This document shows, piece by piece, positions 1-64,000 of a stretch of DNA of 64,000 nt (the first letter of the stretch is position 1; every line of letters begins with the position of its first letter). Origin of the DNA: Thermococcus radiotolerans. Its GTDB lineage: Archaea; Methanobacteriota_B; Thermococci; Thermococcales; Thermococcaceae. A model generated the notes under the pieces. It saw nothing but the letters and a program-made list of their open reading frames with translations. It searched no databases and was not told where the DNA came from. The stretch covers positions 186,001 to 250,000 of the forward strand of contig NZ_CP015106.1 of the NCBI RefSeq assembly GCF_002214565.1. Reading direction: 5' to 3'. The position numbers and the translations under genes were made by a program.

Positions 1-362
1 GTGAGCCGAGGCTGTGGAAAACCGACGTCATGATAATCGATTCCCTTTCCGCCCTGCTTCCATCCGAACTCGACAGGGAGGAGATAAGGGCATTCTCGCT
101 TCATCTGAAGAGGCTGAGCTCCCTGGGAAAGGTCACGATAATGACGGTGAACCCAGCAGACATAGACCCGGAGTTCCTCAAGATACTCGAAGAGGCATCC
201 AGCCTGCTCATACGGCTGAGCGTGAAGACGTTCGGCGGCGACCTGAAGAACTCCGCCACCATAGTCAAGTACAACAACGCCATGGGCATCTTCCAGAAGA
301 TAATCCCGTTCAGGGTGGAGCCGAGGGTTGGATTCATAGTCGAGATAGCCGCGGTGGTGTGA
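1..362 (+). CDS. KaiC/FlaH-like RecA-superfamily ATPase, C-terminal part
   Basis: The 5' end lies outside the window; the frame is open from base 3. The visible part contains a Walker-B-like strand ending in Asp-Ser (VMIIDSLS) followed by alternating strands and helices typical of the C-terminal half of KaiC/FlaH RecA-fold ATPases. Family members such as FlaH bind ATP and act with a secretion-type ATPase in archaeal type IV pilus or archaellum motors. The stop is one base from the ATG of the secretion ATPase, so the two are almost certainly co-translated. The Walker A region is not in the window, so the ATPase call rests on the visible part plus context. Confidence 0.7.
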   Translation, partial: EPRLWKTDVMIIDSLSALLPSELDREEIRAFSLHLKRLSSLGKVTIMTVNPADIDPEFLKILEEASSLLIRLSVKTFGGDLKNSATIVKYNNAMGIFQKIIPFRVEPRVGFIVEIAAVV

Positions 363-363
363 T

Positions 364-1992
364 ATGCCGGTCAGGAGGGACGTCAGCGACAACATCGAGG
401 TTGCAATGGCGCGGAATCCCCATCTGCGGAGGTACGTGGAGGAATTCGTCAAGAAGACCGGCAAGTTTCCGGAGTTCTACGCCCAGCTCAGCAGGGACAT
501 GAAGGACATCAAGTACCCGAACATACTCTACCCCGTCGGCGACCCGATATTCATCCACATCTACGGCGACCTGAACACCGAGAAGAGGTACATAGTCATT
601 GAGCCCAGGATAACCCGCCCGGAGGAGGAGCGGAAGTACGAACTCCTGAAGGACAAGATACTCGAGCTTGCACCGGAGAAGAAGATTCCCGAGGACAGCG
701 AGGAGTTCGAGCGCTTTCTGGACGACCTGATGGACGAGGCTCTGAGCAAGATTGGAGGGGGACTGTTCAACCGCAGGCGGGTCTCGTTCACGGCCGAGGA
801 AGTTGCTAAATTTCGCTATCTCCTCAAGAGGGACATCGTCGGAATCGGCCCCCTCGAGCCCCTCATGCGCGACCCCTACATCGAGGATATCCACATAATA
901 GGCGCCAACTACGTCTCCCTCATCCACAAGATATTCGATGCAATGGAGACCAACATAACCTTCGGCGATAACCTCCGCCTGGCGGACTACTTCAAGAACC
1001 TCAGCGAGAGGATGGGGAGGCCTGTCAGCGACAAGAACCCGATCGTTGACGGAACCCTGCCGGATGGCTCGCGTATCAACATCATCTACTCGCCCGACGT
1101 CAGCATCCAGGGCCCGAGCGCAACTATCCGTAAGTTCTCGGCGACGCCACTGAGCGTCGTCCAGCTCGTTAAGTGGAACACCTTCTCGGCAGAGGTCGCT
1201 GCCTACCTCTGGCTGGCCCTCGAGTACGGTATGAGCGTCTTCGTCTGCGGTGAGACGGCGAGCGGAAAGACCACGACGCTCAATTCAATCATCCCGTTCA
1301 TCAAGCCAGACGCTAAAGTCTACACCGCTGAGGATACACCAGAGGTCGTCGTTCCGCACAAGAACTGGCAGAGGCTCACCACCAGGGAGCGCGGCCCAGA
1401 GGAGAGCAGGGTTACGCTCTTCGACCTCCTGAAGGCAGCCCTACGTTCGAGGCCGAACTACATCATAGTCGGTGAGATCCGTGGAGCCGAGGGTGCCATA
1501 GCCTTCCAAGCAATGCAGACGGGCCACCCGGTTATGGCGACGTTCCACGCGGGCGACGTCAGGAAGATGATACAGCGTTTCACCGGTTCGCCGATAAACA
1601 TCCCGGTCACGTTCATAGACAACCTAAACATAGCCCTCTTCCAGCAGGCGGTCTACGTCCGCGGCAGGTTCCTGAGGAGGGTTCTGAGCGTCGTCGAGAT
1701 AGAGGGCTACTACGAGGAACTCGGCGGCGTTGCGACGAGGAACGTCTTCGAGTGGGACTCGGTGACGGACAGGCACATCTTCCGTGGAATGAACAACTCG
1801 TATATCCTAGAGAGGAAGATAGCCGAAGTTGCCGGCTACGAGGACCCGAAGGAGATATACAACGAGCTCTTCCTGAGGGCGAGGATAATCAAGAGGATGG
1901 CAGAGCTTGGCATAACGGACTACTACGCCGTTCACCGTGAGATCAAGGCCTTCTACGAGAAGGGAATCGAGGGACTGAGCTTCAGGCTGTGA
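364..1992 (+). CDS. Type II/IV secretion system ATPase (archaeal pilus motor, GspE/VirB11 family)
   Basis: Cytoplasmic hexameric ATPase that would power assembly of a type IV pilus-like filament or secretion system. The 542-residue protein has an N-terminal helical region of about 150 residues, then the conserved core. Walker A (GETASGKTTT) lies near residues 296-305, Walker B (YIIVGEIRG) near 366-374, and the His box (QTGHPVMATFHAGD) just after it. It starts directly after the FlaH-like gene and is followed 9 bases later by the membrane platform gene, the usual ATPase-platform order in archaeal pilus and archaellum operons. It is not obviously the archaellum FlaI, because no archaellin genes are visible nearby. 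Confidence 0.92.
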   Translation: MPVRRDVSDNIEVAMARNPHLRRYVEEFVKKTGKFPEFYAQLSRDMKDIKYPNILYPVGDPIFIHIYGDLNTEKRYIVIEPRITRPEEERKYELLKDKILELAPEKKIPEDSEEFERFLDDLMDEALSKIGGGLFNRRRVSFTAEEVAKFRYLLKRDIVGIGPLEPLMRDPYIEDIHIIGANYVSLIHKIFDAMETNITFGDNLRLADYFKNLSERMGRPVSDKNPIVDGTLPDGSRINIIYSPDVSIQGPSATIRKFSATPLSVVQLVKWNTFSAEVAAYLWLALEYGMSVFVCGETASGKTTTLNSIIPFIKPDAKVYTAEDTPEVVVPHKNWQRLTTRERGPEESRVTLFDLLKAALRSRPNYIIVGEIRGAEGAIAFQAMQTGHPVMATFHAGDVRKMIQRFTGSPINIPVTFIDNLNIALFQQAVYVRGRFLRRVLSVVEIEGYYEELGGVATRNVFEWDSVTDRHIFRGMNNSYILERKIAEVAGYEDPKEIYNELFLRARIIKRMAELGITDYYAVHREIKAFYEKGIEGLSFRL

Positions 1993-2001
1993 GGTGGTAA
2001 G

Positions 2002-3720
2002 ATGGCCGGAGAGAAGGCGGGAGTGCTGGCGCAGTCGGGCATCACCATGCATGAGTACTTCAGGAAGATTCTACTGCCCAGCCTAGTGGGTGCCATGGCG
2101 CTCTTCGCCGCGGTCTCAGTTCTCAAGAGGTTTGTCGCCCTCTCCAGCGTGATAACCCTCGCTCTCTACGCGATCCCGCTCCTCCCCCTCATCTACGCCG
2201 TCGGCTATCCCTACGCCAGAATAAGCAACAAGAGGGTTCAGATAAACTCCAAGATTCCGTTCTTCGCCACGTACTTCGCGGTTCTCTCGACGAGCGACGT
2301 GAGCAGAAGCGAGCTCATCTGGAACCTGGCCACCGAGAAGATTCTGGAGCCGATAGCGAGCGACATGAAGAAGGTTTACTACCTAATAGCCAAGCTCCAC
2401 AGGGGAATGCCGGAGGCCCTGAGGTTCCTGGCGAGGAGAACGCCCAGCAAGGTCTTCGCGGACTTCCTCGACAGGCTCGCCTATTCCCTCGACAGCGGTG
2501 TCGAGCTCAGGGACTACCTCCTCCAGGAGCAGAAGACGGTTATGGACGACTACGAGACCTTCTACGAGGGAACCCTTTACGACCTGGACGTCTTTAAGGA
2601 GGTGTACTCCTCCCTGATAATTTCTGTCGTCTTCATGGTGACTTTCATAATCATCGGCCCGATACTGACCGGCCAGGACATCGTCAGCCTGAGCGCCTTC
2701 ATGTTCGTGCTCGTCCTTGCCACCGAGATTGGAATAATGCTCGTTATAAAGTACAGGATGCCGGAGGACAAGATATGGGCCGACTATGCCATGACCTCCG
2801 AGAGGAAGGCCAAGTTCATCAAGGCCGCGCTCGTCTCCGTTGCTGGCATCGTCGTGGCGGCGGTTCTGGTGGCGCTCGTGGTGAGGCCGAGGTTCGACCT
2901 CCCACTCCTCGTGCAGGTCGCGATAGTGCTCACCCCGCTCATGTACCTGGGCAAGGTGCTTGAGAAGGAGGAGAAGGCCATCCTCGTGAAGGACGAGAAC
3001 TTCCCCGCCTTCATGAGGAGCCTCAGCTCATCGCTTGCGGCCAGCGGCGCCGCCCTTCCCCTAGTGCTCAAGTACCTCAGCGCCCATGACTTCGGAGTCC
3101 TCACCCAGGACATAAGGAACCTCTACCGCAGGGTCTCGATGAGGATAGACAACAGCAAATCCTGGCGCTACTTCACGATAGACACGGGGAGCTGGCTCAT
3201 AGGCATCTTCTCCGAGATATTCAACAAGAGCATAAACCTCGGTGCTGAGCCGGACTACGTTGGAATGGTCATATCGAGGAACTTCGAGCGTCTGGTGAGG
3301 CTCAGGAGGAAGCGCGCCCAGACTGTGGCGAGCTTCAGGGGCGTTATCTACGGCATAACCGGGGCTTTCGCCTTCTCCGTTGCGGCCGCGTTTCAGGTTT
3401 CAGTTTACATGAATAAGCTCTTCTCAAACCTGACCATCCAGGGGGACTTCCTCCAGAACATAATCTTCGTTCCGTCGAAGAGCGGCCTGGAGATGACTGA
3501 CTACATCCTCATGGTCATCCTCATCATCCACTGCCTCCTTTCCGCCCTTTCGATAAAGTTCGCCGATGGCGGACACATCGGGATCACGGTCTACTACTTC
3601 GTGGTTCTCGTGTGGCTGGCGGCGCTCGGCCAGTACTTGGGAACCGTCGTGATGGGCAAGATGATGACGTTCTCCTCGCTGACGGGGGTGGTTATAGGCT
3701 CCCTGGGGGTGATACCGTGA
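2002..3720 (+). CDS. TadC/GspF-type polytopic platform protein of a pilus/secretion system
   Basis: Integral membrane partner of the upstream secretion ATPase. The 572-residue protein has two N-terminal membrane segments (about residues 30-75), a cytoplasmic helical domain with the T2SSF pattern (residues 80-190), a central cluster of four membrane segments, a second T2SSF-like cytoplasmic domain (residues 335-440) and three C-terminal membrane segments. Two T2SSF repeats separated by membrane helices are typical of archaeal FlaJ/TadC proteins. The start follows a GGTGG ribosome binding site. Its stop overlaps the GTG start of the next gene, indicating translational coupling. Confidence 0.88.
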   Translation: MAGEKAGVLAQSGITMHEYFRKILLPSLVGAMALFAAVSVLKRFVALSSVITLALYAIPLLPLIYAVGYPYARISNKRVQINSKIPFFATYFAVLSTSDVSRSELIWNLATEKILEPIASDMKKVYYLIAKLHRGMPEALRFLARRTPSKVFADFLDRLAYSLDSGVELRDYLLQEQKTVMDDYETFYEGTLYDLDVFKEVYSSLIISVVFMVTFIIIGPILTGQDIVSLSAFMFVLVLATEIGIMLVIKYRMPEDKIWADYAMTSERKAKFIKAALVSVAGIVVAAVLVALVVRPRFDLPLLVQVAIVLTPLMYLGKVLEKEEKAILVKDENFPAFMRSLSSSLAASGAALPLVLKYLSAHDFGVLTQDIRNLYRRVSMRIDNSKSWRYFTIDTGSWLIGIFSEIFNKSINLGAEPDYVGMVISRNFERLVRLRRKRAQTVASFRGVIYGITGAFAFSVAAAFQVSVYMNKLFSNLTIQGDFLQNIIFVPSKSGLEMTDYILMVILIIHCLLSALSIKFADGGHIGITVYYFVVLVWLAALGQYLGTVVMGKMMTFSSLTGVVIGSLGVIP

Positions 3721-5663
3721 AGAGGTTACTCGTTTTGGTCCTGGCGTTCATGCTGCTGCCCGGCGTGGCAGCCAGCTCCTCGATAACCGGCTGGCTTCCG
3801 TTCCCGGCCAGGGTTGGGATTGATGGGGGCGACGTTCTCGTCAAGGACATCTCCCTTAGCGACGGCTCGGTCCTCGTTTATCCCAACGGCATGGGCATGA
3901 GGGTGGTTCCGGTTGGAGGAAGCATCCTGTGGAACGGCTATTCGTTCTCCTTCCATAACGCCCTGTACTCCTCGGAGATGTCGTATCTGAACCTCTCGTA
4001 CACCTTCCCTTACCTTCTCGAAGGCGAGAAGCTATTCGTTGGGAATTACGAGGTTCTGCTGAAGTCCGTGGGCGAGAAGGGCGGCACGTTGGTAGTATCC
4101 GGCGGAGAGACCTCTAAGGAAATCTACTGTGCGGCCGGGAAGGAGGTCTCCTACGGGAACCTGGGGATATCCCTGATGCCGATGCCGGTTCTCTTCGACG
4201 GCTACCTGAAGAGGAACAAAAACGTATCGGTGGGAGAATGGAGCGTCGTGTTCTACAATTACACGGTCTCTTCGGAGAACGGGGGACTGACGGAGATAGT
4301 GGACATCCGCGTAAGCGGCAAGCAGTACCTAGCGGAACCCGGTGAGACGATAGATGCCGGGGGTCTGCTAATTTCCGTCGGCGAACTGGTGGGTTCGGAC
4401 TACCTGAAGGCCAGCATCCGGCTGAAAGGCGCGTACATCCGCGTGAAGGTTCATCCCTCCTTCGAGGGATGGCTCCGCGAGGGCAAGACAGAGAAGCTCG
4501 GCCCGTACCTGGTCAGGGTGGACAAAATCTTCAACGACAGCGCCTATGTCTCTATAATGAACCCCTGTGGCAGGGTCATCAGGTCGGGGTTCATAACGAT
4601 CGGCAACTTCTCCTCCGGAATCTACTACGGTGGCCTCCTCCTGGGTGCAACTGCCTCCAGGAAGCGCGATGGAGCGATGGAGGTCCACGTGGTGGCGTTC
4701 ATAGACGAGGAGAAGGTTCCCAAGGTGAGCGATGTTGCGCTCCTCAACGTCTCCTTCCTCGCTCCCGGAAACGCCACCCAGTTCGTTCCCTTCGAGGCGA
4801 GGATCATCATAAAGAACGAGGGGCCGAGCGACCTGAAGTACGTGGAGGTGAACCTCAACCTCTCCGACGGGTTCAAGGTTCTCGGCGACTACCCGAGCTA
4901 TTTTGAGGAGATTCCGAAGGGCAAGAGCGTAGAGATTCCGCTGAGGCTGCTCCCGGAGAAGGCCGGCAATCTCTCACTTGGCAACGTGGTCGTCACTGGT
5001 CACGCGCCCTACGCCCTCTCCTGCTACGGCGTTGAGGAGGTGAGCTTCAGCTCAGAGAACAGGGCCATCGACGTCGCCCCAGTGGAGATTGGCTATCGTG
5101 TGGAGGTCTCTGCCTCAAACGGCAGCGTTGGAAAGGAGATACCCCTCAACGTGACCGTGGTGAACACGGGGAACGTGGAGCTTCCCTTCACACTCACCGT
5201 TGCCCTTCCGAAGGGCTTCGCTTCCATAGCCGAGAACTTCACCGCCTACGGAAAATGGCTGACGAGGACTGACACGCTCGCCCCGAACGGGAGCAGGACT
5301 TATTTCCTCACAGTCATCCCGCTGGCCCCCGGGGAGTACGAGATAAGCGTGGGTGTTGAAAGCCACGGCAAGGTGTTCTACAACTCCACGACGATCAAAG
5401 TTACCGGTGAGACCAGCAACGTCCTCGAAAACTCCTCAATCGAAATCTCCAACGAGAGCACCAATTCCACGTGCGAGCCGAAGGTCGTGACGGAGGTCAT
5501 CAAGGTGCCAGTTCCGTGCAACGAAAGCAACGTGACTGCAACGAGTTCTGAAGGGGGCATGTTACTGAAGGAGAAGCTCATCTACATCGGGGGCTCCTTC
5601 GTGGGCGGCATCGTCTTCATCCTGCTCCTCGCGTGGATAGCCGCCAGGATGGAGGAGAGGTGA
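3717..5663 (+). CDS. Secreted, C-terminally membrane-anchored protein of the pilus-like operon (CARDB/NEW3-like domains)
   Basis: The start is GTG at 3717, overlapping the preceding stop (GTGA). It gives a clear signal peptide (KRLLVLVLAFMLLPGVAAS) and a 648-residue protein. A longer in-frame extension upstream lies inside the previous gene and is not credible. The body is beta-rich with many Asn-x-Ser/Thr sequons. Two stretches (about residues 345-450 and 470-570) look like CARDB/NEW3 Ig-like domains, with phrases such as NEGPSDLKYVEV and VNTGNVELPFTL. A single hydrophobic segment near residues 620-643 followed by ARMEER would anchor it outside the cell. Its place at the end of the secretion operon suggests a surface component or cargo. 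No experimentally named family is recognised. Confidence 0.8.
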   Translation: MKRLLVLVLAFMLLPGVAASSSITGWLPFPARVGIDGGDVLVKDISLSDGSVLVYPNGMGMRVVPVGGSILWNGYSFSFHNALYSSEMSYLNLSYTFPYLLEGEKLFVGNYEVLLKSVGEKGGTLVVSGGETSKEIYCAAGKEVSYGNLGISLMPMPVLFDGYLKRNKNVSVGEWSVVFYNYTVSSENGGLTEIVDIRVSGKQYLAEPGETIDAGGLLISVGELVGSDYLKASIRLKGAYIRVKVHPSFEGWLREGKTEKLGPYLVRVDKIFNDSAYVSIMNPCGRVIRSGFITIGNFSSGIYYGGLLLGATASRKRDGAMEVHVVAFIDEEKVPKVSDVALLNVSFLAPGNATQFVPFEARIIIKNEGPSDLKYVEVNLNLSDGFKVLGDYPSYFEEIPKGKSVEIPLRLLPEKAGNLSLGNVVVTGHAPYALSCYGVEEVSFSSENRAIDVAPVEIGYRVEVSASNGSVGKEIPLNVTVVNTGNVELPFTLTVALPKGFASIAENFTAYGKWLTRTDTLAPNGSRTYFLTVIPLAPGEYEISVGVESHGKVFYNSTTIKVTGETSNVLENSSIEISNESTNSTCEPKVVTEVIKVPVPCNESNVTATSSEGGMLLKEKLIYIGGSFVGGIVFILLLAWIAARMEER

Positions 5664-5666
5664 CCC

Positions 5667-5676
5667 AAAGGTTTAA
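5667..5676 (+). promoter_or_regulatory. TATA-like box for the MTA/SAH deaminase gene
   Basis: AAAGGTTTAA lies about 35 bases before the ATG at 5710, in the short gap after the secretion operon. This is a typical distance and composition for a Thermococcales BRE/TATA element. Confidence 0.5.
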
Positions 5677-5709
5677 CTGAAAGCCCAACTAACTCCAATC
5701 GGTGAGTCC

Positions 5710-6966
5710 ATGAAGGCTCTGGTTGGAACCGTCGTTGACTGGGAGGGCTTCAGGGAGAATGCCGCGGTAGTAATAGACGGATCTGTAATCAGAGACGTCG
5801 TTCCCGCCGATGGTATTCGCCAGTACGACGTCGATGAGGTCTACGGCGGTAAGGGTTACCTGATTCTCCCGGGACTGGTCAACGCCCACACCCACGTGGC
5901 GATGGCGAAGTTCAGGGGTCTGGGCGAAGACGTTCCGATCGAAAGATGGCTGAGCGATGTCATCTGGCCCGCCGAGCTCGAATGGACGCGCGAGGAAATC
6001 CGCAGGTGGGCGCTCATCGGCATGGCCGAGGCGCTTTCAAACGGCTCAACGACGGTAAACGACCACTACTTTTTCGCCGATGAGATAGCCAAGACCGCCA
6101 GTGAACTCGGAATCAGGGCGTTTGTTGGTCAGACGGTGATGGACCTCGTTGACTTCCCGATAGCCGAGCCCGCAGAGGGGTTCCGCTTCTTCAAACGCTG
6201 GGAGGGAAGGGACGAGCTCGTAACGCCCATCCTAGCTCCCCACGCAACCAACACTGTGTCCCTTGAGCTGATGCGTGAAATCGGGGAGTTCGGCCGTGAG
6301 AGAAACGCACTCGTTCACGTCCACCTCTCCCAGAGCAGGAGCGAAGTGCGGGAGGTCAAACAACGCTACGGGCTTTCTCCCGTTGAGTACCTCCAGAGGG
6401 CAGGGGTGCTGCACGAAAACCTCATAGGCGTTCACGGGATTTACCTTGACGATTCTGAGGTTTCTACATACGCCAAGAGCGGCGCGACGCTCGTCCACTG
6501 CTCCATGAGCATGGCGAAACTTGAGGGAAGGATAGCGCCAATAATAGAACTCCTCGAGAACGGAACGAACATCGCCCTCGGCAACGATTCACCCAACCCC
6601 GTCGGACTGATGGACATGTTCACCGAGATGCGCTTTGCCGCGGTTCTCAACAAAGCCTGGAGGAAGAGGACGGATGTAGCTTCGGCAAGGGACGTTTTCC
6701 GCTGGGCGACCCTGGGCGGCGCGATGGCCCTCAAGCTGAAGGCCGGCCTCATAAAACCGGGCTATCTGGCTGACCTCGTTTTGCTCAACGCTCGGAAACC
6801 CCAGTTCCTGCCGGGTGAGAACCCCTACTCGCACATCGTCTACTCCGCCAGGGGAAGCGACGTCGAAATGGTCATGGTGAACGGAGAGGTCGTCTACAAA
6901 AACGGAATACTGCTGAAGCTGGGAAAAACGCTGGAGGAGCTGTGGGAGGAGGTCAGGCTTTCCTGA
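5710..6966 (+). CDS. mtaD: 5-methylthioadenosine/S-adenosylhomocysteine deaminase family amidohydrolase
   Basis: Metal-dependent deaminase predicted to convert MTA or SAH to the inosyl compounds, a route for handling these by-products of SAM chemistry. The 418 residues show the metal-binding NAHTH motif (residues 58-62), the substrate-side KFRGLGEDVPIERWL segment, HVHLSQS, VHGIY and GNDSPNP, all in the order of the MtaD/SsnA subgroup. The C-terminal beta-sandwich segment (ADLVLLNARKP...VMVNGEVVYKNG) is also typical. The usual HCPxSN motif reads HCSMSMAKL here, so exact substrate preference is uncertain; a guanine or cytosine deaminase relative is the alternative. RBS GGTGAG is at 5701. Confidence 0.82.
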   Translation: MKALVGTVVDWEGFRENAAVVIDGSVIRDVVPADGIRQYDVDEVYGGKGYLILPGLVNAHTHVAMAKFRGLGEDVPIERWLSDVIWPAELEWTREEIRRWALIGMAEALSNGSTTVNDHYFFADEIAKTASELGIRAFVGQTVMDLVDFPIAEPAEGFRFFKRWEGRDELVTPILAPHATNTVSLELMREIGEFGRERNALVHVHLSQSRSEVREVKQRYGLSPVEYLQRAGVLHENLIGVHGIYLDDSEVSTYAKSGATLVHCSMSMAKLEGRIAPIIELLENGTNIALGNDSPNPVGLMDMFTEMRFAAVLNKAWRKRTDVASARDVFRWATLGGAMALKLKAGLIKPGYLADLVLLNARKPQFLPGENPYSHIVYSARGSDVEMVMVNGEVVYKNGILLKLGKTLEELWEEVRLS

Positions 6967-7009
6967 CTATGAGCTTGACACCACTAAAGATGCCATCACG
7001 TTCATGTAG

Positions 7010-7409
7010 TTATACTCCAAACTTCTCTGCCTATTCCTCATACTTCTTGATTTCTTTACGTGTAAGGGGGCTTTTTATCTTCTTGAAAGCAGCTTCAAAG
7101 TCCTTCATCTCGAGAGGTCTGATTTTGAGCTCCAATTTCTTTAGATCAATTTCAGAGAGGACGTTAAGATCGGTGAGTTCCGGGTTTTTCTCCTCAAGCA
7201 TGTGATGAATAGCCAAATTGCAGAGGTTGGCTATCTCCCTGCCCGAGTACAGTCGTCTGACGCTCTCCTCGGCTATTGTATCGATGTCAAGTTTGCTTGT
7301 GTCTAACTCCCTATGTAGGCATTTTCGGGCTTCTTCCGGTTTCGGGGCTTCGTGGTTATATCCTCCAAGTATTATACCCGTTAGGTATAAAATGAAAACA
7401 CTCCCATCG
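7010..7409 (-). pseudogene. Decayed C-terminal fragment of an AAA-family ATPase
   Basis: On the minus strand the frame reads ILGGYNHEAPKPEEARK, then a helical stretch ending VRRLYSGREIANLCNLAIH, and on to IKSPLTRKEIKKYEE. It meets an in-frame TAG at 7031-7033 and continues AEKFGV to a second stop at 7010-7012. This pattern (YSGREI followed by a helical lid and a KYEEFAE-FG ending) resembles the C-terminal lid of archaeal AAA ATPases. No Walker motifs or start codon remain upstream; recognisable coding sequence fades near 7409, exactly where the tandem promoter repeats begin. I infer a truncated remnant with at least one nonsense mutation. Confidence 0.6.
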
Positions 7410-7511
7410 CTTGCCGATCACCAACCGGCCAGTCTTTATAAACCCTTGTCGATTGCTATTCGGCAAGTGTTTATAAAGTCTTGCCGAACGACGTTCCGCA
7501 AGGTATATAAA
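7410..7511 (+). repeat. Three tandem ~35-bp operator/TATA units upstream of the AAA_14 ATPase
   Basis: Units start at 7410, 7445 and 7480. Each begins CTTGYCGA, continues in units 2 and 3 to a mirrored TCSGCAAG or TCCGCAAG arm, and ends with a TATA-like box: TTTATAAA at 7435-7442 and 7470-7477, TATATAAA at 7504-7511. Unit 3 is an almost perfect palindrome (CTTGC...AACG-A-CGTT...GCAAG). Only the last box is correctly placed (about 25 bases) for a leaderless transcript starting at or near the ATG at 7534. The arrangement suggests a repressor or cooperative regulator binding beside each TATA copy. Confidence 0.7.
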
Positions 7512-7533
7512 GGAAGGCGCCCATCAAAATACC

Positions 7534-8742
7534 ATGTTCGATCTTGAGGAGTATAACCTGTGGTGGGTTCACGAGGAAGACCCGGACGTCGAGGAGTGGA
7601 AGGACTTAGAGTACCGCTACGTCCCCTCGTGGATAAACGAGCTCTCGCTCGAACCCTTCTCGGTGAACTTCCTCGTCGGACCGAGGAGGGTCGGCAAAAC
7701 CCTCGGAGTGAAGCTCCTCATAAACGAACTCCTCAGGGGAAGAGAGAACCCCTACGAGATCTTCTACTACGACTGCACGATGCTCGACGACCAGAACGAC
7801 CTCTCCGCTGTTCTCAAGACTTATCTGAAGCTCAGGGAGACCAAAGGTATAAAAAGCTCCCTCATCTTCCTCGACGAAGTTACCTCCGTCAGGAACTGGT
7901 GGAAGGTCATCATCGACCTCATAAACCGGAAGAGGCTTAAGAACGACGTGGTCACGGTGATGGGCTCCGTCTCGGTCAACCTCGACAGGGCCGTTGGATA
8001 CTTCTCCGGGAGGAAGGGCAACGGGAAAGTTCTTGAAATAATGCCCCTCGGCTTCAGGGACTACTACCGCCTTCTGACAGGCGTTGAGGACTACTTCGAC
8101 GGAAAGGGCCAGGACGCATTCGAAAGCTACCTCAAAACCGGCGGCTACGCGGCTTACCTGAACAGAAGGATACGGAAGAGCGACATAGTGGGCGCACTGA
8201 AGGCCGACCTCAGGAGCCTAGAGAGAGAAAAGGATCCGGAAATCGCGAGGGAGATATTGGGTGCGATCATATCCAAGGCACCCAGTCCCCTCTCGTACCG
8301 CGAGCTCGGTGAGGAGGCCGGCGTCAACAGGGACACCGTGAGGAGCTACGTATCGGTTCTCTCCGAGCTTAAGGTACTCCTGGAAATACCCTTCTCCCGG
8401 TGGGGGAAGGAAGTCGTTCCAAAGAAAAACAGGAAGTTCGCCATCAGAGACCCGTTGATGGCGAGGGCGTTCGCCGAGTGGAGTCAGGTTAAGATTGAGG
8501 AGTCGGTTCTCTATGAGTGGGCCGTCCAGGAGCACCTTTACCGGAAGTTCAGGAAGGTGTATTACTTCCGGAGTGACAACTACGAGATAGATGCCGTTGT
8601 GCCGGGCATGAGAGTTGAGGTGAAGTCCGGAAAAGGTGGAGGCAGATATCCGAGAGATGTCATCCTGCTCGGTGGAAATGAAGTCCCACGGTTCCTCTAT
8701 GGAATAGAGTACAGCCACGTCGTTGAGTACGGTGAGATCTAA
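7534..8742 (+). CDS. AAA_14/DUF4143-type archaeal ATPase
   Basis: A 402-residue P-loop ATPase of the large, functionally obscure family abundant in Thermococcales. Walker A (GPRRVGKT) is at residues 49-56 and Walker B (SSLIFLDEV) near 108-116. A sensor-like MGSVS strand follows, then a winged-helix region (PLSYRELGEEAGVNRDTVRSYV) at about residues 250-275. The C-terminal domain has the nuclease-like core (YYFRSDNYEIDAVVPGMRVEVKSGK) of DUF4143. No ribosome binding site precedes the ATG, consistent with leaderless transcription from the box at 7504. Related genes are often mobile or lineage-specific; the adjacent AAA remnant fits such turnover. Cellular role unknown. Confidence 0.85.
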   Translation: MFDLEEYNLWWVHEEDPDVEEWKDLEYRYVPSWINELSLEPFSVNFLVGPRRVGKTLGVKLLINELLRGRENPYEIFYYDCTMLDDQNDLSAVLKTYLKLRETKGIKSSLIFLDEVTSVRNWWKVIIDLINRKRLKNDVVTVMGSVSVNLDRAVGYFSGRKGNGKVLEIMPLGFRDYYRLLTGVEDYFDGKGQDAFESYLKTGGYAAYLNRRIRKSDIVGALKADLRSLEREKDPEIAREILGAIISKAPSPLSYRELGEEAGVNRDTVRSYVSVLSELKVLLEIPFSRWGKEVVPKKNRKFAIRDPLMARAFAEWSQVKIEESVLYEWAVQEHLYRKFRKVYYFRSDNYEIDAVVPGMRVEVKSGKGGGRYPRDVILLGGNEVPRFLYGIEYSHVVEYGEI

Positions 8743-8785
8743 TCACGGAGTTTTCTCTTTGCCCAACTCAATCCCGACCAATCGC

Positions 8786-8795
8786 CTTTATAAAC
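8786..8795 (+). promoter_or_regulatory. TATA box for the PAPS-reductase-like gene
   Basis: CTTTATAAAC stands 34 bases before the ATG at 8829, with an AGGTGAG ribosome binding site between them. Confidence 0.6.
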
Positions 8796-8828
8796 CCCCG
8801 CTCCCTTCTCGCTCCAGGTGAGAGAAAA

Positions 8829-10721
8829 ATGGGAAGGCCGGTCTTCCTCGGTAAGGCTTACATAAACTGGTGCGAGAAGTGCAACGTCCCGCTCATCGGC
8901 GATAGCTGTGCCGTTCACGGAAAGGAGAGCGTATTCCGCCTCAACATCACTCCCCCCGGCGACTTGAGGTTCGCCTTTGGGAAGGACATCGAGTTCATAC
9001 GCTCGGTGTTTAAGGAGCACTACGGTGTCGACCTCGGCGAACTCTTCGACGGAAAGGTGATTCTTCTAAACAAGACTCCCGGAGAGGATGATTCCTACGA
9101 GATAATACTCGACGGCTACGTCTTCGGCTGGATACGCTTCGACCCGCTGGAGCTTCGCTGGAAGCCCGGCCTGAAGGTCGAGGGTGCCATCGCCCTCTGG
9201 AAGCACTTTGGTAAGTCTATGAAGAAGTGGATAATCGTCGATGAAGGCGCAATAGAGCCCATCCTCAACGGCTCCAACCTCCTGCCCGTCGGCATACTCG
9301 AGGCCGAACCGAGCATAAGGCGGAACGACGACGTTATCCTCATCTCTGAGAGCGGCGAGGTCATCGCGACCGGCATAGCGAAGAAGGACTACGAGGGACT
9401 TGCCAACAAGGAGCGCGGAACCGGAGTCAAGGTCAGGCGGCAGAAGAGCGTGAACTACCGCGAGGGGAGAAAGGCCACGATGGAAGACGTGCTGAGGGCA
9501 AACTCCATCGAGCTTGAGAGGAAGGTTATGGAAGCGAGGCGCTTCATGAGGAAAATCGCCACCCGCTACTCCGACCTTCCGATAGCCGTTGCGTTCTCCG
9601 GTGGGAAGGACAGCCTGGCCGTCCTTGGTCTGGCCCTGGAGGAGTTCGGCGACGAGGGCTTCACAATCTTCTTCAACAACACCGGCATAGAGTTCCCGGA
9701 AACCCTCGAATACGTCGAGGAGCTGAGGAAGGAGCTCGAGCCGAAGGGCATTAGGTTCATCGTTGCCGATGCCGGCGACGCCTTCTGGCGCGCCCTTCAC
9801 GTCTTCTCCCCGCCGGGCAGGGACTACCGCTGGTGCTGCAAGGTTACGAAGCTCGGCCCGATAACGATGGCGATAAAGGAGAACTACCCCACAGGAGTGC
9901 TCATGTTCGTCGGCCAGAGGAAGTACGAGAGCATAAAGAGGTTTAAACAACCCCGCGTTTGGAAGAACCCCTGGGTGCCGAACGAGACCGGCGCATCGCC
10001 CATATTCCACTGGCGCGCGCTGGAGGTTTGGCTCTACATCTTCAGCAGGAAGCTCAAGTACAACCCGCTCTACGAGGAGAGGCTCGACAGGATAGGCTGC
10101 TTCCTCTGTCCGAGCGCGTCCCTGGCGGAGATCTACACCCTGAAGGAGGAGAGGCCCGAGCTGTGGGCCAAGTGGGAGAACGAGCTCAAGCGCTGGGGAA
10201 AACGCTTCAACATGCCTGACGAGTGGATAACTTACGGCTTCTGGCGCTGGAAGAAGCTGAGTAAGGGAGAGAAGGCGATAGCGAGGGAGCTCGGCGTTGA
10301 AGTTCCGGAGGAGCGTTCCTGGGAACCGGTGAGGTACACGATAGAGGAGACCAAGGAGGGCTTCGTGACCCGCTTCAACACCGTTGTGAACCTGGAGAGG
10401 ATTAAGGAAGTTGCTCCAATCCTCGGGGAGGTTGAGGAAGGCGAAAACTACATAAGGGCGGGCGATATTACATTTAGACCAGACGGTGCCTACACGGGCG
10501 AGTTCGACGAGGCCCTGCAAGCTTACTACCTCGTCAAGAGGGCCTACGAGTGTGTCGGCTGCGGTGTCTGCGTCGGAAAGTGTCCCGAGGAGGCGCTCAG
10601 CATAGATCCGAGGAGCAAGAAAATCGTCGTTAATTACGACCTGTGCACCCACTGCCGGGAGTGTATGGACGTATGCCCGCTGTTAAAAATCAAAAACCCC
10701 GAGGAAGGGAGCCAGCTCTAA
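8829..10721 (+). CDS. Phosphoadenosine phosphosulfate reductase-like protein fused to zinc ribbon and 2x[4Fe-4S] ferredoxin
   Basis: A 630-residue multidomain protein. The N-terminus carries a zinc-ribbon-like pair (WCEKCNVPLIGDSC, residues 11-26). A PUA-like region follows around residues 120-190. The PP-loop (AFSGGKDSL) is at residues 255-263, with downstream CCKVTKLGP and a CFLCPS cysteine pair. The C-terminus is a bacterial-type ferredoxin with two CxxCxxCxxxCP motifs (about residues 573-622). PP-loop enzymes of this class activate or reduce sulfate esters or thiolate RNA. In this archaeon a sulfur-transfer or RNA-thiolation role is as plausible as assimilatory PAPS reduction. The next gene starts inside its 3' end. 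Confidence 0.82.
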   Translation: MGRPVFLGKAYINWCEKCNVPLIGDSCAVHGKESVFRLNITPPGDLRFAFGKDIEFIRSVFKEHYGVDLGELFDGKVILLNKTPGEDDSYEIILDGYVFGWIRFDPLELRWKPGLKVEGAIALWKHFGKSMKKWIIVDEGAIEPILNGSNLLPVGILEAEPSIRRNDDVILISESGEVIATGIAKKDYEGLANKERGTGVKVRRQKSVNYREGRKATMEDVLRANSIELERKVMEARRFMRKIATRYSDLPIAVAFSGGKDSLAVLGLALEEFGDEGFTIFFNNTGIEFPETLEYVEELRKELEPKGIRFIVADAGDAFWRALHVFSPPGRDYRWCCKVTKLGPITMAIKENYPTGVLMFVGQRKYESIKRFKQPRVWKNPWVPNETGASPIFHWRALEVWLYIFSRKLKYNPLYEERLDRIGCFLCPSASLAEIYTLKEERPELWAKWENELKRWGKRFNMPDEWITYGFWRWKKLSKGEKAIARELGVEVPEERSWEPVRYTIEETKEGFVTRFNTVVNLERIKEVAPILGEVEEGENYIRAGDITFRPDGAYTGEFDEALQAYYLVKRAYECVGCGVCVGKCPEEALSIDPRSKKIVVNYDLCTHCRECMDVCPLLKIKNPEEGSQL

Positions 10722-11623
10722 TTGGGTTATTCCTGATTCTGTCCCTCATTTTCCTCCCGCTGGTAGGTGCACAGGAGTATGACTACGAGATAAACGCCTA
10801 CGCGGTCTACTTTGAGGTGATAGACCAGAACAACATCCGCGAGACCGTCGAGATAGACCTTACACCGCACACGAACCTCAGCCAGTACGTCATCTACACC
10901 GCCTACCCGGTTGAGAACGCGAGCGCCGTGCTCGACCTTGGGAACAGGGTGGAGAGGATAAACGTAACCGTGAGGGAAGTTCTTGGCGGAACCAACGCCA
11001 TCTACATGACTTTTCCCACCCTTGAGGTGGGGCAGAGCGCCAGGATAGGGCTTACCTTCACGACGAGGGGCATGGTAAGCGAGAACGGCGGAAACGAGCA
11101 GTTCACGTACTACATCAAATTCAGTCAGCCGGTTGGCGTCTTCCACATGCAGCTCCTTGTCCCGAGGGGCTACGCAATCCTCTCGCCGATAATCCCCTCG
11201 CCGGACAGGGTCGAGAGTTCAACCGACCGGCTTCTTCTGGAATGGAAGCGCAGCAACGTCCGGCCCGGAGACGAGTTTTACTTCATAGTGGGCTTTTCGG
11301 GGGAGATAACCGTTCCAAAGCCGCCCTCGCCGTGGCTTTATCTCGGCGTCTTTATAATCGGCCTCCTACTCGGCGGCGGTTCGGTTTACGGCTACATTCT
11401 CTACCGGGAGAGGAAGCGCGAGGAGGAGCTCACCCACCTGAGGAGCGACGAGGAGAAGCTACTCGCCATGCTGAAGGAGGGTCCTGTTCTCCAGAGTGAA
11501 CTCGCTGAAAAACTCGGTGTTTCGAAGGCCAAGGTCAGCATAATCCTCCGCGAGATGGAGGAGAAGGGATTGATAACCCGCACCAAGGAAGGGAGAACCT
11601 ACCGGGTTTTTCTGAAGGAGTGA
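10673..11623 (+). CDS. Membrane-anchored protein with extracytoplasmic domain and C-terminal winged-helix DNA-binding domain
   Basis: I chose ATG 10673 (316 residues), overlapping the PAPS-reductase-like gene by 49 bases. A GTG 30 bases upstream is possible, but there is no good ribosome site for either. An N-terminal hydrophobic segment (LIGLFLILSLIFLPLVGA) is followed by a beta-rich domain of about 180 residues. A second membrane segment (LYLGVFIIGLLLGGGSVYGYILY) lies near residues 221-243. The C-terminal MarR-like winged helix (EGPVLQSELAEKLGVSKAKVSIILREMEEKGLI) would lie in the cytoplasm. The topology suggests a one-protein sensor-regulator that reads an external or membrane signal. Target genes unknown. 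Confidence 0.75.
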   Translation: MPAVKNQKPRGREPALIGLFLILSLIFLPLVGAQEYDYEINAYAVYFEVIDQNNIRETVEIDLTPHTNLSQYVIYTAYPVENASAVLDLGNRVERINVTVREVLGGTNAIYMTFPTLEVGQSARIGLTFTTRGMVSENGGNEQFTYYIKFSQPVGVFHMQLLVPRGYAILSPIIPSPDRVESSTDRLLLEWKRSNVRPGDEFYFIVGFSGEITVPKPPSPWLYLGVFIIGLLLGGGSVYGYILYRERKREEELTHLRSDEEKLLAMLKEGPVLQSELAEKLGVSKAKVSIILREMEEKGLITRTKEGRTYRVFLKE

Positions 11624-11627
11624 GTAC

Positions 11628-11637
11628 CTTTATAAAC
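11628..11637 (+). promoter_or_regulatory. TATA box for the zinc-ribbon protein gene
   Basis: CTTTATAAAC lies 32 bases upstream of the chosen ATG at 11669, directly after the preceding stop. Confidence 0.6.
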
Positions 11638-11668
11638 GCCTCCCCTCTTCTTCTCACTGGTGAGAGAC

Positions 11669-12283
11669 ATGGAGGAGTATTTCATCTGTCCAGAGTGCGG
11701 TAGCGATGACGTTGAGGTCATCAAGGAGAGGGGAAGGGAGCTCACCCTCCGCTGCAACGAGTGCGGCAACGTGTGGCACGTCACGCTTCCAAAGCTCATC
11801 AAGGTTCCGCTCATAGTGAGCAAGCACGAGAGAAGTTTCAGAACCTTCGTCGAACTGCCCGAGGGTGAAGAAATCCGGGTGGGCGACATAGTCGAAACCG
11901 AAGATGACGAGGTAAGGATAACCGGCATAGAGCTTGAGGGAGACAGGCGCGTTGAGAGGGCCGAGATAGGCGAGATCAAGACCCTCTGGGGCGAGAGCCT
12001 AACCTACCCGAAGGTCATCAAGGTCTCCATATATCTGCCGAAGGGCCTTACCCAGGCCTTCAAGGTGAAGGTGCCGAGGAACGAGGAGTTCGTCGTCGGA
12101 GAGGTTCTCGAGGTCGGCGGCTACACCTTCCGGGTTGAGAAGATAAAGACCGAGACCAAGATGCTCCACCACGGGAAGGCAAAGGCCGATAAGATAGTCG
12201 CCCTCATGGGTCACAGCATTCCCCGCGCGAGGGCGAGGAGGAGCCTTGAGATATACAGGGGCTACGACAGGGAATCTTCGTGA
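11669..12283 (+). CDS. HVO_0476-family zinc finger protein
   Basis: A 204-residue protein. The N-terminal zinc ribbon (CPECGSDDVEVIKERGRELTLRCNECG, about residues 7-33) is followed by repeated small beta domains. The family is conserved in Euryarchaeota without an assigned biochemical role; nucleic-acid or ribosome association is a common guess. ATG 11669 is chosen over GTG 11660 because GGTGAGAG ends a few bases before it. It is transcribed separately, with a typical TATA box, just upstream of the ribosomal protein block. Confidence 0.8.
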   Translation: MEEYFICPECGSDDVEVIKERGRELTLRCNECGNVWHVTLPKLIKVPLIVSKHERSFRTFVELPEGEEIRVGDIVETEDDEVRITGIELEGDRRVERAEIGEIKTLWGESLTYPKVIKVSIYLPKGLTQAFKVKVPRNEEFVVGEVLEVGGYTFRVEKIKTETKMLHHGKAKADKIVALMGHSIPRARARRSLEIYRGYDRESS

Positions 12284-12366
12284 AAGAGCCGGTCGTGATG
12301 AGCCTTTCTTTCTCCTTTCCGACCCCTTCGGGGAATGAGGAGCTTGGCCGCTGCTGACATCGAAAT

Positions 12367-12376
12367 CCTTTTAAAG
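12367..12376 (+). promoter_or_regulatory. TATA-like box for the L7Ae gene
   Basis: CCTTTTAAAG lies about 60 bases before the ATG. That implies a leader of roughly 35-40 bases containing two GATGA repeats and a GGAGGGATG ribosome site. Confidence 0.5.
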
Positions 12377-12436
12377 CCTCCTCCGGAATTGAGCACGCAA
12401 AACTCGATGAACGATGAGGTTTCGGAGGGATGAAAG

Positions 12437-12808
12437 ATGGCGAAGCCAAGCTACGTCAAGTTTGAGGTTCCGGCAGAGCTTGCCGAGAAGGCCCTTGAGG
12501 CCGTCGAGCTCGCTCGCGACACCGGAAGGATAAGGAAGGGTACCAACGAGACCACCAAGGCCGTTGAGAGGGGCCAGGCCAAGCTCGTTGTCATCGCTGA
12601 GGACGTTGACCCTGAGGAGATAGTTGCCCACCTCCCGCCGCTGTGTGAGGAGAAGGAGATTCCGTACATTTACGTTCCGAGCAAGAAGGAGCTCGGTGCT
12701 GCCGCTGGTATTGAGGTTCCCTCTGCCAGCGTCGCCATCGTCGAGCCCGGCAAGGGCCGCGAGCTCGTTGAGGACATCGCAATGAAGGTTAGGGAGCTCA
12801 TGAAGTGA
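12437..12808 (+). CDS. rpl7ae: Ribosomal protein L7Ae
   Basis: K-turn-binding protein of the 50S subunit. It is also a core subunit of archaeal box C/D and H/ACA RNPs and of RNase P. The 123 residues show the family core: [39 protein letters not shown] (about residues 35-73) and the signature near [17 protein letters not shown]. Length matches archaeal L7Ae. It heads the conserved L7Ae-S28e-L24e-Ndk gene string of Thermococcales. Confidence 0.98.
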
Positions 12809-12835
12809 GCTCCTTTTCCTTCCTTCACCGCAAGG

Positions 12836-12845
12836 AAAGGTTTAA
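12836..12845 (+). promoter_or_regulatory. TATA-like box for the S28e-L24e transcript
   Basis: AAAGGTTTAA at 12836-12845 lies about 45 bases before the S28e ATG. A GGGGTGTGAG ribosome site is at 12877. This would allow S28e-L24e to be expressed independently of L7Ae. Confidence 0.5.
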
Positions 12846-12887
12846 GTTCATCCGTGCGAGGGATTTTTAGGTTAAGGGGTGTGAGAA

Positions 12888-13100
12888 ATGAGCGACGAAG
12901 GATACCCGGCTGAGGTTATTGAGATCGTTGCCAGAACCGGCGTCACCGGTGGCGTTACTCAGGTCAAGGTTAGGGTTTTGGAAGGCCGCGACAAGGGCAG
13001 GGTCATCAGAAGGAACATCAAGGGGCCGGTTCGCGTCGGCGACATAGTCATCCTCAGGGAGACCGAGCGTGAAGCTAGGGAGATCAGGACCAGGAGGTAA
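12888..13100 (+). CDS. rps28e: Ribosomal protein S28e
   Basis: Small 30S-subunit protein of 70 residues with the OB-like fold. Diagnostic segments are [47 protein letters not shown] and the C-terminal [13 protein letters not shown]. Full length for the family. Only 5 bases separate it from L24e, a standard archaeal pairing. Confidence 0.98.
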
Positions 13101-13105
13101 TCGCG

Positions 13106-13312
13106 ATGGCCAGGTGGAACGTCTGCTCCTACTGCGGAAAGGAGTTCGAGCCGGGAACGGGCAAGATGTACGTCAGGAACGACGGCAGAGTCCTGTTCTT
13201 CTGCTCCAACAAGTGCGAGAAGTACTACTTCATGGGCAGGAACCCGAGGAAGCTCAAGTGGACCAAGGCCTTCCAGGAAGCGAGGCTTCAGAGGGCCAAG
13301 AGGAGGAAGTGA
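13106..13312 (+). CDS. rpl24e: Ribosomal protein L24e
   Basis: 50S-subunit zinc protein of 68 residues. Four zinc ligands are visible as CSYC near residues 7-10 and CSNKC near residues 35-39. The lysine/arginine-rich tail [23 protein letters not shown] completes the family pattern. It is the last ribosomal gene before a T-rich terminator-like stretch. Confidence 0.98.
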
Positions 13313-13330
13313 TTTCTTTCTTTTCCTTCC
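13313..13330 (+). terminator. Oligo-pyrimidine terminator after L24e
   Basis: TTTCTTTCTTTTCC follows the L24e stop directly. T-rich tracts without a hairpin are the usual archaeal terminator form. Confidence 0.5.
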
Positions 13331-13413
13331 CGTTTCTGACTTCGACGTTTCTTACGTGTTAACAGTTCCAAAAAACCTATTAACCACCCGGCCAATTAAC
13401 TTCGGTGTTGCCA

Positions 13414-13938
13414 ATGGCCGAGAGGAAGATAGAGAGGACGCTCGTTATACTCAAGCCCGACGCAGTCGTCCGCGGACTGATGGGCGAAATAATCTCCCGC
13501 TTTGAGAAGAGGGGTCTCAAAATCGTCGGGATGAAGATGATATGGATCGACCGCGAGCTGGCGGAGAAGCACTACGAGGAGCACAGGGGAAAGCCCTTCT
13601 TTGAGCCACTACTCGACTACATCACCAAGGCCCCGAGCGTTGTCATGGTGGTTGAGGGACGCTACGCCATAAGCGTCGTCAGGAAGATGTGCGGCGCCAC
13701 CGACCCAAAGGACGCGGAGCCCGGAAGCATAAGGGGCGACTACGGCCTCGACATCGGAGACTCGATATACAACATAATCCACGCCTCGGACAGCCCTGAG
13801 AGCGCCGAGAGGGAGATAAACCTCTACTTCAAGCCGGAGGAGATATTCGAGTATTGTAAAGCAGCGGACTGGTTCTACCACACTCACGCGAGGGGAAAGA
13901 AGGAGTACCTCGACAGCATGAACTGCCTCGAGCGCTAG
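13414..13938 (+). CDS. ndk: Nucleoside diphosphate kinase
   Basis: Transfers the gamma phosphate between nucleoside triphosphates and diphosphates through a phospho-histidine. The active-site motif [16 protein letters not shown] is present, with His123 as the likely phosphorylated residue. The N-terminal [20 protein letters not shown] is also diagnostic. ATG 13414 (174 residues) is taken instead of the GTG 9 bases upstream because it leaves the canonical N-terminus [16 protein letters not shown]. The protein is somewhat longer than bacterial Ndk, as in other Thermococcales. The 3' end overlaps the convergent membrane gene by 4 bases. Confidence 0.97.
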
Positions 13939-14897
13939 ACCTTTTTCATTCTCTTCTCCACGTCTGTGAGCGTTGTGAACTCGTCCCGTTCCTTGTTCTT
14001 CTTCGCCAGCTCAGTCACCTTCTTCAGCGTCCTCTGGAGCGTTTCCTTTCCGAGCTCCCCGGCCACGAACTGATCCGTGGCCGTGCGTACCTGGATTATG
14101 TAAGCCAAATCAACCCCCCAGGAGAGGAGCGTTAGAAAGGCCGCGCCGGCAAGCTTGAGGTTCCAATCGTCGATGTCCGCGACCACCATTCCGGATATGA
14201 GGAACACTATCAGGCCGAGGATGAGCTGCCTGACAGCTATTCCCCTGCTCTCAACGTAGGCCGCCTCAAGTACCATCACCTTTGTCTCGTCGGGTTCAAA
14301 ATCCAGGAGCCTCTCGCCGATGAAGAGCCGTCTTCCAGTCAGCAGAGCCGTGAAGCAGTCCTTTACGCCGCAGACCTCCTCAACCTCGATGCCGTACTTC
14401 CTCAGGAAACCCTTCACCCAGCCGAGGTCGAGCCTTTCAGCGTTTGTCACGTTTCTTATGTATTCCTCGCGGTTTTTGAGGAGCCAGACTCCGATCACCA
14501 GGTAGAGAATCGCGTAAACGCCGAGGAGCCTGGGATAGAGGCCCACGGAGACCAAGGAGAAGAACAGGGTAATCTTGCCGATGTTGTTCTCCCACGAGGC
14601 CGCCCTGGGCAGCGTCAGACCGGCGTTCCTCACGAGGAGGTAAGCGATGAGGTAATCGAGGTACACCGCGAACAGTAGGGCCAGGCCGATTTCCCTGCCG
14701 GGGGCGGTCTCACCGGCGATCATCTCCCCGCGGAGGGAATTGAGGGTCGCGAAGTAGAGCATCCAGACGGAGGCGAGTGACAGCGAGAACAGCATGCCGT
14801 AAACCGAGGCTCTGTATCTGTTTTTCCTCCAGAGCAGAAGAGCGATTCCAAACCCCACGACCGTTGAAATCAGCACGATGGCAAAGCCGGCCAGCAT
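13935..14897 (-). CDS. Polytopic membrane protein resembling a degenerate M48 (HtpX-like) peptidase
   Basis: A 320-residue protein with about seven membrane segments: residues 3-22, 34-52, 70-90 and 106-140, plus two near residues 215-255. Between them lies [39 protein letters not shown], which follows the layout of M48 peptidases (activity-loop strand, then LLE...PDE, then the zinc helix). Here the zinc-binding HExxH reads EAAYV. A later [12 protein letters not shown] segment mimics the family's ExxAD helix. No catalytic metal site is therefore visible. I infer a pseudo-peptidase or a membrane scaffold. The gene stands alone, convergent to ndk and divergent from infB. Confidence 0.6.
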
Positions 14898-14952
14898 TTT
14901 ACCACCCCTCCAAGATTACCACTCCAGCTTTTAATCCTTCCGGCCGGACGAA

Positions 14953-14962
14953 CCTTTAAAAG
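14953..14962 (+). promoter_or_regulatory. TATA box for infB
   Basis: CCTTTAAAAG lies 34 bases before the ATG at 14996, with AGAGGTGAG as ribosome binding site between them. Confidence 0.6.
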
Positions 14963-14995
14963 GCCACGCCGGAGTTAGGCTTAGAGGTGAGGGAG

Positions 14996-16789
14996 ATGAA
15001 AAAGATTAGACAGCCCATCATAGCGGTTCTCGGTCACGTTGACCATGGAAAAACAACCCTGCTCGACAGGATCAGGCGCACGAACGTCGCCGGCAAAGAG
15101 GCCGGCGGAATAACTCAGCACATAGGCGCTACGGAGGTGCCGATCGAGACCGTCAAGCAGCTGGCCGGTCCGCTCATCAAGCTCTGGAAGGGTGAGATAA
15201 AGCTCCCGGGACTGCTCTTCATAGACACTCCCGGTCACGAGGCCTTTACCAGCCTCCGCGCTAGGGGTGGGAGCCTGGCAGACCTCGCGGTTCTGATAGT
15301 TGACGTGAACGAGGGCTTCCAGCCCCAGACGATAGAGAGCATCGAGATACTCAGGAAGAACAGGACCCCCTTCATCGTGGCCGCCAACAAGATAGACAGG
15401 ATTAAGGGCTGGAAGGTTGAGGAGGACGAGCCGTTCCTAGTCAACATCAAGAAGCAGGACCAGAGGGCCCAGCAGGAGCTTGAAACCAAGCTCTGGGAAC
15501 TCATCGGAAAGTTCTACGAGATGGGCTTCAACGCCAACCGCTTCGACAGGGTTCAGGACTTCACGCGCGAGCTTGCCATAATCCCGATTTCAGCCAAGTA
15601 CGGTATAGGCGTTCCGGAACTTCTCGTCCTTATCGCGGGTCTCAGCCAGAAGTACCTCGAGGAGAAGCTCAAGATCGAGGTCGAGGGCCCGGCGCGCGGC
15701 ACGATCCTCGAAGTGCGCGAAGAGCTTGGCCTCGGAACCACCATAGACGTCATAATCTACGACGGAACTCTGAGGAAGGACGACACGATAGTCGTTGGAG
15801 GCAAAGACAAAGCGATAGTGACGAAAATCCGCGCCCTGCTCAAGCCGAAGCCCCTCGATGAGATACGTGACCCGAGGTTCCGCTTCGACCAGGTCGACGA
15901 GGTCGCCGCCGCCGCGGGTATAAAGATAGCCGCACCCGGTCTTGAGGAAGCCCTAGCCGGCTCGCCGGTCATAGCGGCCCGCTCGGAGGAAGAGGTCGAG
16001 AGGGCCAAGGCGGAGATACTCGGCCAGATACAGAGCGTCGTCATAAGCACCGGCAAGGTGGGGGTCATAGTCAAGGCCGACACCCTCGGAAGCCTCGAGG
16101 CCCTCAGCAAGGAGCTCCAGGAGAAGAGCATACCGATAAGGAAGGCCGACGTCGGGAACATCAGCAAGACCGACGTGATGGAGGCCCTGAGCGTCAAGGA
16201 CGAGGAGCCCAAGTACGGCGTCGTCCTCGGCTTCAACGTCAAGGTGAACGAGGACGCTGCGGAGGTCGCCAAGGCCAAGGGGGTGCCGATATTCACCGGT
16301 AACATCATCTACAAGCTCATCGAGGACTACGAGGCCTGGGTCAAGGCGGAGGAGGAGAAGAAGAAGCGTGAGCTGCTCAGCAAGGTCACCTTCCCGGGCG
16401 TCATAAGGCTCTACCCGGACGAGCGCTACGTATTCAGGCGCAGCCACCCGGCCATAGTCGGCATCGAGGTGGTTGAGGGCAGGATAAAGCCTGGAGTGAC
16501 GCTCATCAAACAGAACGGCCAGAAGGTCGGCGTCATCAAGTCGATCAAGAACAAGAACGACTTTGTCCAGGAGGCCAAGAAGGGCGACGCCGTTGCGATA
16601 GCCATCGAGGGCGCGATGGTCGGCAGGCACATCCACCCCGGCGAGACTCTCTACGTTGACCTGAGCAAGAACGACGTCATAATCCTTGCCAAGCAGCTCA
16701 AGAACGAGCTGGACGAGACCGACATAAGGGCCCTCAAGATGACGGCGAAGGTCAAGGTCCAGCAGGACCCGTTCTGGAAGGCGGTTTGA
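14996..16789 (+). CDS. infB: Translation initiation factor aIF5B
   Basis: GTPase that promotes subunit joining and initiator tRNA positioning. G1 (GHVDHGKTT) is near residues 13-21, G3 (DTPGHEAF) near 76-83 and G4 (ANKIDR) near 127-132. After the G domain come the beta-barrel, the alpha-beta-alpha domain and the C-terminal tRNA-binding domain (FPGVIRLYPDERYVFRRSHPAIVGIEV). The 597 residues match intein-free archaeal homologues. The P-loop is uninterrupted, whereas several Thermococcales infB genes are known to carry an intein in the GTP-binding domain. ATG 14996 is preferred to GTG 14987 because the GGTGAG ribosome site overlaps the latter. Confidence 0.97.
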   Translation: MKKIRQPIIAVLGHVDHGKTTLLDRIRRTNVAGKEAGGITQHIGATEVPIETVKQLAGPLIKLWKGEIKLPGLLFIDTPGHEAFTSLRARGGSLADLAVLIVDVNEGFQPQTIESIEILRKNRTPFIVAANKIDRIKGWKVEEDEPFLVNIKKQDQRAQQELETKLWELIGKFYEMGFNANRFDRVQDFTRELAIIPISAKYGIGVPELLVLIAGLSQKYLEEKLKIEVEGPARGTILEVREELGLGTTIDVIIYDGTLRKDDTIVVGGKDKAIVTKIRALLKPKPLDEIRDPRFRFDQVDEVAAAAGIKIAAPGLEEALAGSPVIAARSEEEVERAKAEILGQIQSVVISTGKVGVIVKADTLGSLEALSKELQEKSIPIRKADVGNISKTDVMEALSVKDEEPKYGVVLGFNVKVNEDAAEVAKAKGVPIFTGNIIYKLIEDYEAWVKAEEEKKKRELLSKVTFPGVIRLYPDERYVFRRSHPAIVGIEVVEGRIKPGVTLIKQNGQKVGVIKSIKNKNDFVQEAKKGDAVAIAIEGAMVGRHIHPGETLYVDLSKNDVIILAKQLKNELDETDIRALKMTAKVKVQQDPFWKAV

Positions 16790-16811
16790 GTCCCGTTACC
16801 CTTCTTTTCTT

Positions 16812-18074
16812 TCAAGTTCTTTCCAGCCATATCACCGCCTCAACGTGCGGCGTGTGAGGGAACATGTCGATTAAAATGGCGTTCTCAACCCTGTAAGCCT
16901 CTCTCAAGTGGTTCTCGTAGTCGAGCCGAAACGCCTTTGGGTTGCAGGAGACGTAAAGGACTCTCTCAACGCCGCTTTTTACCAGAAGCTCGGTCGCCTC
17001 CCTCAGTCCCTTCCTCGGCGGGTCAAGTATCACCGTGTCGTAGTCACCGATTGGCGTTTCCTCTGCCCGGCCGACCCTGAATACGGCATGGGCCCCGTTC
17101 AGTTCAGCGTTTCTTCTGGCCATCTCCACCGCGAAGGGGTTCAGCTCCACTCCCTCGACGGAAAAGCCCCTCTTCGCCAGCCAGACGCCGAAGGTTCCGA
17201 CGCCGGAGTAGAGGTCGAGGACTTTCCCGCCATCTGTAAAGCCCTCGACGGCCTTAAGGAGCAGTTCCAGGGCGTAGCTGTTGGTCTGGAAGAATGAATT
17301 GGGGTGGATGAGGTAAGTCACATCCCCGATCCTCTCGCGTATGAAAGGTTCGCCGTCCAGAAGCTCAGGCTCTCCCCTCGGGTCGTCCCTTCCGTCCGTC
17401 TTGCGGCTCCAGTAGAGGGAATCCGCGAAGGAGAAGTAGTCCTTGAAGACCTCAGCAACTTCCTCCGATGGTTTCGTATGGGCTACGAGGTTCACCATGA
17501 CCTCACCCGTGAACTTGCCCTCCCTGACCTGGAGGTAGTGAACGTCGCCGGCTTTTCTCTTCAAGTTCCAAGGTTCAAGGCCAGTCTCGCTCAAAAAAGC
17601 CCGAAGGGCGCGCAGGTATTCGGACGTCCTCTTCGAGAAAACCGGACACTCGGAAAGATTAACCACGCCGAGGGGATTCTCGTATTCCTTGAATCCTATC
17701 CCTTCGGTGGTCACGATAAAGTTGCTGATGTTGCGAAACCCCCAGATTTTGGGCGAGCCTTTGATGGGGGCGCTTATTCCGGTTATCCGCTCAAAGAGTT
17801 CGGCTTTGAATCCCAACTGTTCTCCATATTTCAGACCCTGCCAGAGGCAGCCCCCGCAGGTTCCGAAGTGGGGACATCTCGGGGGCTGCCTGAGCGGTGA
17901 AGGTTTGAGGAGCTCGAAATCCGTGGCTATCCTCCTACCGAAGCGCCTCCGCGTTTTCTTCACACTCACCACGTCGCCGGGATAGACGAAGGGCACGTAA
18001 ATGGCCTTATTATCCTTTTCCAGCACGCCGAGGCCCTCGTCGCTCAGGGCTTTTATCTCTCCCTTCAGGGGCAT
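16812..18074 (-). CDS. RumA/TrmA-family RNA (uracil-5-)-methyltransferase with TRAM domain and Fe-S site
   Basis: SAM-dependent methyltransferase forming m5U in tRNA or rRNA. The 420 residues comprise an N-terminal TRAM domain (1-55), a cysteine cluster ([14 protein letters not shown], about residues 68-81) likely binding [4Fe-4S], and the Rossmann domain ([26 protein letters not shown]). Catalytic signatures are LDPPRKGL and [14 protein letters not shown], the latter with the nucleophilic cysteine. In Pyrococcus one paralogue modifies tRNA U54 and another acts on rRNA; the sequence alone does not settle which this is. It converges on infB with only 22 bases between the stops. Confidence 0.88.
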
Positions 18075-18094
18075 GCTTGGGAGTCACCCTCAGG

Positions 18095-18104
18095 GTTTTT
18101 ATAT
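18095..18104 (+). promoter_or_regulatory. TATA-like box for the glyoxylate reductase gene
   Basis: TTTTTATATC lies 33 bases before the ATG at 18137, with GGAGGTGG as the ribosome site. Confidence 0.55.
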
Positions 18105-18136
18105 CCCTCGCATACTCTCGGGCGGAGGTGGCGGCA

Positions 18137-19138
18137 ATGCCGAAGGTATTCGTCACGCGCGCGATTCCCGAGAACGGTATCAAGATGCTGAGGGAGCACT
18201 TCGAGGTTGAGGTCTGGGAGGACGAGCACGAGATTCCGAGGGAAGTCTTGCTAGAAAAGGTTCGCGACGTTGATGCCCTCGTCACCATGCTCAGCGAGAG
18301 GATTAACGCGGAAATCTTCGATGCCGCTCCTAGGCTTAGAATCGTGGCTAACTACGCCGTCGGCTACGACAACATAGACGTTGAGGAAGCGACCAGGAGA
18401 GGAATCTACGTCACAAATACCCCCGACGTTCTCACCAACGCCACCGCTGACTTCGCCTGGACTCTCCTCCTTGCCACCGCGAGGAGGCTCGTTGAGGCCG
18501 ATAAGTTCGTCCGCTCCGGTGAGTGGAAGAAGCGCGACGTTGCCTGGCACCCGCTGATGTTTCTCGGTTACGACGTCTACGGCAAGACCATAGGAATAGT
18601 CGGCTTCGGAAGGATTGGCCAGGCGATAGCGAGACGCGCCAAGGGCTTCGGAATGAAAATCCTCTATAACTCGCGCACGAGAAAGCCGGAAGCTGAGAAG
18701 GAGCTCGGCGCCGAGTTCAAGCCCCTCGAAGAGCTCCTGCGCGAGAGCGACTTCGTGGTCTTAGCCGTTCCGCTGACGAAGGAAACCCATCACTTGATAA
18801 ACGAGGAGAGACTTAAGCTGATGAAGCCCACCGCGATACTCGTCAACATAGCTCGCGGAAAGGTCGTTGACACGGAGGCGCTCGTGAGGGCGCTCAAAGA
18901 TGGCTGGATCGCCGGAGCCGGCCTGGATGTCTTCGAGGAGGAGCCTTACTATCACGAGGAGCTCTTCAGTCTGGACAACGTGGTTCTGGCCCCGCACATA
19001 GGTAGCGCAACCCATGGAGCAAGGGAGGGCATGGCCGAACTCGTTGCGAGGAACCTGATAGCCTTCAAGAACGGCGAAGTCCCGCCGACGCTGGTCAACA
19101 GGGAGGTCTTAAAGGTCAGGAAGCCGGGATTTGAGTGA
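18137..19138 (+). CDS. gyaR: Glyoxylate/hydroxypyruvate reductase (D-2-hydroxyacid dehydrogenase)
   Basis: NAD(P)H-dependent reduction of glyoxylate to glycolate. The 333-residue length matches the characterised Thermococcus litoralis and Pyrococcus horikoshii enzymes. The NAD-binding GxGxxG reads [18 protein letters not shown]. Catalytic residues are seen in NIARG (Arg near 240), DVFEEEP (Glu near 269) and APHIGSAT (His near 288). ATG 18137 fits the ribosome site; a longer frame to 18077 would run through the promoter. An older family name is D-glycerate dehydrogenase. Confidence 0.93.
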
Positions 19139-19155
19139 ACCATGTATAAGAGGAG

Positions 19156-19881
19156 CTAGAGAATTGCCTTGAACCTCTTCGCGTCCCTACACATGTCCGA
19201 GTTGTTGAAGAAGACGAAGCTTTCAGAGATGTTCCAGCCGAGAACCCTTTCCCTTATCTTTTTCAGCTCCTCGTCGCTGTAGGAATGCTTGTAGATTATC
19301 CGCCCGTTCTCGTAGCGGCCGTGAAGCCTGTAGTAGTTCGTCTCCCCCTTATGGAGTGGAATCCTCACGAGGGGATCGGTGACATCTATAACTCCGAACT
19401 CCCTCACGAAGCGTTTTACCCCCTCCTCGCTCCAGCCCCTCAGCTCGACCGCTATCTCGAAGTCCCCCCGCTCCGCCATCTCAAAGAAGCGCTCCGCGTT
19501 GGTGAAGCTCTCCTCGCTCTCCCTGAAGCTCCTCGGCAGCTGGATCAGAACGAAGCGCGCTCCCAGAATCTCCGCTTCCCTCAGCGTCAAACGCCAGAAG
19601 TGAAGCACCTCGCTGTTCGGCCTTAACAGGCCTACATCCTTCCCAGGCTTTACGTTGCTCCTGCGCCACGTCGGGCTGTTCGGCGGGTGCGTCACACCCT
19701 GAAAGGCCTTTATGGCGAAGGTGAAGTCCTGCGGAGCTTCCTTCCTCCAGCGTTCGAGGGTCTTTTCTTGCAGAATCCGGTAGAATGTCTGCTGCACCTC
19801 TATCGCATCGAAGTCGCGGTAGTACTTCGCGTGGCTCTCGCAGAAGCCACATGTCCCGACGTGAATCACTCCCACCACCAC
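19156..19881 (-). CDS. DUF72 family protein (YecE-like TIM barrel)
   Basis: The 241 residues show the family signature: HVGTCGFCESHAKYYRDFDAIEVQQTFYRI at the N-terminus, FTFAIKAFQGVTHPP near residue 50, a central RFVLIQLPRSF, and YYRLHGRYENGRIIYKHSYSDEEL toward the end. The C-terminal VFFNNSDMCRDAKRF is also typical. DUF72 proteins are TIM-barrel proteins conserved in bacteria and archaea without an agreed activity. The start is a GTG within a GTGGTGGTG run at 19881-19873, so the exact N-terminus may be one or two codons shorter. Confidence 0.85.
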   Translation of the reverse strand: MVVGVIHVGTCGFCESHAKYYRDFDAIEVQQTFYRILQEKTLERWRKEAPQDFTFAIKAFQGVTHPPNSPTWRRSNVKPGKDVGLLRPNSEVLHFWRLTLREAEILGARFVLIQLPRSFRESEESFTNAERFFEMAERGDFEIAVELRGWSEEGVKRFVREFGVIDVTDPLVRIPLHKGETNYYRLHGRYENGRIIYKHSYSDEELKKIRERVLGWNISESFVFFNNSDMCRDAKRFKAIL

Positions 19882-19930
19882 TGGTCATTTCTTCCAAAAG
19901 CCTAAATACTTTCGGGGTCAATTCCAACCC

Positions 19931-21472
19931 ATGAAGCCATCTGGAAGAATCCTCCTCGTCACCGGAAAACTCGCGGAGCCCCTCGTGAGGAAGTACGGAG
20001 AAGGCTGCGACGTCTTCGTTACTCCGGTCAGCGTTGCCGCCTTCCTTACCCCGGAGATGATAGTCCGCTACCTAAAAAAGGCCGGCATAAAGAGTGAGGA
20101 TTACGACCTGATCCTCATCCCCGGTCTTGTCCGCGGTTCTGCAGGGCTCATTGAGGATGAGATAGGGATTCCAACGTTCAAGGGGCCGAGGAACGCGATG
20201 GACATCCCCCAGACGCTTAAAGCCCTGAGTGAAGGCTTCAAGCTCAGCAAGGAGCTCCCTGCCGACGAGCTCTTCTCCTTCGATGCCCTCAAAAGGGTCG
20301 AGGACATCAGGAATAAGGCCAAAAACCGGCGCTACATCGAGAATGCCCTCAAAAAGCCGTGGAACGTCCTCATCGGCAACCTTCCCGCGGGAAGGGACTT
20401 CCCGGCGAGAATTCTGGGGGAAGTGGTTGATGCCCCGAGGCTAGGGGTTGAAAAGACCGTCGAGAAGGCCCTCTACTACCTCCGCGAGGGGGCTGATATA
20501 ATTGACGTCGGCATGGTCGCCGGCGAGACTAACCTCGATTTCATCGAGCTGATTCCCGAAATCCGCGAGAGGCTCAGGGGAGAGGGCCTCGAAGTCCCGA
20601 TAAGTTTTGATTCCCTCAACACGGCGGAAATTGAGAGGGCCCTCGACTACGCGGACCTCTTCCTGAGCGTTGACGAGGGCAACCTTGAGGAGCTCGTGAC
20701 GGAAAAGCCCGTCGTTTTAATCCCGACGAACCAGAAGAAGGGCTTCTTCCCAATCAGCCCGGTGGAGAGGGTCGAGTTCCTTGAAAACCTCAAGGGAAGG
20801 GCCCGCGATTTGGGCTACAAAACTATAATCCCCGACCTAATCCTCGAACACGTACCGCATCTGGCGCGCTCAATAACTGCCTTCCAGCTCTACCGCGAGA
20901 GGAATCCTGACGACGTTCTTTTGGCCGGCGTTGGCAACGTGGTCGAACTCTACGACGCGGACAGCGTCGGGATGAACGCCCTCTTGGCTGGAATCGCAAA
21001 GGAGCTTTCAATAAACCTCCTCCTCACGACCGAGACGAGCGCCAAGGCGAGAGGTTCGGTGAGGGAGCTGAGAAGAGCAATAGACATAAACCTCTTCGAG
21101 ATGCCAAAGGATCTGGGCTTCAATTTGCTCTTCCTGAAGGAGAAGAGGGCCGCGGACTGGCAGTTTGAACCGGCGAAAAAAATAATCAAGGCCGAAGAAA
21201 AACCGGTCAAGCTCGAACCAGTCTACTTCCGGGTCTGGGTTGAGGGAGGCAAAATCTGGGTCAACGCCCACCAGGGGGCCGAAGCGGTTCTAACAATCGT
21301 TGGCGACGAACCGAATGCGATAATCGACACAATCCTCGAGCGCTTTGAGATAAGCCCGAGACACGCCTTCTACCTCGGCAGGGAGCTTGAGAGGGCTAAA
21401 ACGGCGCTGAAGCTGAGGAGGAGCTACGTCCAGGAGGTCGAGCTCTTCCCGGATTTTTACATAAAAGATTGA
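19931..21472 (+). CDS. Archaeal dihydropteroate synthase-like protein (TIGR00284 type)
   Basis: The 513 residues consist of an N-terminal alpha/beta domain (ILLVTGKLAEPLVRKYGEGCDVFVTPVSVAAF) and a central pterin-binding-like TIM barrel. The barrel carries the signatures ADIIDVGMVAGETN and ISFDSLNTAEIERAL. A C-terminal domain (VEGGKIWVNAHQGAEAVLTIVGDEPNAIIDTI) follows. In dihydropteroate synthase the barrel condenses a pterin pyrophosphate with p-aminobenzoate. The archaeal subfamily is thought to take part in modified folate or pterin pathways, but its reaction is not established. Monocistronic, transcribed away from the DUF72 gene. Confidence 0.85.
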   Translation: MKPSGRILLVTGKLAEPLVRKYGEGCDVFVTPVSVAAFLTPEMIVRYLKKAGIKSEDYDLILIPGLVRGSAGLIEDEIGIPTFKGPRNAMDIPQTLKALSEGFKLSKELPADELFSFDALKRVEDIRNKAKNRRYIENALKKPWNVLIGNLPAGRDFPARILGEVVDAPRLGVEKTVEKALYYLREGADIIDVGMVAGETNLDFIELIPEIRERLRGEGLEVPISFDSLNTAEIERALDYADLFLSVDEGNLEELVTEKPVVLIPTNQKKGFFPISPVERVEFLENLKGRARDLGYKTIIPDLILEHVPHLARSITAFQLYRERNPDDVLLAGVGNVVELYDADSVGMNALLAGIAKELSINLLLTTETSAKARGSVRELRRAIDINLFEMPKDLGFNLLFLKEKRAADWQFEPAKKIIKAEEKPVKLEPVYFRVWVEGGKIWVNAHQGAEAVLTIVGDEPNAIIDTILERFEISPRHAFYLGRELERAKTALKLRRSYVQEVELFPDFYIKD

Positions 21473-21480
21473 AAAGGGAA

Positions 21481-22287
21481 TTAGCGTCTTCTAATTGCGG
21501 CGAGAATAACTAGGAGGGCCATTATGCCGGGCCCGCAGGTTTTTCCTGAGCTGGTGCTGGCGGTGGACGATGTCTTCTCTGGACTCGAAGTTTCGATTGG
21601 GGACTGGGTCTCGGTTTCCGTAGGGGTGAACTCGTAGGAGACCCCAACCTGGCTGAAGTACATGTGGGATTTCAACGGGCTGTCGTCCCATCCCCCTATG
21701 AGGAGCTGGAAATGGGTGGCGTCTCCAAACTCCCCTGTTGAGGCATTTTTGATCAGCTCCCCCGATTCCCAGAACTCTACGTGGTCCTTGTATAGGACGA
21801 TTTTGAAGGATTTGTACTCCCTGGGAATCCTCCGGGCCTCACTGAGCGCTCCGCCGGGTAAATCGTAGGCTATCTTGTCCGAGGGCCAGCTTATGTAGCG
21901 CATCCCCAGGTACTTTCTGGAGTCAAGGTCATAGACCCGGAACCACATCTCGGCCGTTCCTGGGTCCGTGAACTTCCACACCCCGGAGAACGTTATGGAA
22001 TCCCAGTTCTCGATCGTTATCACATTGCTTCTGAGGAAGACATGCTCCTTGCGATAGTCCTTGAGCCTGAGGCCGTAGGTTTCGAAAACCGCCGCACCGT
22101 CCTCCTCGCTGAACCTGTTACCGTTTCCCGCGATATCGAGGGTCCATTTTCCCTCTATGCTTCCCGAACTGAAGTCGTCGTAGAAGGCCACATTTCCTGT
22201 GGAGTTTCCCGCAGTCAGGCCCGAAAAGGCCAGAAGGCCTGAAAGAAACAGGAAAAAGAGCAAAAAAGGACCTTTTCTCACTTTCAT
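21481..22287 (-). CDS. Small cell-surface protein: LamG-like domain plus CGP-CTERM signal
   Basis: The 268-residue protein has a signal peptide (GPFLLFFLFLSGLLAFSGLTAG), a concanavalin/LamG-like beta-sandwich (about residues 33-200) and a Thr/Ser/Glu-rich stalk (TPTETETQSPIETSSPEKTSS). The C-terminus, CGPGIMALLVILAAIRRR, is the CGP-CTERM type of sorting tail seen in Thermococcales surface proteins, with a cysteine thought to be processed or lipidated. Its start overlaps the stop of the giant surface gene (ATGA), so the two are co-translated. The LamG-like domain is closely similar to the N-terminal domain of that giant protein, for example KDHVEFWESGELIK against KDRFEFWESGVLVK. Confidence 0.85.
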   Translation of the reverse strand: MKVRKGPFLLFFLFLSGLLAFSGLTAGNSTGNVAFYDDFSSGSIEGKWTLDIAGNGNRFSEEDGAAVFETYGLRLKDYRKEHVFLRSNVITIENWDSITFSGVWKFTDPGTAEMWFRVYDLDSRKYLGMRYISWPSDKIAYDLPGGALSEARRIPREYKSFKIVLYKDHVEFWESGELIKNASTGEFGDATHFQLLIGGWDDSPLKSHMYFSQVGVSYEFTPTETETQSPIETSSPEKTSSTASTSSGKTCGPGIMALLVILAAIRRR

Positions 22288-25200
22288 CTCCTCCTGTATG
22301 TGTAAACCCCAATCAGCGCCAGGATCACAAGCGCCGCAAGGATGTAGTAGGCGGTGTTTCCTCCTTTCGGTGCCGGTGTTGACGTCGTTTCGGGCGTACT
22401 TTCGGCGTGGACCGGTGTTTCCGTGGGTGTCTCATGCTCTTCCGCCTTGGCCTTCCCTGCAACGGCGAAGACCGAGAGGGATGGAACACTGGCGTGATAT
22501 TGGAGATATTCACCGTCCCTGTACTCCAGAACCGGCCGGTACTTCACCCAGTCACCCTCGCGGTGGAGGAGAACCAGTTCCTCCGGACTGATGTTATTCT
22601 CCTCAAACCACTTCCTCGGCACCCTGAAGTACAGGGTAACGTTCTCCACGCTCCAGTTCTTCGGATGGGTGACGTTGAAGGTCGAGTACACGAGATAGCC
22701 ATCCACAGTCCCGCCTGGATTCTGTGACACAGCCACGACGCCCTTCAGCTCCCCCGGAGCGACGAGGGAGATCATCTGGAGGTCGGTTCCGAACTCAAGT
22801 ACGATGAATCCCGAGCCTTCAACGAGGGCCCCCGAGGTTTTTCTCACGATGACCTGCGGTTGGGCTATTGCAACGGTGAAGTTCCTCGACGCACTGAGGT
22901 TTCCAATGAGGCAGGTAACCTCGAGCGTGTGGTTCCCGGGTTCGGCCCCGTCCGTTGGGACGAAGATGCCCTGCCCTACTTCCCCGTCGAACCTCCATTC
23001 AACGGCGCATTCTGCAGGGACAGTTATGGTTATCCGCTCCCCCTGTGGAAGGGTCAGCGGTGTCGCGTCGATTTCTGGAATCTCAACCCTGCCCCTGACG
23101 ACGGTGATGACGTCCTCCGAAACCCCCACCGAAGCGTTTCCGGTTACGTTGACATCGGTTGAGTTCAGGGGGACAAAGGAGGGTCTTATCTCGATGACGT
23201 TTCCGTAGCGACCGATCCGGGTCACGTTGGCGAGGGTCACGCTTGTGTTCGTGAAGATGTCGATGCTCGTTTCCTCCTCGTACGGCTGGGCGTTCAGGAT
23301 TCCAGAGGCTGTGATGATGACCGTGCCCCCGTCCATGGAAACGTCCCAGAGGGGTTTTTCGGCGAAGTATCCCCCGAGGAGTGTCTCCACCATATCGCCA
23401 TCCCGAAACGCTGCCAGGAGGTGGTTTGCACTTTCGGCCGTTGGCCTCATGGTTATCGTCACGTTCCCGAGCATCTCCCCGTTTCTCCTGCCCTCCACGC
23501 TGGTCCTCATCCAGAGCAGGGTTCCGTTGAAGAGGGTAGCTATAGGCAGGCTCTCGGTCGAGGCGACGTAGGTGGCCCGGTAAACGTCCACATCTCCCAA
23601 TGAGAGCGAAACGCTGCCCCTGCCAACTCCAACGGCCCCTCCACCCAGCACCGTCACGTTGGACTCTTCCGAGTGCACAGTGAAGTTGCTAGGGGGATCG
23701 AGAACGTATATCGTTCTGGTTCCGGGGACGGGGGCAAGGACCACGTAGGTGACGAACTGGGACATGTCAAAGGCGTAAGCCACCACCGCTCCAACGCCCT
23801 TACCGACCTTCTTCTTGTACACCTTCTGCTCCTCTGGGGTCAGTTCCTTGTAGTAGCTCGTCTTCTTCACTTCCTCAAGCACGGCCTCCTTGGCGGCCTC
23901 CTTCAAAGCCTTCTTCAGCGCGGCCGTGCCTATCGCGCCGCCGGCGCCGATTATCTCTCCCTGGTCCCCGCTGTACACGCCCTTCGCTATCTTGGCTAGG
24001 TTGTAGTAGAGGTTCATGTCGCTTACCTCTATTATCGTCTCCAGAAGGAGTATCTGAAGGTCCTCGTCCAGCACTATGGCCTTGGTAAATTTTCCAACCA
24101 TCTCTGCCTGTTGCGCCGCGGGCAGTTCGTCCAGGTTCTTCAGGCTGTTGTAGTACCCCCGGTCCATGCCGTAGTTCTTCTCCAGCCTGGCGAAGGTGTC
24201 TATGCCCACTGGTGCTATCACAGTCTCGTTGCTGGCCATGATGGCGGCGTCCACGTCGCTGCTACGGGCACTGGAGTTTATCGACTCGAAGCTCTCTGAT
24301 TCCGTCTGGAAGTCCACTGTTTCGGCCAGGTTCACGATCTTCACCGCGGTATGGGCGAGGGCCAGGGTTATTGTGTCCGCAGGGACGTCCACTCCAAGCA
24401 CCCCAAGGAGGGCGTTCAGCGTGGATGCAAACCACTTAAGTATGTTCCCCGTCATCGAGGGCATGGCCCCGACTATGATCCTGTAGTGAGGTATTGTCCT
24501 GTTGGGCTCAAGGCTGTCCTCTGCTATCGCCTTCATCGTGAAGTCCGGCGGTATGAAGTGGTACCACCGGTAGCCCTCACCTGGTCCGTAGGTGCCCTGG
24601 ACGAAGTAGTCGTAGTACACGTTCCCATTGGTGTTGTGAAGGGTGACGTAAGTCTTTCCATCCTTGACGGCCACCACCTTGACATCTATTGGGTTCATCC
24701 TCACGGTCTGGACAACGAACGTTTTGTTCAGAGCCTTCACTGGTCTCTTTTTGTAGTTCAGGCTTGGGGTGTAGTAGTTTCTCCCGTCCTCGGTGCTGTA
24801 GTAGAACATGGCATTGGTGAGATATTGTCCGCTGAAATTAACTGGGGGTATCATCACGGGCGGTACGTCGTTCCACCACTCGATGAAGAGGTCCTTCCCC
24901 TGCTTCTCCCCACCAACCGGGGCGCTTCCAAGGAGATCAAAGGAACCAGGGGTGGTGTCGATTAGCGCCGATGAGTCGGAGAATATATACGCGCTCTGCC
25001 CGCGGAGAATCTTTTCCCCCGGATACCTCTCTGGTATATGGTCAGTGAGGTCTATTATGCGCACTTCAGCGTCTTCGTCCCCGACGTTCTCATAGCTCAG
25101 GTCGAAGTGGTGACTCTCTGCCGCCTCAACCGTATCATCGCCGTCCCCGTCGTAAGGCGGGTTGTTGTGGCAGAAGTCTGGATAGCTCTCGCAGTACGCC

Positions 25201-28200
25201 CTGGAGTACGGGTACATGGTATAACCGGTTATCTTGAAAACCGGCCCGAGGGTGAAGCCAATCCTTACTGGTATCTCCTCCCTCAGTACGTTGTCCGTGT
25301 CGTAGAGCTTAACCCTCGCCGTAAACCTCCCCAAGCTAGGGAGTTCGTCGGGCAGGACATCCCAGGTCAGAGTCCCCCAGTCATACTCGACTACGGGTAT
25401 CGAAAACTCCAGAACCAGCGAGCCGTTGGGCGGCAAATAGGCGAGACCCTCGACATTTCCTGTGTGCCTCTCAACGTACCCTGGTAGGTCAAGCACAACC
25501 CTTGCGGTTCCGTTTATCAGTCCGGTGTTCCTCAACATCACCGTGACGTTGGCGAACCTCCCGTAGTTTTGGGTGAAGTTCCAGGGTATCTCGTTGCCGG
25601 CATCGTCGGTTAGGTATTCGACGTTGTACAGACTGTAGATGTTGGTGGCGTTATCGACGCTTACATTTTCTATCACGATCTCTGCGTTGGCGAAATACAC
25701 GCTTACTGCGCTCGTGAGGTTTTTGCCAGTGGAATCGACCGCTGTGAACCTCAGCATCCCTTGGCCGGTCAGGTTCATTCCGAGCGTGTCGAGGAGCACG
25801 TAGTCATCGTAGGTCTCGGAGCCAACGCTCACCTCTGCGAGGGTCTCCACGCTTCCGTTCCGCTCCAGGGAATAGACGACCTTCGAGAGGCCATCTCTCG
25901 ATACGGCCCTCCCTGCGAGGGTTACAACGCCCTTGACTGAGCCGTTTTCGAGGGGGTACACCCTCAGGAACGCGGAGAGCAGGCTGGAGCCCCAGTCCTC
26001 CCCGGTTTCCGTGGAGTTGAGGAGGATGACGGGCTTCCAGTTCTTGGCGAGGATGTCGTAGTCATCCCTGACTTCACCGTCACACGTGTACATGAACCCC
26101 TCGGGGTAGCTGGGCACCATTACCGGTTCTGTCCCTCCCCAGTCTATGTCCCGGAGTGTCGGGGAGAAGCGACTCTCTATCAGCACGTCCCTGTAGTTCA
26201 CCAGCGAGTCGAAGCGCACCTCCGGCGTCAGCGTGGAGTTGAGGAGCAGGCCGAGGTCGTTGTTCTGTATCAGACTCTCGGTGACGCTCACGTAGCCGGA
26301 CCCGTAGCTTCCATCGAAGCGAATTCCAAGCGAGTTCCCTACTATAGTGTCGTGCGTTATGGAGAGCCCGTTTCCACTCGTGTAGATATCCTCGCCGGTG
26401 TTCAACGCTATCCCGACGGTGTTTCCGTAAATCACGTTGTTCTCTATATGCCCCGTGACGTTGTGGGTCTCTATGCCAACACCGTTGTCCCTGACGTACG
26501 AGTCCTTAACGAGAATCTTCGCGCTCCGCAGGTGGATTCCGACGTCGTTGTCGTAGATTTCGCTTTCCGTCACGTTTACCTCGCTCGCTCCCATTATCCC
26601 GTACCCGAAGCCGTGTATCATGGAGTTCTCGACTAGGATCACTCCGTAGTCGGTCCTCTTAAGTCCCGTTCCGCTTCCGTTGCCTATCAGCTCGCTGTTG
26701 ACCAGCTCGATCCTGCCGACTACGTCCACCGTGCCATGAACCCTTGAGTCGGAGATGGTGACCCATGAAACGTAGCCGAAGCTCAGCTTGGCGTGAACCT
26801 CGTCCCTGGCGAGGACTGCCCTTGTGCCGTACCCGCTGACCTCTCCGCTCAAAACGCTGTCGGTTATCGCCGAGAGGCCGCTTTTGAGAGTTAGGGAGGC
26901 CCTGAAGGCCCCGAGATGCTGGTAGGGATAGGTTGATGGGAGCTCCACGCGAACCGCTATCAGGTTCCTGCCGGGCAGGAGGTACGGGGCAACGTCAGCG
27001 CTCCCGGAGTGCGGCACCCCGTGGAGCCTCATTCCGCTGAACGACATCCCGCCAACCTTATTGTCATCAACGACCTTCCGTCCGTTCACGTAGATTTCCA
27101 CCCTCCCCACGGCGGAGTAGCTGAGAACCGCCTCGGTCGGAAGCTCCTCCACGGTGAAGGTTTTCTTCAGATAGAGGGTGGCAAACTCTCCGAGGGCCGT
27201 TCCCGAGCCCCACCCGCTTGGTGCCGTGTAGGCCTGGACGAAGAACGGGGCATCGCTTTCGGTCATGCCCGTCGTATCTTGGGAGTAGTACCAGTTTTCG
27301 GAAAGCGGTCCTGTGGTGTGGTACCAGTTTGTCATCGAGCTGAATGCCGGCGTTTCGCTGAGACCTCCGCTCAGGGATTCATCGCCCGTGTTGAGGCTAA
27401 TCTTGCCGTTGACCACGCTCCCGCGTATCAGGAGCCATTTGGAATCCGTTACGATGGTTGTGTTCTCAAGCCTCGAGTTGAGGACGACGAGGTGGGCCTC
27501 CTCTTCCGTAGACATCTCCTGGATCCTCATGTTTCTTAGAACACTGGCGTCCCCGTCCGAGGGCTTGGTCGCGGGAATTCCGTCCGTGTCCTCCACCCGG
27601 AGCGTTCCGCCCGCGCCCACCGTCACATCTCCCCCATCGAGCGTGTAGTCAACAAGGGACAGAACACCTCTGACGTCGCCGTGGATGTTCTCCGCCGCGC
27701 CCCCTCTGAGGGACGCCCTTGTCTCTGGACTCACCAGAACCTCAAAGTAGCCTAGGTCTCCCGTGACGTCCCCAGTTAGGTTGCTGTCCATGAGCGAGAG
27801 GGTTGCGAGCTTTCTGACCAGGATTCCCTTTCCGCCCACGCTGGAGTTCTTAAACGTCAATACCCTTCCGGCCGCGTCCGCCAGCACGGCGTAGCCGTCC
27901 CCCTGCTCTATCCTTGAGCGGTTGAAGGTTGCACTCCCACCGTTTATTATCACCTCTCCCCCGATCACCGTCAGGTTTGTGAAAACCCCCTCTCCAAACC
28001 AGTAGCCTGGGAGGAGGTCCATGAAGAGGCCCGCCTCGCGCGGGTTCTCAACTAGGATGTTTCTGAAGGTCACGTCCTTTCCGTTGTCGTTTATGAGGTG
28101 AATGCCGTAGGCGCAGTCCCGAACAGTGACGTTCTCGATGGTGCCCTCGTTCGAGCCGGCGAGGGTGATTCCGCTTCCGCCAGTGACTACGTTGTTGGTG

Positions 28201-31200
28201 ATACCAACGGTCCCGAGGACCGTGATGCCTCCGTTGATCCTGCTGGAATCAACCTCAAGCTCCGTGAATTCGAACGTGAACTCGCCGGAAAGCACGGCGT
28301 TTTTGACTATCGCTGTTCCCTCATCGAAGCTTCCAGCCCCCCTGTTCTCGACGGTCGAGTCCTTCACGTCCAGCTTTCCGAACTCCCCGGAGAACTCACT
28401 CGCGTTTCCTATCAGCGAGCCGTCGAGGACCCCCAGCGCACCGTTCAGCTGAACGCCGCCGTTGAGGTGGACTTTACAGCCCCGCAGTGTCAGGTTCCCG
28501 GTTTCCTGTATGACAAGCCCTCCGTTGACGCTGAACTCGTGCCCGAGGCATGCCTCGGTGTCGTTTACAATCCAGTCTCCCTCGCTCGGCGGTCCGAGGA
28601 AGACTTTTACGGTCTCTCCCGTCCACAGTCCGCATTCGCTTACCGCCCTGACAGATACGAAGTTCTCACCTGGCCTCAGCAGGCCCGTTAGGTTCGCGGT
28701 TCCGTTGAACTCCGCCCACGGACCACCGTTGATGGAGTAGTGGAATTCCCTGACCTGCACCCCGTTGGTTGCCTCTGCCGACATTACGACGTCTTCGTCC
28801 CGGTAATAGAAGTCTTCCATGTTTATCGAAAGGGCGGGTTTCTCCGGGTTTTTGCAGACTGTCACTTCTCCCTCTGCTGTAATTTGTTTTCCGCAGTCAT
28901 CCGTGGCTGTTATCTCCAGGCTCACCGGCTTTCCTTCCTCAGCCCCCTTCAGAACCGCGTCCTGGATTCCCCAGAGGTCCGCGACGAAATGGCCCCTGAC
29001 AACGTAGAGCCTTTTCACCTTCCCTTCGAAGGGTCCTTCGACGTCATTCTTAACATCCTTAAAGCCCACGACCTCGATGTCGGGCTCAAAGGCGCCCTCG
29101 ATGCTCACCCCCAGGACAGAGGCGCGGTAGGTGTAGGCCTTTGCGAGGCTGTTTGTTACGAACGTGAAGTTCACCGGGAAGCTGAGGGAGTCCGCCTCGT
29201 CCGGCAGGTTCAGTTCGAGACTGCCGCCTTCAACAAAACACATCCTCCCTACCGAGAACGTTCTGACCTCCGTCCCGGTCCTGCGCCAGTAGACGTCCAC
29301 CGCGGAAACCGAGAAGTTGTATTCCCCGCCGGGGATGACGTTGAGCCTTGCCCTGCAGGTATTTTGAGTTGCCCCCATCGCCAGCGGTACACCGTTCCAC
29401 GTGATCCAGCACTCCATCAGGGACACGCTGGAAACCACCGTCACGGTAACCTCTTGGACTTCGCCCGGAAGGACCGTTCCGTTCTCAGGTGTTGGCTCGA
29501 CGTAGTAGAGCACGAACCTAGGCAGGGGTACCGTGAAGCTGACACTCACGGGTTCCCCGCCGTTCCCGTATCTGTCGAAGGTTCTCGCGTACAGGACATG
29601 CGCCCCGTGGCTGAGGTTCATCGAGAATCTCATCTCCTCACCCGGTTCGCCGCTCAGGTTGGCGATGCGGGAGGAGTTCCAGTCGATTATCCTCTCTCCC
29701 TTTTCGTCTTCCCTCTCCTTGGGGTCGAGGTACAGTTCAACCCTCTCGAAGTCGTCGTTATCGGGATTCCTCCAGGTTGCCGTGAACCCGGAACTGTTCG
29801 TGCTGACTTCCAAGTTCTCAACTGGGCCCGGTGCCGCTGTGTCCACAACGCGGACGAGGAGGGTGAGCTCTGCATGGTTTAGAGCGGCATCGTAGATAAC
29901 CACCCGATAAACGTCGGTTCTTACATCATCTGTTCTGACCGGGAATCCAAATGGGACACCGCTCCAGTAGCGCTCCCTCCGCGCAGGAAGCTCCAGATGG
30001 CCGGGCTCGGGATTGAGGTAGACCTCGTAGCTCAGCGGGTGCTCGTCGGTAACGTTTATCTCGAAGGACGCGTTTGAGAGCATCTCTGCGGTGAAGATTC
30101 CCATTTCGGAGCGGGTCATGTTGTTGGCGTGAACCCACAGGATGACCGGTGGCGTTGAGTCCACCTCGACGGTTCTGGTCTCGCTCACCCCGGTGTTGTT
30201 CCCGAGGTCGGTTCCGTAAACCCTGAAGGAGTGCTGGCCGTCGGAGGAGCAGAGTTCGCCGGTAAGGCTCCAGACACTGCCCGAGCCCTCCATCGTGAAG
30301 TTGGTTCCCTCGAACTCGAGAACCGCTTTGCTCAGCTCCTCGCTTGCGTTCACCGCGATGGTCAGGGTGCAGGAACCCAGGAGGGAACCGTTCTCCGGTG
30401 TCGGCGGGATGAACCAGATTTCGGGGGGCTCGTTTTCAGACGGATTCACACGCATCAGCCACCAGTGCCTTGCAACGCCGTTCCCGTTCTCGGCCCTCAC
30501 GCTGACGTTCCAGAGGCCGATGACGAGGCTGGAGTTGGTGTATGTCGAGCTGTTTCCTTCTTCCTCCAGAACGACCGTCCCGTTGACGGCCCACGTAACG
30601 TTCGCCACTTGGTTGAGCGCTATGGAGAAAACCGCCGTTTCGTTTTCCCTGACGGTGACTTCCTCTCCCTCTGGCGAAAACGAGACTATCCTCAGCCCTT
30701 CCTCAACGCGGAAGCAGAGCTTCGGCGTTTCGTTCTCGTTCCCGAAGGTGTCGTTCGCCTTTATGTACCAGCAGAAAACCTTTCCGGCAAAGTTTTCGTC
30801 GGTGTTTATCGTCCCGTTGCTCCAGCCGTCGGTGATTTGGAGCGGCACCTCGCTCCATACGAAGGTCCCATCAACGAAGGTCGCGTTCGTGACCAGGACC
30901 GCCCCTTCTAGATGGGCATCGTCCCACCTCGCGAAGACCTCAACGTCGTCGCCAGCGGTCACTGCGTCCCTGCTCTGGCCGTACTCGAGAAACCCTGGGG
31001 CCGTCGCGTCTATCTCCGCCGTTCTCTCTTCCGTGGCGTTGTTCATTCCCTCGGCCGAGCCGTAAACACGGAAGGTGTAGGTTCCGTCCGCAAGGTTTTC
31101 CTTGATAACCCACCAGCTCCTTCCAGAACCGCTCATGCTCTCGTTGACGCCGTTCCACTCGAGGGTGGCGTTGTCGAGGTCGAGCGAGGAGCTGATGTTG

Positions 31201-34200
31201 ATGATAATCTCCCTCACGTTGAGCATCGCCCCGTCTTCGGGCGTCGGATCGGTGAAGCTGATGCTAAACCCATGCTTTGGATAGACGTACCATGCCCAGA
31301 ACTGGCTCGCCGAGCCGTTTGGGTTCTCGACGACGGCCCTGACGCTGTGCTCTCCCTCTCCCACATCAGAGTTCGTGTAGGTGGATGCTCCAACGTTCTC
31401 CTCCGTCTTCACGATGCTCCCGTCGAGGTACCAGGTGATGTTTACGGTCTGGTCAGCGGTTACCGAGAATTCGACGGTATCGCCGACGTAGCTCTCGACG
31501 GGGCTCTCCGGCGAGTACGAGACTATTTTCGGGGGTGCGTAAACGGTAAAGCACCCCATCGGCGTCGTGTTCACATGGTCGAGGCTGTCCGCTCCGGCTA
31601 TCTGCCAGCAGTAGAGGCCCGGCTCGAGGCCGTCCGTTGAGATCGTGAAGTTGCTCCAGCCCTCGCTTCCCTCAAAGAAGGTCTGGTCTATCCATTCCCA
31701 GGCCGCACCCTCTGTGGCGTTGGTCCTGAGCCTCGCCGAGCTCAGATGGGGGTCGCTCCAGAAGGCGTGGACGTGAACCTCTCCGCCCGGCGGGATGCCT
31801 TCCGCATCCTGGCCGACGTTTGAATACTCCGGGGCCTTCGTGTCAACTTCAAATTCCCTCTCCTCGCTCGTCCCGTTGTTACCGGCTAAGTCCTGGCCGT
31901 AAACCCTGAAGGTATGGGTTCCATCAGCAACGTTCATTGCGTAGTGCCAGTTCTTCCCTGAGCCGAGCATCGTGTAGTTTGCCCCGTCGAACTCAAGGGT
32001 CGCCAGGTCGAGGTTCTCGTTCGAGGTGACGTTTATCACCACGCTTGAGTCGCCGATCAGGGAACCGTCCTTTGGCGTCGGCTCAACGAAGGTGAGGACA
32101 GGTGGGGTGATGTCGTTCTCCTCCTGGGCGAGCGGTGCGAAGATGCCCAATCCCGTCAGGTTGGCCTCGACGAGGTTCTTGTTCGTGTCCAGATGGTGCC
32201 CGCTCGTCCCATCGAGCGTCCAGCCCTCGGTGAAGTGCCATATCTGGAGGCTGTCCTCATTAAGGCCCTCAAGGGCAGAATCGTCGTAATAGAGGCCCAG
32301 ATGGAGCCAGCTGTCCACGTCTATTTCGATATATTCCCCAACGTCGCCGTAGTCCTCCGGCGGTGCCGGCCGGTTCTTCGGAGAAACTCCCCTCACGAGA
32401 CAGTTTCCGGGACAGGTTACCTCCGTTGGAATCCCGTTTATCGTATTCCCGCTCAGCGAGCCGTAGAACTCCGCGATGACGGTTATTGCCCAGGCTTTCG
32501 GCTCGGAGAGGTTAGTCGTCAGTTCGTTGTTGTCTATAAACGAATCCCCCGCGAGGTAGAGGTAGAGGGCATAGCCGGCGTTCTCGCTCACTCCCCCGAT
32601 CGAGACAGTGTTATCGTAAACCCACGCCGAGGTGTAGAAGACCTCTATCCCGTCGGCGCTGTCTCCCCTAACCGTGACCGTGTTGTCGTGGACATCGCTG
32701 GCTCCTCCCTCTTCCTCGTAGACGTAAATTCCGACACCCTGAAAACCTGAAACGCTCACGTCGTTGTTACTAACAACGTTGTCCCCGCCGTAGCTGAGAT
32801 AGATTCCGTAGCGCTCGCTATCCTCGGTTTCGGTTATCGTAATAGTGTTGTCCTCAATCGTACAGTTCTCGACGCCATCCACCCAAACCCCGATGTTCGA
32901 GACCGACGAGGCTATAACAAAGCCGTTCAGCGTAACATTGTCGGAGCTCACGTAGAAGACTGGCTTTCTTCCGTTCGCCCACTCGGAGCCGTCGCCGGTG
33001 ATGCGGGCGTTCTCGCTCGTTTCCACGGTGAGGGGTTTGTCTATCTCCACGCTCTCCGGATACGTTCCGGAGAGGACTACGACCGTCCCTCCATCGACGG
33101 AACCGTCTATTCCGTCCTGGAGCGGCGTCTCGCTGGGGTTGAGGCTCCTGCCCTCGTACCACCAGCCGCTCTCGTTTACATAAACCGTCTCTGCAGGGGT
33201 GAGCGTCGTTGCGGTGTCGTTCACCCACGTGGTGTTGATGTTCCCGGAGTAATCCCTCGTGAGGATTCCAATCGTATGCGTCTCGCCGGGTGAGAGCTCG
33301 TCGAGCCACCACTCACCCTCGTCCGTTTCGTCCTCGAATTTTCCGTCCACATAGATCAGCGCCGTTTCGAAGTCCTCATCCTCCGGGTTGTCCCATGTCC
33401 AGTGGATGTAGTCCGCCCCAACTTCGTGGGCCAGGTTTCTAACGGTCCCCGGCGGCGTCTCGTCTTCCTCACTCACGTCCACGTAGAAGTTTACCTGGGC
33501 CATCCCGGTCTCGTCGCCGGCGAGGGCGTACACCACGAGGAGGTTCTCGCCATCCTGGCCGGTTATCGTGGTGTTCGGCTCGAACGTGACGTTCTCCCCG
33601 CCGTTGAGGGAGTAGCGCCACTCGTCAACCGGCTTGTTGGCAGTGACGTTCAGGTCTATCGTTGCAGTGTTGTATATCTTCTCCTCCGGGGAGAGGATGG
33701 TTACCTGAAGCTCCTCGCCCACCTGCTCCTCCGTGTAGCTGACGGCAGCGTTGTCGAAGTCCATATGCGACTCGAGGGAGGAGGCGTCCCATCCCCCCAT
33801 AACGAACTGGAACCTCGTGGTTCCCGCCATGCTGGTGGTGTAGATGGTCTTCACGAGAACGCCGCTTTCCCAGAACTCAAAGCGGTCCTTGTAGATCACG
33901 ACCTTGAACGGGACGTAACTGGTCGGAATTTCGCGGTATTCCATCTGAGACGTGCCATCGTACCGGTACGATATTTTTGGGCCCTGCCAACTTATGTAGT
34001 GCACTCCAATGTATTTTCCAGTATCCAGATCAACGACGTGGACGAGCATCTCTGCCGTGTACGGGTCGAGGAACTCCCACTCGGCCTCGAAACTCACGGA
34101 ACTCCAGTTGCTGACGTCAATTTCCCGGCTCTTCAATAGTGCGTGTCCGGAGTCCCATCCGCCGTGGCCGTAGGTAACCACCTGAATTTCCTCATTGGAT

Positions 34201-34388
34201 TCAGTAACGCTGTTCCCGTCGCCCACTACCTCGGTGCTCCACTTCGTCACATCGAGGCTGTTGTCGTTGAAGTCGTCCTGAAAAACGTACGTCCCCTGGG
34301 CCTGGACAACGTGGGAAACACCGACAAAGCCCACGTTTAGGTATGAGCTAATTAAAAGGTAGACAAGAAAGAGTGTGCTTTTTTTCAT
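22284..34388 (-). CDS. Giant modular cell-surface protein (about 4034 residues)
   Basis: ATG 34388 follows a GGAGGTG site and opens a signal peptide (KKSTLFLVYLLISSYLNVGFVG); 17 codons upstream in frame are unsupported. Modules in order: LamG-like sandwich (35-195); fibronectin-like domains; right-handed beta-helix of NosD type (about 400-645); at least four Ig-like repeats opening with phrases such as FVEPTPKDGSL or IPPTPENGSL (about 760-1645); a second, longer beta-helix (about 1940-2730) interrupted by a jelly-roll-like segment; CARDB-like domains; an alpha-helical block (about 3315-3550); a PGF-pre-PGF-like domain near 3900-3985. A Thr/Pro stalk and a C-terminal membrane helix ending YTYRRR complete it. 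Very many Asn-x-Ser/Thr sequons suggest heavy glycosylation. Likely adhesion, carbohydrate binding or S-layer association; substrate unknown. No frameshift was noticed across 12 kb. Confidence 0.88.
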   Translation of the reverse strand: MKKSTLFLVYLLISSYLNVGFVGVSHVVQAQGTYVFQDDFNDNSLDVTKWSTEVVGDGNSVTESNEEIQVVTYGHGGWDSGHALLKSREIDVSNWSSVSFEAEWEFLDPYTAEMLVHVVDLDTGKYIGVHYISWQGPKISYRYDGTSQMEYREIPTSYVPFKVVIYKDRFEFWESGVLVKTIYTTSMAGTTRFQFVMGGWDASSLESHMDFDNAAVSYTEEQVGEELQVTILSPEEKIYNTATIDLNVTANKPVDEWRYSLNGGENVTFEPNTTITGQDGENLLVVYALAGDETGMAQVNFYVDVSEEDETPPGTVRNLAHEVGADYIHWTWDNPEDEDFETALIYVDGKFEDETDEGEWWLDELSPGETHTIGILTRDYSGNINTTWVNDTATTLTPAETVYVNESGWWYEGRSLNPSETPLQDGIDGSVDGGTVVVLSGTYPESVEIDKPLTVETSENARITGDGSEWANGRKPVFYVSSDNVTLNGFVIASSVSNIGVWVDGVENCTIEDNTITITETEDSERYGIYLSYGGDNVVSNNDVSVSGFQGVGIYVYEEEGGASDVHDNTVTVRGDSADGIEVFYTSAWVYDNTVSIGGVSENAGYALYLYLAGDSFIDNNELTTNLSEPKAWAITVIAEFYGSLSGNTINGIPTEVTCPGNCLVRGVSPKNRPAPPEDYGDVGEYIEIDVDSWLHLGLYYDDSALEGLNEDSLQIWHFTEGWTLDGTSGHHLDTNKNLVEANLTGLGIFAPLAQEENDITPPVLTFVEPTPKDGSLIGDSSVVINVTSNENLDLATLEFDGANYTMLGSGKNWHYAMNVADGTHTFRVYGQDLAGNNGTSEEREFEVDTKAPEYSNVGQDAEGIPPGGEVHVHAFWSDPHLSSARLRTNATEGAAWEWIDQTFFEGSEGWSNFTISTDGLEPGLYCWQIAGADSLDHVNTTPMGCFTVYAPPKIVSYSPESPVESYVGDTVEFSVTADQTVNITWYLDGSIVKTEENVGASTYTNSDVGEGEHSVRAVVENPNGSASQFWAWYVYPKHGFSISFTDPTPEDGAMLNVREIIINISSSLDLDNATLEWNGVNESMSGSGRSWWVIKENLADGTYTFRVYGSAEGMNNATEERTAEIDATAPGFLEYGQSRDAVTAGDDVEVFARWDDAHLEGAVLVTNATFVDGTFVWSEVPLQITDGWSNGTINTDENFAGKVFCWYIKANDTFGNENETPKLCFRVEEGLRIVSFSPEGEEVTVRENETAVFSIALNQVANVTWAVNGTVVLEEEGNSSTYTNSSLVIGLWNVSVRAENGNGVARHWWLMRVNPSENEPPEIWFIPPTPENGSLLGSCTLTIAVNASEELSKAVLEFEGTNFTMEGSGSVWSLTGELCSSDGQHSFRVYGTDLGNNTGVSETRTVEVDSTPPVILWVHANNMTRSEMGIFTAEMLSNASFEINVTDEHPLSYEVYLNPEPGHLELPARRERYWSGVPFGFPVRTDDVRTDVYRVVIYDAALNHAELTLLVRVVDTAAPGPVENLEVSTNSSGFTATWRNPDNDDFERVELYLDPKEREDEKGERIIDWNSSRIANLSGEPGEEMRFSMNLSHGAHVLYARTFDRYGNGGEPVSVSFTVPLPRFVLYYVEPTPENGTVLPGEVQEVTVTVVSSVSLMECWITWNGVPLAMGATQNTCRARLNVIPGGEYNFSVSAVDVYWRRTGTEVRTFSVGRMCFVEGGSLELNLPDEADSLSFPVNFTFVTNSLAKAYTYRASVLGVSIEGAFEPDIEVVGFKDVKNDVEGPFEGKVKRLYVVRGHFVADLWGIQDAVLKGAEEGKPVSLEITATDDCGKQITAEGEVTVCKNPEKPALSINMEDFYYRDEDVVMSAEATNGVQVREFHYSINGGPWAEFNGTANLTGLLRPGENFVSVRAVSECGLWTGETVKVFLGPPSEGDWIVNDTEACLGHEFSVNGGLVIQETGNLTLRGCKVHLNGGVQLNGALGVLDGSLIGNASEFSGEFGKLDVKDSTVENRGAGSFDEGTAIVKNAVLSGEFTFEFTELEVDSSRINGGITVLGTVGITNNVVTGGSGITLAGSNEGTIENVTVRDCAYGIHLINDNGKDVTFRNILVENPREAGLFMDLLPGYWFGEGVFTNLTVIGGEVIINGGSATFNRSRIEQGDGYAVLADAAGRVLTFKNSSVGGKGILVRKLATLSLMDSNLTGDVTGDLGYFEVLVSPETRASLRGGAAENIHGDVRGVLSLVDYTLDGGDVTVGAGGTLRVEDTDGIPATKPSDGDASVLRNMRIQEMSTEEEAHLVVLNSRLENTTIVTDSKWLLIRGSVVNGKISLNTGDESLSGGLSETPAFSSMTNWYHTTGPLSENWYYSQDTTGMTESDAPFFVQAYTAPSGWGSGTALGEFATLYLKKTFTVEELPTEAVLSYSAVGRVEIYVNGRKVVDDNKVGGMSFSGMRLHGVPHSGSADVAPYLLPGRNLIAVRVELPSTYPYQHLGAFRASLTLKSGLSAITDSVLSGEVSGYGTRAVLARDEVHAKLSFGYVSWVTISDSRVHGTVDVVGRIELVNSELIGNGSGTGLKRTDYGVILVENSMIHGFGYGIMGASEVNVTESEIYDNDVGIHLRSAKILVKDSYVRDNGVGIETHNVTGHIENNVIYGNTVGIALNTGEDIYTSGNGLSITHDTIVGNSLGIRFDGSYGSGYVSVTESLIQNNDLGLLLNSTLTPEVRFDSLVNYRDVLIESRFSPTLRDIDWGGTEPVMVPSYPEGFMYTCDGEVRDDYDILAKNWKPVILLNSTETGEDWGSSLLSAFLRVYPLENGSVKGVVTLAGRAVSRDGLSKVVYSLERNGSVETLAEVSVGSETYDDYVLLDTLGMNLTGQGMLRFTAVDSTGKNLTSAVSVYFANAEIVIENVSVDNATNIYSLYNVEYLTDDAGNEIPWNFTQNYGRFANVTVMLRNTGLINGTARVVLDLPGYVERHTGNVEGLAYLPPNGSLVLEFSIPVVEYDWGTLTWDVLPDELPSLGRFTARVKLYDTDNVLREEIPVRIGFTLGPVFKITGYTMYPYSRAYCESYPDFCHNNPPYDGDGDDTVEAAESHHFDLSYENVGDEDAEVRIIDLTDHIPERYPGEKILRGQSAYIFSDSSALIDTTPGSFDLLGSAPVGGEKQGKDLFIEWWNDVPPVMIPPVNFSGQYLTNAMFYYSTEDGRNYYTPSLNYKKRPVKALNKTFVVQTVRMNPIDVKVVAVKDGKTYVTLHNTNGNVYYDYFVQGTYGPGEGYRWYHFIPPDFTMKAIAEDSLEPNRTIPHYRIIVGAMPSMTGNILKWFASTLNALLGVLGVDVPADTITLALAHTAVKIVNLAETVDFQTESESFESINSSARSSDVDAAIMASNETVIAPVGIDTFARLEKNYGMDRGYYNSLKNLDELPAAQQAEMVGKFTKAIVLDEDLQILLLETIIEVSDMNLYYNLAKIAKGVYSGDQGEIIGAGGAIGTAALKKALKEAAKEAVLEEVKKTSYYKELTPEEQKVYKKKVGKGVGAVVAYAFDMSQFVTYVVLAPVPGTRTIYVLDPPSNFTVHSEESNVTVLGGGAVGVGRGSVSLSLGDVDVYRATYVASTESLPIATLFNGTLLWMRTSVEGRRNGEMLGNVTITMRPTAESANHLLAAFRDGDMVETLLGGYFAEKPLWDVSMDGGTVIITASGILNAQPYEEETSIDIFTNTSVTLANVTRIGRYGNVIEIRPSFVPLNSTDVNVTGNASVGVSEDVITVVRGRVEIPEIDATPLTLPQGERITITVPAECAVEWRFDGEVGQGIFVPTDGAEPGNHTLEVTCLIGNLSASRNFTVAIAQPQVIVRKTSGALVEGSGFIVLEFGTDLQMISLVAPGELKGVVAVSQNPGGTVDGYLVYSTFNVTHPKNWSVENVTLYFRVPRKWFEENNISPEELVLLHREGDWVKYRPVLEYRDGEYLQYHASVPSLSVFAVAGKAKAEEHETPTETPVHAESTPETTSTPAPKGGNTAYYILAALVILALIGVYTYRRR

Positions 34389-34618
34389 ACTTGGCACCTC
34401 CAACACAAGAAGAGCCGGGCTGCGTTGAGCTTGGACCAAGTGATTAAAACAACGGCGTTATTTGAGCCTGCAGTCCGAGGCTCTCCTTACATCATGGTAT
34501 CATAGGCCCAACTACGCTTCCAAAGTATAATAAGCTTTTGGTAAATCTCCAAAATGTTGAAAAAGCTACAATAGGCGTTTCCTCCCCAGCACTGGCCAGT
34601 AATGTGTACTTTAATGTG

Positions 34619-34915
34619 TCACATTTCTTCGAAAATCGGCGGCCTCGGTTTTCTGAAGGCGGCATCAAGCTCCGCCCTTCTCCTGCTGACCTTTTCGAGG
34701 AGGTTCCTCACCCTCTCGTCATCGGGATACTTCCTCATCAGGCTCACGAGGATGCCCTCGGCGAAACCGAGGATGGAGACCTCTATGAACTCCTTCCCCT
34801 TCTTGCTCTCAAGCCCCTCGTTGAGAGCCACGAATGAGTCTATCCTCCCGACAAGGCGTGTTTCTCCGAGTTTCTCGCACAGCTCCCTCAGTTCTCCAAT
34901 CTCAGGAACGTCCAC
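34619..34915 (-). CDS. Conserved hypothetical small helical protein
   Basis: A 98-residue, charged, mostly helical protein (EIGELRELCEKLGETRLVGRIDSFVALNEGLESKKGKEF). No membrane segment or motif is recognised. It lies 11 bases downstream of the TatD-family gene on the same strand, so it is probably the second gene of that operon. Codon use matches its neighbours. The function is unknown. Confidence 0.65.
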   Translation of the reverse strand: MDVPEIGELRELCEKLGETRLVGRIDSFVALNEGLESKKGKEFIEVSILGFAEGILVSLMRKYPDDERVRNLLEKVSRRRAELDAAFRKPRPPIFEEM

Positions 34916-34926
34916 ATCAACACCCC

Positions 34927-35685
34927 CTAGAGCTTCAAACCGAAGAACCTCACGGCGTTTTTTTCGGTTGCCCTCTCAACTTCCTCGAACTTCAAGCCCT
35001 TAAGCTTTGCCACCTCAGCAATGGCAACGCGGACGTTGCATGGAGTGTTCCTCTGTCCCTTTACTGGACTCATGTAGGGCGCGTCCGTCTCCACCAGTAT
35101 ATTTTCAACCTCAAGTGCCTCCGCCGCGGCCTTCACCTCTGGGATGAACACTATCCCCGTGTTTATTCCGACGGGGTGTCCGTTCTCGGCTATTTCCCTC
35201 GCCAGCTCAACGCTTCCAGAGAACGAGTGGAAGTACGCCCTAACTCCAACTCTCTGGACGAGTTCGAAGGCCTCCCTTTCGGCCTCTCTAGCGTGGATGA
35301 CGACGGGGAGGTTGAGTTCAGCGGCGAGCCCCAGGAAATTCAGGAAAATTTTCCTCTGGTTCTCCCTCTGAGTTTCGTTTTCCGCATAGTGGTAGTCCAG
35401 CCCTATCTCGCCTATCGCCACTATCTCGTCCCTGTGGGTCAGGATGAACTCCTCAACCTTCTTCACCTTCTCCCAGTTGCCCCTCCTCGCTTCGTTGGGG
35501 TGGTATCCGAGGGTGGGGAAGATGAATCCGAAGTAGGGTTTTAACATTTCCCAGCTCTTCCAGACGTGGGCTTTGCGGTACTCGGTTATGGAGTCCACAA
35601 CGGCCTTCAGCTCCCCTCTGCACTCTTCTATCATACGCGGTGCGTCCTTTTTGTAGAACTCGAAATGGGCGTGGGCATCAAGCAT
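34927..35685 (-). CDS. TatD-family metal-dependent hydrolase
   Basis: A 252-residue TIM-barrel protein of the TatD deoxyribonuclease family. Metal ligands are in DAHAHF (residues 3-8), the Glu of GEIGLDYHY, the histidines of VIHARE and FHSFSG, and the Asp of LVETDAPYM. ATG 35685 is chosen because homologues begin with MLDAHAH; the frame extends 19 codons further upstream without family similarity. Bacterial members act as 3'-5' exonucleases in DNA repair or RNA quality control; the archaeal role is not defined. Confidence 0.88.
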   Translation of the reverse strand: MLDAHAHFEFYKKDAPRMIEECRGELKAVVDSITEYRKAHVWKSWEMLKPYFGFIFPTLGYHPNEARRGNWEKVKKVEEFILTHRDEIVAIGEIGLDYHYAENETQRENQRKIFLNFLGLAAELNLPVVIHAREAEREAFELVQRVGVRAYFHSFSGSVELAREIAENGHPVGINTGIVFIPEVKAAAEALEVENILVETDAPYMSPVKGQRNTPCNVRVAIAEVAKLKGLKFEEVERATEKNAVRFFGLKL

Positions 35686-35758
35686 GTTTCTCGCTTCATG
35701 GATGGATAGAAAAGCTTTTCCGTTGTTTGGGTGATTATTCACCGGAGGTCAAAGTACC

Positions 35759-36733
35759 ATGGAAAACGAGGAGGGTTCCACAATCAGTATGGACGAGATA
35801 GTGGAGGCGCTTAGGGATAAGTCTCCGAAGGAGCTTTTAAGCTACGCCATCTTCAATGAGGAAGAGGAGGCGAAGTACTACGCCAAACTCGCCGACAAGG
35901 CCAAGAGGGCCAGCATCAAGGCGCTGTTCATCAAGATGAGCGAGGACAGCAAGGGTCATCACGACTGGCTGTACGGGCTCTTCAAGAAAATGTACCCCGA
36001 CGAGGAGCCGGTGAAGGTTGAGGCTCCCCCCGTTGAGGTGGCCCCGTTCTATCCTGAGTTCGAGAGCGTCGAGGACTACATCTCGGCCCTCAAGTACTGC
36101 ATGGAAAGCGAGCTGTTCGCTAAGAAGACCTACGAGCTTCTGGCCAGGGTTGCCAAGGACGAAGATACGAGGGCATTCGCGCTCAACCTGGCCGCGATGG
36201 AGGAGGATCACTACAATTCAATCAGGAAGATGTACGAGCTCATACTCTCCCTTGAGGAGAAGGAGATAACCCCCGAAAAGCTTGAGCCCGGGGGATACCT
36301 CTTCACCGATGAGCTGAAGGCAAAGTACTTCCTCATAGACCTTCTGGAAAGTGGCGTTGGGCTGTCGGTGGCCATACGGGAAAAGCCCGAGAAGTTCCTC
36401 GAAATGCTAGATAGCACTAAGGTCAGCGTGGTGTGGATAACCAAAACCGAGGTCGAGGATTCAATACGTCCCGACGAGATACCCCTGCTCAAGAGGAGGT
36501 TCTGCGAATTTCTGGGCAAGAGGTCCAAAGGTGACAAAAAGGGTGCGGTTTTCCTTCAGAACCTCAGCTACCTCGCGCTTGAGCTCGGCTTCAAGAGCAT
36601 GATGGACGTCGTACTTTACCTGAAGGACTGCGCACTCCTCTACGACGGCTACATCCTGGCCACGGCAGTTAAGGACGCGTTCAGCCCCCGCGAGTGGGCG
36701 CTCCTCACCTCGGAGCTCAGGGAGGTCTCCTGA
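35759..36733 (+). CDS. Ferritin-like/rubrerythrin-type domain fused to DUF835
   Basis: A 324-residue protein. Residues 25-165 form a four-helix, ferritin-like bundle carrying ExxH-type metal ligands (FNEEEEAKYY, EDSKGHHDWLY, ESELFAKKTYE, AMEEDHYNSI). Residues 180-324 match DUF835 (GYLFTDELKAKYFLIDLLESGVGLSVAIREKP). DUF835 is found mainly in Thermococcales, often fused to membrane or signalling domains, and resembles the MEDS/KaiC-like fold. The fusion suggests that iron or peroxide sensing is passed to a signalling module; that is inference. No rubredoxin-like CxxC domain is present. ATG 35759 follows GGAGGT. Confidence 0.8.
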   Translation: MENEEGSTISMDEIVEALRDKSPKELLSYAIFNEEEEAKYYAKLADKAKRASIKALFIKMSEDSKGHHDWLYGLFKKMYPDEEPVKVEAPPVEVAPFYPEFESVEDYISALKYCMESELFAKKTYELLARVAKDEDTRAFALNLAAMEEDHYNSIRKMYELILSLEEKEITPEKLEPGGYLFTDELKAKYFLIDLLESGVGLSVAIREKPEKFLEMLDSTKVSVVWITKTEVEDSIRPDEIPLLKRRFCEFLGKRSKGDKKGAVFLQNLSYLALELGFKSMMDVVLYLKDCALLYDGYILATAVKDAFSPREWALLTSELREVS

Positions 36734-36979
36734 TCAGAGCTTTCTGGTCTCCCATATTACCTTCCCATCCTTTCTGACGACCTTCAGGATGCGGTGATAC
36801 GGTATCTGGGCGTCCCCGACGAAGAAGTAGCCGTGACCGAGCTCTATCATCTCGACGGGGATTTTCTTGACATCGCCGTAGGCACCGCGGTGCTCTATGA
36901 TGACATAGTAATCACCCTCGTCCTCTCTGGGGTCGTACTTGAGCTTCGCCAGAACCTCCTTCACGGAGCCCTTCCGCAT
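36734..36979 (-). CDS. DUF504 (UPF0248) family protein
   Basis: An 81-residue protein with the DUF504 pattern: VKEVLAKLKYDPRE at the start, VIIEHRGA.GDVKKIP in the middle, and IPYHRILKVVRKDGKVIWETRK at the end. Some family members are annotated as RNA-binding or fused to RNA-repair proteins; here it stands alone. ATG 36979 overlaps the stop of the MBL gene by one base (TGATG), indicating translational coupling. A GTG 9 bases upstream is a less likely start. Confidence 0.82.
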   Translation of the reverse strand: MRKGSVKEVLAKLKYDPREDEGDYYVIIEHRGAYGDVKKIPVEMIELGHGYFFVGDAQIPYHRILKVVRKDGKVIWETRKL

Positions 36980-37698
36980 CAGAGCCACCCCAAGATTTCG
37001 TCGATGTTCTCTCTCCAGTCCTTTATGACCCAGCCATGCCCCGGAAGGCCGAAGTCAACGTCGTAATCCCTGAGCCTTTCGAGGCTCTCCTGGAGCTTCC
37101 ATCCGTTTCCGGTCGGCAAATCCGTCCTGCCAACCGTGCCGTTAAAGACTGTATCCCCTGTGAACATGATCCGGGTTTCACCATCGTCGAGGTAGAGGCA
37201 CGAACTCCCCGCCGTGTGGCCGGGCGTGTGGATCAGCTCAAGCTCCAGGGAGCCGACTTTGAGCGAATCGCCCTCCATCATGTGGAGATCAACCTTCTGT
37301 GGTTCGAACCTCCTTCCGTAAGAATAGGCCAGAATCACGTAGTCGTTTCCATTCTCCAGTATTTTCGCTGTGATTTCGTGGGCGGCGAAGAGAACCTCTA
37401 TGCCCTTCCCCTTCAGCCAGTTCGCCAGGGCCATGTTCCCGCCCACGTGGTCGAAGTGCTCGTGGGTGTTGAATATCGTGACCCTCTCGACGCCGTTGAG
37501 GAGGCCTTCCCTCTCCCAGATCTCGGCGTAGACGTGCCAGTTAACGCCAGTGCCGGTGTCCACTACGAGGGCCTCCCTCCCGTCCCTCACAAGGTAGACG
37601 TTCGAGTCCCAGCCTATGCCCCTCAGCATCATGGTGTGGGGAGGAATCTCGACGGGCACCAGCTCCCTCGGGAACTCCTCGATGGAGCTTATCCTCAC
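36979..37698 (-). CDS. MBL-fold metallo-hydrolase
   Basis: A 239-residue metallo-beta-lactamase fold enzyme. Metal ligands are visible in THEHFDHVGGN, HTPGHTAGS, FTGDTVF and the final GLPGHGWVI. The layout resembles glyoxalase II/persulfide dioxygenase-like hydrolases; substrate unknown. The GTG start at 37698 is chosen because GGAGGTGA precedes it by a few bases. The frame extends 28 codons upstream through a proline-rich stretch without family similarity. It forms an operon with DUF504. Confidence 0.85.
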   Translation of the reverse strand: MRISSIEEFPRELVPVEIPPHTMMLRGIGWDSNVYLVRDGREALVVDTGTGVNWHVYAEIWEREGLLNGVERVTIFNTHEHFDHVGGNMALANWLKGKGIEVLFAAHEITAKILENGNDYVILAYSYGRRFEPQKVDLHMMEGDSLKVGSLELELIHTPGHTAGSSCLYLDDGETRIMFTGDTVFNGTVGRTDLPTGNGWKLQESLERLRDYDVDFGLPGHGWVIKDWRENIDEILGWL

Positions 37699-37806
37699 GC
37701 TTTCACCTCCAAAAGGGGCTCGAGGGGGGACCGCCTCCTCATACGGGGAGCAAACCCCGTCGGGAGGGGTTAAACTCTTCATCGCCCTATCTGTTTACGC
37801 GGGGAT

Positions 37807-37816
37807 GTTTATAAAC
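37807..37816 (+). promoter_or_regulatory. TATA box for the M20 peptidase gene
   Basis: GTTTATAAAC, itself a short palindrome, is located 32 bases before the ATG at 37848. Confidence 0.6.
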
Positions 37817-37847
37817 TCAACCGCGAAGGTTGAATTAGGTGACCCAA

Positions 37848-38903
37848 ATGAAAACCGAGCGCGCGAAGGAGATACTCCTTCAGCTTTTGAAGATACCCTC
37901 CCCATCGGGAGAGGAAGACAGGATAATGCTCCACATCATGGAGTTTCTGCACAAACTGGACTACGACGTCCACATCGAGAGCGACGGGCAGATAATAGAC
38001 CTCGTCGTTAACCCCGAGGCCGAGCTCTTCTACGAGGTTCACATCGACACGATACCGATCCGCGCGAAGCCCTTCGTGAGGGGCAACATAGTCTATGGAA
38101 CCGGCTCGAGCGACATAAAGGGCGGTGCCGCTGCCATACTCCTCATGCTCGAGAATCTCCGCAAGGAAGGGAAGGAACTCAACGTCGGCATCGTCTTCGT
38201 CAGCGATGAGGAGCTTGGGGGCAGGGGGAGCGCCCTCTTCATGGAGAGGTATAAGCCGAAGATGGCCGTCGTCTTAGAGCCGACCGATTTGGAAGTCCAC
38301 ATCGCCCACGCCGGCAACATCGAGGCCTACTTTGAAGTTGACGGCAAAGAAGCCCACGGTGCCTGTCCAGAGAGCGGCATCAACGCTATAGAGGAGACCT
38401 ACAAGATGCTCGAGGAGATGAAGAAGCTCGAGCCCTTCAAGGCCAAGGGCAAGTACTTCGACCCGCACATAGGCATCCAGGAGCTCGTCTGCGAGAACCC
38501 CGTCTACCTCATCCCCGCCCTCTGCCGCGGCCGGCTTGAGGCGAGGCTCCTGCCCGATCAGGAAGTCGAGGACATACTCGACCTGCTCGACCCCATATTC
38601 GACGAGTACACGCTGAAGTACGAGTACACCGAGATATGGGACGGCTACGAGCTTGAGCCAGATGAGGAAATCGTCCAGCTTGCCAAAAAGGCCATGAAAG
38701 TCACGGACATAGACGAGTTCGGCGGAATGAGAAGTTGGACAGACGCCATAAACTTCATGTACAACGGCACCAAGACGATAGTCTTCGGGCCCGGCAACCT
38801 CGACATCTCACACACAAAGAACGAGCACATCGACGTCAGGGACGTGGTAACTGCCAGCGAGTTTTTGAAGGCTCTCAACGAGATTTACGGGAAGGGCGAG
38901 TGA
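37848..38903 (+). CDS. M20-family metallopeptidase/deacylase (ArgE/DapE/LysK-like)
   Basis: A 351-residue dizinc hydrolase. Metal-site motifs: YEVHIDTIP (His and Asp), YGTGSSDIKGG (bridging Asp), FVSDEELGGRG (catalytic Glu pair), VLEPTDL and a C-terminal SHTKNEHIDV (His). In Thermococcales one homologue (LysK) releases lysine or ornithine from the LysW carrier. The present gene is not next to other lys genes, so a general aminoacylase or carboxypeptidase role is equally possible. ATG 37848 follows AGGTGA. Confidence 0.85.
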   Translation: MKTERAKEILLQLLKIPSPSGEEDRIMLHIMEFLHKLDYDVHIESDGQIIDLVVNPEAELFYEVHIDTIPIRAKPFVRGNIVYGTGSSDIKGGAAAILLMLENLRKEGKELNVGIVFVSDEELGGRGSALFMERYKPKMAVVLEPTDLEVHIAHAGNIEAYFEVDGKEAHGACPESGINAIEETYKMLEEMKKLEPFKAKGKYFDPHIGIQELVCENPVYLIPALCRGRLEARLLPDQEVEDILDLLDPIFDEYTLKYEYTEIWDGYELEPDEEIVQLAKKAMKVTDIDEFGGMRSWTDAINFMYNGTKTIVFGPGNLDISHTKNEHIDVRDVVTASEFLKALNEIYGKGE

Positions 38904-38906
38904 GCA

Positions 38907-38923
38907 TTTCTTTTTCCCTTTTT
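38907..38923 (+). terminator. T-rich terminator between convergent M20 peptidase and helicase genes
   Basis: TTTCTTTTTCCCTTTTT follows the peptidase stop by four bases. About 45 bases later the convergent helicase gene ends. Confidence 0.45.
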
Positions 38924-38969
38924 GACCCAACCTTTTTAAGCAGGACCCCCCACCAGTAACTGGTGGGGG

Positions 38970-41738
38970 TTACTCCTCTCCTTCCTTCTCCTCCTTCCTA
39001 TCCACCCAGAAGCGCCTCGTCCTTATGAACTGCCGCTCCCTCTCCATGAGGGCGACGAGCAGGGCGTCCCCTTTGTACTGGGCCAGAATCCTCGCCGCCG
39101 TGTCAGGACCGGTGCCGTAGCTGGCCAGAGCCAAAACCGCCTCGAACCCGTAGGAATCTACGAGGTCTGCAGCCTTCAGCAGCTTTCTGTAGGTTCTCTC
39201 CTCCTTCCGCTCCAGCGGCTTCCCGTGGCGAACCTTCTCCAGAACGGGAAGAAACTCTTCCGCGTCAATCGGATGGGCAACGGCAAGCATCTTCGAGCCG
39301 CAGCGCGGACACTGCCTCAGCTTTACGTTTTGGAGCCTTGCGACCTTTGTTTTCGAGTGCCAGCCGCAGTTGGTGCAGACCAAGACGACTTCGTGGTCGA
39401 GCAGTCTCTTCCTGAACAGCTCCAGTATCTCGTCCCTCTCCAGGACGCCGGAGAGCAGGAACTCACCGCCAACGGTCATGTTGAGCCTGGCCAGCGTTGA
39501 CGGCTCCCTCCTAAGCTCGGTTTTCACCCTCATCGTGCCCCTCTTGAGCATCTCAAGAACCAGCCCCCCCTTCCTAACGTCCACCTTGTCGTGGTACAGC
39601 TCGCTGAGGGTTTCCCTCTCCACCACGGTGCCCTCGAAGAGCCTCTCGATTCTCCTTATCCTGGCGTCCCTCCTCAAAGCCCCGAACCGTTTCGCCACGT
39701 TCAGCATTCTCCACCGGTAGGCGTGTGAATCCCTCATGGCGCGGGAAACGATGAACTCCAGGCTCTCTGGTTCTTGGTAGAGGTAGCCCTTTACCTCCTC
39801 CGGGTTCAGCTGGAACGGCGTCTTGAATACTATCGCGTGGGCCTGGGAACGGACGGAGAAAACCCTCCCGTAGCGCAGGATCAGGAACGAGTGAACCAGC
39901 CGTCCGAGGGCCTCGTTGGCCCTGTTCCCAAAATCGGCGTGTATGACGAGCGCCTTGGGCGTGCTCTCGACGACGATATCGCGGTCGGTTGAGAAGGGTT
40001 CGTCCTTGATTTCCTCGAAGGCCCTCCCCAGTTCCTCCTCGCTGAACTCGATCCCCTCCAAAAGCCCTTTTGCCTTCTCGAAGTCGAAACTTAGCTCCCT
40101 CTTCAGCCTGCCGACGTCGAGGGCAACGCTGAACGGAACGGGGATCATCTCACCCCCCCAGCTCGGTATCGCGCTCTCAAGGCTCTTGCTCTCCCTGACC
40201 TTCAAGAGTCTCGCCTCGTCATCTATTTTGAGCACAATCCAGCTCCGTCCGTTCATTACGAAGTCCATGCCTTCCTCCAAATCCATGACGAAGCTCTCGT
40301 CGAGCCTGCCTATGACGTGGCCGCTCCCCGCGTCGAAGACCCGCCAGGAGACCTCGTCCGGAATCGTTGAGAGGTTCTCGTAGTAGTACTGGAATGCCCC
40401 GCGCCTCAGGTAGAGAAGGCCGCTCTCCTCGTCGTAGCCTATCAGCCTGGCATCCTCCAAAACGCGGAGAACGTCGAGGTAATCGCTCCAGCTCAAATCA
40501 CGGTAAATGTAGGCCCTCTTTGCTATCTCGTAGGGCCTCTCGCGAGACAGTCTTTTATACTCGATGAGAAGGCCGACGACGAAATGGGCTAAAACGTCCA
40601 GCCCTCCCATCGGCTCGACCGCCTCAAAGCGGCCTTCGAGGGCGTGCTTCGCTATGACGAGGCTCTGAAGGTAATCCTCGACGTTGGAGGTTATGACGTA
40701 GCCCTCGCTCACCTCGCCTATCCTGTGCCTTGCCCTTCCAACGCGCTGGACGAGCCTGTTCACCTGCCTCGGGCTCATGTACTGAATCACAACATCAACG
40801 TCGCCTATGTCTATGCCCAGCTCCATTGAGGAAGTACATATCAGGGCCTTGATTTTACCTTCCTTCAGCGCCCTCTCCGCTTTAACGCGCGCCTCCCTCG
40901 AAAGCGAGCCGTGGTGAACCTCGACCGGCTTCCCCCAGGCCTTGAGGCGATGTGCCAAAATCTCCGCGAACTGGCGCGTATTGGTGAATATGAGGGCCTT
41001 TCCGTGCTTCTCAACTATCTCCCAGAGGAGCCTAAGCCTCGCCGCTATCTCGGGTGAGAGGCTCAGCTCTTTAGCTAACTCCATGTCCCTCTCACCGGGC
41101 TTCGGATAGAGGACGTGGAAGTGGTAGTTCTTCCTCCAGCTCGGCTTCACTATGACGTCCGCCTTCAGCCACTCCCTCACCTCTTCCTCGTTGCCCACCG
41201 TCGCCGTCATGCCTATTCTCTTGAAGTCCGCAATCTCGGCCAGGCGCTCAAGGCCGAGGAGGAGCTGCGCACCGCGCTTGTTGTCCACCAGCTCGGCTAT
41301 CTCATCGACGATGACGAACCTCACGTTCTCAAGGTGTTCCCTGAGGGACTTGACAGTCAGAATCACCCCGAGGGTTTCGGGGGTTATGATGAGCATCTGC
41401 GGAGGGTTCTTCGTCTGCTTCGCCTTCCTGTAGGCCGAGGTGTCGCCGTGTCTGACCTCAACGGTTATTCCGAGCTTCTGACCCCACCATTCGAGTCTCT
41501 CAAGCAGGTCTCTGTTGAGGGCCTTGAGAGGTGCGATGTAGAGTGCAGAAATAGGTTTAAGTCCATCCTCAAGGATTTCGTTGAAGACGGGCAGAACGGC
41601 CGCTTCGGTTTTCCCCGAGCCGGTGGGGGCGATGATCAGGACGCTCCTCCCCGAACTAACCTCGCGGAATGCCCCCATCTGAACCTCGTTGAGCCTTCCG
41701 AAGCGCTCCCTGATGGCCTTTCTCAGGAGGAGATGCAT
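38970..41738 (-). CDS. Lhr-type superfamily 2 ATP-dependent helicase
   Basis: A 922-residue SF2 helicase. Visible motifs: motif I (APTGSGKTEA), II (VDEIAEL, a DEIA variant of DEAH), III (TATVG), IV/V (LICTSSMELGIDIGDVD) and VI (QRVGRARHR). The Lhr winged-helix and beta-bundle core follows. Near the C-terminus is a zinc-binding CTNCGWHS...CPRCGSK pair, then a helical tail. This matches archaeal Lhr-core enzymes (aLhr1/aLhr2), linked to DNA repair or annealing of structured nucleic acids. ATG 41738 (MHLLLRKAIRERFG) is chosen; the frame extends 35 codons upstream into the divergent promoter. Confidence 0.9.
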   Translation of the reverse strand: MHLLLRKAIRERFGRLNEVQMGAFREVSSGRSVLIIAPTGSGKTEAAVLPVFNEILEDGLKPISALYIAPLKALNRDLLERLEWWGQKLGITVEVRHGDTSAYRKAKQTKNPPQMLIITPETLGVILTVKSLREHLENVRFVIVDEIAELVDNKRGAQLLLGLERLAEIADFKRIGMTATVGNEEEVREWLKADVIVKPSWRKNYHFHVLYPKPGERDMELAKELSLSPEIAARLRLLWEIVEKHGKALIFTNTRQFAEILAHRLKAWGKPVEVHHGSLSREARVKAERALKEGKIKALICTSSMELGIDIGDVDVVIQYMSPRQVNRLVQRVGRARHRIGEVSEGYVITSNVEDYLQSLVIAKHALEGRFEAVEPMGGLDVLAHFVVGLLIEYKRLSRERPYEIAKRAYIYRDLSWSDYLDVLRVLEDARLIGYDEESGLLYLRRGAFQYYYENLSTIPDEVSWRVFDAGSGHVIGRLDESFVMDLEEGMDFVMNGRSWIVLKIDDEARLLKVRESKSLESAIPSWGGEMIPVPFSVALDVGRLKRELSFDFEKAKGLLEGIEFSEEELGRAFEEIKDEPFSTDRDIVVESTPKALVIHADFGNRANEALGRLVHSFLILRYGRVFSVRSQAHAIVFKTPFQLNPEEVKGYLYQEPESLEFIVSRAMRDSHAYRWRMLNVAKRFGALRRDARIRRIERLFEGTVVERETLSELYHDKVDVRKGGLVLEMLKRGTMRVKTELRREPSTLARLNMTVGGEFLLSGVLERDEILELFRKRLLDHEVVLVCTNCGWHSKTKVARLQNVKLRQCPRCGSKMLAVAHPIDAEEFLPVLEKVRHGKPLERKEERTYRKLLKAADLVDSYGFEAVLALASYGTGPDTAARILAQYKGDALLVALMERERQFIRTRRFWVDRKEEKEGEE

Positions 41739-41783
41739 GATGGAAAATGAGCAGGGTGGTTTATAAGCCCAACCACCGTTAGA

Positions 41784-41813
41784 TTTATAAACGATATATC
41801 GTTCGATACATCG
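41784..41813 (+). promoter_or_regulatory. TATA box with overlapping palindromic operator for the MFS exporter
   Basis: TTTATAAA at 41784-41791 is overlapped by AACGATATATCGTT (41790-41803), a perfect 14-base palindrome, followed by CGATACATCG at 41804-41813. A repressor bound there would block the promoter and transcription start. On the other strand CTTATAAACC (41759-41768) is placed to serve the divergent helicase gene. Confidence 0.6.
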
Positions 41814-41823
41814 GTGATAGAAG

Positions 41824-43302
41824 ATGGAGGTCACGAAGAACAACGGAACCTACGACATGGCCTACGCCAAGCGGGCGATGCTGGTGGTGGTCATTCTCCC
41901 ACTGCTTGTCATGTACACCGAGGCGATGCTCACTCCAGCACTGCCGACGATACAGAAGGAGTTCGGAATAAACCCCAACGACGTCAGCTGGGTGCTGACC
42001 ATCTACCTCCTCGTCGGAACGGTAAGTGCCGCCATACTCGGCAAGCTCGGCGACATGTACGGCAAGAAGAGGATGTTTCTGGTCGCCCTGGGCTTCTACA
42101 CGCTCGGAGTTATCCTCAACGGCTTCGCACCGAGCTTTCAGTGGCTCCTCGTGTCGCGCGGAATTCAGGGCCTTGGGATGGCCATATTCCCGTTAGCGTT
42201 CAGCCTCGTCCGTGAGGAATTCCCGCCCGAGATGGTGCCGCAGGTTCAGGGGATGATAAGCGCCATGTTTGGAGTTGGTATGGTTATCGCGCTTCCCCTT
42301 GGAGCTTACGTAACCCAGAACTTCGGATGGCGCTGGACGTACCACTCGGCGGCACCTTTCGCGGTTCTCATGTTCATCCTCGCATGGAGGGTTCTCCGCG
42401 AGAGCCGCTACGTGAACCCCGGAAAGCTCGACTGGCCCGGGGCGCTCTTCCTGGTCTGGGCCGTCGTGCCGGCCCTGGTAGCGGTGACTAGGGCACCCAC
42501 CGTCGGCTGGAGGGCGGAGCAGACGCTCGTGCTCTTCGGAGTGTCCATCGTTGGAGTCATCGCGCTCTACCTCTGGGAGAAGAGAGCCGACAACCCGCTG
42601 ATCCCGCTCGACATAATATCCTCCAGAAACCCTGCCATAGTGAACCTCGGCATAATGTTCGCGGCCTTCGGAATATCCATGATGAGCCAAGCGAACACCT
42701 ACATCTTCCAGATGAAGCCGCCCTACGGCTTTGGCAAGACGATACTCGAAAGCGGCCTGCTCATGACCCCGATGGCCGGCGTCATGCTGGTCGTGGCTCC
42801 CCTGGCAGGCAAACTGATGCCCAAGATAGGTGCGAAGCCCCTGGCCATAACCGGTGCCCTAACGGCGAGTGCCGGCCTGGCCCTGCTCTCCCAGTACGCC
42901 ACCCAGCTCTCCCTCACCCAGTTCGTGGCCCTCATAACGGTCGTCGGGGCCGGAATAACCCTCATGAACGTCTCCTTCATCAACGTGCTGGTGTTCTCGG
43001 TTCCGCCGAGGGTCATGGGAGTTGCCACCGGAGCGAACGGCCTGTTCAGAAACTTCGGCTCGACCTGGGGACCGGCCATAGCGGGAACAGTCATGAGCAC
43101 CTACTACATACTCGTTCACATCCCCCAGATTCCGGTGCCCATCAAGATACCGACGGAGAAGGCCTACGAGGTGCTCTTCGGCACTTCGGCCCTCGTCTAC
43201 CTATTCCTCGCCCTGCTCAGCCTGGCCATCGTGGAGGTCATGAAGGGTGGAAAGATACACGAGGTCGAGAACGAGGGAGAAAAGGAAATAACTGTCGGCT
43301 GA
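41824..43302 (+). CDS. MFS transporter, DHA2-like multidrug exporter family
   Basis: A 492-residue integral membrane protein with about 14 membrane segments. The MFS motif A appears as GKLGDMYGKKRMFLV after the second helix, and LTPALPTIQKEFG in the first loop is characteristic of the DHA2 (EmrB/QacA-like) group. It would export toxic compounds using the proton or sodium gradient; substrate unknown. The palindromic operator upstream suggests induction by a ligand-responsive repressor. No TetR or MarR gene sits beside it. Confidence 0.9.
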   Translation: MEVTKNNGTYDMAYAKRAMLVVVILPLLVMYTEAMLTPALPTIQKEFGINPNDVSWVLTIYLLVGTVSAAILGKLGDMYGKKRMFLVALGFYTLGVILNGFAPSFQWLLVSRGIQGLGMAIFPLAFSLVREEFPPEMVPQVQGMISAMFGVGMVIALPLGAYVTQNFGWRWTYHSAAPFAVLMFILAWRVLRESRYVNPGKLDWPGALFLVWAVVPALVAVTRAPTVGWRAEQTLVLFGVSIVGVIALYLWEKRADNPLIPLDIISSRNPAIVNLGIMFAAFGISMMSQANTYIFQMKPPYGFGKTILESGLLMTPMAGVMLVVAPLAGKLMPKIGAKPLAITGALTASAGLALLSQYATQLSLTQFVALITVVGAGITLMNVSFINVLVFSVPPRVMGVATGANGLFRNFGSTWGPAIAGTVMSTYYILVHIPQIPVPIKIPTEKAYEVLFGTSALVYLFLALLSLAIVEVMKGGKIHEVENEGEKEITVG

Positions 43303-43322
43303 TTTCTCTTTTATCCCCTTTT
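43303..43322 (+). terminator. T-rich convergent terminator region
   Basis: TTTCTCTTTTATCCCCTTTT fills the gap between the stops of the MFS and iron-alcohol dehydrogenase genes. Confidence 0.4.
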
Positions 43323-44457
43323 ATTCTCCCCTGTATGCCCTCAGATACAGCTCCCTTATTTCCTCGGGCTTCGGTTCGACGGGATTGAAAGCCACAAGCC
43401 CGTCGCGGTAGGCTTTTTCGGCCATCTCTTCGACCCTCTCGACGAAGATCTCCTCGTCGACCAGCTCCCTCAGCCCTGGAACACCAAGCATCTCGTTGAG
43501 CTCCCTCACGACTTCAATAAGGTCCTTCGCCGTCTGGAAGCCAAGTTCCCTCGCTATCTCAGCGTAGCGCCTCCTCGCGTAGTCGCTCCTCTCAGCGTTG
43601 AACTCCATCACGTAGGGCAGGAATATCGCGTTGAGGAGCCCATGCGGGCCAATCCACGCCGCCTTATGGCTCATCGCGTGGCATAGGCCGAGGCGCGCGT
43701 TGAGGAAGGCTATTCCCGCCATCGTCGCCGCGTAGTGAACCCTCTCCCTGGCATCCTCGTCGCCCCTAACGGAGAGCGGAAGCCACTTGTAAACGGTCTT
43801 TATCGCCTTAATCGCCATGGCATCGCTGAAGGGGTTGGCAACCTTGGTTGTGTAGGCCTCTATCCCGTGGACGAGGACGTCAAGGCCAGAGTTCCGGGCC
43901 ACCTCGGCTGGCATCGTCCTCGGCAGCCGGGGGTCGAGGATGGCCACGTCGGGCGCTATCTCAGGCGTAACGATATTGTATTTGACGCCGCCCTTCTTCA
44001 GCACGCTCGCTCCCGAAACCTCGCTTCCCGCTCCGCTCGTCGAGGGTATCGCTATTAACCTCGTCCTCAGCTTAGGAACCGGCTTCGGCTTTGAAAACCT
44101 GTCTATGAAGGCTATCTCCTCAAAGTTCAGCTCGGGGGCATCGTAGAAGACCTTCAACGCCTTGGTCGTATCGATGACGCTTCCTCCACCAAGAGCAACC
44201 AGAATGTCGGGCTCGAACTCCCTCACCTTGGGCAGGAACTCCTCTATGACCTCGACGCTTGGCTCAGCCGGAAGACCCGCTATCGAGAAGACCTCCGCAC
44301 CGGCCTCCTTCACGTAGTCCTCGGCCTCGCTCAGGAAACCGTGCCTCTTCATCGAACGGGAAGCCAAGATAAGAACACGCTCGTAGCCCCTGGCTTCATT
44401 TGAGAGCTTTTCTAGGGAGCCCTCACCCTCAATGAGTTTCGTCTTCAGCCAGAACAT
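43321..44457 (-). CDS. Iron-containing alcohol dehydrogenase
   Basis: A 378-residue type III alcohol dehydrogenase that interconverts alcohols and aldehydes with NAD(P). The nucleotide-binding loop GGGSVIDTTKAL and the phosphate-side TSGAGSEVSG are present. Iron ligands are expected in GLDVLVHGIEAY (Asp and His), CHAMSHKAA and IGPHGLLNAI (His). Length and motifs agree with the butanol-dehydrogenase-like archaeal group. ATG 44457 follows GGTGGAG. In fermentative Thermococcales such enzymes dispose of reductant. Confidence 0.92.
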   Translation of the reverse strand: MFWLKTKLIEGEGSLEKLSNEARGYERVLILASRSMKRHGFLSEAEDYVKEAGAEVFSIAGLPAEPSVEVIEEFLPKVREFEPDILVALGGGSVIDTTKALKVFYDAPELNFEEIAFIDRFSKPKPVPKLRTRLIAIPSTSGAGSEVSGASVLKKGGVKYNIVTPEIAPDVAILDPRLPRTMPAEVARNSGLDVLVHGIEAYTTKVANPFSDAMAIKAIKTVYKWLPLSVRGDEDARERVHYAATMAGIAFLNARLGLCHAMSHKAAWIGPHGLLNAIFLPYVMEFNAERSDYARRRYAEIARELGFQTAKDLIEVVRELNEMLGVPGLRELVDEEIFVERVEEMAEKAYRDGLVAFNPVEPKPEEIRELYLRAYRGE

Positions 44458-44576
44458 CTCCACCACCGGTGAAGATTGGGTGGATGGGCTTTTAACGTTC
44501 TCGGCCGGATTAACTTCAAGTTCGAAACCTTTCGGTAGAGAAACTCTTTAATCCTTGCCTTTTTAGCCTATATTCG

Positions 44577-44852
44577 ATGCTTGTGAGGGGCAAGGTTATC
44601 GGCGAGAAGGTTACTGCACCCTTTGAGATTCTGAAGACTAAGGAAGGCATCTTCCTCAGGGTCGAACTTCCGGGCGAACCCTTTGAGTACTCGACGGACT
44701 GCTCCTGCCTGGAACCCCTTGAGCTCCTCGGCCTTCTCCTGCCGGCCATAGAAGAGGAAATCGGGGAGATAAAGGGAGTCTTCGTGGAAGAGACGGTTGA
44801 GGAAAAGAGCTCCCCCTTGGGACGGCTCAGGAGAATACTCCGAGGAAAATGA
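44577..44852 (+). CDS. Hypothetical protein, 91 residues
   Basis: Not recognised. Sequence MLVRGKVIGEKVTAPFEIL...FEYSTDCSCLEPLELLG looks like a small beta-rich domain followed by a helical tail rich in Glu, Lys and Arg. Codon use is like that of neighbouring genes. A TATA-like CCTTTTTAGC lies about 25 bases before the ATG, so the transcript may be leaderless. It is transcribed towards the VapBC pair. Confidence 0.6.
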   Translation: MLVRGKVIGEKVTAPFEILKTKEGIFLRVELPGEPFEYSTDCSCLEPLELLGLLLPAIEEEIGEIKGVFVEETVEEKSSPLGRLRRILRGK

Positions 44853-44897
44853 GGAAAACGTTTTATTGGTTGATATCCAAATTTAAACGGTGATGCT

Positions 44898-45062
44898 ATG
44901 CCCCTCTCAGCGAGACGCGTTCAGCTCATGATAACATATCCTCATCTCAAAAGATTCCTCAAAAAAGCCCCCCCTATTGAGGAGGTCAGACGTATCTTGA
45001 AGGACATTGACGGCGAGCTTAGCGATGACATCCTTAAGGAGAGGGATGAGGAGTGGAGGTAG
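44898..45062 (+). CDS. vapB: VapB-like antitoxin, 54 residues
   Basis: A short frame, ATG CCC CTC through TAG, encoding MPLSARRVQLMITYPHLKRF and then a Glu/Asp/Lys-rich helical tail. Its 3' end overlaps the GTG start of the PIN-domain gene by 10 bases, the typical order and coupling of toxin-antitoxin pairs. GGTGATG immediately before it is a good ribosome site, and TTTAAACGG at 44882 may be part of the promoter. The family is not recognised by sequence, so the antitoxin call rests on size, charge and position. Confidence 0.65.
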   Translation: MPLSARRVQLMITYPHLKRFLKKAPPIEEVRRILKDIDGELSDDILKERDEEWR

Positions 45063-45469
45063 CGTTTTTTGATACCAGTGCACTTGTGAAACATTATCAC
45101 ATTGAAAGGGGCAGTTCTATCGTCAACGAGCTCATGGAAAATTACGTCGTTGCGATCTCTGAGCTGGCCATACTTGAGATGACATCTGCACTGAATAGGC
45201 GATTTCTCAGTGGAGAACTCACAAAACGCAAGCTCGAATGGGTTCTTGAGAGGTTCTACTCTGATCTTGAAAACTACGTAGTCGTCACCATCTCAAGCGA
45301 AACCGTTAGCCTTGCAACGTCCCTTGTTCTCAAACACGGGCTTAAAACTCTGGATTCCCTACAACTCGCCTCTGCCCTGAGAATTAAAGACGAGGCCTCG
45401 ATTTTTGTCACCTTTGATGAAAGATTGAAAAACGCCGCAGAAAAAGAAGGCTTCACAGTTCTTCCTTGA
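45053..45469 (+). CDS. vapC: PIN-domain ribonuclease toxin VapC
   Basis: A 138-residue PIN domain. The acidic metal-binding residues are Asp7 (FFDTSALVKHY), Glu42 (LAILEMTSAL), Asp101 (TLDSLQLASAL) and Asp122 (FVTFDERL), all present, so the nuclease is probably active. VapC toxins cleave tRNA or rRNA when freed from VapB. The 3' end overlaps the convergent mtnA gene by 17 bases. Base composition is slightly more AT-rich than flanking genes, consistent with a mobile module. Confidence 0.9.
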   Translation: MEVAFFDTSALVKHYHIERGSSIVNELMENYVVAISELAILEMTSALNRRFLSGELTKRKLEWVLERFYSDLENYVVVTISSETVSLATSLVLKHGLKTLDSLQLASALRIKDEASIFVTFDERLKNAAEKEGFTVLP

Positions 45470-46526
45470 ACAACCTCTTCAAATTCCTCTCGAAGGGCGG
45501 GTAAACGACGCCCTTGTCGGTTATTATGCCGGTTAGATACTTGTGCGGTGTGACGTCGAAGGCCGGATTGTAGACATCCACATCTGGAGCGATTCTGCAA
45601 CCGCCACAGGTGAGGACTTCCTCCGGCTTCCTCTCCTCTATGGGTATCTCCTTTCCGCTCTTCAGGTTCATGTCTATCGTCGAGAGCGGCGCGACGGTGA
45701 AGAACGGTATCCCGTGCTCCTTGGCGAGAACAGCCAAAGTATAGGTGCCTATCTTGTTGGCGAAGTCGCCGTTAGCCACTATCCTGTCGGCACCAACTAT
45801 AATCGCGTCAACCTTCCCCTGCTGCATCACAAAGCCGGCCATGTTGTCGGTTATTAACTTGAGCGGAATGCCGTCGTAGTGGTACTCCCACGCGCTAAGG
45901 CGGGCACCCTGAAGAACTGGTCTCGTCTCGTCCACCCAGAGGAGCTTGAGGCTGCCGTCACGGTGCATGACCCTCAGAACCGCCCCAACGGTTCCGAGCT
46001 GGACGGTGGCAAGGCTCCCCGCGTTGCAGTGGGTAAGAACGTTTCCCTCCGGCAGGGCTTCGGCTCCGTAGTGTCCCATCCTGAGGTTGGCCTCGACGTC
46101 TTCGTCCGCTATCCTCTGCGCCTCAGCGACGATGAGCTTTTTAATCTCCTCAAGGGGACTCTCAAGGTTCTCCTCAACGAGCCTCTTAATCCTGTTGAGA
46201 GCCCAGAAGAGGTTTACAGCGGTTGGCCTCGTGTTCTTCAGCCTGTCGTATGCGCTGTAAAAGCCGTCCATGAACTCGTCCCTAGTTTTGGCCTTCGTCG
46301 TGTCCGCGTAGAGGGCCAGGCCAAACGCGGCGGCGGCACCTATCGCCGGAGCACCGCGAACCTTCATCGTCACTATCGCCTCTGCGACCTCATCAACGGT
46401 CGGCAGCTCTATCGTCTTGAACTCCCCGGGCAGGAGTCTCTGGTCGATCATGATGACCTTTCCGGTTTCATAGGTCACGCTTCTCGGAAGCCTCGTGAGT
46501 TCCTCCGGTCTGTACCTTATCTCCAT
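45453..46526 (-). CDS. mtnA: S-methyl-5-thioribose-1-phosphate isomerase
   Basis: Isomerises 5-methylthioribose-1-phosphate to the ribulose form in methionine salvage. The 357 residues have the MtnA signatures VRGAPAIGAAAAFG, LTHCNAGSLATVQLGTV (catalytic Cys) and IVGADRIVANGDFANKIGTY (catalytic Asp). The related archaeal ribose-1,5-bisphosphate isomerase (e2b2) is shorter and lacks this spacing. ATG 46526 is preferred to GTG 46535. Together with the MTA/SAH deaminase at 5.7 kb it indicates active MTA recycling. Confidence 0.93.
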   Translation of the reverse strand: MEIRYRPEELTRLPRSVTYETGKVIMIDQRLLPGEFKTIELPTVDEVAEAIVTMKVRGAPAIGAAAAFGLALYADTTKAKTRDEFMDGFYSAYDRLKNTRPTAVNLFWALNRIKRLVEENLESPLEEIKKLIVAEAQRIADEDVEANLRMGHYGAEALPEGNVLTHCNAGSLATVQLGTVGAVLRVMHRDGSLKLLWVDETRPVLQGARLSAWEYHYDGIPLKLITDNMAGFVMQQGKVDAIIVGADRIVANGDFANKIGTYTLAVLAKEHGIPFFTVAPLSTIDMNLKSGKEIPIEERKPEEVLTCGGCRIAPDVDVYNPAFDVTPHKYLTGIITDKGVVYPPFERNLKRLFKEEL

Positions 46527-46581
46527 AACCACCACCCCAAAGGGTTTAAGGAAGGAACTTAAATCTCCTTCGGTGGTTGAA

Positions 46582-47124
46582 ATGACGCTGAGAATATTCG
46601 TTACTGGTCCGGCGGGAGTAGGGAAGACAACGCTCGTGGAGAGGGTCGCTAAAGAAGCCGACCGCTGGGGTTATCTCGTCGGAGGAATGATCACGAGGGA
46701 AGTGCGGAGAGGAGGAAGGCGCGTGGGATTCAGGATTACTGCCCTCGACACTGGGGAGGAGGGAACCCTGGCCAGCGTTAGGGGCACCTCGCACCTCCCG
46801 GGCGTTCCCTTTGGGAAGTACGTTGTCCACGTCGATGAAATAAACCGCGTCGGCGTTTCAGCGATAAAACGGGCTCTGATTGAGGCCGACCTGATAGTTA
46901 TAGACGAAATCGGCCCGATGGAATACAAGAGCGACGAGTTCATCCGCGTTGTGGGGGAAGTCCTGAAATCGGAAAAGCCCCTCTTAGCGGTTGTCCACAG
47001 AAGGATGGCCGATAAGTTCCGTCCCCTTGGGAAACTCTACACGCTGAGCGTCGAGAACAGAAACAGAGCCTTCGCTGAGGTAATGGACGAAGTTATGAAA
47101 GAACTGAAGGGAGTCAGAGATTGA
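46582..47124 (+). CDS. THEP1-family nucleoside triphosphatase
   Basis: A 180-residue P-loop NTPase of the THEP1 group. Walker A (GPAGVGKTTL) is at residues 8-17, Walker B (LIVIDEIGPME) near residues 108-118, and LLAVVHRR follows. Family members hydrolyse ATP and GTP slowly; the physiological role is unclear. ATG 46582 follows a GGTGG site; upstream codons of the same frame fall inside mtnA. The 3' end overlaps the convergent CBS gene by 11 bases. Confidence 0.9.
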   Translation: MTLRIFVTGPAGVGKTTLVERVAKEADRWGYLVGGMITREVRRGGRRVGFRITALDTGEEGTLASVRGTSHLPGVPFGKYVVHVDEINRVGVSAIKRALIEADLIVIDEIGPMEYKSDEFIRVVGEVLKSEKPLLAVVHRRMADKFRPLGKLYTLSVENRNRAFAEVMDEVMKELKGVRD

Positions 47125-47644
47125 GGCTGTCCTTGCAGCTCTCACATATCCACTTCTCGCCGCCCTCGATGTAGACCTTGTATAGTGGGCCGTACTGTCC
47201 GCAGAGCTCGCAGATGCCGTAGACCTCGGTCTCTTCACTTACCTCCTCCGCCTCACTGCTGTACGTGTTAAGCGCAGCGAGAAGGTCCGCCGCGGTGACG
47301 AAGCCTATTGGCCTTCCGAGCCTGGTAACTAGGAGTCTCCTAATGCCCTTGTCCATCATCTTGTCGATCGCGTCCTGGACCTCGTAGTCGTCCTCGATGG
47401 TTATCGGATTCTCAGTCATGACCTCCTTGACCTTGACGGTCTTGGGGTCCCTTCCCTTCGCGACGACCTTGTCCAGTATATCGCGGTCGGTTATTATTCC
47501 AACGATCTCGTCGTCTTTAACCACGACGGCACTCCCTACCTTGTTCTTCGAGAGAATCTTGGCGACCCTGTGGACGGTGTCGTCCGGCTTGACGATGACT
47601 GCCTTCCTTTTAACCACTTGTCCCACGGCTATCCTAGGTGCCAT
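47114..47644 (-). CDS. CBS-domain pair with C-terminal zinc ribbon
   Basis: A 176-residue protein. Two CBS domains (about residues 8-65 and 72-128; VGSAVVVKDDEIVGIITDRDIL and IRRLLVTRLGRPIGFVTAADLL) form a Bateman module that usually binds adenine nucleotides or SAM. A zinc ribbon with CELCGQ and CESCKD follows at residues 144-172. This arrangement is widespread in archaea and suggests an energy- or ligand-sensing regulator; partner unknown. Confidence 0.88.
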   Translation of the reverse strand: MAPRIAVGQVVKRKAVIVKPDDTVHRVAKILSKNKVGSAVVVKDDEIVGIITDRDILDKVVAKGRDPKTVKVKEVMTENPITIEDDYEVQDAIDKMMDKGIRRLLVTRLGRPIGFVTAADLLAALNTYSSEAEEVSEETEVYGICELCGQYGPLYKVYIEGGEKWICESCKDSLNL

Positions 47645-47694
47645 TTTATCACCTCGCCAACCGGGGGTTGGGAGAGAAACTTAAAAAGCTTTCT

Positions 47695-48351
47695 TCAAGC
47701 ACGGCGCCTCAGGAGATACGAGACGAGGAGAAACGTTAAGATGAACGCCGCAACGGCAAGAATTACCGGAAGGCTCGAACTTCCCGTGGCCGGAGCCGTG
47801 GGCGACGTTACGGATGTTGTCGTCTGAAGTGCCGCCCTGGTACTCGTGTTAGTCGCCATAGGCACCAGGGCCTTCTCCGGTGTCGACATCGCCGTGACGT
47901 TGTTGACCTCGTAGGCAACGCTTGGCCCGGCACCGCCCGTTGGAGTCAACAGGCTGTGGGATACTGCATACACCCCCGCCGAGATCAACCCGGCTATGCC
48001 GAGGCTGATAACGTGAAGCCTCTCAAAGCCGAGCACTGCCTTCTTCTTGACCTTGGCGACGCTCTTCCTCGGGACGAGGAGAATGGGCCTGTTGGAGGCT
48101 CGGTAGAGCTTAACCTCCTGGAGCCTCTTCCCGTACTTCTTCCCGGCCACCTCGATGAGGCCGACCTTGAGCATCTTGTCTATGTGGTACGAGACGGTAG
48201 AAATTGGAAGGTCAAGCTCGCGCGATATCTCACTTATCGAGAGCGCCCGATCTTCCACGAGATGAAGGATGGCTATCGCTTTTTCGTTCATCAGAATCTG
48301 AGCAAGCTCCTTCGCCCTCTCATCGTGGATGTCTATGGTCTCATAGTCCAA
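47695..48351 (-). CDS. Membrane-tethered ArsR-like winged-helix regulator
   Basis: A 218-residue protein. Residues 15-80 are a winged helix (LSISEISRELDLPISTVSYHIDKMLKVGLIEV). A membrane segment (LHVISLGIAGLISAGVYAVSH) lies near residues 113-134. A Thr/Ser-rich, presumably extracellular loop and a second C-terminal membrane helix (LPVILAVAAFILTFLLVSYLLRRRA) follow. It therefore appears to be a one-component membrane regulator. An inverted repeat upstream at 48403-48420 could be its own operator. Confidence 0.82.
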   Translation of the reverse strand: MDYETIDIHDERAKELAQILMNEKAIAILHLVEDRALSISEISRELDLPISTVSYHIDKMLKVGLIEVAGKKYGKRLQEVKLYRASNRPILLVPRKSVAKVKKKAVLGFERLHVISLGIAGLISAGVYAVSHSLLTPTGGAGPSVAYEVNNVTAMSTPEKALVPMATNTSTRAALQTTTSVTSPTAPATGSSSLPVILAVAAFILTFLLVSYLLRRRA

Positions 48352-48402
48352 GCGGCGCCACCTGGGAAGAATAGGGCACGGACGTATTAAAGCTTTTCAC
48401 AG

Positions 48403-48420
48403 CTTCAAGCTGGCTTGAAG
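48403..48420. promoter_or_regulatory. Inverted repeat upstream of the membrane winged-helix gene
   Basis: CTTCAAG-CTGG-CTTGAAG is a perfect 7-base inverted repeat with a 4-base spacer. It lies just upstream (minus-strand sense) of the TATA-like AGCTTTAATACG at 48385-48396. An operator for autoregulation is likely; a hairpin in the downstream region of Alba transcripts is the alternative. Confidence 0.45.
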
Positions 48421-48462
48421 TCATCAGAAGGGCACGAGAGTAAAAGGAAAGGAAGCTCAAAT

Positions 48463-48738
48463 TCACGGCTTCTCCATGACGATCTCAATGGTCGAGGTGT
48501 TGGCGGTCCTGCCGTCGGCAGTCGGGAGCTCCTCGGTGCCGATCTTGATCTCCTTGACCCTGACCTCTGGGAGGAACCTGTTCCTGACGATCTCAGCGAC
48601 GTCGACAGCCCTGCTGATGGCCCTACCGCGAGCCTTGACGCTGACCTCCTTAGCGCCCTCGTTGAACTGGGTTATCACGGCGAGGACGTAGTTCATAACC
48701 GGCTTCTTTCCGATGTAGACGACATGCTCCTCTGCCAT
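48463..48738 (-). CDS. albA: DNA/RNA-binding chromatin protein Alba
   Basis: A 91-residue archaeal chromatin protein that binds DNA and RNA as a dimer. Diagnostic segments are [50 protein letters not shown] and [14 protein letters not shown]. The N-terminal lysine region (YIGKKP) is the site acetylated in some archaea. ATG 48738 follows GGAGGTGCC; the GTG 9 bases upstream overlaps that site. Confidence 0.97.
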
Positions 48739-48887
48739 CTTTGGCACCTCCGGGAATTTTGTCGTTAACCAGTCGTGGGATTTTGGTTAAATACTTTTCG
48801 GTATTTTCCCAGCTTTATTGGACAATCCTGTGGCTTTAACGGATTAATCGAATGTTCACCCATGCTCCTGCAAATTCGTGTCAAGCG

Positions 48888-48900
48888 AAAGGTTTTAAGG
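48888..48900 (+). promoter_or_regulatory. TATA-like box for purB
   Basis: AAAGGTTTTAAGG stands about 31 bases before the purB ATG at 48931, with TGGTGAT as the ribosome site. Confidence 0.5.
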
Positions 48901-48930
48901 CTTAAAAATTGCCATAGATTTGGTGATAAT

Positions 48931-50286
48931 ATGGCCGTTCATCCGATTGATTACCGCTACGGGAGCGAGGAAATGAGGCGCATCTGGGATGAAGAGAATA
49001 AACTCCAAAAACTTCTCGATGTTGAGGCTGCGCTCGCGAGGGCCCACGCAAAGGTAGGCAACATCCCCGAGGAGAGCGCCCGTGTTATCTCTGAGCGGGC
49101 CAACACGAAGTGGGTGAAACTCGAGCGCGTCAAGGAGATAGAGGCAGAGATACACCATGACATAATGGCCGTCGTCAAGGCCCTGAGCGAGGTGTGCGGC
49201 GAGCACGGCAAGTACGTCCACCTTGGCGCTACCTCCAACGATATAATAGACACTGCCAACGCCCTCCTCATAAAGGAGAGCCTGGAGATAGTGGAGAACG
49301 ACCTCAGGGAGATACGCTCGATTCTCAAGAACCTCGCCAGAGAGCACAAGTACACGGTCTGCATAGGAAGAACCCACGGCCAGCACGCGGTTCCAACGAC
49401 CTACGGTATGAAGTTCGCGATATGGCTCGACGAGATACAGAGGCACTTGGACAGGATAGAAGAGCTGAAGGAAAGGGTTTTAATCGGCCAGATGAGCGGC
49501 GCCGTTGGGACGATGGCAAGCTTCGGAGACAAGGGGCTCGAGATACAGCGCTTGGTTATGGAGGATCTCGGGCTAAAACCTGCCAGGATAAGCAACCAGA
49601 TAATCCAGCGCGACGTCTATGCGGAGCTCATGGCGGTTCTCGCTCTCATCGCCTCGACCCTTGACAAGATTGCCCTGGAGATAAGGAACCTTCAGAGGAC
49701 GGAGATACTTGAGATCAGCGAGCCCTTTGGGAAAAAGCAGGTGGGCTCTTCGACCATGCCCCACAAGAGGAACCCCATCAGGAGCGAGAAGGTAAGCGGC
49801 CTGGCGAGGGTCTTGTACTCGAACGTCTTCCCGGCCCTGCTCAACAATCCCCTTTGGCACGAGAGAGACCTCACAAACTCCTCCGTTGAGAGGGTTATCC
49901 TTCCCGAGAGCTTTGTCCTGCTTGACGAGATGCTCAAGAGCATTAAGAAAGTCCTCTCGGGACTGGAGTTCTTCCCCGAGAATATCAAGAGGAACCTGTA
50001 CCTGACGCACAACCTCATCATGGCCGAGCCGCTGATGCTGAAGCTAACTGAGAAGGGCATGGGGAGGCAGGAGGCGCATGAACTCATCAGGGGGCTAGCC
50101 ATGAAGGTGTTTAGGGAAAACAGAGACCTGATTGAGGTTGCCACGGAAAACGAAGATGTGAGAAAGTTCTTAACTGAGGACGATTTTGAGAGCCTGAAGC
50201 CGGAGAACTACGTAGGAATGGCACCTCAGATAGTCGACAATGTAATCGCGTGGATAGAGGAGAAAGAGCGAAAAGAAGGGCTTTAA
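48931..50286 (+). CDS. purB: Adenylosuccinate lyase
   Basis: Cleaves SAICAR and adenylosuccinate in purine synthesis. The 451 residues carry the fumarase-superfamily signature SSTMPHKRNP (residues 273-282), LGATSNDIIDTANAL and IGRTHGQHAVPTTYGMKFA. N-terminus MAVHPIDYRYGSEEMRRIW is typical of the archaeal enzyme; ATG 48931 is chosen although the frame is open 52 codons upstream through the promoter. It is the last ordinary gene before the AT-rich island. Confidence 0.97.
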   Translation: MAVHPIDYRYGSEEMRRIWDEENKLQKLLDVEAALARAHAKVGNIPEESARVISERANTKWVKLERVKEIEAEIHHDIMAVVKALSEVCGEHGKYVHLGATSNDIIDTANALLIKESLEIVENDLREIRSILKNLAREHKYTVCIGRTHGQHAVPTTYGMKFAIWLDEIQRHLDRIEELKERVLIGQMSGAVGTMASFGDKGLEIQRLVMEDLGLKPARISNQIIQRDVYAELMAVLALIASTLDKIALEIRNLQRTEILEISEPFGKKQVGSSTMPHKRNPIRSEKVSGLARVLYSNVFPALLNNPLWHERDLTNSSVERVILPESFVLLDEMLKSIKKVLSGLEFFPENIKRNLYLTHNLIMAEPLMLKLTEKGMGRQEAHELIRGLAMKVFRENRDLIEVATENEDVRKFLTEDDFESLKPENYVGMAPQIVDNVIAWIEEKERKEGL

Positions 50287-51027
50287 TCCCTTTTTCCTTG
50301 ATTTAACGCCATAACCATCTTTTTTGGATTTTTGGTCTGGTGATATCAAATGACTCTCAAATTTTTTGATAAGTTTCTACTTTTTAATTTAGTTGTAATT
50401 TTAAAATTTTAATCTATAATTTTTGTTCTTAATTCTAAAATCATTTTTCTTTTTAATTTATTTGTTCTAAAATTACTACTTAAAAAATTAAATCTTGACG
50501 ATTTTTAACTACAATTAAACGTAAAATCTGACCAAATGTGCGGTATTGTTCATGGCAATTCCGAGACTGGCGGGGTAAAGGGGAGGCCGGTTATAGCATC
50601 GCTTGTTGTTGGCTCCTTATCCCTTGCCGCTTCGGTGATTCTGGAGCTGATGATCCAAGATACCTTCTCGAGGAGCACATTATGTCAATGTTCTCAGATT
50701 CTCAAAAGTTAACTTCTAAGATCGGGCTTTCATGGGGCAAAATTTGGTTACAATTAAAGGTGGTATAAATTTGGGGCACGGGGTCTCTGTGATAGAGGTG
50801 TCTTCTATTGCAGTGGATGGCTAAAAAGTCGATGATCGCTTCGGAAGCGTTGTTGGACATGGAGATTTTTGACTGGCTACTCCCCCTAATGCCATGGAAA
50901 CGCACATTACTCGGGCTGATGTGCATGCCGAAACGGCAATATTCGGGTGTATTGGCTCCGATCACTGGGAACGCGCGAAATCTCAAGCGATATGCGACTC
51001 CATTGTATGAACAACATTGTGCCTTAG

Positions 51028-51057
51028 TTTTAGATATAAGGTACATTATATCTAAAA
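51028..51057. repeat. 12-base inverted repeat in the AT-rich island
   Basis: TTTTAGATATAA and TTATATCTAAAA are exact reverse complements separated by GGTACA. Just downstream TACATTA recurs at about 51043, 51063 and 51071. It could be a protein-binding site, an element end or a hairpin. Confidence 0.5.
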
Positions 51058-51795
51058 TTTACGTACATTAACATACATTATCAAGCGCGTGCGAGCTTCG
51101 ATTTACAGGTGATGCCTCGCTGTGTAATAGCGTTTTCTGTTAGACCTTGCGTGATATTTAACTCGCTTATACCTGATAGCGCCGCGTTTGCTCCAATCTC
51201 ACACTTCCATATCTGCTCAAACAAAAGATTCGTTAGATGAATCGTTGCAGGCGTTAGGGCCTTAAAGAAAGGGGGTGCCTACCCTGATGAAGTATAATTG
51301 CCTTAAACGAATGAGCGGCTAAGAGAAAATACAGCTACAATGACGTAGCAGCGAGAGAGTTCTAGGAGCCTGGTGGGGAATGATGCCCCTCGCAGACCCG
51401 TCTCTCGAGCTTGTTTAATAACAGCAATAACGCTCGAGGCTGATGAGAAAATAGCACCCCTTGCAGGTGTTCATAGCCTAACTGCAGCAGAACTTCCTCA
51501 TGTGCTTATTATAGACTTCCCTTTCGTTTTTAATGGGTTCACTGCACTTGTCATGTCCAGATATGTCCATTTTATTAATCTTTCCGAATAGATATCGTAA
51601 ATTTTTTGGATTTTTTACTATGACAAGTTTATTTTTAAACCTTTTATTTAATGTTATTTATTAATACATTTATTTCTATGCTCTCTAATCTTTTGATTTT
51701 AGTAATACTAATGAAACATCCAAAACTTCTAGTATTGACTTTTTATTAAAGTAAAAATTCACCAGAAATTTTGAGAGATAAAATGATGCCATAGA

Positions 51796-51809
51796 TTAGG
51801 TTAACCTAA
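51796..51809. promoter_or_regulatory. Orphan palindrome TTAGGTTAACCTAA
   Basis: A perfect 14-base palindrome that is the ideal form of the box found at the three NifX/Mrp promoters (near 56.9, 57.9 and 62.0 kb). Here it lies between the island and the 3' end of the DUF134 gene, with no gene in position to use it. Confidence 0.45.
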
Positions 51810-51884
51810 AACCCTAAATCGGCAGGAGAACAGCCGGATTGGTAAATATTCGGCAATAAGAAGTGTTTTTAAGGAGATAACCGA

Positions 51885-52241
51885 TTATAGCTCTTCCTCA
51901 CCAGGAGTTTTTGGGACCTCGTTCCCCTGGGGTAAAATTATGAGTTCTCTTCCCTCCACCAGCATCTGGGCAACTTTTTTCCGGGCCGAGCTCAGGGCCC
52001 TCCACACGGTGCCGCGGGAGACTCCCATTCTCTTTCCGGCTTCTTCCTGCGTCAGCCCTTCGTGATCCACCAGCCTGAGAGCTTCGAATTCTTCGTATGT
52101 CATGAAAATTGGGGGCTTGGGCTGGCCCATAGGGGGTAATGCGGGATAGAAATGTCTAACCTCCGGAACGAATCCTATCATCCTCAGCTTCCTTCTCCTC
52201 CCCCTTCCGCGGCCCCAGCCGGGTCCCATTCCCATCGGCAT
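51885..52241 (-). CDS. DUF134-family helix-turn-helix protein
   Basis: A 118-residue probable DNA-binding protein. The N-terminus is Gly/Met/Arg-rich (MPMGMGPGWGRGRGRRRK). The DUF134 core follows: a conserved RMIGFVPEVRHFYPA strand, then YEEFEALRLVDHEGLTQEEAGKRMGVSRGTVWRALSSARKKVAQML, a sigma-70-region-4-like HTH. DUF134 genes commonly neighbour NifX-type and Mrp ATPase genes, and such genes are found 4-10 kb away here. It is a candidate regulator of that set. ATG 52241 is used; a TTG 9 bases upstream is possible. Confidence 0.87.
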   Translation of the reverse strand: MPMGMGPGWGRGRGRRRKLRMIGFVPEVRHFYPALPPMGQPKPPIFMTYEEFEALRLVDHEGLTQEEAGKRMGVSRGTVWRALSSARKKVAQMLVEGRELIILPQGNEVPKTPGEEEL

Positions 52242-52246
52242 GGCTA

Positions 52247-52260
52247 TCAAAGACCTTTGA
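52247..52260. promoter_or_regulatory. Inverted repeat at the DUF134 promoter
   Basis: TCAAAG-AC-CTTTGA sits directly upstream of the DUF134 start, next to CCTATAAACC (minus strand, 52268-52277). The position near the expected transcription start suggests an autoregulatory operator. Confidence 0.45.
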
Positions 52261-52337
52261 GCTTTGGGGTTTATAGGCTTTCCCCCGCCCAGTAAGGGTT
52301 ATAACTCCCTCCCGCGAACCCCTTGGTGGTGAGAGAT

Positions 52338-52796
52338 ATGGGATTCCACGTGACCGAGAGGAAGATAGGATGGCACAAGGACTTTGACAGCTCACATTTT
52401 CTTGCCCTGCCCTACGAGAGCAAGTGCCTCAGAATACACGGGCACACTTACAACGTGGACGTCGAGATATGGGGTGACCTCAACGAGAATGGTATGATAT
52501 TCGACTTCAACCACCTCAGCAGGCTTATCAAGCTCCTCGACCACAGGATCATCGTGAGCGAGAGCTGGGTTGTGGAGAGGAAAGGGGATGGTATCATTAT
52601 TGAGAAGAATGGAAAACGCCTGGAGCTGCCCCCGGATGAGGCTGTAATCCTCAACAAACCGAACGTTACCGCCGAGTACATAGCGGAGTGGTTCGCGGAG
52701 AGAATAGCAGAGAAAGCAGGAGACAACGTAAAGAAGATTCGTGTGAAAATCTGGGAGGATCCGCGGAGCTACGCGGAGGTAACCCTTGAGAGATGA
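52338..52796 (+). CDS. queD: QueD-type 6-carboxy-tetrahydropterin synthase/PTPS family protein
   Basis: Predicted to convert dihydroneopterin triphosphate to 6-carboxytetrahydropterin, an early step to preQ0 and archaeosine in tRNA. The 152 residues contain zinc ligands His20, His34 and His36, and the QueD-type CxxxHGH motif (Cys30-His36). The C-terminal YAEVTLER supplies the conserved Glu. ATG 52338 follows GGTGGTGAGAG. Archaeal PTPS relatives with altered motifs act in tetrahydromethanopterin-like routes; the CxxxHGH form favours QueD. Confidence 0.85.
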   Translation: MGFHVTERKIGWHKDFDSSHFLALPYESKCLRIHGHTYNVDVEIWGDLNENGMIFDFNHLSRLIKLLDHRIIVSESWVVERKGDGIIIEKNGKRLELPPDEAVILNKPNVTAEYIAEWFAERIAEKAGDNVKKIRVKIWEDPRSYAEVTLER

Positions 52797-52893
52797 CTCT
52801 TAACGTCCTTTTTGTCGTTTTGTCTCTATTTTGAACCGGGCAGAGAGGAAACCCGTAAATAGAAAGACGTCAATTTTTCTTCGAGGCGATTTT

Positions 52894-53325
52894 ATGAAGT
52901 GGGTGACCCGTGAACACGTCCATGTTGATCGCGTGGCGTGCCCCTGGCTTATAAAGCGTTTTATCGACCCTGATGCGGAGTTTATCTTCGTGCCCCGCGA
53001 TACTGACCCCGCAACAATCACCGAGGGAATACCCTTTGATTTTAAGGGGGTTGAGCTTGGTCATCACGATGGGAAATGCTCCTTCGACGCTTTCGTTGAG
53101 AAGTACAACATAACCGACCCCGCCGTTCTGAAGATTGCCGGGATAGTTCGGGAGGCCGATACTCACGTCGAGAACCCCCAGCCTCTGGCGGTTGCCCTCG
53201 ATATACTCGCGAGGGGGTACAGGATGATATGCAAGGATGACTATGAAACCCTCGAGAAGGAGTTCTACCTCTACGATGCCATGTACGCCTACTTTAAGAA
53301 GCAGATTGAGGAAGGAAAGGCCTAA
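52894..53325 (+). CDS. ChrB C-terminal-like protein (chromate resistance family)
   Basis: The 143 residues match the Chrome_Resist domain: WVTREHVHVDRVACPWLIKRFIDPDAEFIFVP at the start, FDFKGVELGHHDGKCSFDAFVEKY in the middle, and LARGYRMICKDDYETLEKEFYLYDAMY at the end. Conserved His, Cys and Asp residues suggest metal or heme binding. In bacteria the domain occurs in ChrB, linked to chromate response; in archaea the role is unknown. ATG 52894 follows GAGGCGAT. The stop overlaps the convergent hypothetical gene by 4 bases. Confidence 0.85.
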   Translation: MKWVTREHVHVDRVACPWLIKRFIDPDAEFIFVPRDTDPATITEGIPFDFKGVELGHHDGKCSFDAFVEKYNITDPAVLKIAGIVREADTHVENPQPLAVALDILARGYRMICKDDYETLEKEFYLYDAMYAYFKKQIEEGKA

Positions 53326-53894
53326 CAGCCCCTCTCCCTTTTTTCAGGAGGAGCCTCATCGATTCCACAGTTCTTGTAGACCTTTGCAAGCATTTCTCTA
53401 GCCTTCTTTTTGAGCTCGCTGAAATACTCCTCTCCGAAGGTTTCCTCTGCTTCGATCGTTAGCAGGTAGGCGGTTTTCATGTATGCTGGACCCAGCTCGC
53501 AGTCGGATTTTTCCGCAATTTTCTCCGCTATATCCACGAGGTAGCCGACGAACGAATGCATGAGCCGCCTGTAATCGTTTTCGAAGCCGTTTTCGTTGAG
53601 CCAGCCCTTGAGGGTCAGAAAAACCTTAAACGCCGGCACTTCGACCTTTTCGTCCCCGTAGCGCCGGTATCTGATGAGGAGGTACTGGAATATTGAGATG
53701 AGGAACTTTCCAACATCGGCCTTCGTTCCGCCGTTTTCCTCAACGAACTCCTCGAATTCCCTTAAACCGGTTTTCCCGCTCTCGAGGAAGGCCATCAGCA
53801 CCGCCACGTAGGGTGTTGAGTACTGGGAGAAGTCAACCTCACCAAATTCCGGAATCTCTGGAAAGATACGCATTATCGCCCCTTTGACGTTCAT
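53322..53894 (-). CDS. Hypothetical helical protein, 190 residues
   Basis: Not recognised. The sequence is mostly amphipathic helix with alternating acidic and basic residues (LREFEEFVEENGGTKADVGKFLISIFQYLLIRYRRYG). It ends in a short tail with two cysteines (KNCGIDEAPPEKRERGC). No signal peptide or membrane helix. ATG 53894 follows GGTGAAAGG; one further in-frame start lies 9 bases upstream. It stands alone between convergent and divergent neighbours. Confidence 0.7.
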   Translation of the reverse strand: MNVKGAIMRIFPEIPEFGEVDFSQYSTPYVAVLMAFLESGKTGLREFEEFVEENGGTKADVGKFLISIFQYLLIRYRRYGDEKVEVPAFKVFLTLKGWLNENGFENDYRRLMHSFVGYLVDIAEKIAEKSDCELGPAYMKTAYLLTIEAEETFGEEYFSELKKKAREMLAKVYKNCGIDEAPPEKRERGC

Positions 53895-53951
53895 TCCTTT
53901 CACCCAAAACCGTTAAATCCGGGGAGGCTTATTAGCTTTGAGGTGAGTACC

Positions 53952-54374
53952 GTGAGGTTCTCGAGGGGCAGGAATTTCCTGTTCAGGGTTCCCGAGGGGG
54001 AGGAGCTCCTGAAGTTCATAAACGAATTTGCAAAGAAGAACAACGTCTTGATTGGGACGGTCAGCGCCATCGGGAGTTTGAAGAATCCAAAGATAGGTTA
54101 CTTCGATGAGGATGCGGGGGAGTACAAGGTCATCGAGCTGACCGGTACCTATGAGCTGGTCTCCCTCGCGGGCAACATAAGTGTCAAGGACGGTGAGCCG
54201 TTCGCCCACATCCACGTTGCCCTGGGCGACTCCGACGGCATGCTCTACGGCGGTCATCTTGTTGAGGGCGAGGTCTTCGTGGCCGAGGTTTTCATGCAGG
54301 AACTCCTCGGCGAGCTGCTTGAAAGAAAGCCGCAGGAGAATGGATTGGCGCTGTGGGACGAGATCAGCCTTTAG
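53952..54374 (+). CDS. PPC/DUF296 domain protein
   Basis: A 140-residue protein of the plant-and-prokaryote conserved domain. Features are ELLKFINEFAKKNNVLIGTVSAIGSLKNPKIGYFD and the HIHVALGDSDGMLYGGHLVEGEVFVAEVFMQEL block, with histidines that bind zinc in some structures. The domain forms trimers and is otherwise of unclear function in prokaryotes. GTG 53952 is chosen because GAGGTGAG lies 5 bases before it. Confidence 0.87.
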   Translation: MRFSRGRNFLFRVPEGEELLKFINEFAKKNNVLIGTVSAIGSLKNPKIGYFDEDAGEYKVIELTGTYELVSLAGNISVKDGEPFAHIHVALGDSDGMLYGGHLVEGEVFVAEVFMQELLGELLERKPQENGLALWDEISL

Positions 54375-54379
54375 GCTCT

Positions 54380-54949
54380 CTAACTCTTTTCGGCGAAGAA
54401 TTTCTCCCACAGCAGCGCGTAGTGCCAGATTATCATGGCGAAAACTCCGGTGAATTCGGCGATGGCAACGCCATTGAAGGTCTTAAACGCCCACCTAGCG
54501 AGGAGCACCTCTGCGATGAAGAGCAGAACGGTGAAGGCTCCGAATTTTCTCTGACCTTCGAGCCAGAGGCCGGTTCCGGCTATCAGATATCCAACGCCCC
54601 CGGCCAGAAAGAAGCCCCAGCTGACGTGGTAGTGCGGTTCAGTTCCTTCCGGAAAGACCGCTATTCCCGCCAGGAAAGCCAGCCCAAGGATAAAAACTCC
54701 GATTCCGAGCTTGGAAATGGGGTTCTTAAGTTCTCTAAAGAGACCTTCCGCGTAGTAGATGGCAAGAACCGCAGATATGAACAGGGGGACGTTCATCACC
54801 CAGTTGTAAGGCAACCCAACCTTTCCAAGGTCGCTTATCGCGTTGTCCGTGAGCCGCCACCAGGAGCGGTTTATGATGATTGCTGCACCTATCCCACCGA
54901 GGGCGATTGGGGGAGAAAGGATGCCAGCCCATAGCGGGCTCTTTTTCAT
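54380..54949 (-). CDS. DUF998 family membrane protein
   Basis: A 189-residue protein with six membrane segments. Residues after the first helix (NRSWWRLTDNAISDLGKVGLPYNWVMNVPLFISAVLAIYYAEGL) and the central FPEGTEPHYHVSWGFFLAGG are diagnostic of DUF998. Function is unknown. A TATA-like sequence on the minus strand near 55055-55065 (GTTTTTATAGG) would start a leader of roughly 90 bases. Confidence 0.82.
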   Translation of the reverse strand: MKKSPLWAGILSPPIALGGIGAAIIINRSWWRLTDNAISDLGKVGLPYNWVMNVPLFISAVLAIYYAEGLFRELKNPISKLGIGVFILGLAFLAGIAVFPEGTEPHYHVSWGFFLAGGVGYLIAGTGLWLEGQRKFGAFTVLLFIAEVLLARWAFKTFNGVAIAEFTGVFAMIIWHYALLWEKFFAEKS

Positions 54950-55075
54950 TCACAGTCACCCCTCGTAGAAGATCTGGTAGTGCTAGACGTACTTCTCCTT
55001 CTCCACCAGGAAGACTGCCACTAAAACCACCTCGGCATTATTCTCGATGGCATCCTATAAAAACCTCCCGCGGTA

Positions 55076-56092
55076 TTACTGGGTAAACGTCCATCTAACG
55101 CTCATCACAAGACTCACGACCGCGATAACGCTCGCAAAGGCCCAGAGAACCAGGATGATGGCAACGCCGAGCTCTGGAAGCACGAACGTCTTGATTGAGG
55201 TAAATATTGTTGCAGAGATTACGAAAACCCCCGCAAGTCCGGCGAGCCTTCTAAGCCCGGGCCTGCATTCCGTGATTTCAACCTCTCCATGCTCTCGGGA
55301 CTTCTTCAGGGCACGGTACAGAAGGAAAAACGTGAGGGCGTAGAGAAGCCAGATTGGAATCTGGGCAGAGAAGCCGGGGAGTGCTTCTCTCCTGAGTAGG
55401 GAGCCGAAGATTATGTAGTACGCAATGAGCGCCAGAATCAGAGGCTTGAGCTCCCTCCTGTTTGGCAGGAGCTCCATCATGTCGTGGTTCCTGCCGTTGA
55501 AACGCTCCAGCCAGAGATATATCATGAGAATTAGAAACGCCGAGGAGGAGAACGTCGATAGAAATGAGTGGAGGGGAGACGGAGCATTCGAGGATTCGAC
55601 TATGCCAAGAAGCAGGACAGTGAGGTAGGGGTGTTTGAGAACGAAACCCGGGAGCACCCTTCTTCCCGAAGTCAGGAGCTCCGCGACTCCAACTGGGATT
55701 ATGAGCGACATGAACGGGTGCCAGAAGAGCACCACGACGAGAACCTCGAAGATTCCGACGCCGCCGATCTTGAGGAAGGAGTCCCACTCCGGATTCCACA
55801 CCACTTTGGTTATGTACGCCTCGTAGAGGCCGAAGAGTATCCCCGCGGGGTAAAGGGTCTCGAACCTGGGCTTCCCAAAGCGGTAGACGATTCCCGCGAG
55901 AACCAGTGTGTGGAGGCCGTAGAGCGGGAGAAGGGAGATTATTCCCCAGGGTGTGAAGTACGGATAGAGGTATGAAGCCACCGTCACCTCGGCAAAGAAG
56001 ACTGACAGCGAGGCGAGGAGAAACCAGAAGAAGTACCCCTGCATCCCCCGCTCGCCCGTTGTGTGTTTCATACGGGTGTTTACCGGGCGCAT
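55076..56092 (-). CDS. Polytopic membrane protein, unknown family
   Basis: Up to 338 residues with about ten membrane segments and no recognised motif. Candidate polar positions are in WNPEWDSFLKIGG and FWHPFMSLIIPVGVAELL. The start is uncertain: ATG 56092, ATG 56071 or ATG 56044 (before the first helix GYFFWFLLASLSVFF) are all in frame, and the last would remove a charged 16-residue leader. It lies 16 bases downstream of the small membrane gene and may share its transcript. Confidence 0.65.
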   Translation of the reverse strand: MRPVNTRMKHTTGERGMQGYFFWFLLASLSVFFAEVTVASYLYPYFTPWGIISLLPLYGLHTLVLAGIVYRFGKPRFETLYPAGILFGLYEAYITKVVWNPEWDSFLKIGGVGIFEVLVVVLFWHPFMSLIIPVGVAELLTSGRRVLPGFVLKHPYLTVLLLGIVESSNAPSPLHSFLSTFSSSAFLILMIYLWLERFNGRNHDMMELLPNRRELKPLILALIAYYIIFGSLLRREALPGFSAQIPIWLLYALTFFLLYRALKKSREHGEVEITECRPGLRRLAGLAGVFVISATIFTSIKTFVLPELGVAIILVLWAFASVIAVVSLVMSVRWTFTQ

Positions 56093-56108
56093 GGTCTACG
56101 AACTACGC

Positions 56109-56297
56109 TTACAGATAGTTTTTCAGGATGAAAACTGCAAACCCCAGGGCCAATACTGCGAGTATTATGACCACGGCGGTTTCCATGGCCGAGTACTCTC
56201 GGAGTTCTCCCCTCTCGCGTTGGAACCTTTCGGTTCTTTCGCGGGCAAGGGGGTCGGACCTCTTGATGGTGACTTGGTCTGGGAACGGACCGCGCAT
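56109..56297 (-). CDS. Small single-span membrane protein, 62 residues
   Basis: A hydrophilic N-terminus rich in Arg and Glu (DPLARERTERFQRERGELREY) precedes one C-terminal membrane helix (AVVIILAVLALGFAVFILKNYL). GGTGAG lies 3 bases before the ATG and an AAAATATT element lies about 30 bases upstream, supporting a real gene. A tail-anchored topology with the N-terminus in the cytoplasm is likely. Function unknown. Confidence 0.65.
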   Translation of the reverse strand: MRGPFPDQVTIKRSDPLARERTERFQRERGELREYSAMETAVVIILAVLALGFAVFILKNYL

Positions 56298-56415
56298 AGA
56301 CTCACCGTTGTTTTCTTCGCTCTAGAATATTTTAACATTTCGTCGGCCGTATGTTAGAACTTTAACTTTTGATGGGAGTGTGCTCACAAAAAATGTTGGA
56401 AGAAGGGACTCAGGT

Positions 56416-56904
56416 TCACCAACCGCCACCGCGGCCGTATCCACCGCCTCTGCCGCGGCCGCCGCCCATTCCACGGCCCATGCCTCTGCCTCTTCCCATG
56501 CCGCGTCCCATTCCTCCTCCGTAGCCCCCGCCGGGTCCGACTCCACCGCCCTCGGGGCCGAAAACGGCCTGGGTGAGCTCGCCCCTCAGGAAGGCTTCGA
56601 CCGCTTCTCTGACGGTCATCGTGGCCGGGGCCGAGACCATCCTTATGCCGGCGGCCTGGAGTACTCCGGAGGAGTTGGGTCCGAAGCTTCCCGCAATGAC
56701 AACGTTGGCCCCCTGGTCTATGCAGAACTGCGCCGCTGTAACTCCGGCTCCCCTCGGCTGGCTGTAGCCAGGGTTCTGAACGACCTGGGCGTTGGTTATT
56801 TCCCCGTTTTCGACGTCAACTATCGTGAAAGTGGGAGTTCTTCCAAATGCCGGGTTCACCCTGTCATCGAGCCCACCGGTTACAGTTGAGACTATGATCC
56901 TCAT
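56416..56904 (-). CDS. NifX/NifB-like (dinitrogenase Fe-Mo cofactor family) protein with Gly/Arg-rich tail
   Basis: Residues 1-105 form the dinitrogenase Fe-Mo cofactor biosynthesis fold: MRIIVSTVTGGLDDRVNPAFGRTPTFTIVDVENGEI and GAGVTAAQFCIDQGANVVIAGSFGPNSSGVLQAAGI. Such proteins carry Fe-S cluster or cofactor precursors. From about residue 115 the sequence turns into a low-complexity tail of Gly, Met, Arg and Tyr ending GYGRGGGW. No nitrogenase genes are visible in the window, so a role in another metallocofactor or Fe-S carrier pathway is inferred. The promoter carries the shared two-part element. Confidence 0.9.
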   Translation of the reverse strand: MRIIVSTVTGGLDDRVNPAFGRTPTFTIVDVENGEITNAQVVQNPGYSQPRGAGVTAAQFCIDQGANVVIAGSFGPNSSGVLQAAGIRMVSAPATMTVREAVEAFLRGELTQAVFGPEGGGVGPGGGYGGGMGRGMGRGRGMGRGMGGGRGRGGGYGRGGGW

Positions 56905-56924
56905 TCACATCACCTCCGGGAGAA

Positions 56925-56966
56925 TTAGGAAAACCGAACTTAAAAAAGTTTGCATACGCTCAAAAC
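56925..56966 (-). promoter_or_regulatory. Two-part regulatory element at the first NifX-like promoter
   Basis: Reading the minus strand: GTTTTGAGCGTATGCA (56966-56951), a TATA-like CTTTTTTAAG, then TTCGGTTTTCCTAA (56938-56925), followed by a GGAGGTGA ribosome site. The first 16 bases are identical to 61958-61973. The upstream box overlaps the stop codon of the small membrane gene. Confidence 0.65.
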
Positions 56967-57181
56967 GGCCTCCCCCATCCCCAGAAACGGGGCCTCAGAA
57001 ACGACCTGAGGATCAGGAGTACCACTAGGCCCAGAGCGTATGGAAACGCCACAACGAAGAGCTTGAACAGGAAATACAGGATCCCTATGAGGAATAGCAG
57101 GTCGATTAGGCCGTACGCTCCGCCGAATGGATAAAATCCGTACCCTGACCTGCCGTATCCCCTTCCCATTCCCCTTGGCAT
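56960..57181 (-). CDS. Small membrane protein with Gly/Arg/Tyr-rich N-terminus, 73 residues
   Basis: The N-terminus (MPRGMGRGYGRSGYGFYPFGG) resembles the tails of the neighbouring NifX-like proteins. Two hydrophobic segments follow (LIDLLFLIGILYFLFKLFVVAFPYALGLVVLLIL), and the C-terminus is RPRFWGWGRPF. It lies between the two NifX-like genes on the same strand. It may anchor or organise those proteins at the membrane through the shared low-complexity sequence; this is inference. No family recognised. Confidence 0.7.
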   Translation of the reverse strand: MPRGMGRGYGRSGYGFYPFGGAYGLIDLLFLIGILYFLFKLFVVAFPYALGLVVLLILRSFLRPRFWGWGRPF

Positions 57182-57237
57182 TCTCCTTCCTCCGATACGT
57201 TCTCAAAGCTTGTGCTCATAATGTAAAAAGAGAGGGT

Positions 57238-57864
57238 TCACCACCAGCCGTAGAGCCAGCGGAGGGTTCTCCTGCTGGGTTGGCCGGTCCAGGGGCAGTA
57301 GCCAAGCCTTGCTCCCCAGCCTCTTCCTCCTCTGCCCCATCCACGGCCGAAGCCTCTGCCTCTTCCCCAGCCGCCACCGCGGCCCCAGCCTCTGCCCGGG
57401 CCAAAGCCGTAGCCGTAAGCGGGGTAGGCCGGGTAGGCAGGATAGGTGGGAGTCGCCGGGTACGGGCCGTAGGCGGGGGCCGGCGTTGTTGGGGTTGCTG
57501 GGACTGGGGGCACTGGGGCCGTGAACTGGCCAACGCTTCCGCTGACGACGGCCTTTATGGCCTCCTCAACCGGGGTTCCAGGTGCGACCTGGTAGAGCCT
57601 TATTCCTGCGGCTTGTATGGCTCCAAGGGCGTTGGGGCCGACCTGTGGTGCTATTACAGCTTCAACGCCCTCGTTGATGAGGGTCTGGACTGCCATCGGC
57701 CCGGCTCCACCGCCGGCCATGGCGGCACCGTTCTGGATGACCTTGCTGTTGGTGATGTTGCCGTTTTCGTCAACGTCCGCTATGAGGAATGCGGGTGCCC
57801 TGGCAAAGACCGGGGCAACTGTGTCTTCAAGCCCCCCTCCATTGGTGGGTATCGCGATTCTCAT
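57238..57864 (-). CDS. Second NifX/NifB-like protein with Pro/Tyr linker and Gly/Arg/Trp-rich tail
   Basis: A 208-residue protein. Residues 1-105 are the Fe-Mo cofactor family fold (MRIAIPTNGGGLEDTVAPVFARAPAFLIADV; GPMAVQTLINEGVEAVIAPQVGPNALGAIQAAGI). A Pro/Ala/Tyr-rich linker with PAYPAYPAY repeats follows. The tail is Gly/Arg/Trp-rich and ends in YCPWTGQPSRRTLRWLYGWW. It shares this architecture with the 56416 gene but is not a close copy. ATG 57864 follows GAGGTGG. The promoter at 57895-57934 carries the shared element in reversed orientation. Confidence 0.9.
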   Translation of the reverse strand: MRIAIPTNGGGLEDTVAPVFARAPAFLIADVDENGNITNSKVIQNGAAMAGGGAGPMAVQTLINEGVEAVIAPQVGPNALGAIQAAGIRLYQVAPGTPVEEAIKAVVSGSVGQFTAPVPPVPATPTTPAPAYGPYPATPTYPAYPAYPAYGYGFGPGRGWGRGGGWGRGRGFGRGWGRGGRGWGARLGYCPWTGQPSRRTLRWLYGWW

Positions 57865-57894
57865 CTCAACCACCTCACTTTCATTCTATTATTT

Positions 57895-57934
57895 TGTGCA
57901 TATGCACAGCATTTAAAGTTTTCGGTTACCCTAA
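57895..57934. promoter_or_regulatory. Two-part palindromic element at the second NifX-like promoter
   Basis: TGTGCATATGCACA (57895-57908) is a perfect 14-base palindrome. ATTTAAAG follows, then TTCGGTTACCCTAA (57921-57934), a near-palindrome. On the minus strand this places a CTTTAAAT TATA between the two boxes, driving the NifX-like gene. The divergent 58003 gene appears to have its own box (CATATATT, near 57965). Confidence 0.65.
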
Positions 57935-58002
57935 TCCTCCTGAGTCCTGCAATTCGCACAACGTTCATATATTGGCTTGTGTAGAGACTTGAACGGTGAC
58001 CC

Positions 58003-58812
58003 ATGAGGATAGCCATTGTTGAGGGATTCCCTCTCGATGTGCCGGAGAATGCGTGGTGGAGCTTCTACAATAGCCCCTATCCAGCCCACAGGCTCGGGAC
58101 TGCCGTTGATGTGTATTTTCCCGACGAGGCGCTCTTTCCCTTTGAAGAGGGCAGGGTGGTGGCTATCAGGAGGGTGATGACGCCGAGGCATGTGCCCGTG
58201 CGGGAGGATTACCTCACGATCGTGAAGGTTGGCGGTTTCTGTCTCAAGGTGCTCCATGTGAAACCCGCTGTGGGGGAGGGTGAACACCTTACTCTCGGTG
58301 ACCCCCTGGGAGAAATGGTGGTCTCGGGCTTCTTCAGTCCTTGGAGCGACAGGCACGCACACTTTGAGCTCAGGCCGTGCCACGACGCCTACCGGGCGCG
58401 GGGGGCGTTTCTAATGAGTCCCATTCTCCTTGAGCTGGTGCCCTCTTTGAGGGGGGATGAGCTTGAGGTCGTGGAATGCATGGAAAACTATTGCTGGGCA
58501 CGACCGTTGAAAACCGAAGGACGTTCCCTCACACCCCTAACATCTGAGGGCTTTCCCATCGAGGGTGGTCTCCCGCACTACCGCTACGGGGCGCTCTTTG
58601 GTGGGGTAGACAACGTAAAGCTCTTTGGCCTGGAGCTTTCGGTTGGGGAGAGATTATCAAACGGCGTCTCGATTTTTGACGCGAACTTTAGGGTGCTGGC
58701 CAATGGAAAGGAAATAAGAGGGGTTGGGGTTTACTGCAACAATTCCCTTTTCAAGCTCGTGGGCAGGTTTGAGGAGGGTGAAGCTGTGAAGCTGACCTTT
58801 GTGCGGCCGTGA
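58003..58812 (+). CDS. LytM/M23-fold protein of unknown substrate
   Basis: A 269-residue protein whose first 130 residues follow the M23 (LytM, lysostaphin-like) layout. His29 and Asp36 lie in AHRLGTAVDVYF, then FEEGRVVAIRR, LKVLHVKP, and LGDPLGEMVVSGFFSPWSDRHAHFELRP with His118 and His120. All expected zinc and catalytic positions are therefore present, although archaea of this group lack murein. The second half (residues 135-269) is unrecognised. It has no signal peptide, so it is probably cytoplasmic. The ATG follows GGTGACC. Confidence 0.7.
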   Translation: MRIAIVEGFPLDVPENAWWSFYNSPYPAHRLGTAVDVYFPDEALFPFEEGRVVAIRRVMTPRHVPVREDYLTIVKVGGFCLKVLHVKPAVGEGEHLTLGDPLGEMVVSGFFSPWSDRHAHFELRPCHDAYRARGAFLMSPILLELVPSLRGDELEVVECMENYCWARPLKTEGRSLTPLTSEGFPIEGGLPHYRYGALFGGVDNVKLFGLELSVGERLSNGVSIFDANFRVLANGKEIRGVGVYCNNSLFKLVGRFEEGEAVKLTFVRP

Positions 58813-58847
58813 GGTCTTAGCGTTGGCTTTGGGAGTTGATTCAACCA

Positions 58848-59285
58848 TTAGTCGTATTTCTTTCTCGTTTCTTCATCGCAGATGACGTACTTCAGTTTTT
58901 CCTCCCACTCTGGCGAGTCCCACGTGCCCAAAGCTTTGTGGGTCGTGTAGTATTTCTGCGGAATGGGATGGGTTCCAAGGACAACCTTGAGGCCGTATTT
59001 CTCCTCTATGAACCGCTTGAAGTAGTCTATCCAGGGACAGGGAGGATAGCCCACCAGAAAGCCCGTTGCGAGGTGTATCACCTCGGCGCCGTTCTTTTTC
59101 ATTTCCGCTGGGGCGTATTCAATGTTCCCTCCGGGGCAGCCTCCGCAGGTGGTGTATCCGACAACCTCGACTTCTTGGTTTTTGTATATGCTGAAGGCTC
59201 CCTCGCGTTCCCTCAGCGCCCTGAAGCACTTACCGCCCGCGCAGGTGCGGTAGCGGTCGCAAATTATAATTCCAATCTTTACCAT
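58848..59285 (-). CDS. CGGC-domain protein
   Basis: A 145-residue protein of the CGGC family (PF08821), named for the TTCGGCPGGN motif (about residues 46-55). Other cysteines (CDRYRTCAGGKCF near residues 9-21, and PPCPW) are positioned to hold a metal or Fe-S cluster. Proteins of this family are found in anaerobes and their function is unknown. Its position among Fe-S and NifX-like genes fits a metal-related role. ATG 59285 follows GGAGATG; a second ATG 9 bases upstream is possible. Confidence 0.83.
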   Translation of the reverse strand: MVKIGIIICDRYRTCAGGKCFRALREREGAFSIYKNQEVEVVGYTTCGGCPGGNIEYAPAEMKKNGAEVIHLATGFLVGYPPCPWIDYFKRFIEEKYGLKVVLGTHPIPQKYYTTHKALGTWDSPEWEEKLKYVICDEETRKKYD

Positions 59286-59390
59286 TTTCGGCATCTCCCT
59301 AAATGTTCAGACAGATATCTTAACAAAAAAGTTGGCTTAAAGCTTTTGTATGATGTCCTCTGTTCAGCTGTGAATCCAGGGGATAGCGTA

Positions 59391-59876
59391 CTATTCCTTC
59401 GCAAACCTGCCGTCGTCCCTGGCCTCTGGGAGCTTGTGAACGTTTCGCTCCAGCCAGCCCGTTCTCTCGACGGTTCTGATGTCAAACTCCGGCACGTATG
59501 GCTTTATGTCGAGCAGAGGTGTTCCGTCAACTATGTCAACGTCTTCGATGTGGAGCACGTTTCCCTCAATGCCGATGAGTCTCACTATCGAGAGGCCTAT
59601 CGGGTTCGGCCTGCCCGGTGCACGGGTGGCGAAGACTCCGTGCTCCTCGTTGTCCATGTAGGGCTTAACGAGGAGCTTTCCTGGCTCTGCACGGTGGAAG
59701 TGGTAGATTAGTATGATATGTGAGAACCCTTCGATGTCCTTCAGTCCTGGCGAGTATTCCTGGAAGACCTCGACGGTCCCCCTAACCCCTTTAGCCGCAG
59801 AGGGCTGTATCGGAACGCCCTTCGGCTCCTTGAATGGGCTGTGGATGACTCCGATGAAGCGGTAGGTTACTTCCAT
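59391..59876 (-). CDS. trmO: TrmO-family tRNA t6A N6-methyltransferase (UPF0066)
   Basis: Predicted SAM-dependent methyltransferase acting on N6-threonylcarbamoyladenosine at tRNA position 37. The 161 residues show FIGVIHSPFKEPKGVPIQPS, IEGFSHIILIYHFHRAE and the signature FATRAPGRPNPIGLSIVRL, with DGTPLLDIKPYVPEFD downstream. The TrmO fold is a single-sheet beta barrel distinct from Rossmann methyltransferases. ATG 59876 follows GGAGAAAG. Confidence 0.88.
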   Translation of the reverse strand: MEVTYRFIGVIHSPFKEPKGVPIQPSAAKGVRGTVEVFQEYSPGLKDIEGFSHIILIYHFHRAEPGKLLVKPYMDNEEHGVFATRAPGRPNPIGLSIVRLIGIEGNVLHIEDVDIVDGTPLLDIKPYVPEFDIRTVERTGWLERNVHKLPEARDDGRFAKE

Positions 59877-59964
59877 CACTTTCTCCCTCCACGTGTGTTT
59901 GGCGGGAGAAGTTTAAAACCCTTCCAGCGATACGTTGCATTGAGGGTGTCAAGGGGGGAAGAGT

Positions 59965-60627
59965 ATGCGCCTCCTCGTCCTTAACGACAACGCCCCTTCG
60001 AAGGGCTTCCTCAACGACTGGGGGTGGAGCCTTCTCGTTGAGGGAAGAACCCGCTTCCTCTTCGATGCCGACACGAGGGGAGAAATACTGCTCCACAACT
60101 CTGAAGTTCTCGGCGTTTCCTTAAAGAGCCTTGGCTTTGCCGTTCTCAGCCACTGGCACTACGACCACTACGGGGGCCTCTCCCTCGTCGGTGAGCTGAA
60201 TCCGGGAATTCCTCTCTATGCCCCGCCGGGAAACAGAATGCGGGGAATGCATTGGGGATTTCAGGTTAGGGAGGTCACAAGGGCAGGTGAGATTGAAGCC
60301 GGAGTTTGGACTTCGGGACCATTAAGTGGATTCGAGCAGGCGGTTGGAGTGGAAACGCCCTCTGGCCTCGTCGTCATCGTTGGTTGTTCTCATCCGGGCG
60401 TTGATAGGCTCACCAGGGCAGTCCTTGAGGCTTCTGGGTATGAGAAAGCCCATCTCGTAATCGGTGGTTTTCATTATCCTTCGGCTAGGACTCTTGATAG
60501 GTTGTCGGAGTTGACTGAGTTCATAGCACCGGCGCACTGTTCTGGAGATGAGGCGAAGGCGTACGTGCGGAAGAAATATCCCGAGAAGTTCGTGGGAGTG
60601 AGAACGGGGAGCGTCATCGAGCTTTAA
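59965..60627 (+). CDS. MBL-fold protein of the COG1237 (RFAP synthase-like) group
   Basis: A 220-residue metallo-beta-lactamase fold protein. Metal motifs are LSHWHYDHYGG and VIVGCSHPGVDRL, with FHYPSARTLDRLSEL and IAPAHCSGDEAK later. COG1237 contains proteins annotated as 7,8-dihydropterin-6-yl-methyl-4-(beta-D-ribofuranosyl)aminobenzene 5'-phosphate synthase, but many members are probably simple hydrolases. The ATG is preceded by GGGGGAAGAG. Its stop overlaps the convergent winged-helix gene by 4 bases. Confidence 0.84.
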   Translation: MRLLVLNDNAPSKGFLNDWGWSLLVEGRTRFLFDADTRGEILLHNSEVLGVSLKSLGFAVLSHWHYDHYGGLSLVGELNPGIPLYAPPGNRMRGMHWGFQVREVTRAGEIEAGVWTSGPLSGFEQAVGVETPSGLVVIVGCSHPGVDRLTRAVLEASGYEKAHLVIGGFHYPSARTLDRLSELTEFIAPAHCSGDEAKAYVRKKYPEKFVGVRTGSVIEL

Positions 60628-61157
60628 ACCCCGAGGAATTCCCACAGTCTCTTGAAGAACTCCGTCTTTCTGCCCTTCTCAGTTACGAGGCGGAGAACTC
60701 TGAGTTCATCAAGGGTCTCACCGTCAATGCTTACCTTTCTGCCCGCTTCATTTAGGTCCCTGCTTTCAGCGAGTGCCCTGGCGACCTTCCACCCGTTTGG
60801 GAGGAGCGCGTTAAAATACTCTTCCACCCACTTCTTATCAATCGAACGGACGAAGAGCTCGCCCTCTCTGGAGAGGCGGTAGTAGGTGTGGTGCTTGTGA
60901 ACCTCAAAGGCCTTCTTGAAGCGTGCTTTGCTTCGCTTTACCGCGCTCCCCGGGTCGCGTTCTATCAGGCCGATTTCAAGGAGGTCGTCAATTGCATCCG
61001 TTATGAGCTCAAGCGGAAGGCCGCCCATCTTCCCCATCATCTTCGCGTAATCAACGCCCGCCCTTTTCAGGTGGATCAGGACGTAGAGATGAACAGGGAG
61101 GAGCTCAAATCCCCGGTAGGAACCCCTCCGTTCTTTTCGTGTATTCTCGCCATTCAT
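60624..61157 (-). CDS. DUF2250-like winged-helix protein
   Basis: A 177-residue protein. Residues 15-110 resemble the DUF2250 winged helix (HLYVLIHLKRAGVDYAKMMGKMGGLPLELITDAIDDLLEIGLIER...HHTYYRLSREGELFV). The C-terminal half is helical and unrecognised. The ATG lies 53 bases inside the 3' end of the upstream methyltransferase gene, an unusually long overlap. No later start keeps the domain intact. Probably a transcription regulator; targets unknown. Confidence 0.72.
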   Translation of the reverse strand: MNGENTRKERRGSYRGFELLPVHLYVLIHLKRAGVDYAKMMGKMGGLPLELITDAIDDLLEIGLIERDPGSAVKRSKARFKKAFEVHKHHTYYRLSREGELFVRSIDKKWVEEYFNALLPNGWKVARALAESRDLNEAGRKVSIDGETLDELRVLRLVTEKGRKTEFFKRLWEFLGV

Positions 61158-61536
61158 CGCCGAACCTCTCCGCTAAGGCCTTCTCTTCTTCCCCTATAAA
61201 TTTCACTAATGCGAGCCAGTAAACCAAAGGCAGGCCGAGCATGAAGCCTCCGATGGCGAGTGAGAAGCCTGGCACTATAAGAAAGCCCCAGATTGAATAG
61301 ATTGGGTGTCTGACTCTGGAGTAGCAGCCCGTTGTGAGCAGCTCGCCCCTTCGGTAGGCCTTCGAAATCTGCCGGTAGCAGAGAAGCCAGAAGACTACGC
61401 CGGCTGTGAGAAGGGCAAACCCCAAGGCCGGAAACCTGGGAAAAGAGATGTTGAGCCTCGAATTTAAGTAGAATGCCAAAACCGCGTAGGGAACCGTGAA
61501 AAGGGAAACCTTGGGAACTATCCCAAGGAACCCCAT
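61105..61536 (-). CDS. Isoprenylcysteine carboxyl methyltransferase (ICMT/PEMT)-like membrane protein
   Basis: A 143-residue protein with three to four membrane helices. The SAM-binding C-terminal pattern of ICMT/PEMT enzymes is present: GELLTTGCYSRVRHPIYSIWGFLIVPGFSLAIG and LVKFIGEEEKALAERFGDEWREYTKRTEGFLPGI. It may methylate a lipid or protein thiol/carboxyl group. The stop of the third NifX-like gene is at 61540, so this gene, with its ATG at 61536, is probably co-transcribed with it. Confidence 0.85.
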   Translation of the reverse strand: MGFLGIVPKVSLFTVPYAVLAFYLNSRLNISFPRFPALGFALLTAGVVFWLLCYRQISKAYRRGELLTTGCYSRVRHPIYSIWGFLIVPGFSLAIGGFMLGLPLVYWLALVKFIGEEEKALAERFGDEWREYTKRTEGFLPGI

Positions 61537-61539
61537 CGC

Positions 61540-61947
61540 TCACTCCTCTATCGGGGGTTTTTCGGCCTTCTTCGCCTGAACCTGGCTGTAGAGGTCGTCG
61601 AAGTTCTCGATGAACCTCTGCAGGGCGAGGTTTAAGTCCCTCGTTCTCGTGAAGAAGGCCACCTTGTTGGTCTTGTCGCGGATTCTCAGGAAGTTCGGCC
61701 CCATTCTGAACGCTGCCAGAACATCAACGTCGAGGAGCTGGCTCACGACGGCCTTGAACTTCCTTGGATCGCCGTGTCCCTCGTCCTCTTCCTCGAAGTC
61801 TTTGGCTTTGTTGTGTCTTTTTTCGAGGAGCTTAACGCTCCCGTCCTCGCAGATCTCGTATATCGCGAAGAACTCTGAATCCCCGTAGTGGGCATCTATG
61901 AGCGTCTCGTCGTTCTCCATTCCAAACGCGACCTTCAGGCACCTCAT
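61540..61947 (-). CDS. Third NifX/NifB-like (dinitrogenase Fe-Mo cofactor family) protein
   Basis: A 135-residue protein, LKVAFGMENDETLIDAHYGDSEFFAIYEICEDGSVKLLEKR, with RKFKAVVSQLLDVDVLAAFRMGPNFLRIRDKTNKVAFF and LNLALQRFIENFDDL. It has the fold of the other two NifX-like proteins but lacks the Gly/Arg tail and ends in a charged stretch. Several starts are in frame; ATG 61947 is placed 4 bases after GGTGAT. It is divergent from the Mrp-type ATPase pair and shares the regulatory region at 61958-62004. Confidence 0.82.
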   Translation of the reverse strand: MRCLKVAFGMENDETLIDAHYGDSEFFAIYEICEDGSVKLLEKRHNKAKDFEEEDEGHGDPRKFKAVVSQLLDVDVLAAFRMGPNFLRIRDKTNKVAFFTRTRDLNLALQRFIENFDDLYSQVQAKKAEKPPIEE

Positions 61948-61957
61948 GAGCATCACC

Positions 61958-62004
61958 GTTTTGAGCGTATGCACAAAGCTTAAAAGCTTTTAGGTTAGCC
62001 TAAT
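61958..62004. promoter_or_regulatory. Shared divergent promoter with two-part element (NifX-like and Mrp ATPase genes)
   Basis: GTTTTGAGCGTATGCA (61958-61973), GCTTTAAAAGC in the middle (usable as TATA in both directions), and TTAGGTTAGCCTAA (61991-62004). The first box is identical over 16 bases to 56966-56951 and the second is a near-palindrome. GGAGGTGAG for the Mrp gene follows at 62010. Confidence 0.65.
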
Positions 62005-62020
62005 TCCTGGAGGTGAGAGC

Positions 62021-62890
62021 TTGCAGATAGCGGTGAGTGGTGGAAAAGGTGGCACCGGGAAGTCCACGATCGCGATTAACCTGGCGATAGCGCTCAGGGA
62101 GCACTACGACCTCGTCCTAGCGGATCTCGACGTTGAAGCTCCCAACGACCACCTGCTCCTCGGCGTGGAGCTGGCCAACGAGGAGCCAGTTGAACTGTTC
62201 ATGCCGCGCTTCGACTATCAGAAGTGCACCCGCTGCAGGAAGTGCGCCGAAGTCTGTGAGGAGCACGCGATAATAACCATGCGCGACGGGACGCCCTTCC
62301 TGATGCCGAACCTCTGCTCCGGCTGCGCCGCCTGTGAGATAGTCTGCCCGGTTCCGGGGGCGATTCTGCCGGGCAAGAAGCTGATGGGGCACACCTACCT
62401 TACTGAAACTCCCTATGGCTTCCCGCTTGTCACGGGAAGGCTCCTTGAGGGTGAGGAGAGGGCGATGCCGATAGTTTCCAGGGCCAAGAAGCGCGCCCAG
62501 GGGCTTGAGAAGGAGCTTTTGATGGTTGACACCGCCGCGGGAACGAGCAACACCGTCTCGAAGGCCCTTGAGGACTCGAGGCTCATCATAGCCGTCACCG
62601 AGCCAACTCCCCTCGGAATTCACGACGGCGAGTTGATTCTCAGGCTGGCGAAGCTGATGGAGGTTCCCGCGATGGTCGTTGTGAACCGCTCGGACCTCGG
62701 CGACGTGGCCAAGGTGCGCGAGATTGCCGAGAAGTACGGTGCGGAGGTAATCGCAGAGATTCCCTACAGCGAGAACATCATAAGGAGCTACGTTGAGGGG
62801 AAGCCCATAGTCCTGACGGATTATCCCGAGGCGGGGCTCTTCAGGGAGATTGCTTCCAGGGTCGTTGAGTTCCTCGGAGGTGGTGAGTGA
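62021..62890 (+). CDS. MinD/Mrp-type ATPase with inserted 2x[4Fe-4S] ferredoxin domain (first copy)
   Basis: A 289-residue deviant-Walker ATPase. Residues 5-14 are SGGKGGTGKS with the signature lysine. DLDVEAPNDHLLLG follows, then a ferredoxin insert (CTRCRKCAEVCEEHAI...CSGCAACEIVCPVPGAI, about residues 68-115) and the second ATPase half (LLMVDTAAGTSN, VTEPTPLGIHD). Such proteins act in Fe-S or metallocofactor assembly in anaerobes and often neighbour NifX-like genes. The start is TTG at 62021 after GGAGGTGAG. Its stop overlaps the second copy (TGATG). Confidence 0.9.
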   Translation: MQIAVSGGKGGTGKSTIAINLAIALREHYDLVLADLDVEAPNDHLLLGVELANEEPVELFMPRFDYQKCTRCRKCAEVCEEHAIITMRDGTPFLMPNLCSGCAACEIVCPVPGAILPGKKLMGHTYLTETPYGFPLVTGRLLEGEERAMPIVSRAKKRAQGLEKELLMVDTAAGTSNTVSKALEDSRLIIAVTEPTPLGIHDGELILRLAKLMEVPAMVVVNRSDLGDVAKVREIAEKYGAEVIAEIPYSENIIRSYVEGKPIVLTDYPEAGLFREIASRVVEFLGGGE

Positions 62891-63777
62891 TGCAGCTGGT
62901 CATAGCGAGCGGCAAGGGAGGCGTTGGAAAGAGCACGGTTACTGCCTCGCTCCTCTACCTGCTGAAGGACGAGTACCGGTTCGTTGCCGTTGATGCTGAC
63001 GCTGACGCGCCGAACCTCGATCTGCTCCTCGGTGTGGAGCGCTGGGAGGAGGAGAGGGAGCTGGTAGGGGCGAAGGTGGCGAGGATAAACACGGAGAGCT
63101 GCATAAGGTGCGGCATCTGCCAGGAGCGCTGCCCCTACGACTGTATCAAGGTCATAGACGGCGACTACGTTGTCAGCGAGCTGACCTGTGAGGGCTGCAA
63201 CGTCTGCGGCCTCGTTTGTCCGGTTCCGGGGACGATAAGTCTCGACGAGGTTCGCTCTGGAGTCGTCAGGAAGACCACTACCCGCTACGGCTTCCCGCTG
63301 ATTTCGGCCCAGCTCGACGTTGGCAGGCCCAACAGCGGAAAGCTCGTCACCGAGGAGAAGGAGTGGGCGAAGAAGCTCATGGGCGAGCTCGGCCTGAAGC
63401 ACATGGTGGTTGACAGCGCCGCAGGAATCGGCTGTCAGGTTATAGCGAGCATAGGCGGGGCTGATCTGACGATACTCGTGGCGGAGCCTACGCCTGCTTC
63501 CCTCAGCGACGTGCAGAGGGCATACAAGGTCGTCCAGCACTTCAGGCAGCCGGCTTACCTCATCATCAACAAGGCCGACTTCAACCCGGGCTTCACGGCT
63601 CTGAGGGAGTGGGCCGAGGCCGAGGGAATCCCGATACTCGGCGAGATACCCTACGACAGGGCCATTCCGAGGAGCATGAGCATGCTCAAACCCTTTGTCG
63701 AGGCCTTCCCCGACTCGAAGGCGGCCGATGCGATGAGGGAGATAGCGGAGCGGATAAGAGAGGAAATCCTGAAATGA
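62890..63777 (+). CDS. MinD/Mrp-type ATPase with inserted 2x[4Fe-4S] ferredoxin domain (second copy)
   Basis: A 295-residue paralogue of the preceding gene, translationally coupled to it. The P-loop is SGKGGVGKST, then DADADAPNLDLLLG. The ferredoxin insert is CIRCGICQERCPYDCI...CEGCNVCGLVCPVPGTI (about residues 73-118). VVDSAAGIGCQVI and VAEPTPASLSD complete the ATPase. Adjacent paired copies are typical and suggest a heterodimer that moves an Fe-S or cofactor unit. ATG 62890 is preferred to GTG 62887. Confidence 0.92.
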   Translation: MQLVIASGKGGVGKSTVTASLLYLLKDEYRFVAVDADADAPNLDLLLGVERWEEERELVGAKVARINTESCIRCGICQERCPYDCIKVIDGDYVVSELTCEGCNVCGLVCPVPGTISLDEVRSGVVRKTTTRYGFPLISAQLDVGRPNSGKLVTEEKEWAKKLMGELGLKHMVVDSAAGIGCQVIASIGGADLTILVAEPTPASLSDVQRAYKVVQHFRQPAYLIINKADFNPGFTALREWAEAEGIPILGEIPYDRAIPRSMSMLKPFVEAFPDSKAADAMREIAERIREEILK

Positions 63778-63780
63778 TTA

Positions 63781-64000
63781 CTACGGATTTCCGAGGGGAA
63801 GGTTTATCCCTTCCCCGTTCACCACCACTGCAATCCTCATGGAGATGGGGAGGTTTTCTTCGTCCTTCACTGTTTCGTTGAGGATTATCACAAAGGAACC
63901 GTAGTGTCCTTTTGCCCAGATTCCAACCGAGTTTTTGTCGTCGATTACCATAGGTATGAACGTCTCCGTTCCGTCTCCCTCGCAGGAGCCTACCTCTGCC
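63781..64000 (-). CDS. Hypothetical protein, C-terminal part
   Basis: The 5' end is beyond the window. The 73 visible codons read SCEGDGTETFIPMVIDDKNS, GHYGSFVIILNETV and MRIAVVVNGEGINLPLGNP, then TAG at 63783-63781. This is a beta-rich segment that could be a secreted or Ig-like domain. It is convergent with the second Mrp-type ATPase. No family is recognised from this part. Confidence 0.55.
   Translation of the reverse strand, partial: AEVGSCEGDGTETFIPMVIDDKNSVGIWAKGHYGSFVIILNETVKDEENLPISMRIAVVVNGEGINLPLGNP

Follow-up and report, generated by a model that had tools for sequence, protein, structure and literature searches.

Predicted autoregulatory operator arrays with a fixed promoter geometry and clade-specific sequences precede AAA_14-DUF4143 ATPase genes in Thermococcaceae

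Upstream of a single ATPase gene in a Thermococcus chromosome of 1.87 Mb there are three tandem 35 bp units (7410-7444, 7445-7479 and 7480-7514 of the window, the 64,000-nucleotide stretch of Thermococcus radiotolerans DNA that was analysed), and these raise the question of which protein recognizes them and with what consequence for the gene. The units start exactly 35 bp apart, and each consists of an imperfect palindrome with 10 bp arms and a 3 bp centre followed by a TATA-like box, the arm matches rising toward the gene (Table 1). Pairwise identities are 25/35 (units 1 and 2), 20/35 (units 2 and 3) and 18/35 (units 1 and 3), and summed over all three units the best identity is 63, a value that none of 400 dinucleotide shuffles of positions 7330-7533 matches (maximum 48, mean 39.8); the arrangement reported in a preliminary description of this DNA is thus borne out, as is its proposal that the leaderless start at 7534 is fitted by the last TATA-like box only. 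This third box is 1 bp nearer to its operator than boxes 1 and 2 are to theirs. A repeat search returns the array region as a single inverted repeat (7410-7452 / 7460-7502), and Tandem Repeats Finder calls no tandem repeat in the array region, presumably owing to the divergence of the copies. Transcription start-site maps have been published for Thermococcus (PMC5316973, PMC4247193). On the minus strand nearby, positions 7372-7390 (TTATACC-CGTTA-GGTATAA) probably form an orphan operator left by a divergent ATPase gene, intact at locus L160 but lost from this genome, and positions 7031-7345 hold what is left of a Vps4/CDC48-like AAA ATPase, its C-terminal part without the N-terminal one (Vps4_C, E=3.7e-5).

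Table 1. Features of the array and its ATPase gene; positions are those of the window, and operator and TATA centres are relative to the ATG.
Feature	Position	Strand	Basis or remark
Operator 1: CTTGCCGATC-ACC-AACCGGCCAG, arms 7/10, centre -112.5	7410..7432	+	kept in orthologs
TATA-like box 1: TTTATAAA, itself palindromic	7435..7442	.	conserved in orthologs
Operator 2: CTTGTCGATT-GCT-ATTCGGCAAG, arms 8/10, centre -77.5	7445..7467	+	
TATA-like box 2: TTTATAAA, halfway between operators 2 and 3	7470..7477	.	ranks with the least variable alignment columns in units 2-3
Operator 3: CTTGCCGAAC-GAC-GTTCCGCAAG, arms 9/10, centre -42.5, the family-wide conserved position	7480..7502	+	
Core-promoter TATA box: TATATAAA, centre -26, suits a leaderless mRNA	7504..7511	+	
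Segment missing from six orphan-array genomes (TATA box 3 and gene)	7504..8773	.	
AAA_14-DUF4143 ATPase gene, 402 aa, PDC-S01 type	7534..8742	+	Pfam, PADLOC
Predicted winged-helix DNA-binding segment, codons 245-282, recognition helix NRDTVRSYVSVL	8266..8379	+	HTH_11 E=0.005 (below cut-off), clade alignment
PD-(D/E)xK-like motif E328...EID353...VE362VK364, codons 328-364	8515..8625	+	motif level

All three units are kept at the same spacing in orthologs with 81-96% protein identity (L001/L006, L002/L012 and L007-L011), and the array is shortened at 72% identity (L003/L004). L009 departs from the other orthologs 130 bp upstream of the gene, where unit 2 lies in reverse orientation between two TTTATAAA boxes: the segment between TATA-like boxes 1 and 2 aligns with those of L001, L007 and L011 with scores of 17 to 19 when inverted, versus -1 to -3 in direct orientation. 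The array therefore rearranges with its architecture preserved. Unequal recombination, offered earlier as an origin, may explain the copy number and leaves the conservation unexplained.

Such an operator-TATA array had been regarded as unusual, and it proves instead to be a rule of the family. The sample comprised 137 AAA_14-DUF4143 genes of Thermococcaceae, in 13 clusters at 50% protein identity, and each promoter was scored by the best 20 bp internal match, direct or inverted, at separations of 25-45 bp in the 120 bp upstream of the start codon, taken as the nearest ATG at least 36 residues ahead of Walker A (a rule that misplaces some clade C and D starts); 26 intergenic promoters of the window and shuffled sequences served as controls. 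The mean repeat score is 15.9/20 in family promoters, compared to 12.0 in the controls (n=26) and 12.1 in the shuffles, and a repeat of at least 14/20 is present in 127 of the 137 family promoters (93%), in one of the 26 controls and in 12 of 137 shuffles. The Mann-Whitney p value (9e-16) overstates the significance because the genes are related, and the cluster means are a fairer measure; all 13 of them exceed the control mean. The repeat lags peak at 33-35 bp. Conservation of the inverted repeats at homologous promoters, whose absence the preliminary description would have taken as a sign that the array is incidental, is seen at nearly all of them at the level of architecture. The interpretation given in that description was partly right, the pattern being far more general than it claimed.

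Across ten operator types of unrelated sequence, chosen by eye from the promoter listings, operator centres are 32-35 bp apart with a TATA box ~17 bp from each. With the start as zero, the common geometry is a TATA box at ~-26 and operator centres at ~-42.5 and ~-8.5, which clades C and D also match when the first in-frame ATG is taken as the start. Promoters of the focal clade and of cluster 1 combine the -42.5 site with extra upstream copies and lack the -8.5 site; special to the focal clade are the third unit upstream and the missing -8.5 site. The upstream units of cluster 1 have no TATA box, and the idea that the additional boxes titrate TBP is unsupported and was set aside. The half-sites are wholly different in clades A-D (TTGCCGAAC in the focal clade, then TTTGCACT, TTGAGAACT and TGTAAAGT), and others include TTGTGTATTA and TTGGTAC. 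Other AAA_14/DUF4143 genes are therefore preceded by the same architecture and not by the identical unit, the latter expectation being false as worded. Within one promoter the half-site copies agree, and between clades they change in concert. The rule is also followed by L150-L152, from another archaeal family of the same class, with TACTCATT-N3-AATGAGTA placed around TTTATATATA; L152 is among the ten operator types. Of the bacterial plasmid homologs, some have repeated half-sites at their promoters (L214), and a Methanomethylovorans gene has a 32 bp repeat, whereas nothing clear is seen at others; these cases are too few for a general statement. Three ATPase genes of the focal genome with weaker AAA_14 matches (L064, L065 and L067) have palindromes that overlap or abut their starts (for example GAATTATTCTCATGAGAATAATTC), which suggests that the rule extends to further archaeal ATPase families.

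The ATPase matches the PADLOC phage-defence candidate PDC-S01 (AAA_14 plus DUF4143; E=4.7e-27), as do all 33 family representatives, and its Walker A and Walker B motifs are intact, with G49, G54, K55, D114 and E115 invariant in 33 sequences. PDC-S01, in which an ATPase is fused to PD-(D/E)xK, is described as very common, with enrichment in Archaea, and most such candidates await validation (PMC12988326). Searches of the open-access literature found no description of a PDC-S01 ligand, mechanism, operator or regulation, and no mention of DUF4143 with Thermococcus or with an operator. The focal protein holds E328, E351, D353, E362 and K364 of a PD-(D/E)xK domain, an assignment at motif level only, and the focal cluster (cluster 0; EVK in 50 of 51) and clusters 8 and 9 retain these residues; in the remaining clusters the ExK residues (focal residues 362-364) are replaced by QV[T/S/N/C]. 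Arrays are found with both the intact and the degenerate ExK, so nuclease activity is unnecessary for them. Residues 245-280 have weak matches to HTH_11, HTH_24, HTH_20 and IclR profiles, with HTH_11 under Pfam's cut-off, and in the clade alignment the recognition helices differ by clade (NRDTVRSY, SPHTARDY, SYKVVQDY and STPTVREY). The AlphaFold prediction, made with five input sequences, is of poor quality (mean pLDDT 41.9), and its helix pattern is of low confidence. No relatives of the ATPase were found in viral contigs, or in plasmids when these were searched with the focal protein as query. Plasmid pTS1 of Treponema saccharophilum carries a DUF4143-family ATPase gene (L217) between genes for type I restriction HsdR and a DNA methyltransferase, a position consistent with a role in defence.

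The concerted change of the operator copies clade by clade calls for a factor acting in trans whose recognition is clade-specific, and the ATPase is favoured as this factor because it alone is obliged to travel with the gene. Our best reading of the sequences is that the ATPase, with its putative winged-helix segment, would bind the array, and the differently spelled operators of its relatives suggest that each protein may recognize and control its own gene. We propose, with a probability of roughly 0.7, that the array is autoregulatory, and we infer that the product of the gene binds it, that the promoter is thereby repressed and not activated, and that the upstream copies act cooperatively. 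The ATPase would contact the palindromes through the winged-helix segment, probably as dimers with one dimer per 23 bp palindrome. Protein bound at operator 3, which adjoins the BRE/TATA region, would block TBP and TFB and keep expression of the gene low, and operators 1 and 2, one 35 bp step apart, would promote cooperative binding and steeper repression. In most of the related genes a second dimer would sit at ~-8.5 over the transcription start, with operators 34 bp apart flanking the TATA box, and the focal clade appears to have swapped this site for upstream copies. The upstream TATA-like boxes probably belong to the duplicated unit or the bound structure rather than marking extra starts. 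Speculatively, the AAA+ cycle might alter binding, giving for instance derepression upon infection. Against the proposal, besides the HTH match under the cut-off and the poor structural model, operator similarity is only weakly related to recognition-helix similarity once overall relatedness is accounted for (partial rank correlation 0.126; Mantel p=0.002), and this correlation is no stronger than that for the remaining protein; with such weak support from the partial Mantel test, the recognition helix was rejected as the sole determinant of the operator.

It is also conceivable, if unlikely, that the ATPase binds its own array and activates the promoter, or toggles between activation and repression according to its ATP state. 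The operators of the focal clade all lie upstream of TATA, as in archaeal activators, and the AAA+ domain could act as a switch; however, the ~-8.5 operator of most clades lies over the transcription start, in an occluding position, which argues for repression.

Autoregulation must also be reconciled with arrays that persist in genomes lacking the gene, which it predicts only as recent loss. A search for the focal operator across 61 Thermococcus genomes found arrays in genomes without a focal-clade gene. In a survey of the sequence preceding the neighbouring PAPS-reductase-domain gene (the PAPS locus), six genomes bear the ATPase gene, eight have an intact array only (L159-L164, L170 and L198), one has a remnant, and the other examined genomes are empty. 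Six of the orphan arrays have the identical junction CCGCAAG[R] / CCGACCAATCG (where R is A or G), the break falling exactly past operator 3, and in G043 an in-register fusion joins the array to the PAPS gene's TATA box. On the PAPS-gene tree, genomes with orphan arrays are interspersed among gene-bearing ones, indicating repeated loss or exchange between species. At a second locus with clade C orphan arrays (L165-L168), three of the four end at the operator edge and directly abut the end of a conserved neighbouring gene; the junctions show CTCA microhomology with the gene's 3' end, and an ordinary deletion route is therefore available there. Genomes G007 and G020 have gene and array together elsewhere and an empty PAPS locus, so the pair moves together. 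The orphan arrays are likely to be relics of gene loss by recurrent deletion, and a site-specific process such as excision is possible. Array distances are well below those at four-fold sites of the PAPS gene (mean 0.148 versus 0.416). In the single sister pair in which both members are orphans the values are 0.091 and 0.131, without a clear excess of conservation, and we make no claim of selection on orphan arrays.

The same junctions could be taken to mean that the array doubles as a cleavage or recombination mark for its own ATPase, the nuclease acting beside the last operator with repeated excision or insertion of the gene there and the array retained for a gene-independent role. This is distinctly unlikely. 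The single junction common to six orphans, the interleaving of genomes on the flanking-gene tree and the operator-edge joints of the second clade would all fit, as would the D-ExK residues of the focal protein, but ExK is lost (QV[TS]) in most clusters that keep arrays, the clade C junctions have the microhomology described above, G007 and G020 carry both gene and array at another locus, and one deletion could have spread between species by homologous exchange.

Control of the ATPase by a separate host transcription factor bound to the array is highly unlikely. In its favour, archaeal regulators of other families use palindromes beside TATA; against this, with up to three mismatches the focal operator occurs in the whole genome solely at its own promoter, as holds for another family gene of this genome, whose operator is likewise confined to its own promoter. 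At least ten unrelated operator sequences are each private to one clade of one family, and the operators are single-locus in the genome, so that a dedicated unlinked regulator would be needed for each. That the array is a chance tandem duplication of promoter sequence without a regulatory function is hardly credible, since, although the copies are diverged and unit 2 is inverted in one ortholog, copy number and spacing are conserved across species and the architecture is conserved despite different sequences.

If the array is indeed bound by its own ATPase, self-specific autoregulation would be a family rule for a defence-candidate ATPase, a known kind of array in a new setting. PDC-S01 proteins rank among the commonest archaeal defence candidates, and the predicted DNA target of each member could be read from its own promoter, making binding, autoregulation and specificity testable. 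Several paralogs with separate operators are present in one genome (which has six DUF4143 genes here) and would provide a natural panel of insulated regulators for use in thermophile genetics and for working out a recognition code, and orphan arrays would mark sites of past ATPase gene loss.

In most Thermococcaceae clusters the ATPases differ from the PDC-S01 type in having lost the ExK residues. The solved archaeal ATPase 2FNA, a conserved hypothetical protein, is a distant homolog (E=1.4e-6, profile positions 88-284); the match spans the ATPase and the following region, and the record name gives no function or DNA ligand. A type II toxin-antitoxin module was considered and rejected: the neighbours of the gene encode an amidohydrolase and a PAPS-reductase-domain protein, there is no adjacent small partner gene, and neither an antitoxin nor a C-protein gene is seen adjoining the ATPase. 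Type II toxin-antitoxin operons and the C proteins of restriction-modification systems control a hazardous gene through multiple palindromic operators in its own promoter and cooperative autorepression. The focal array has in common with them the palindromic multi-copy operators in its own promoter, and differs in that the AAA+ effector would itself be the regulator, encoded as a single-gene unit behind an archaeal TATA promoter.
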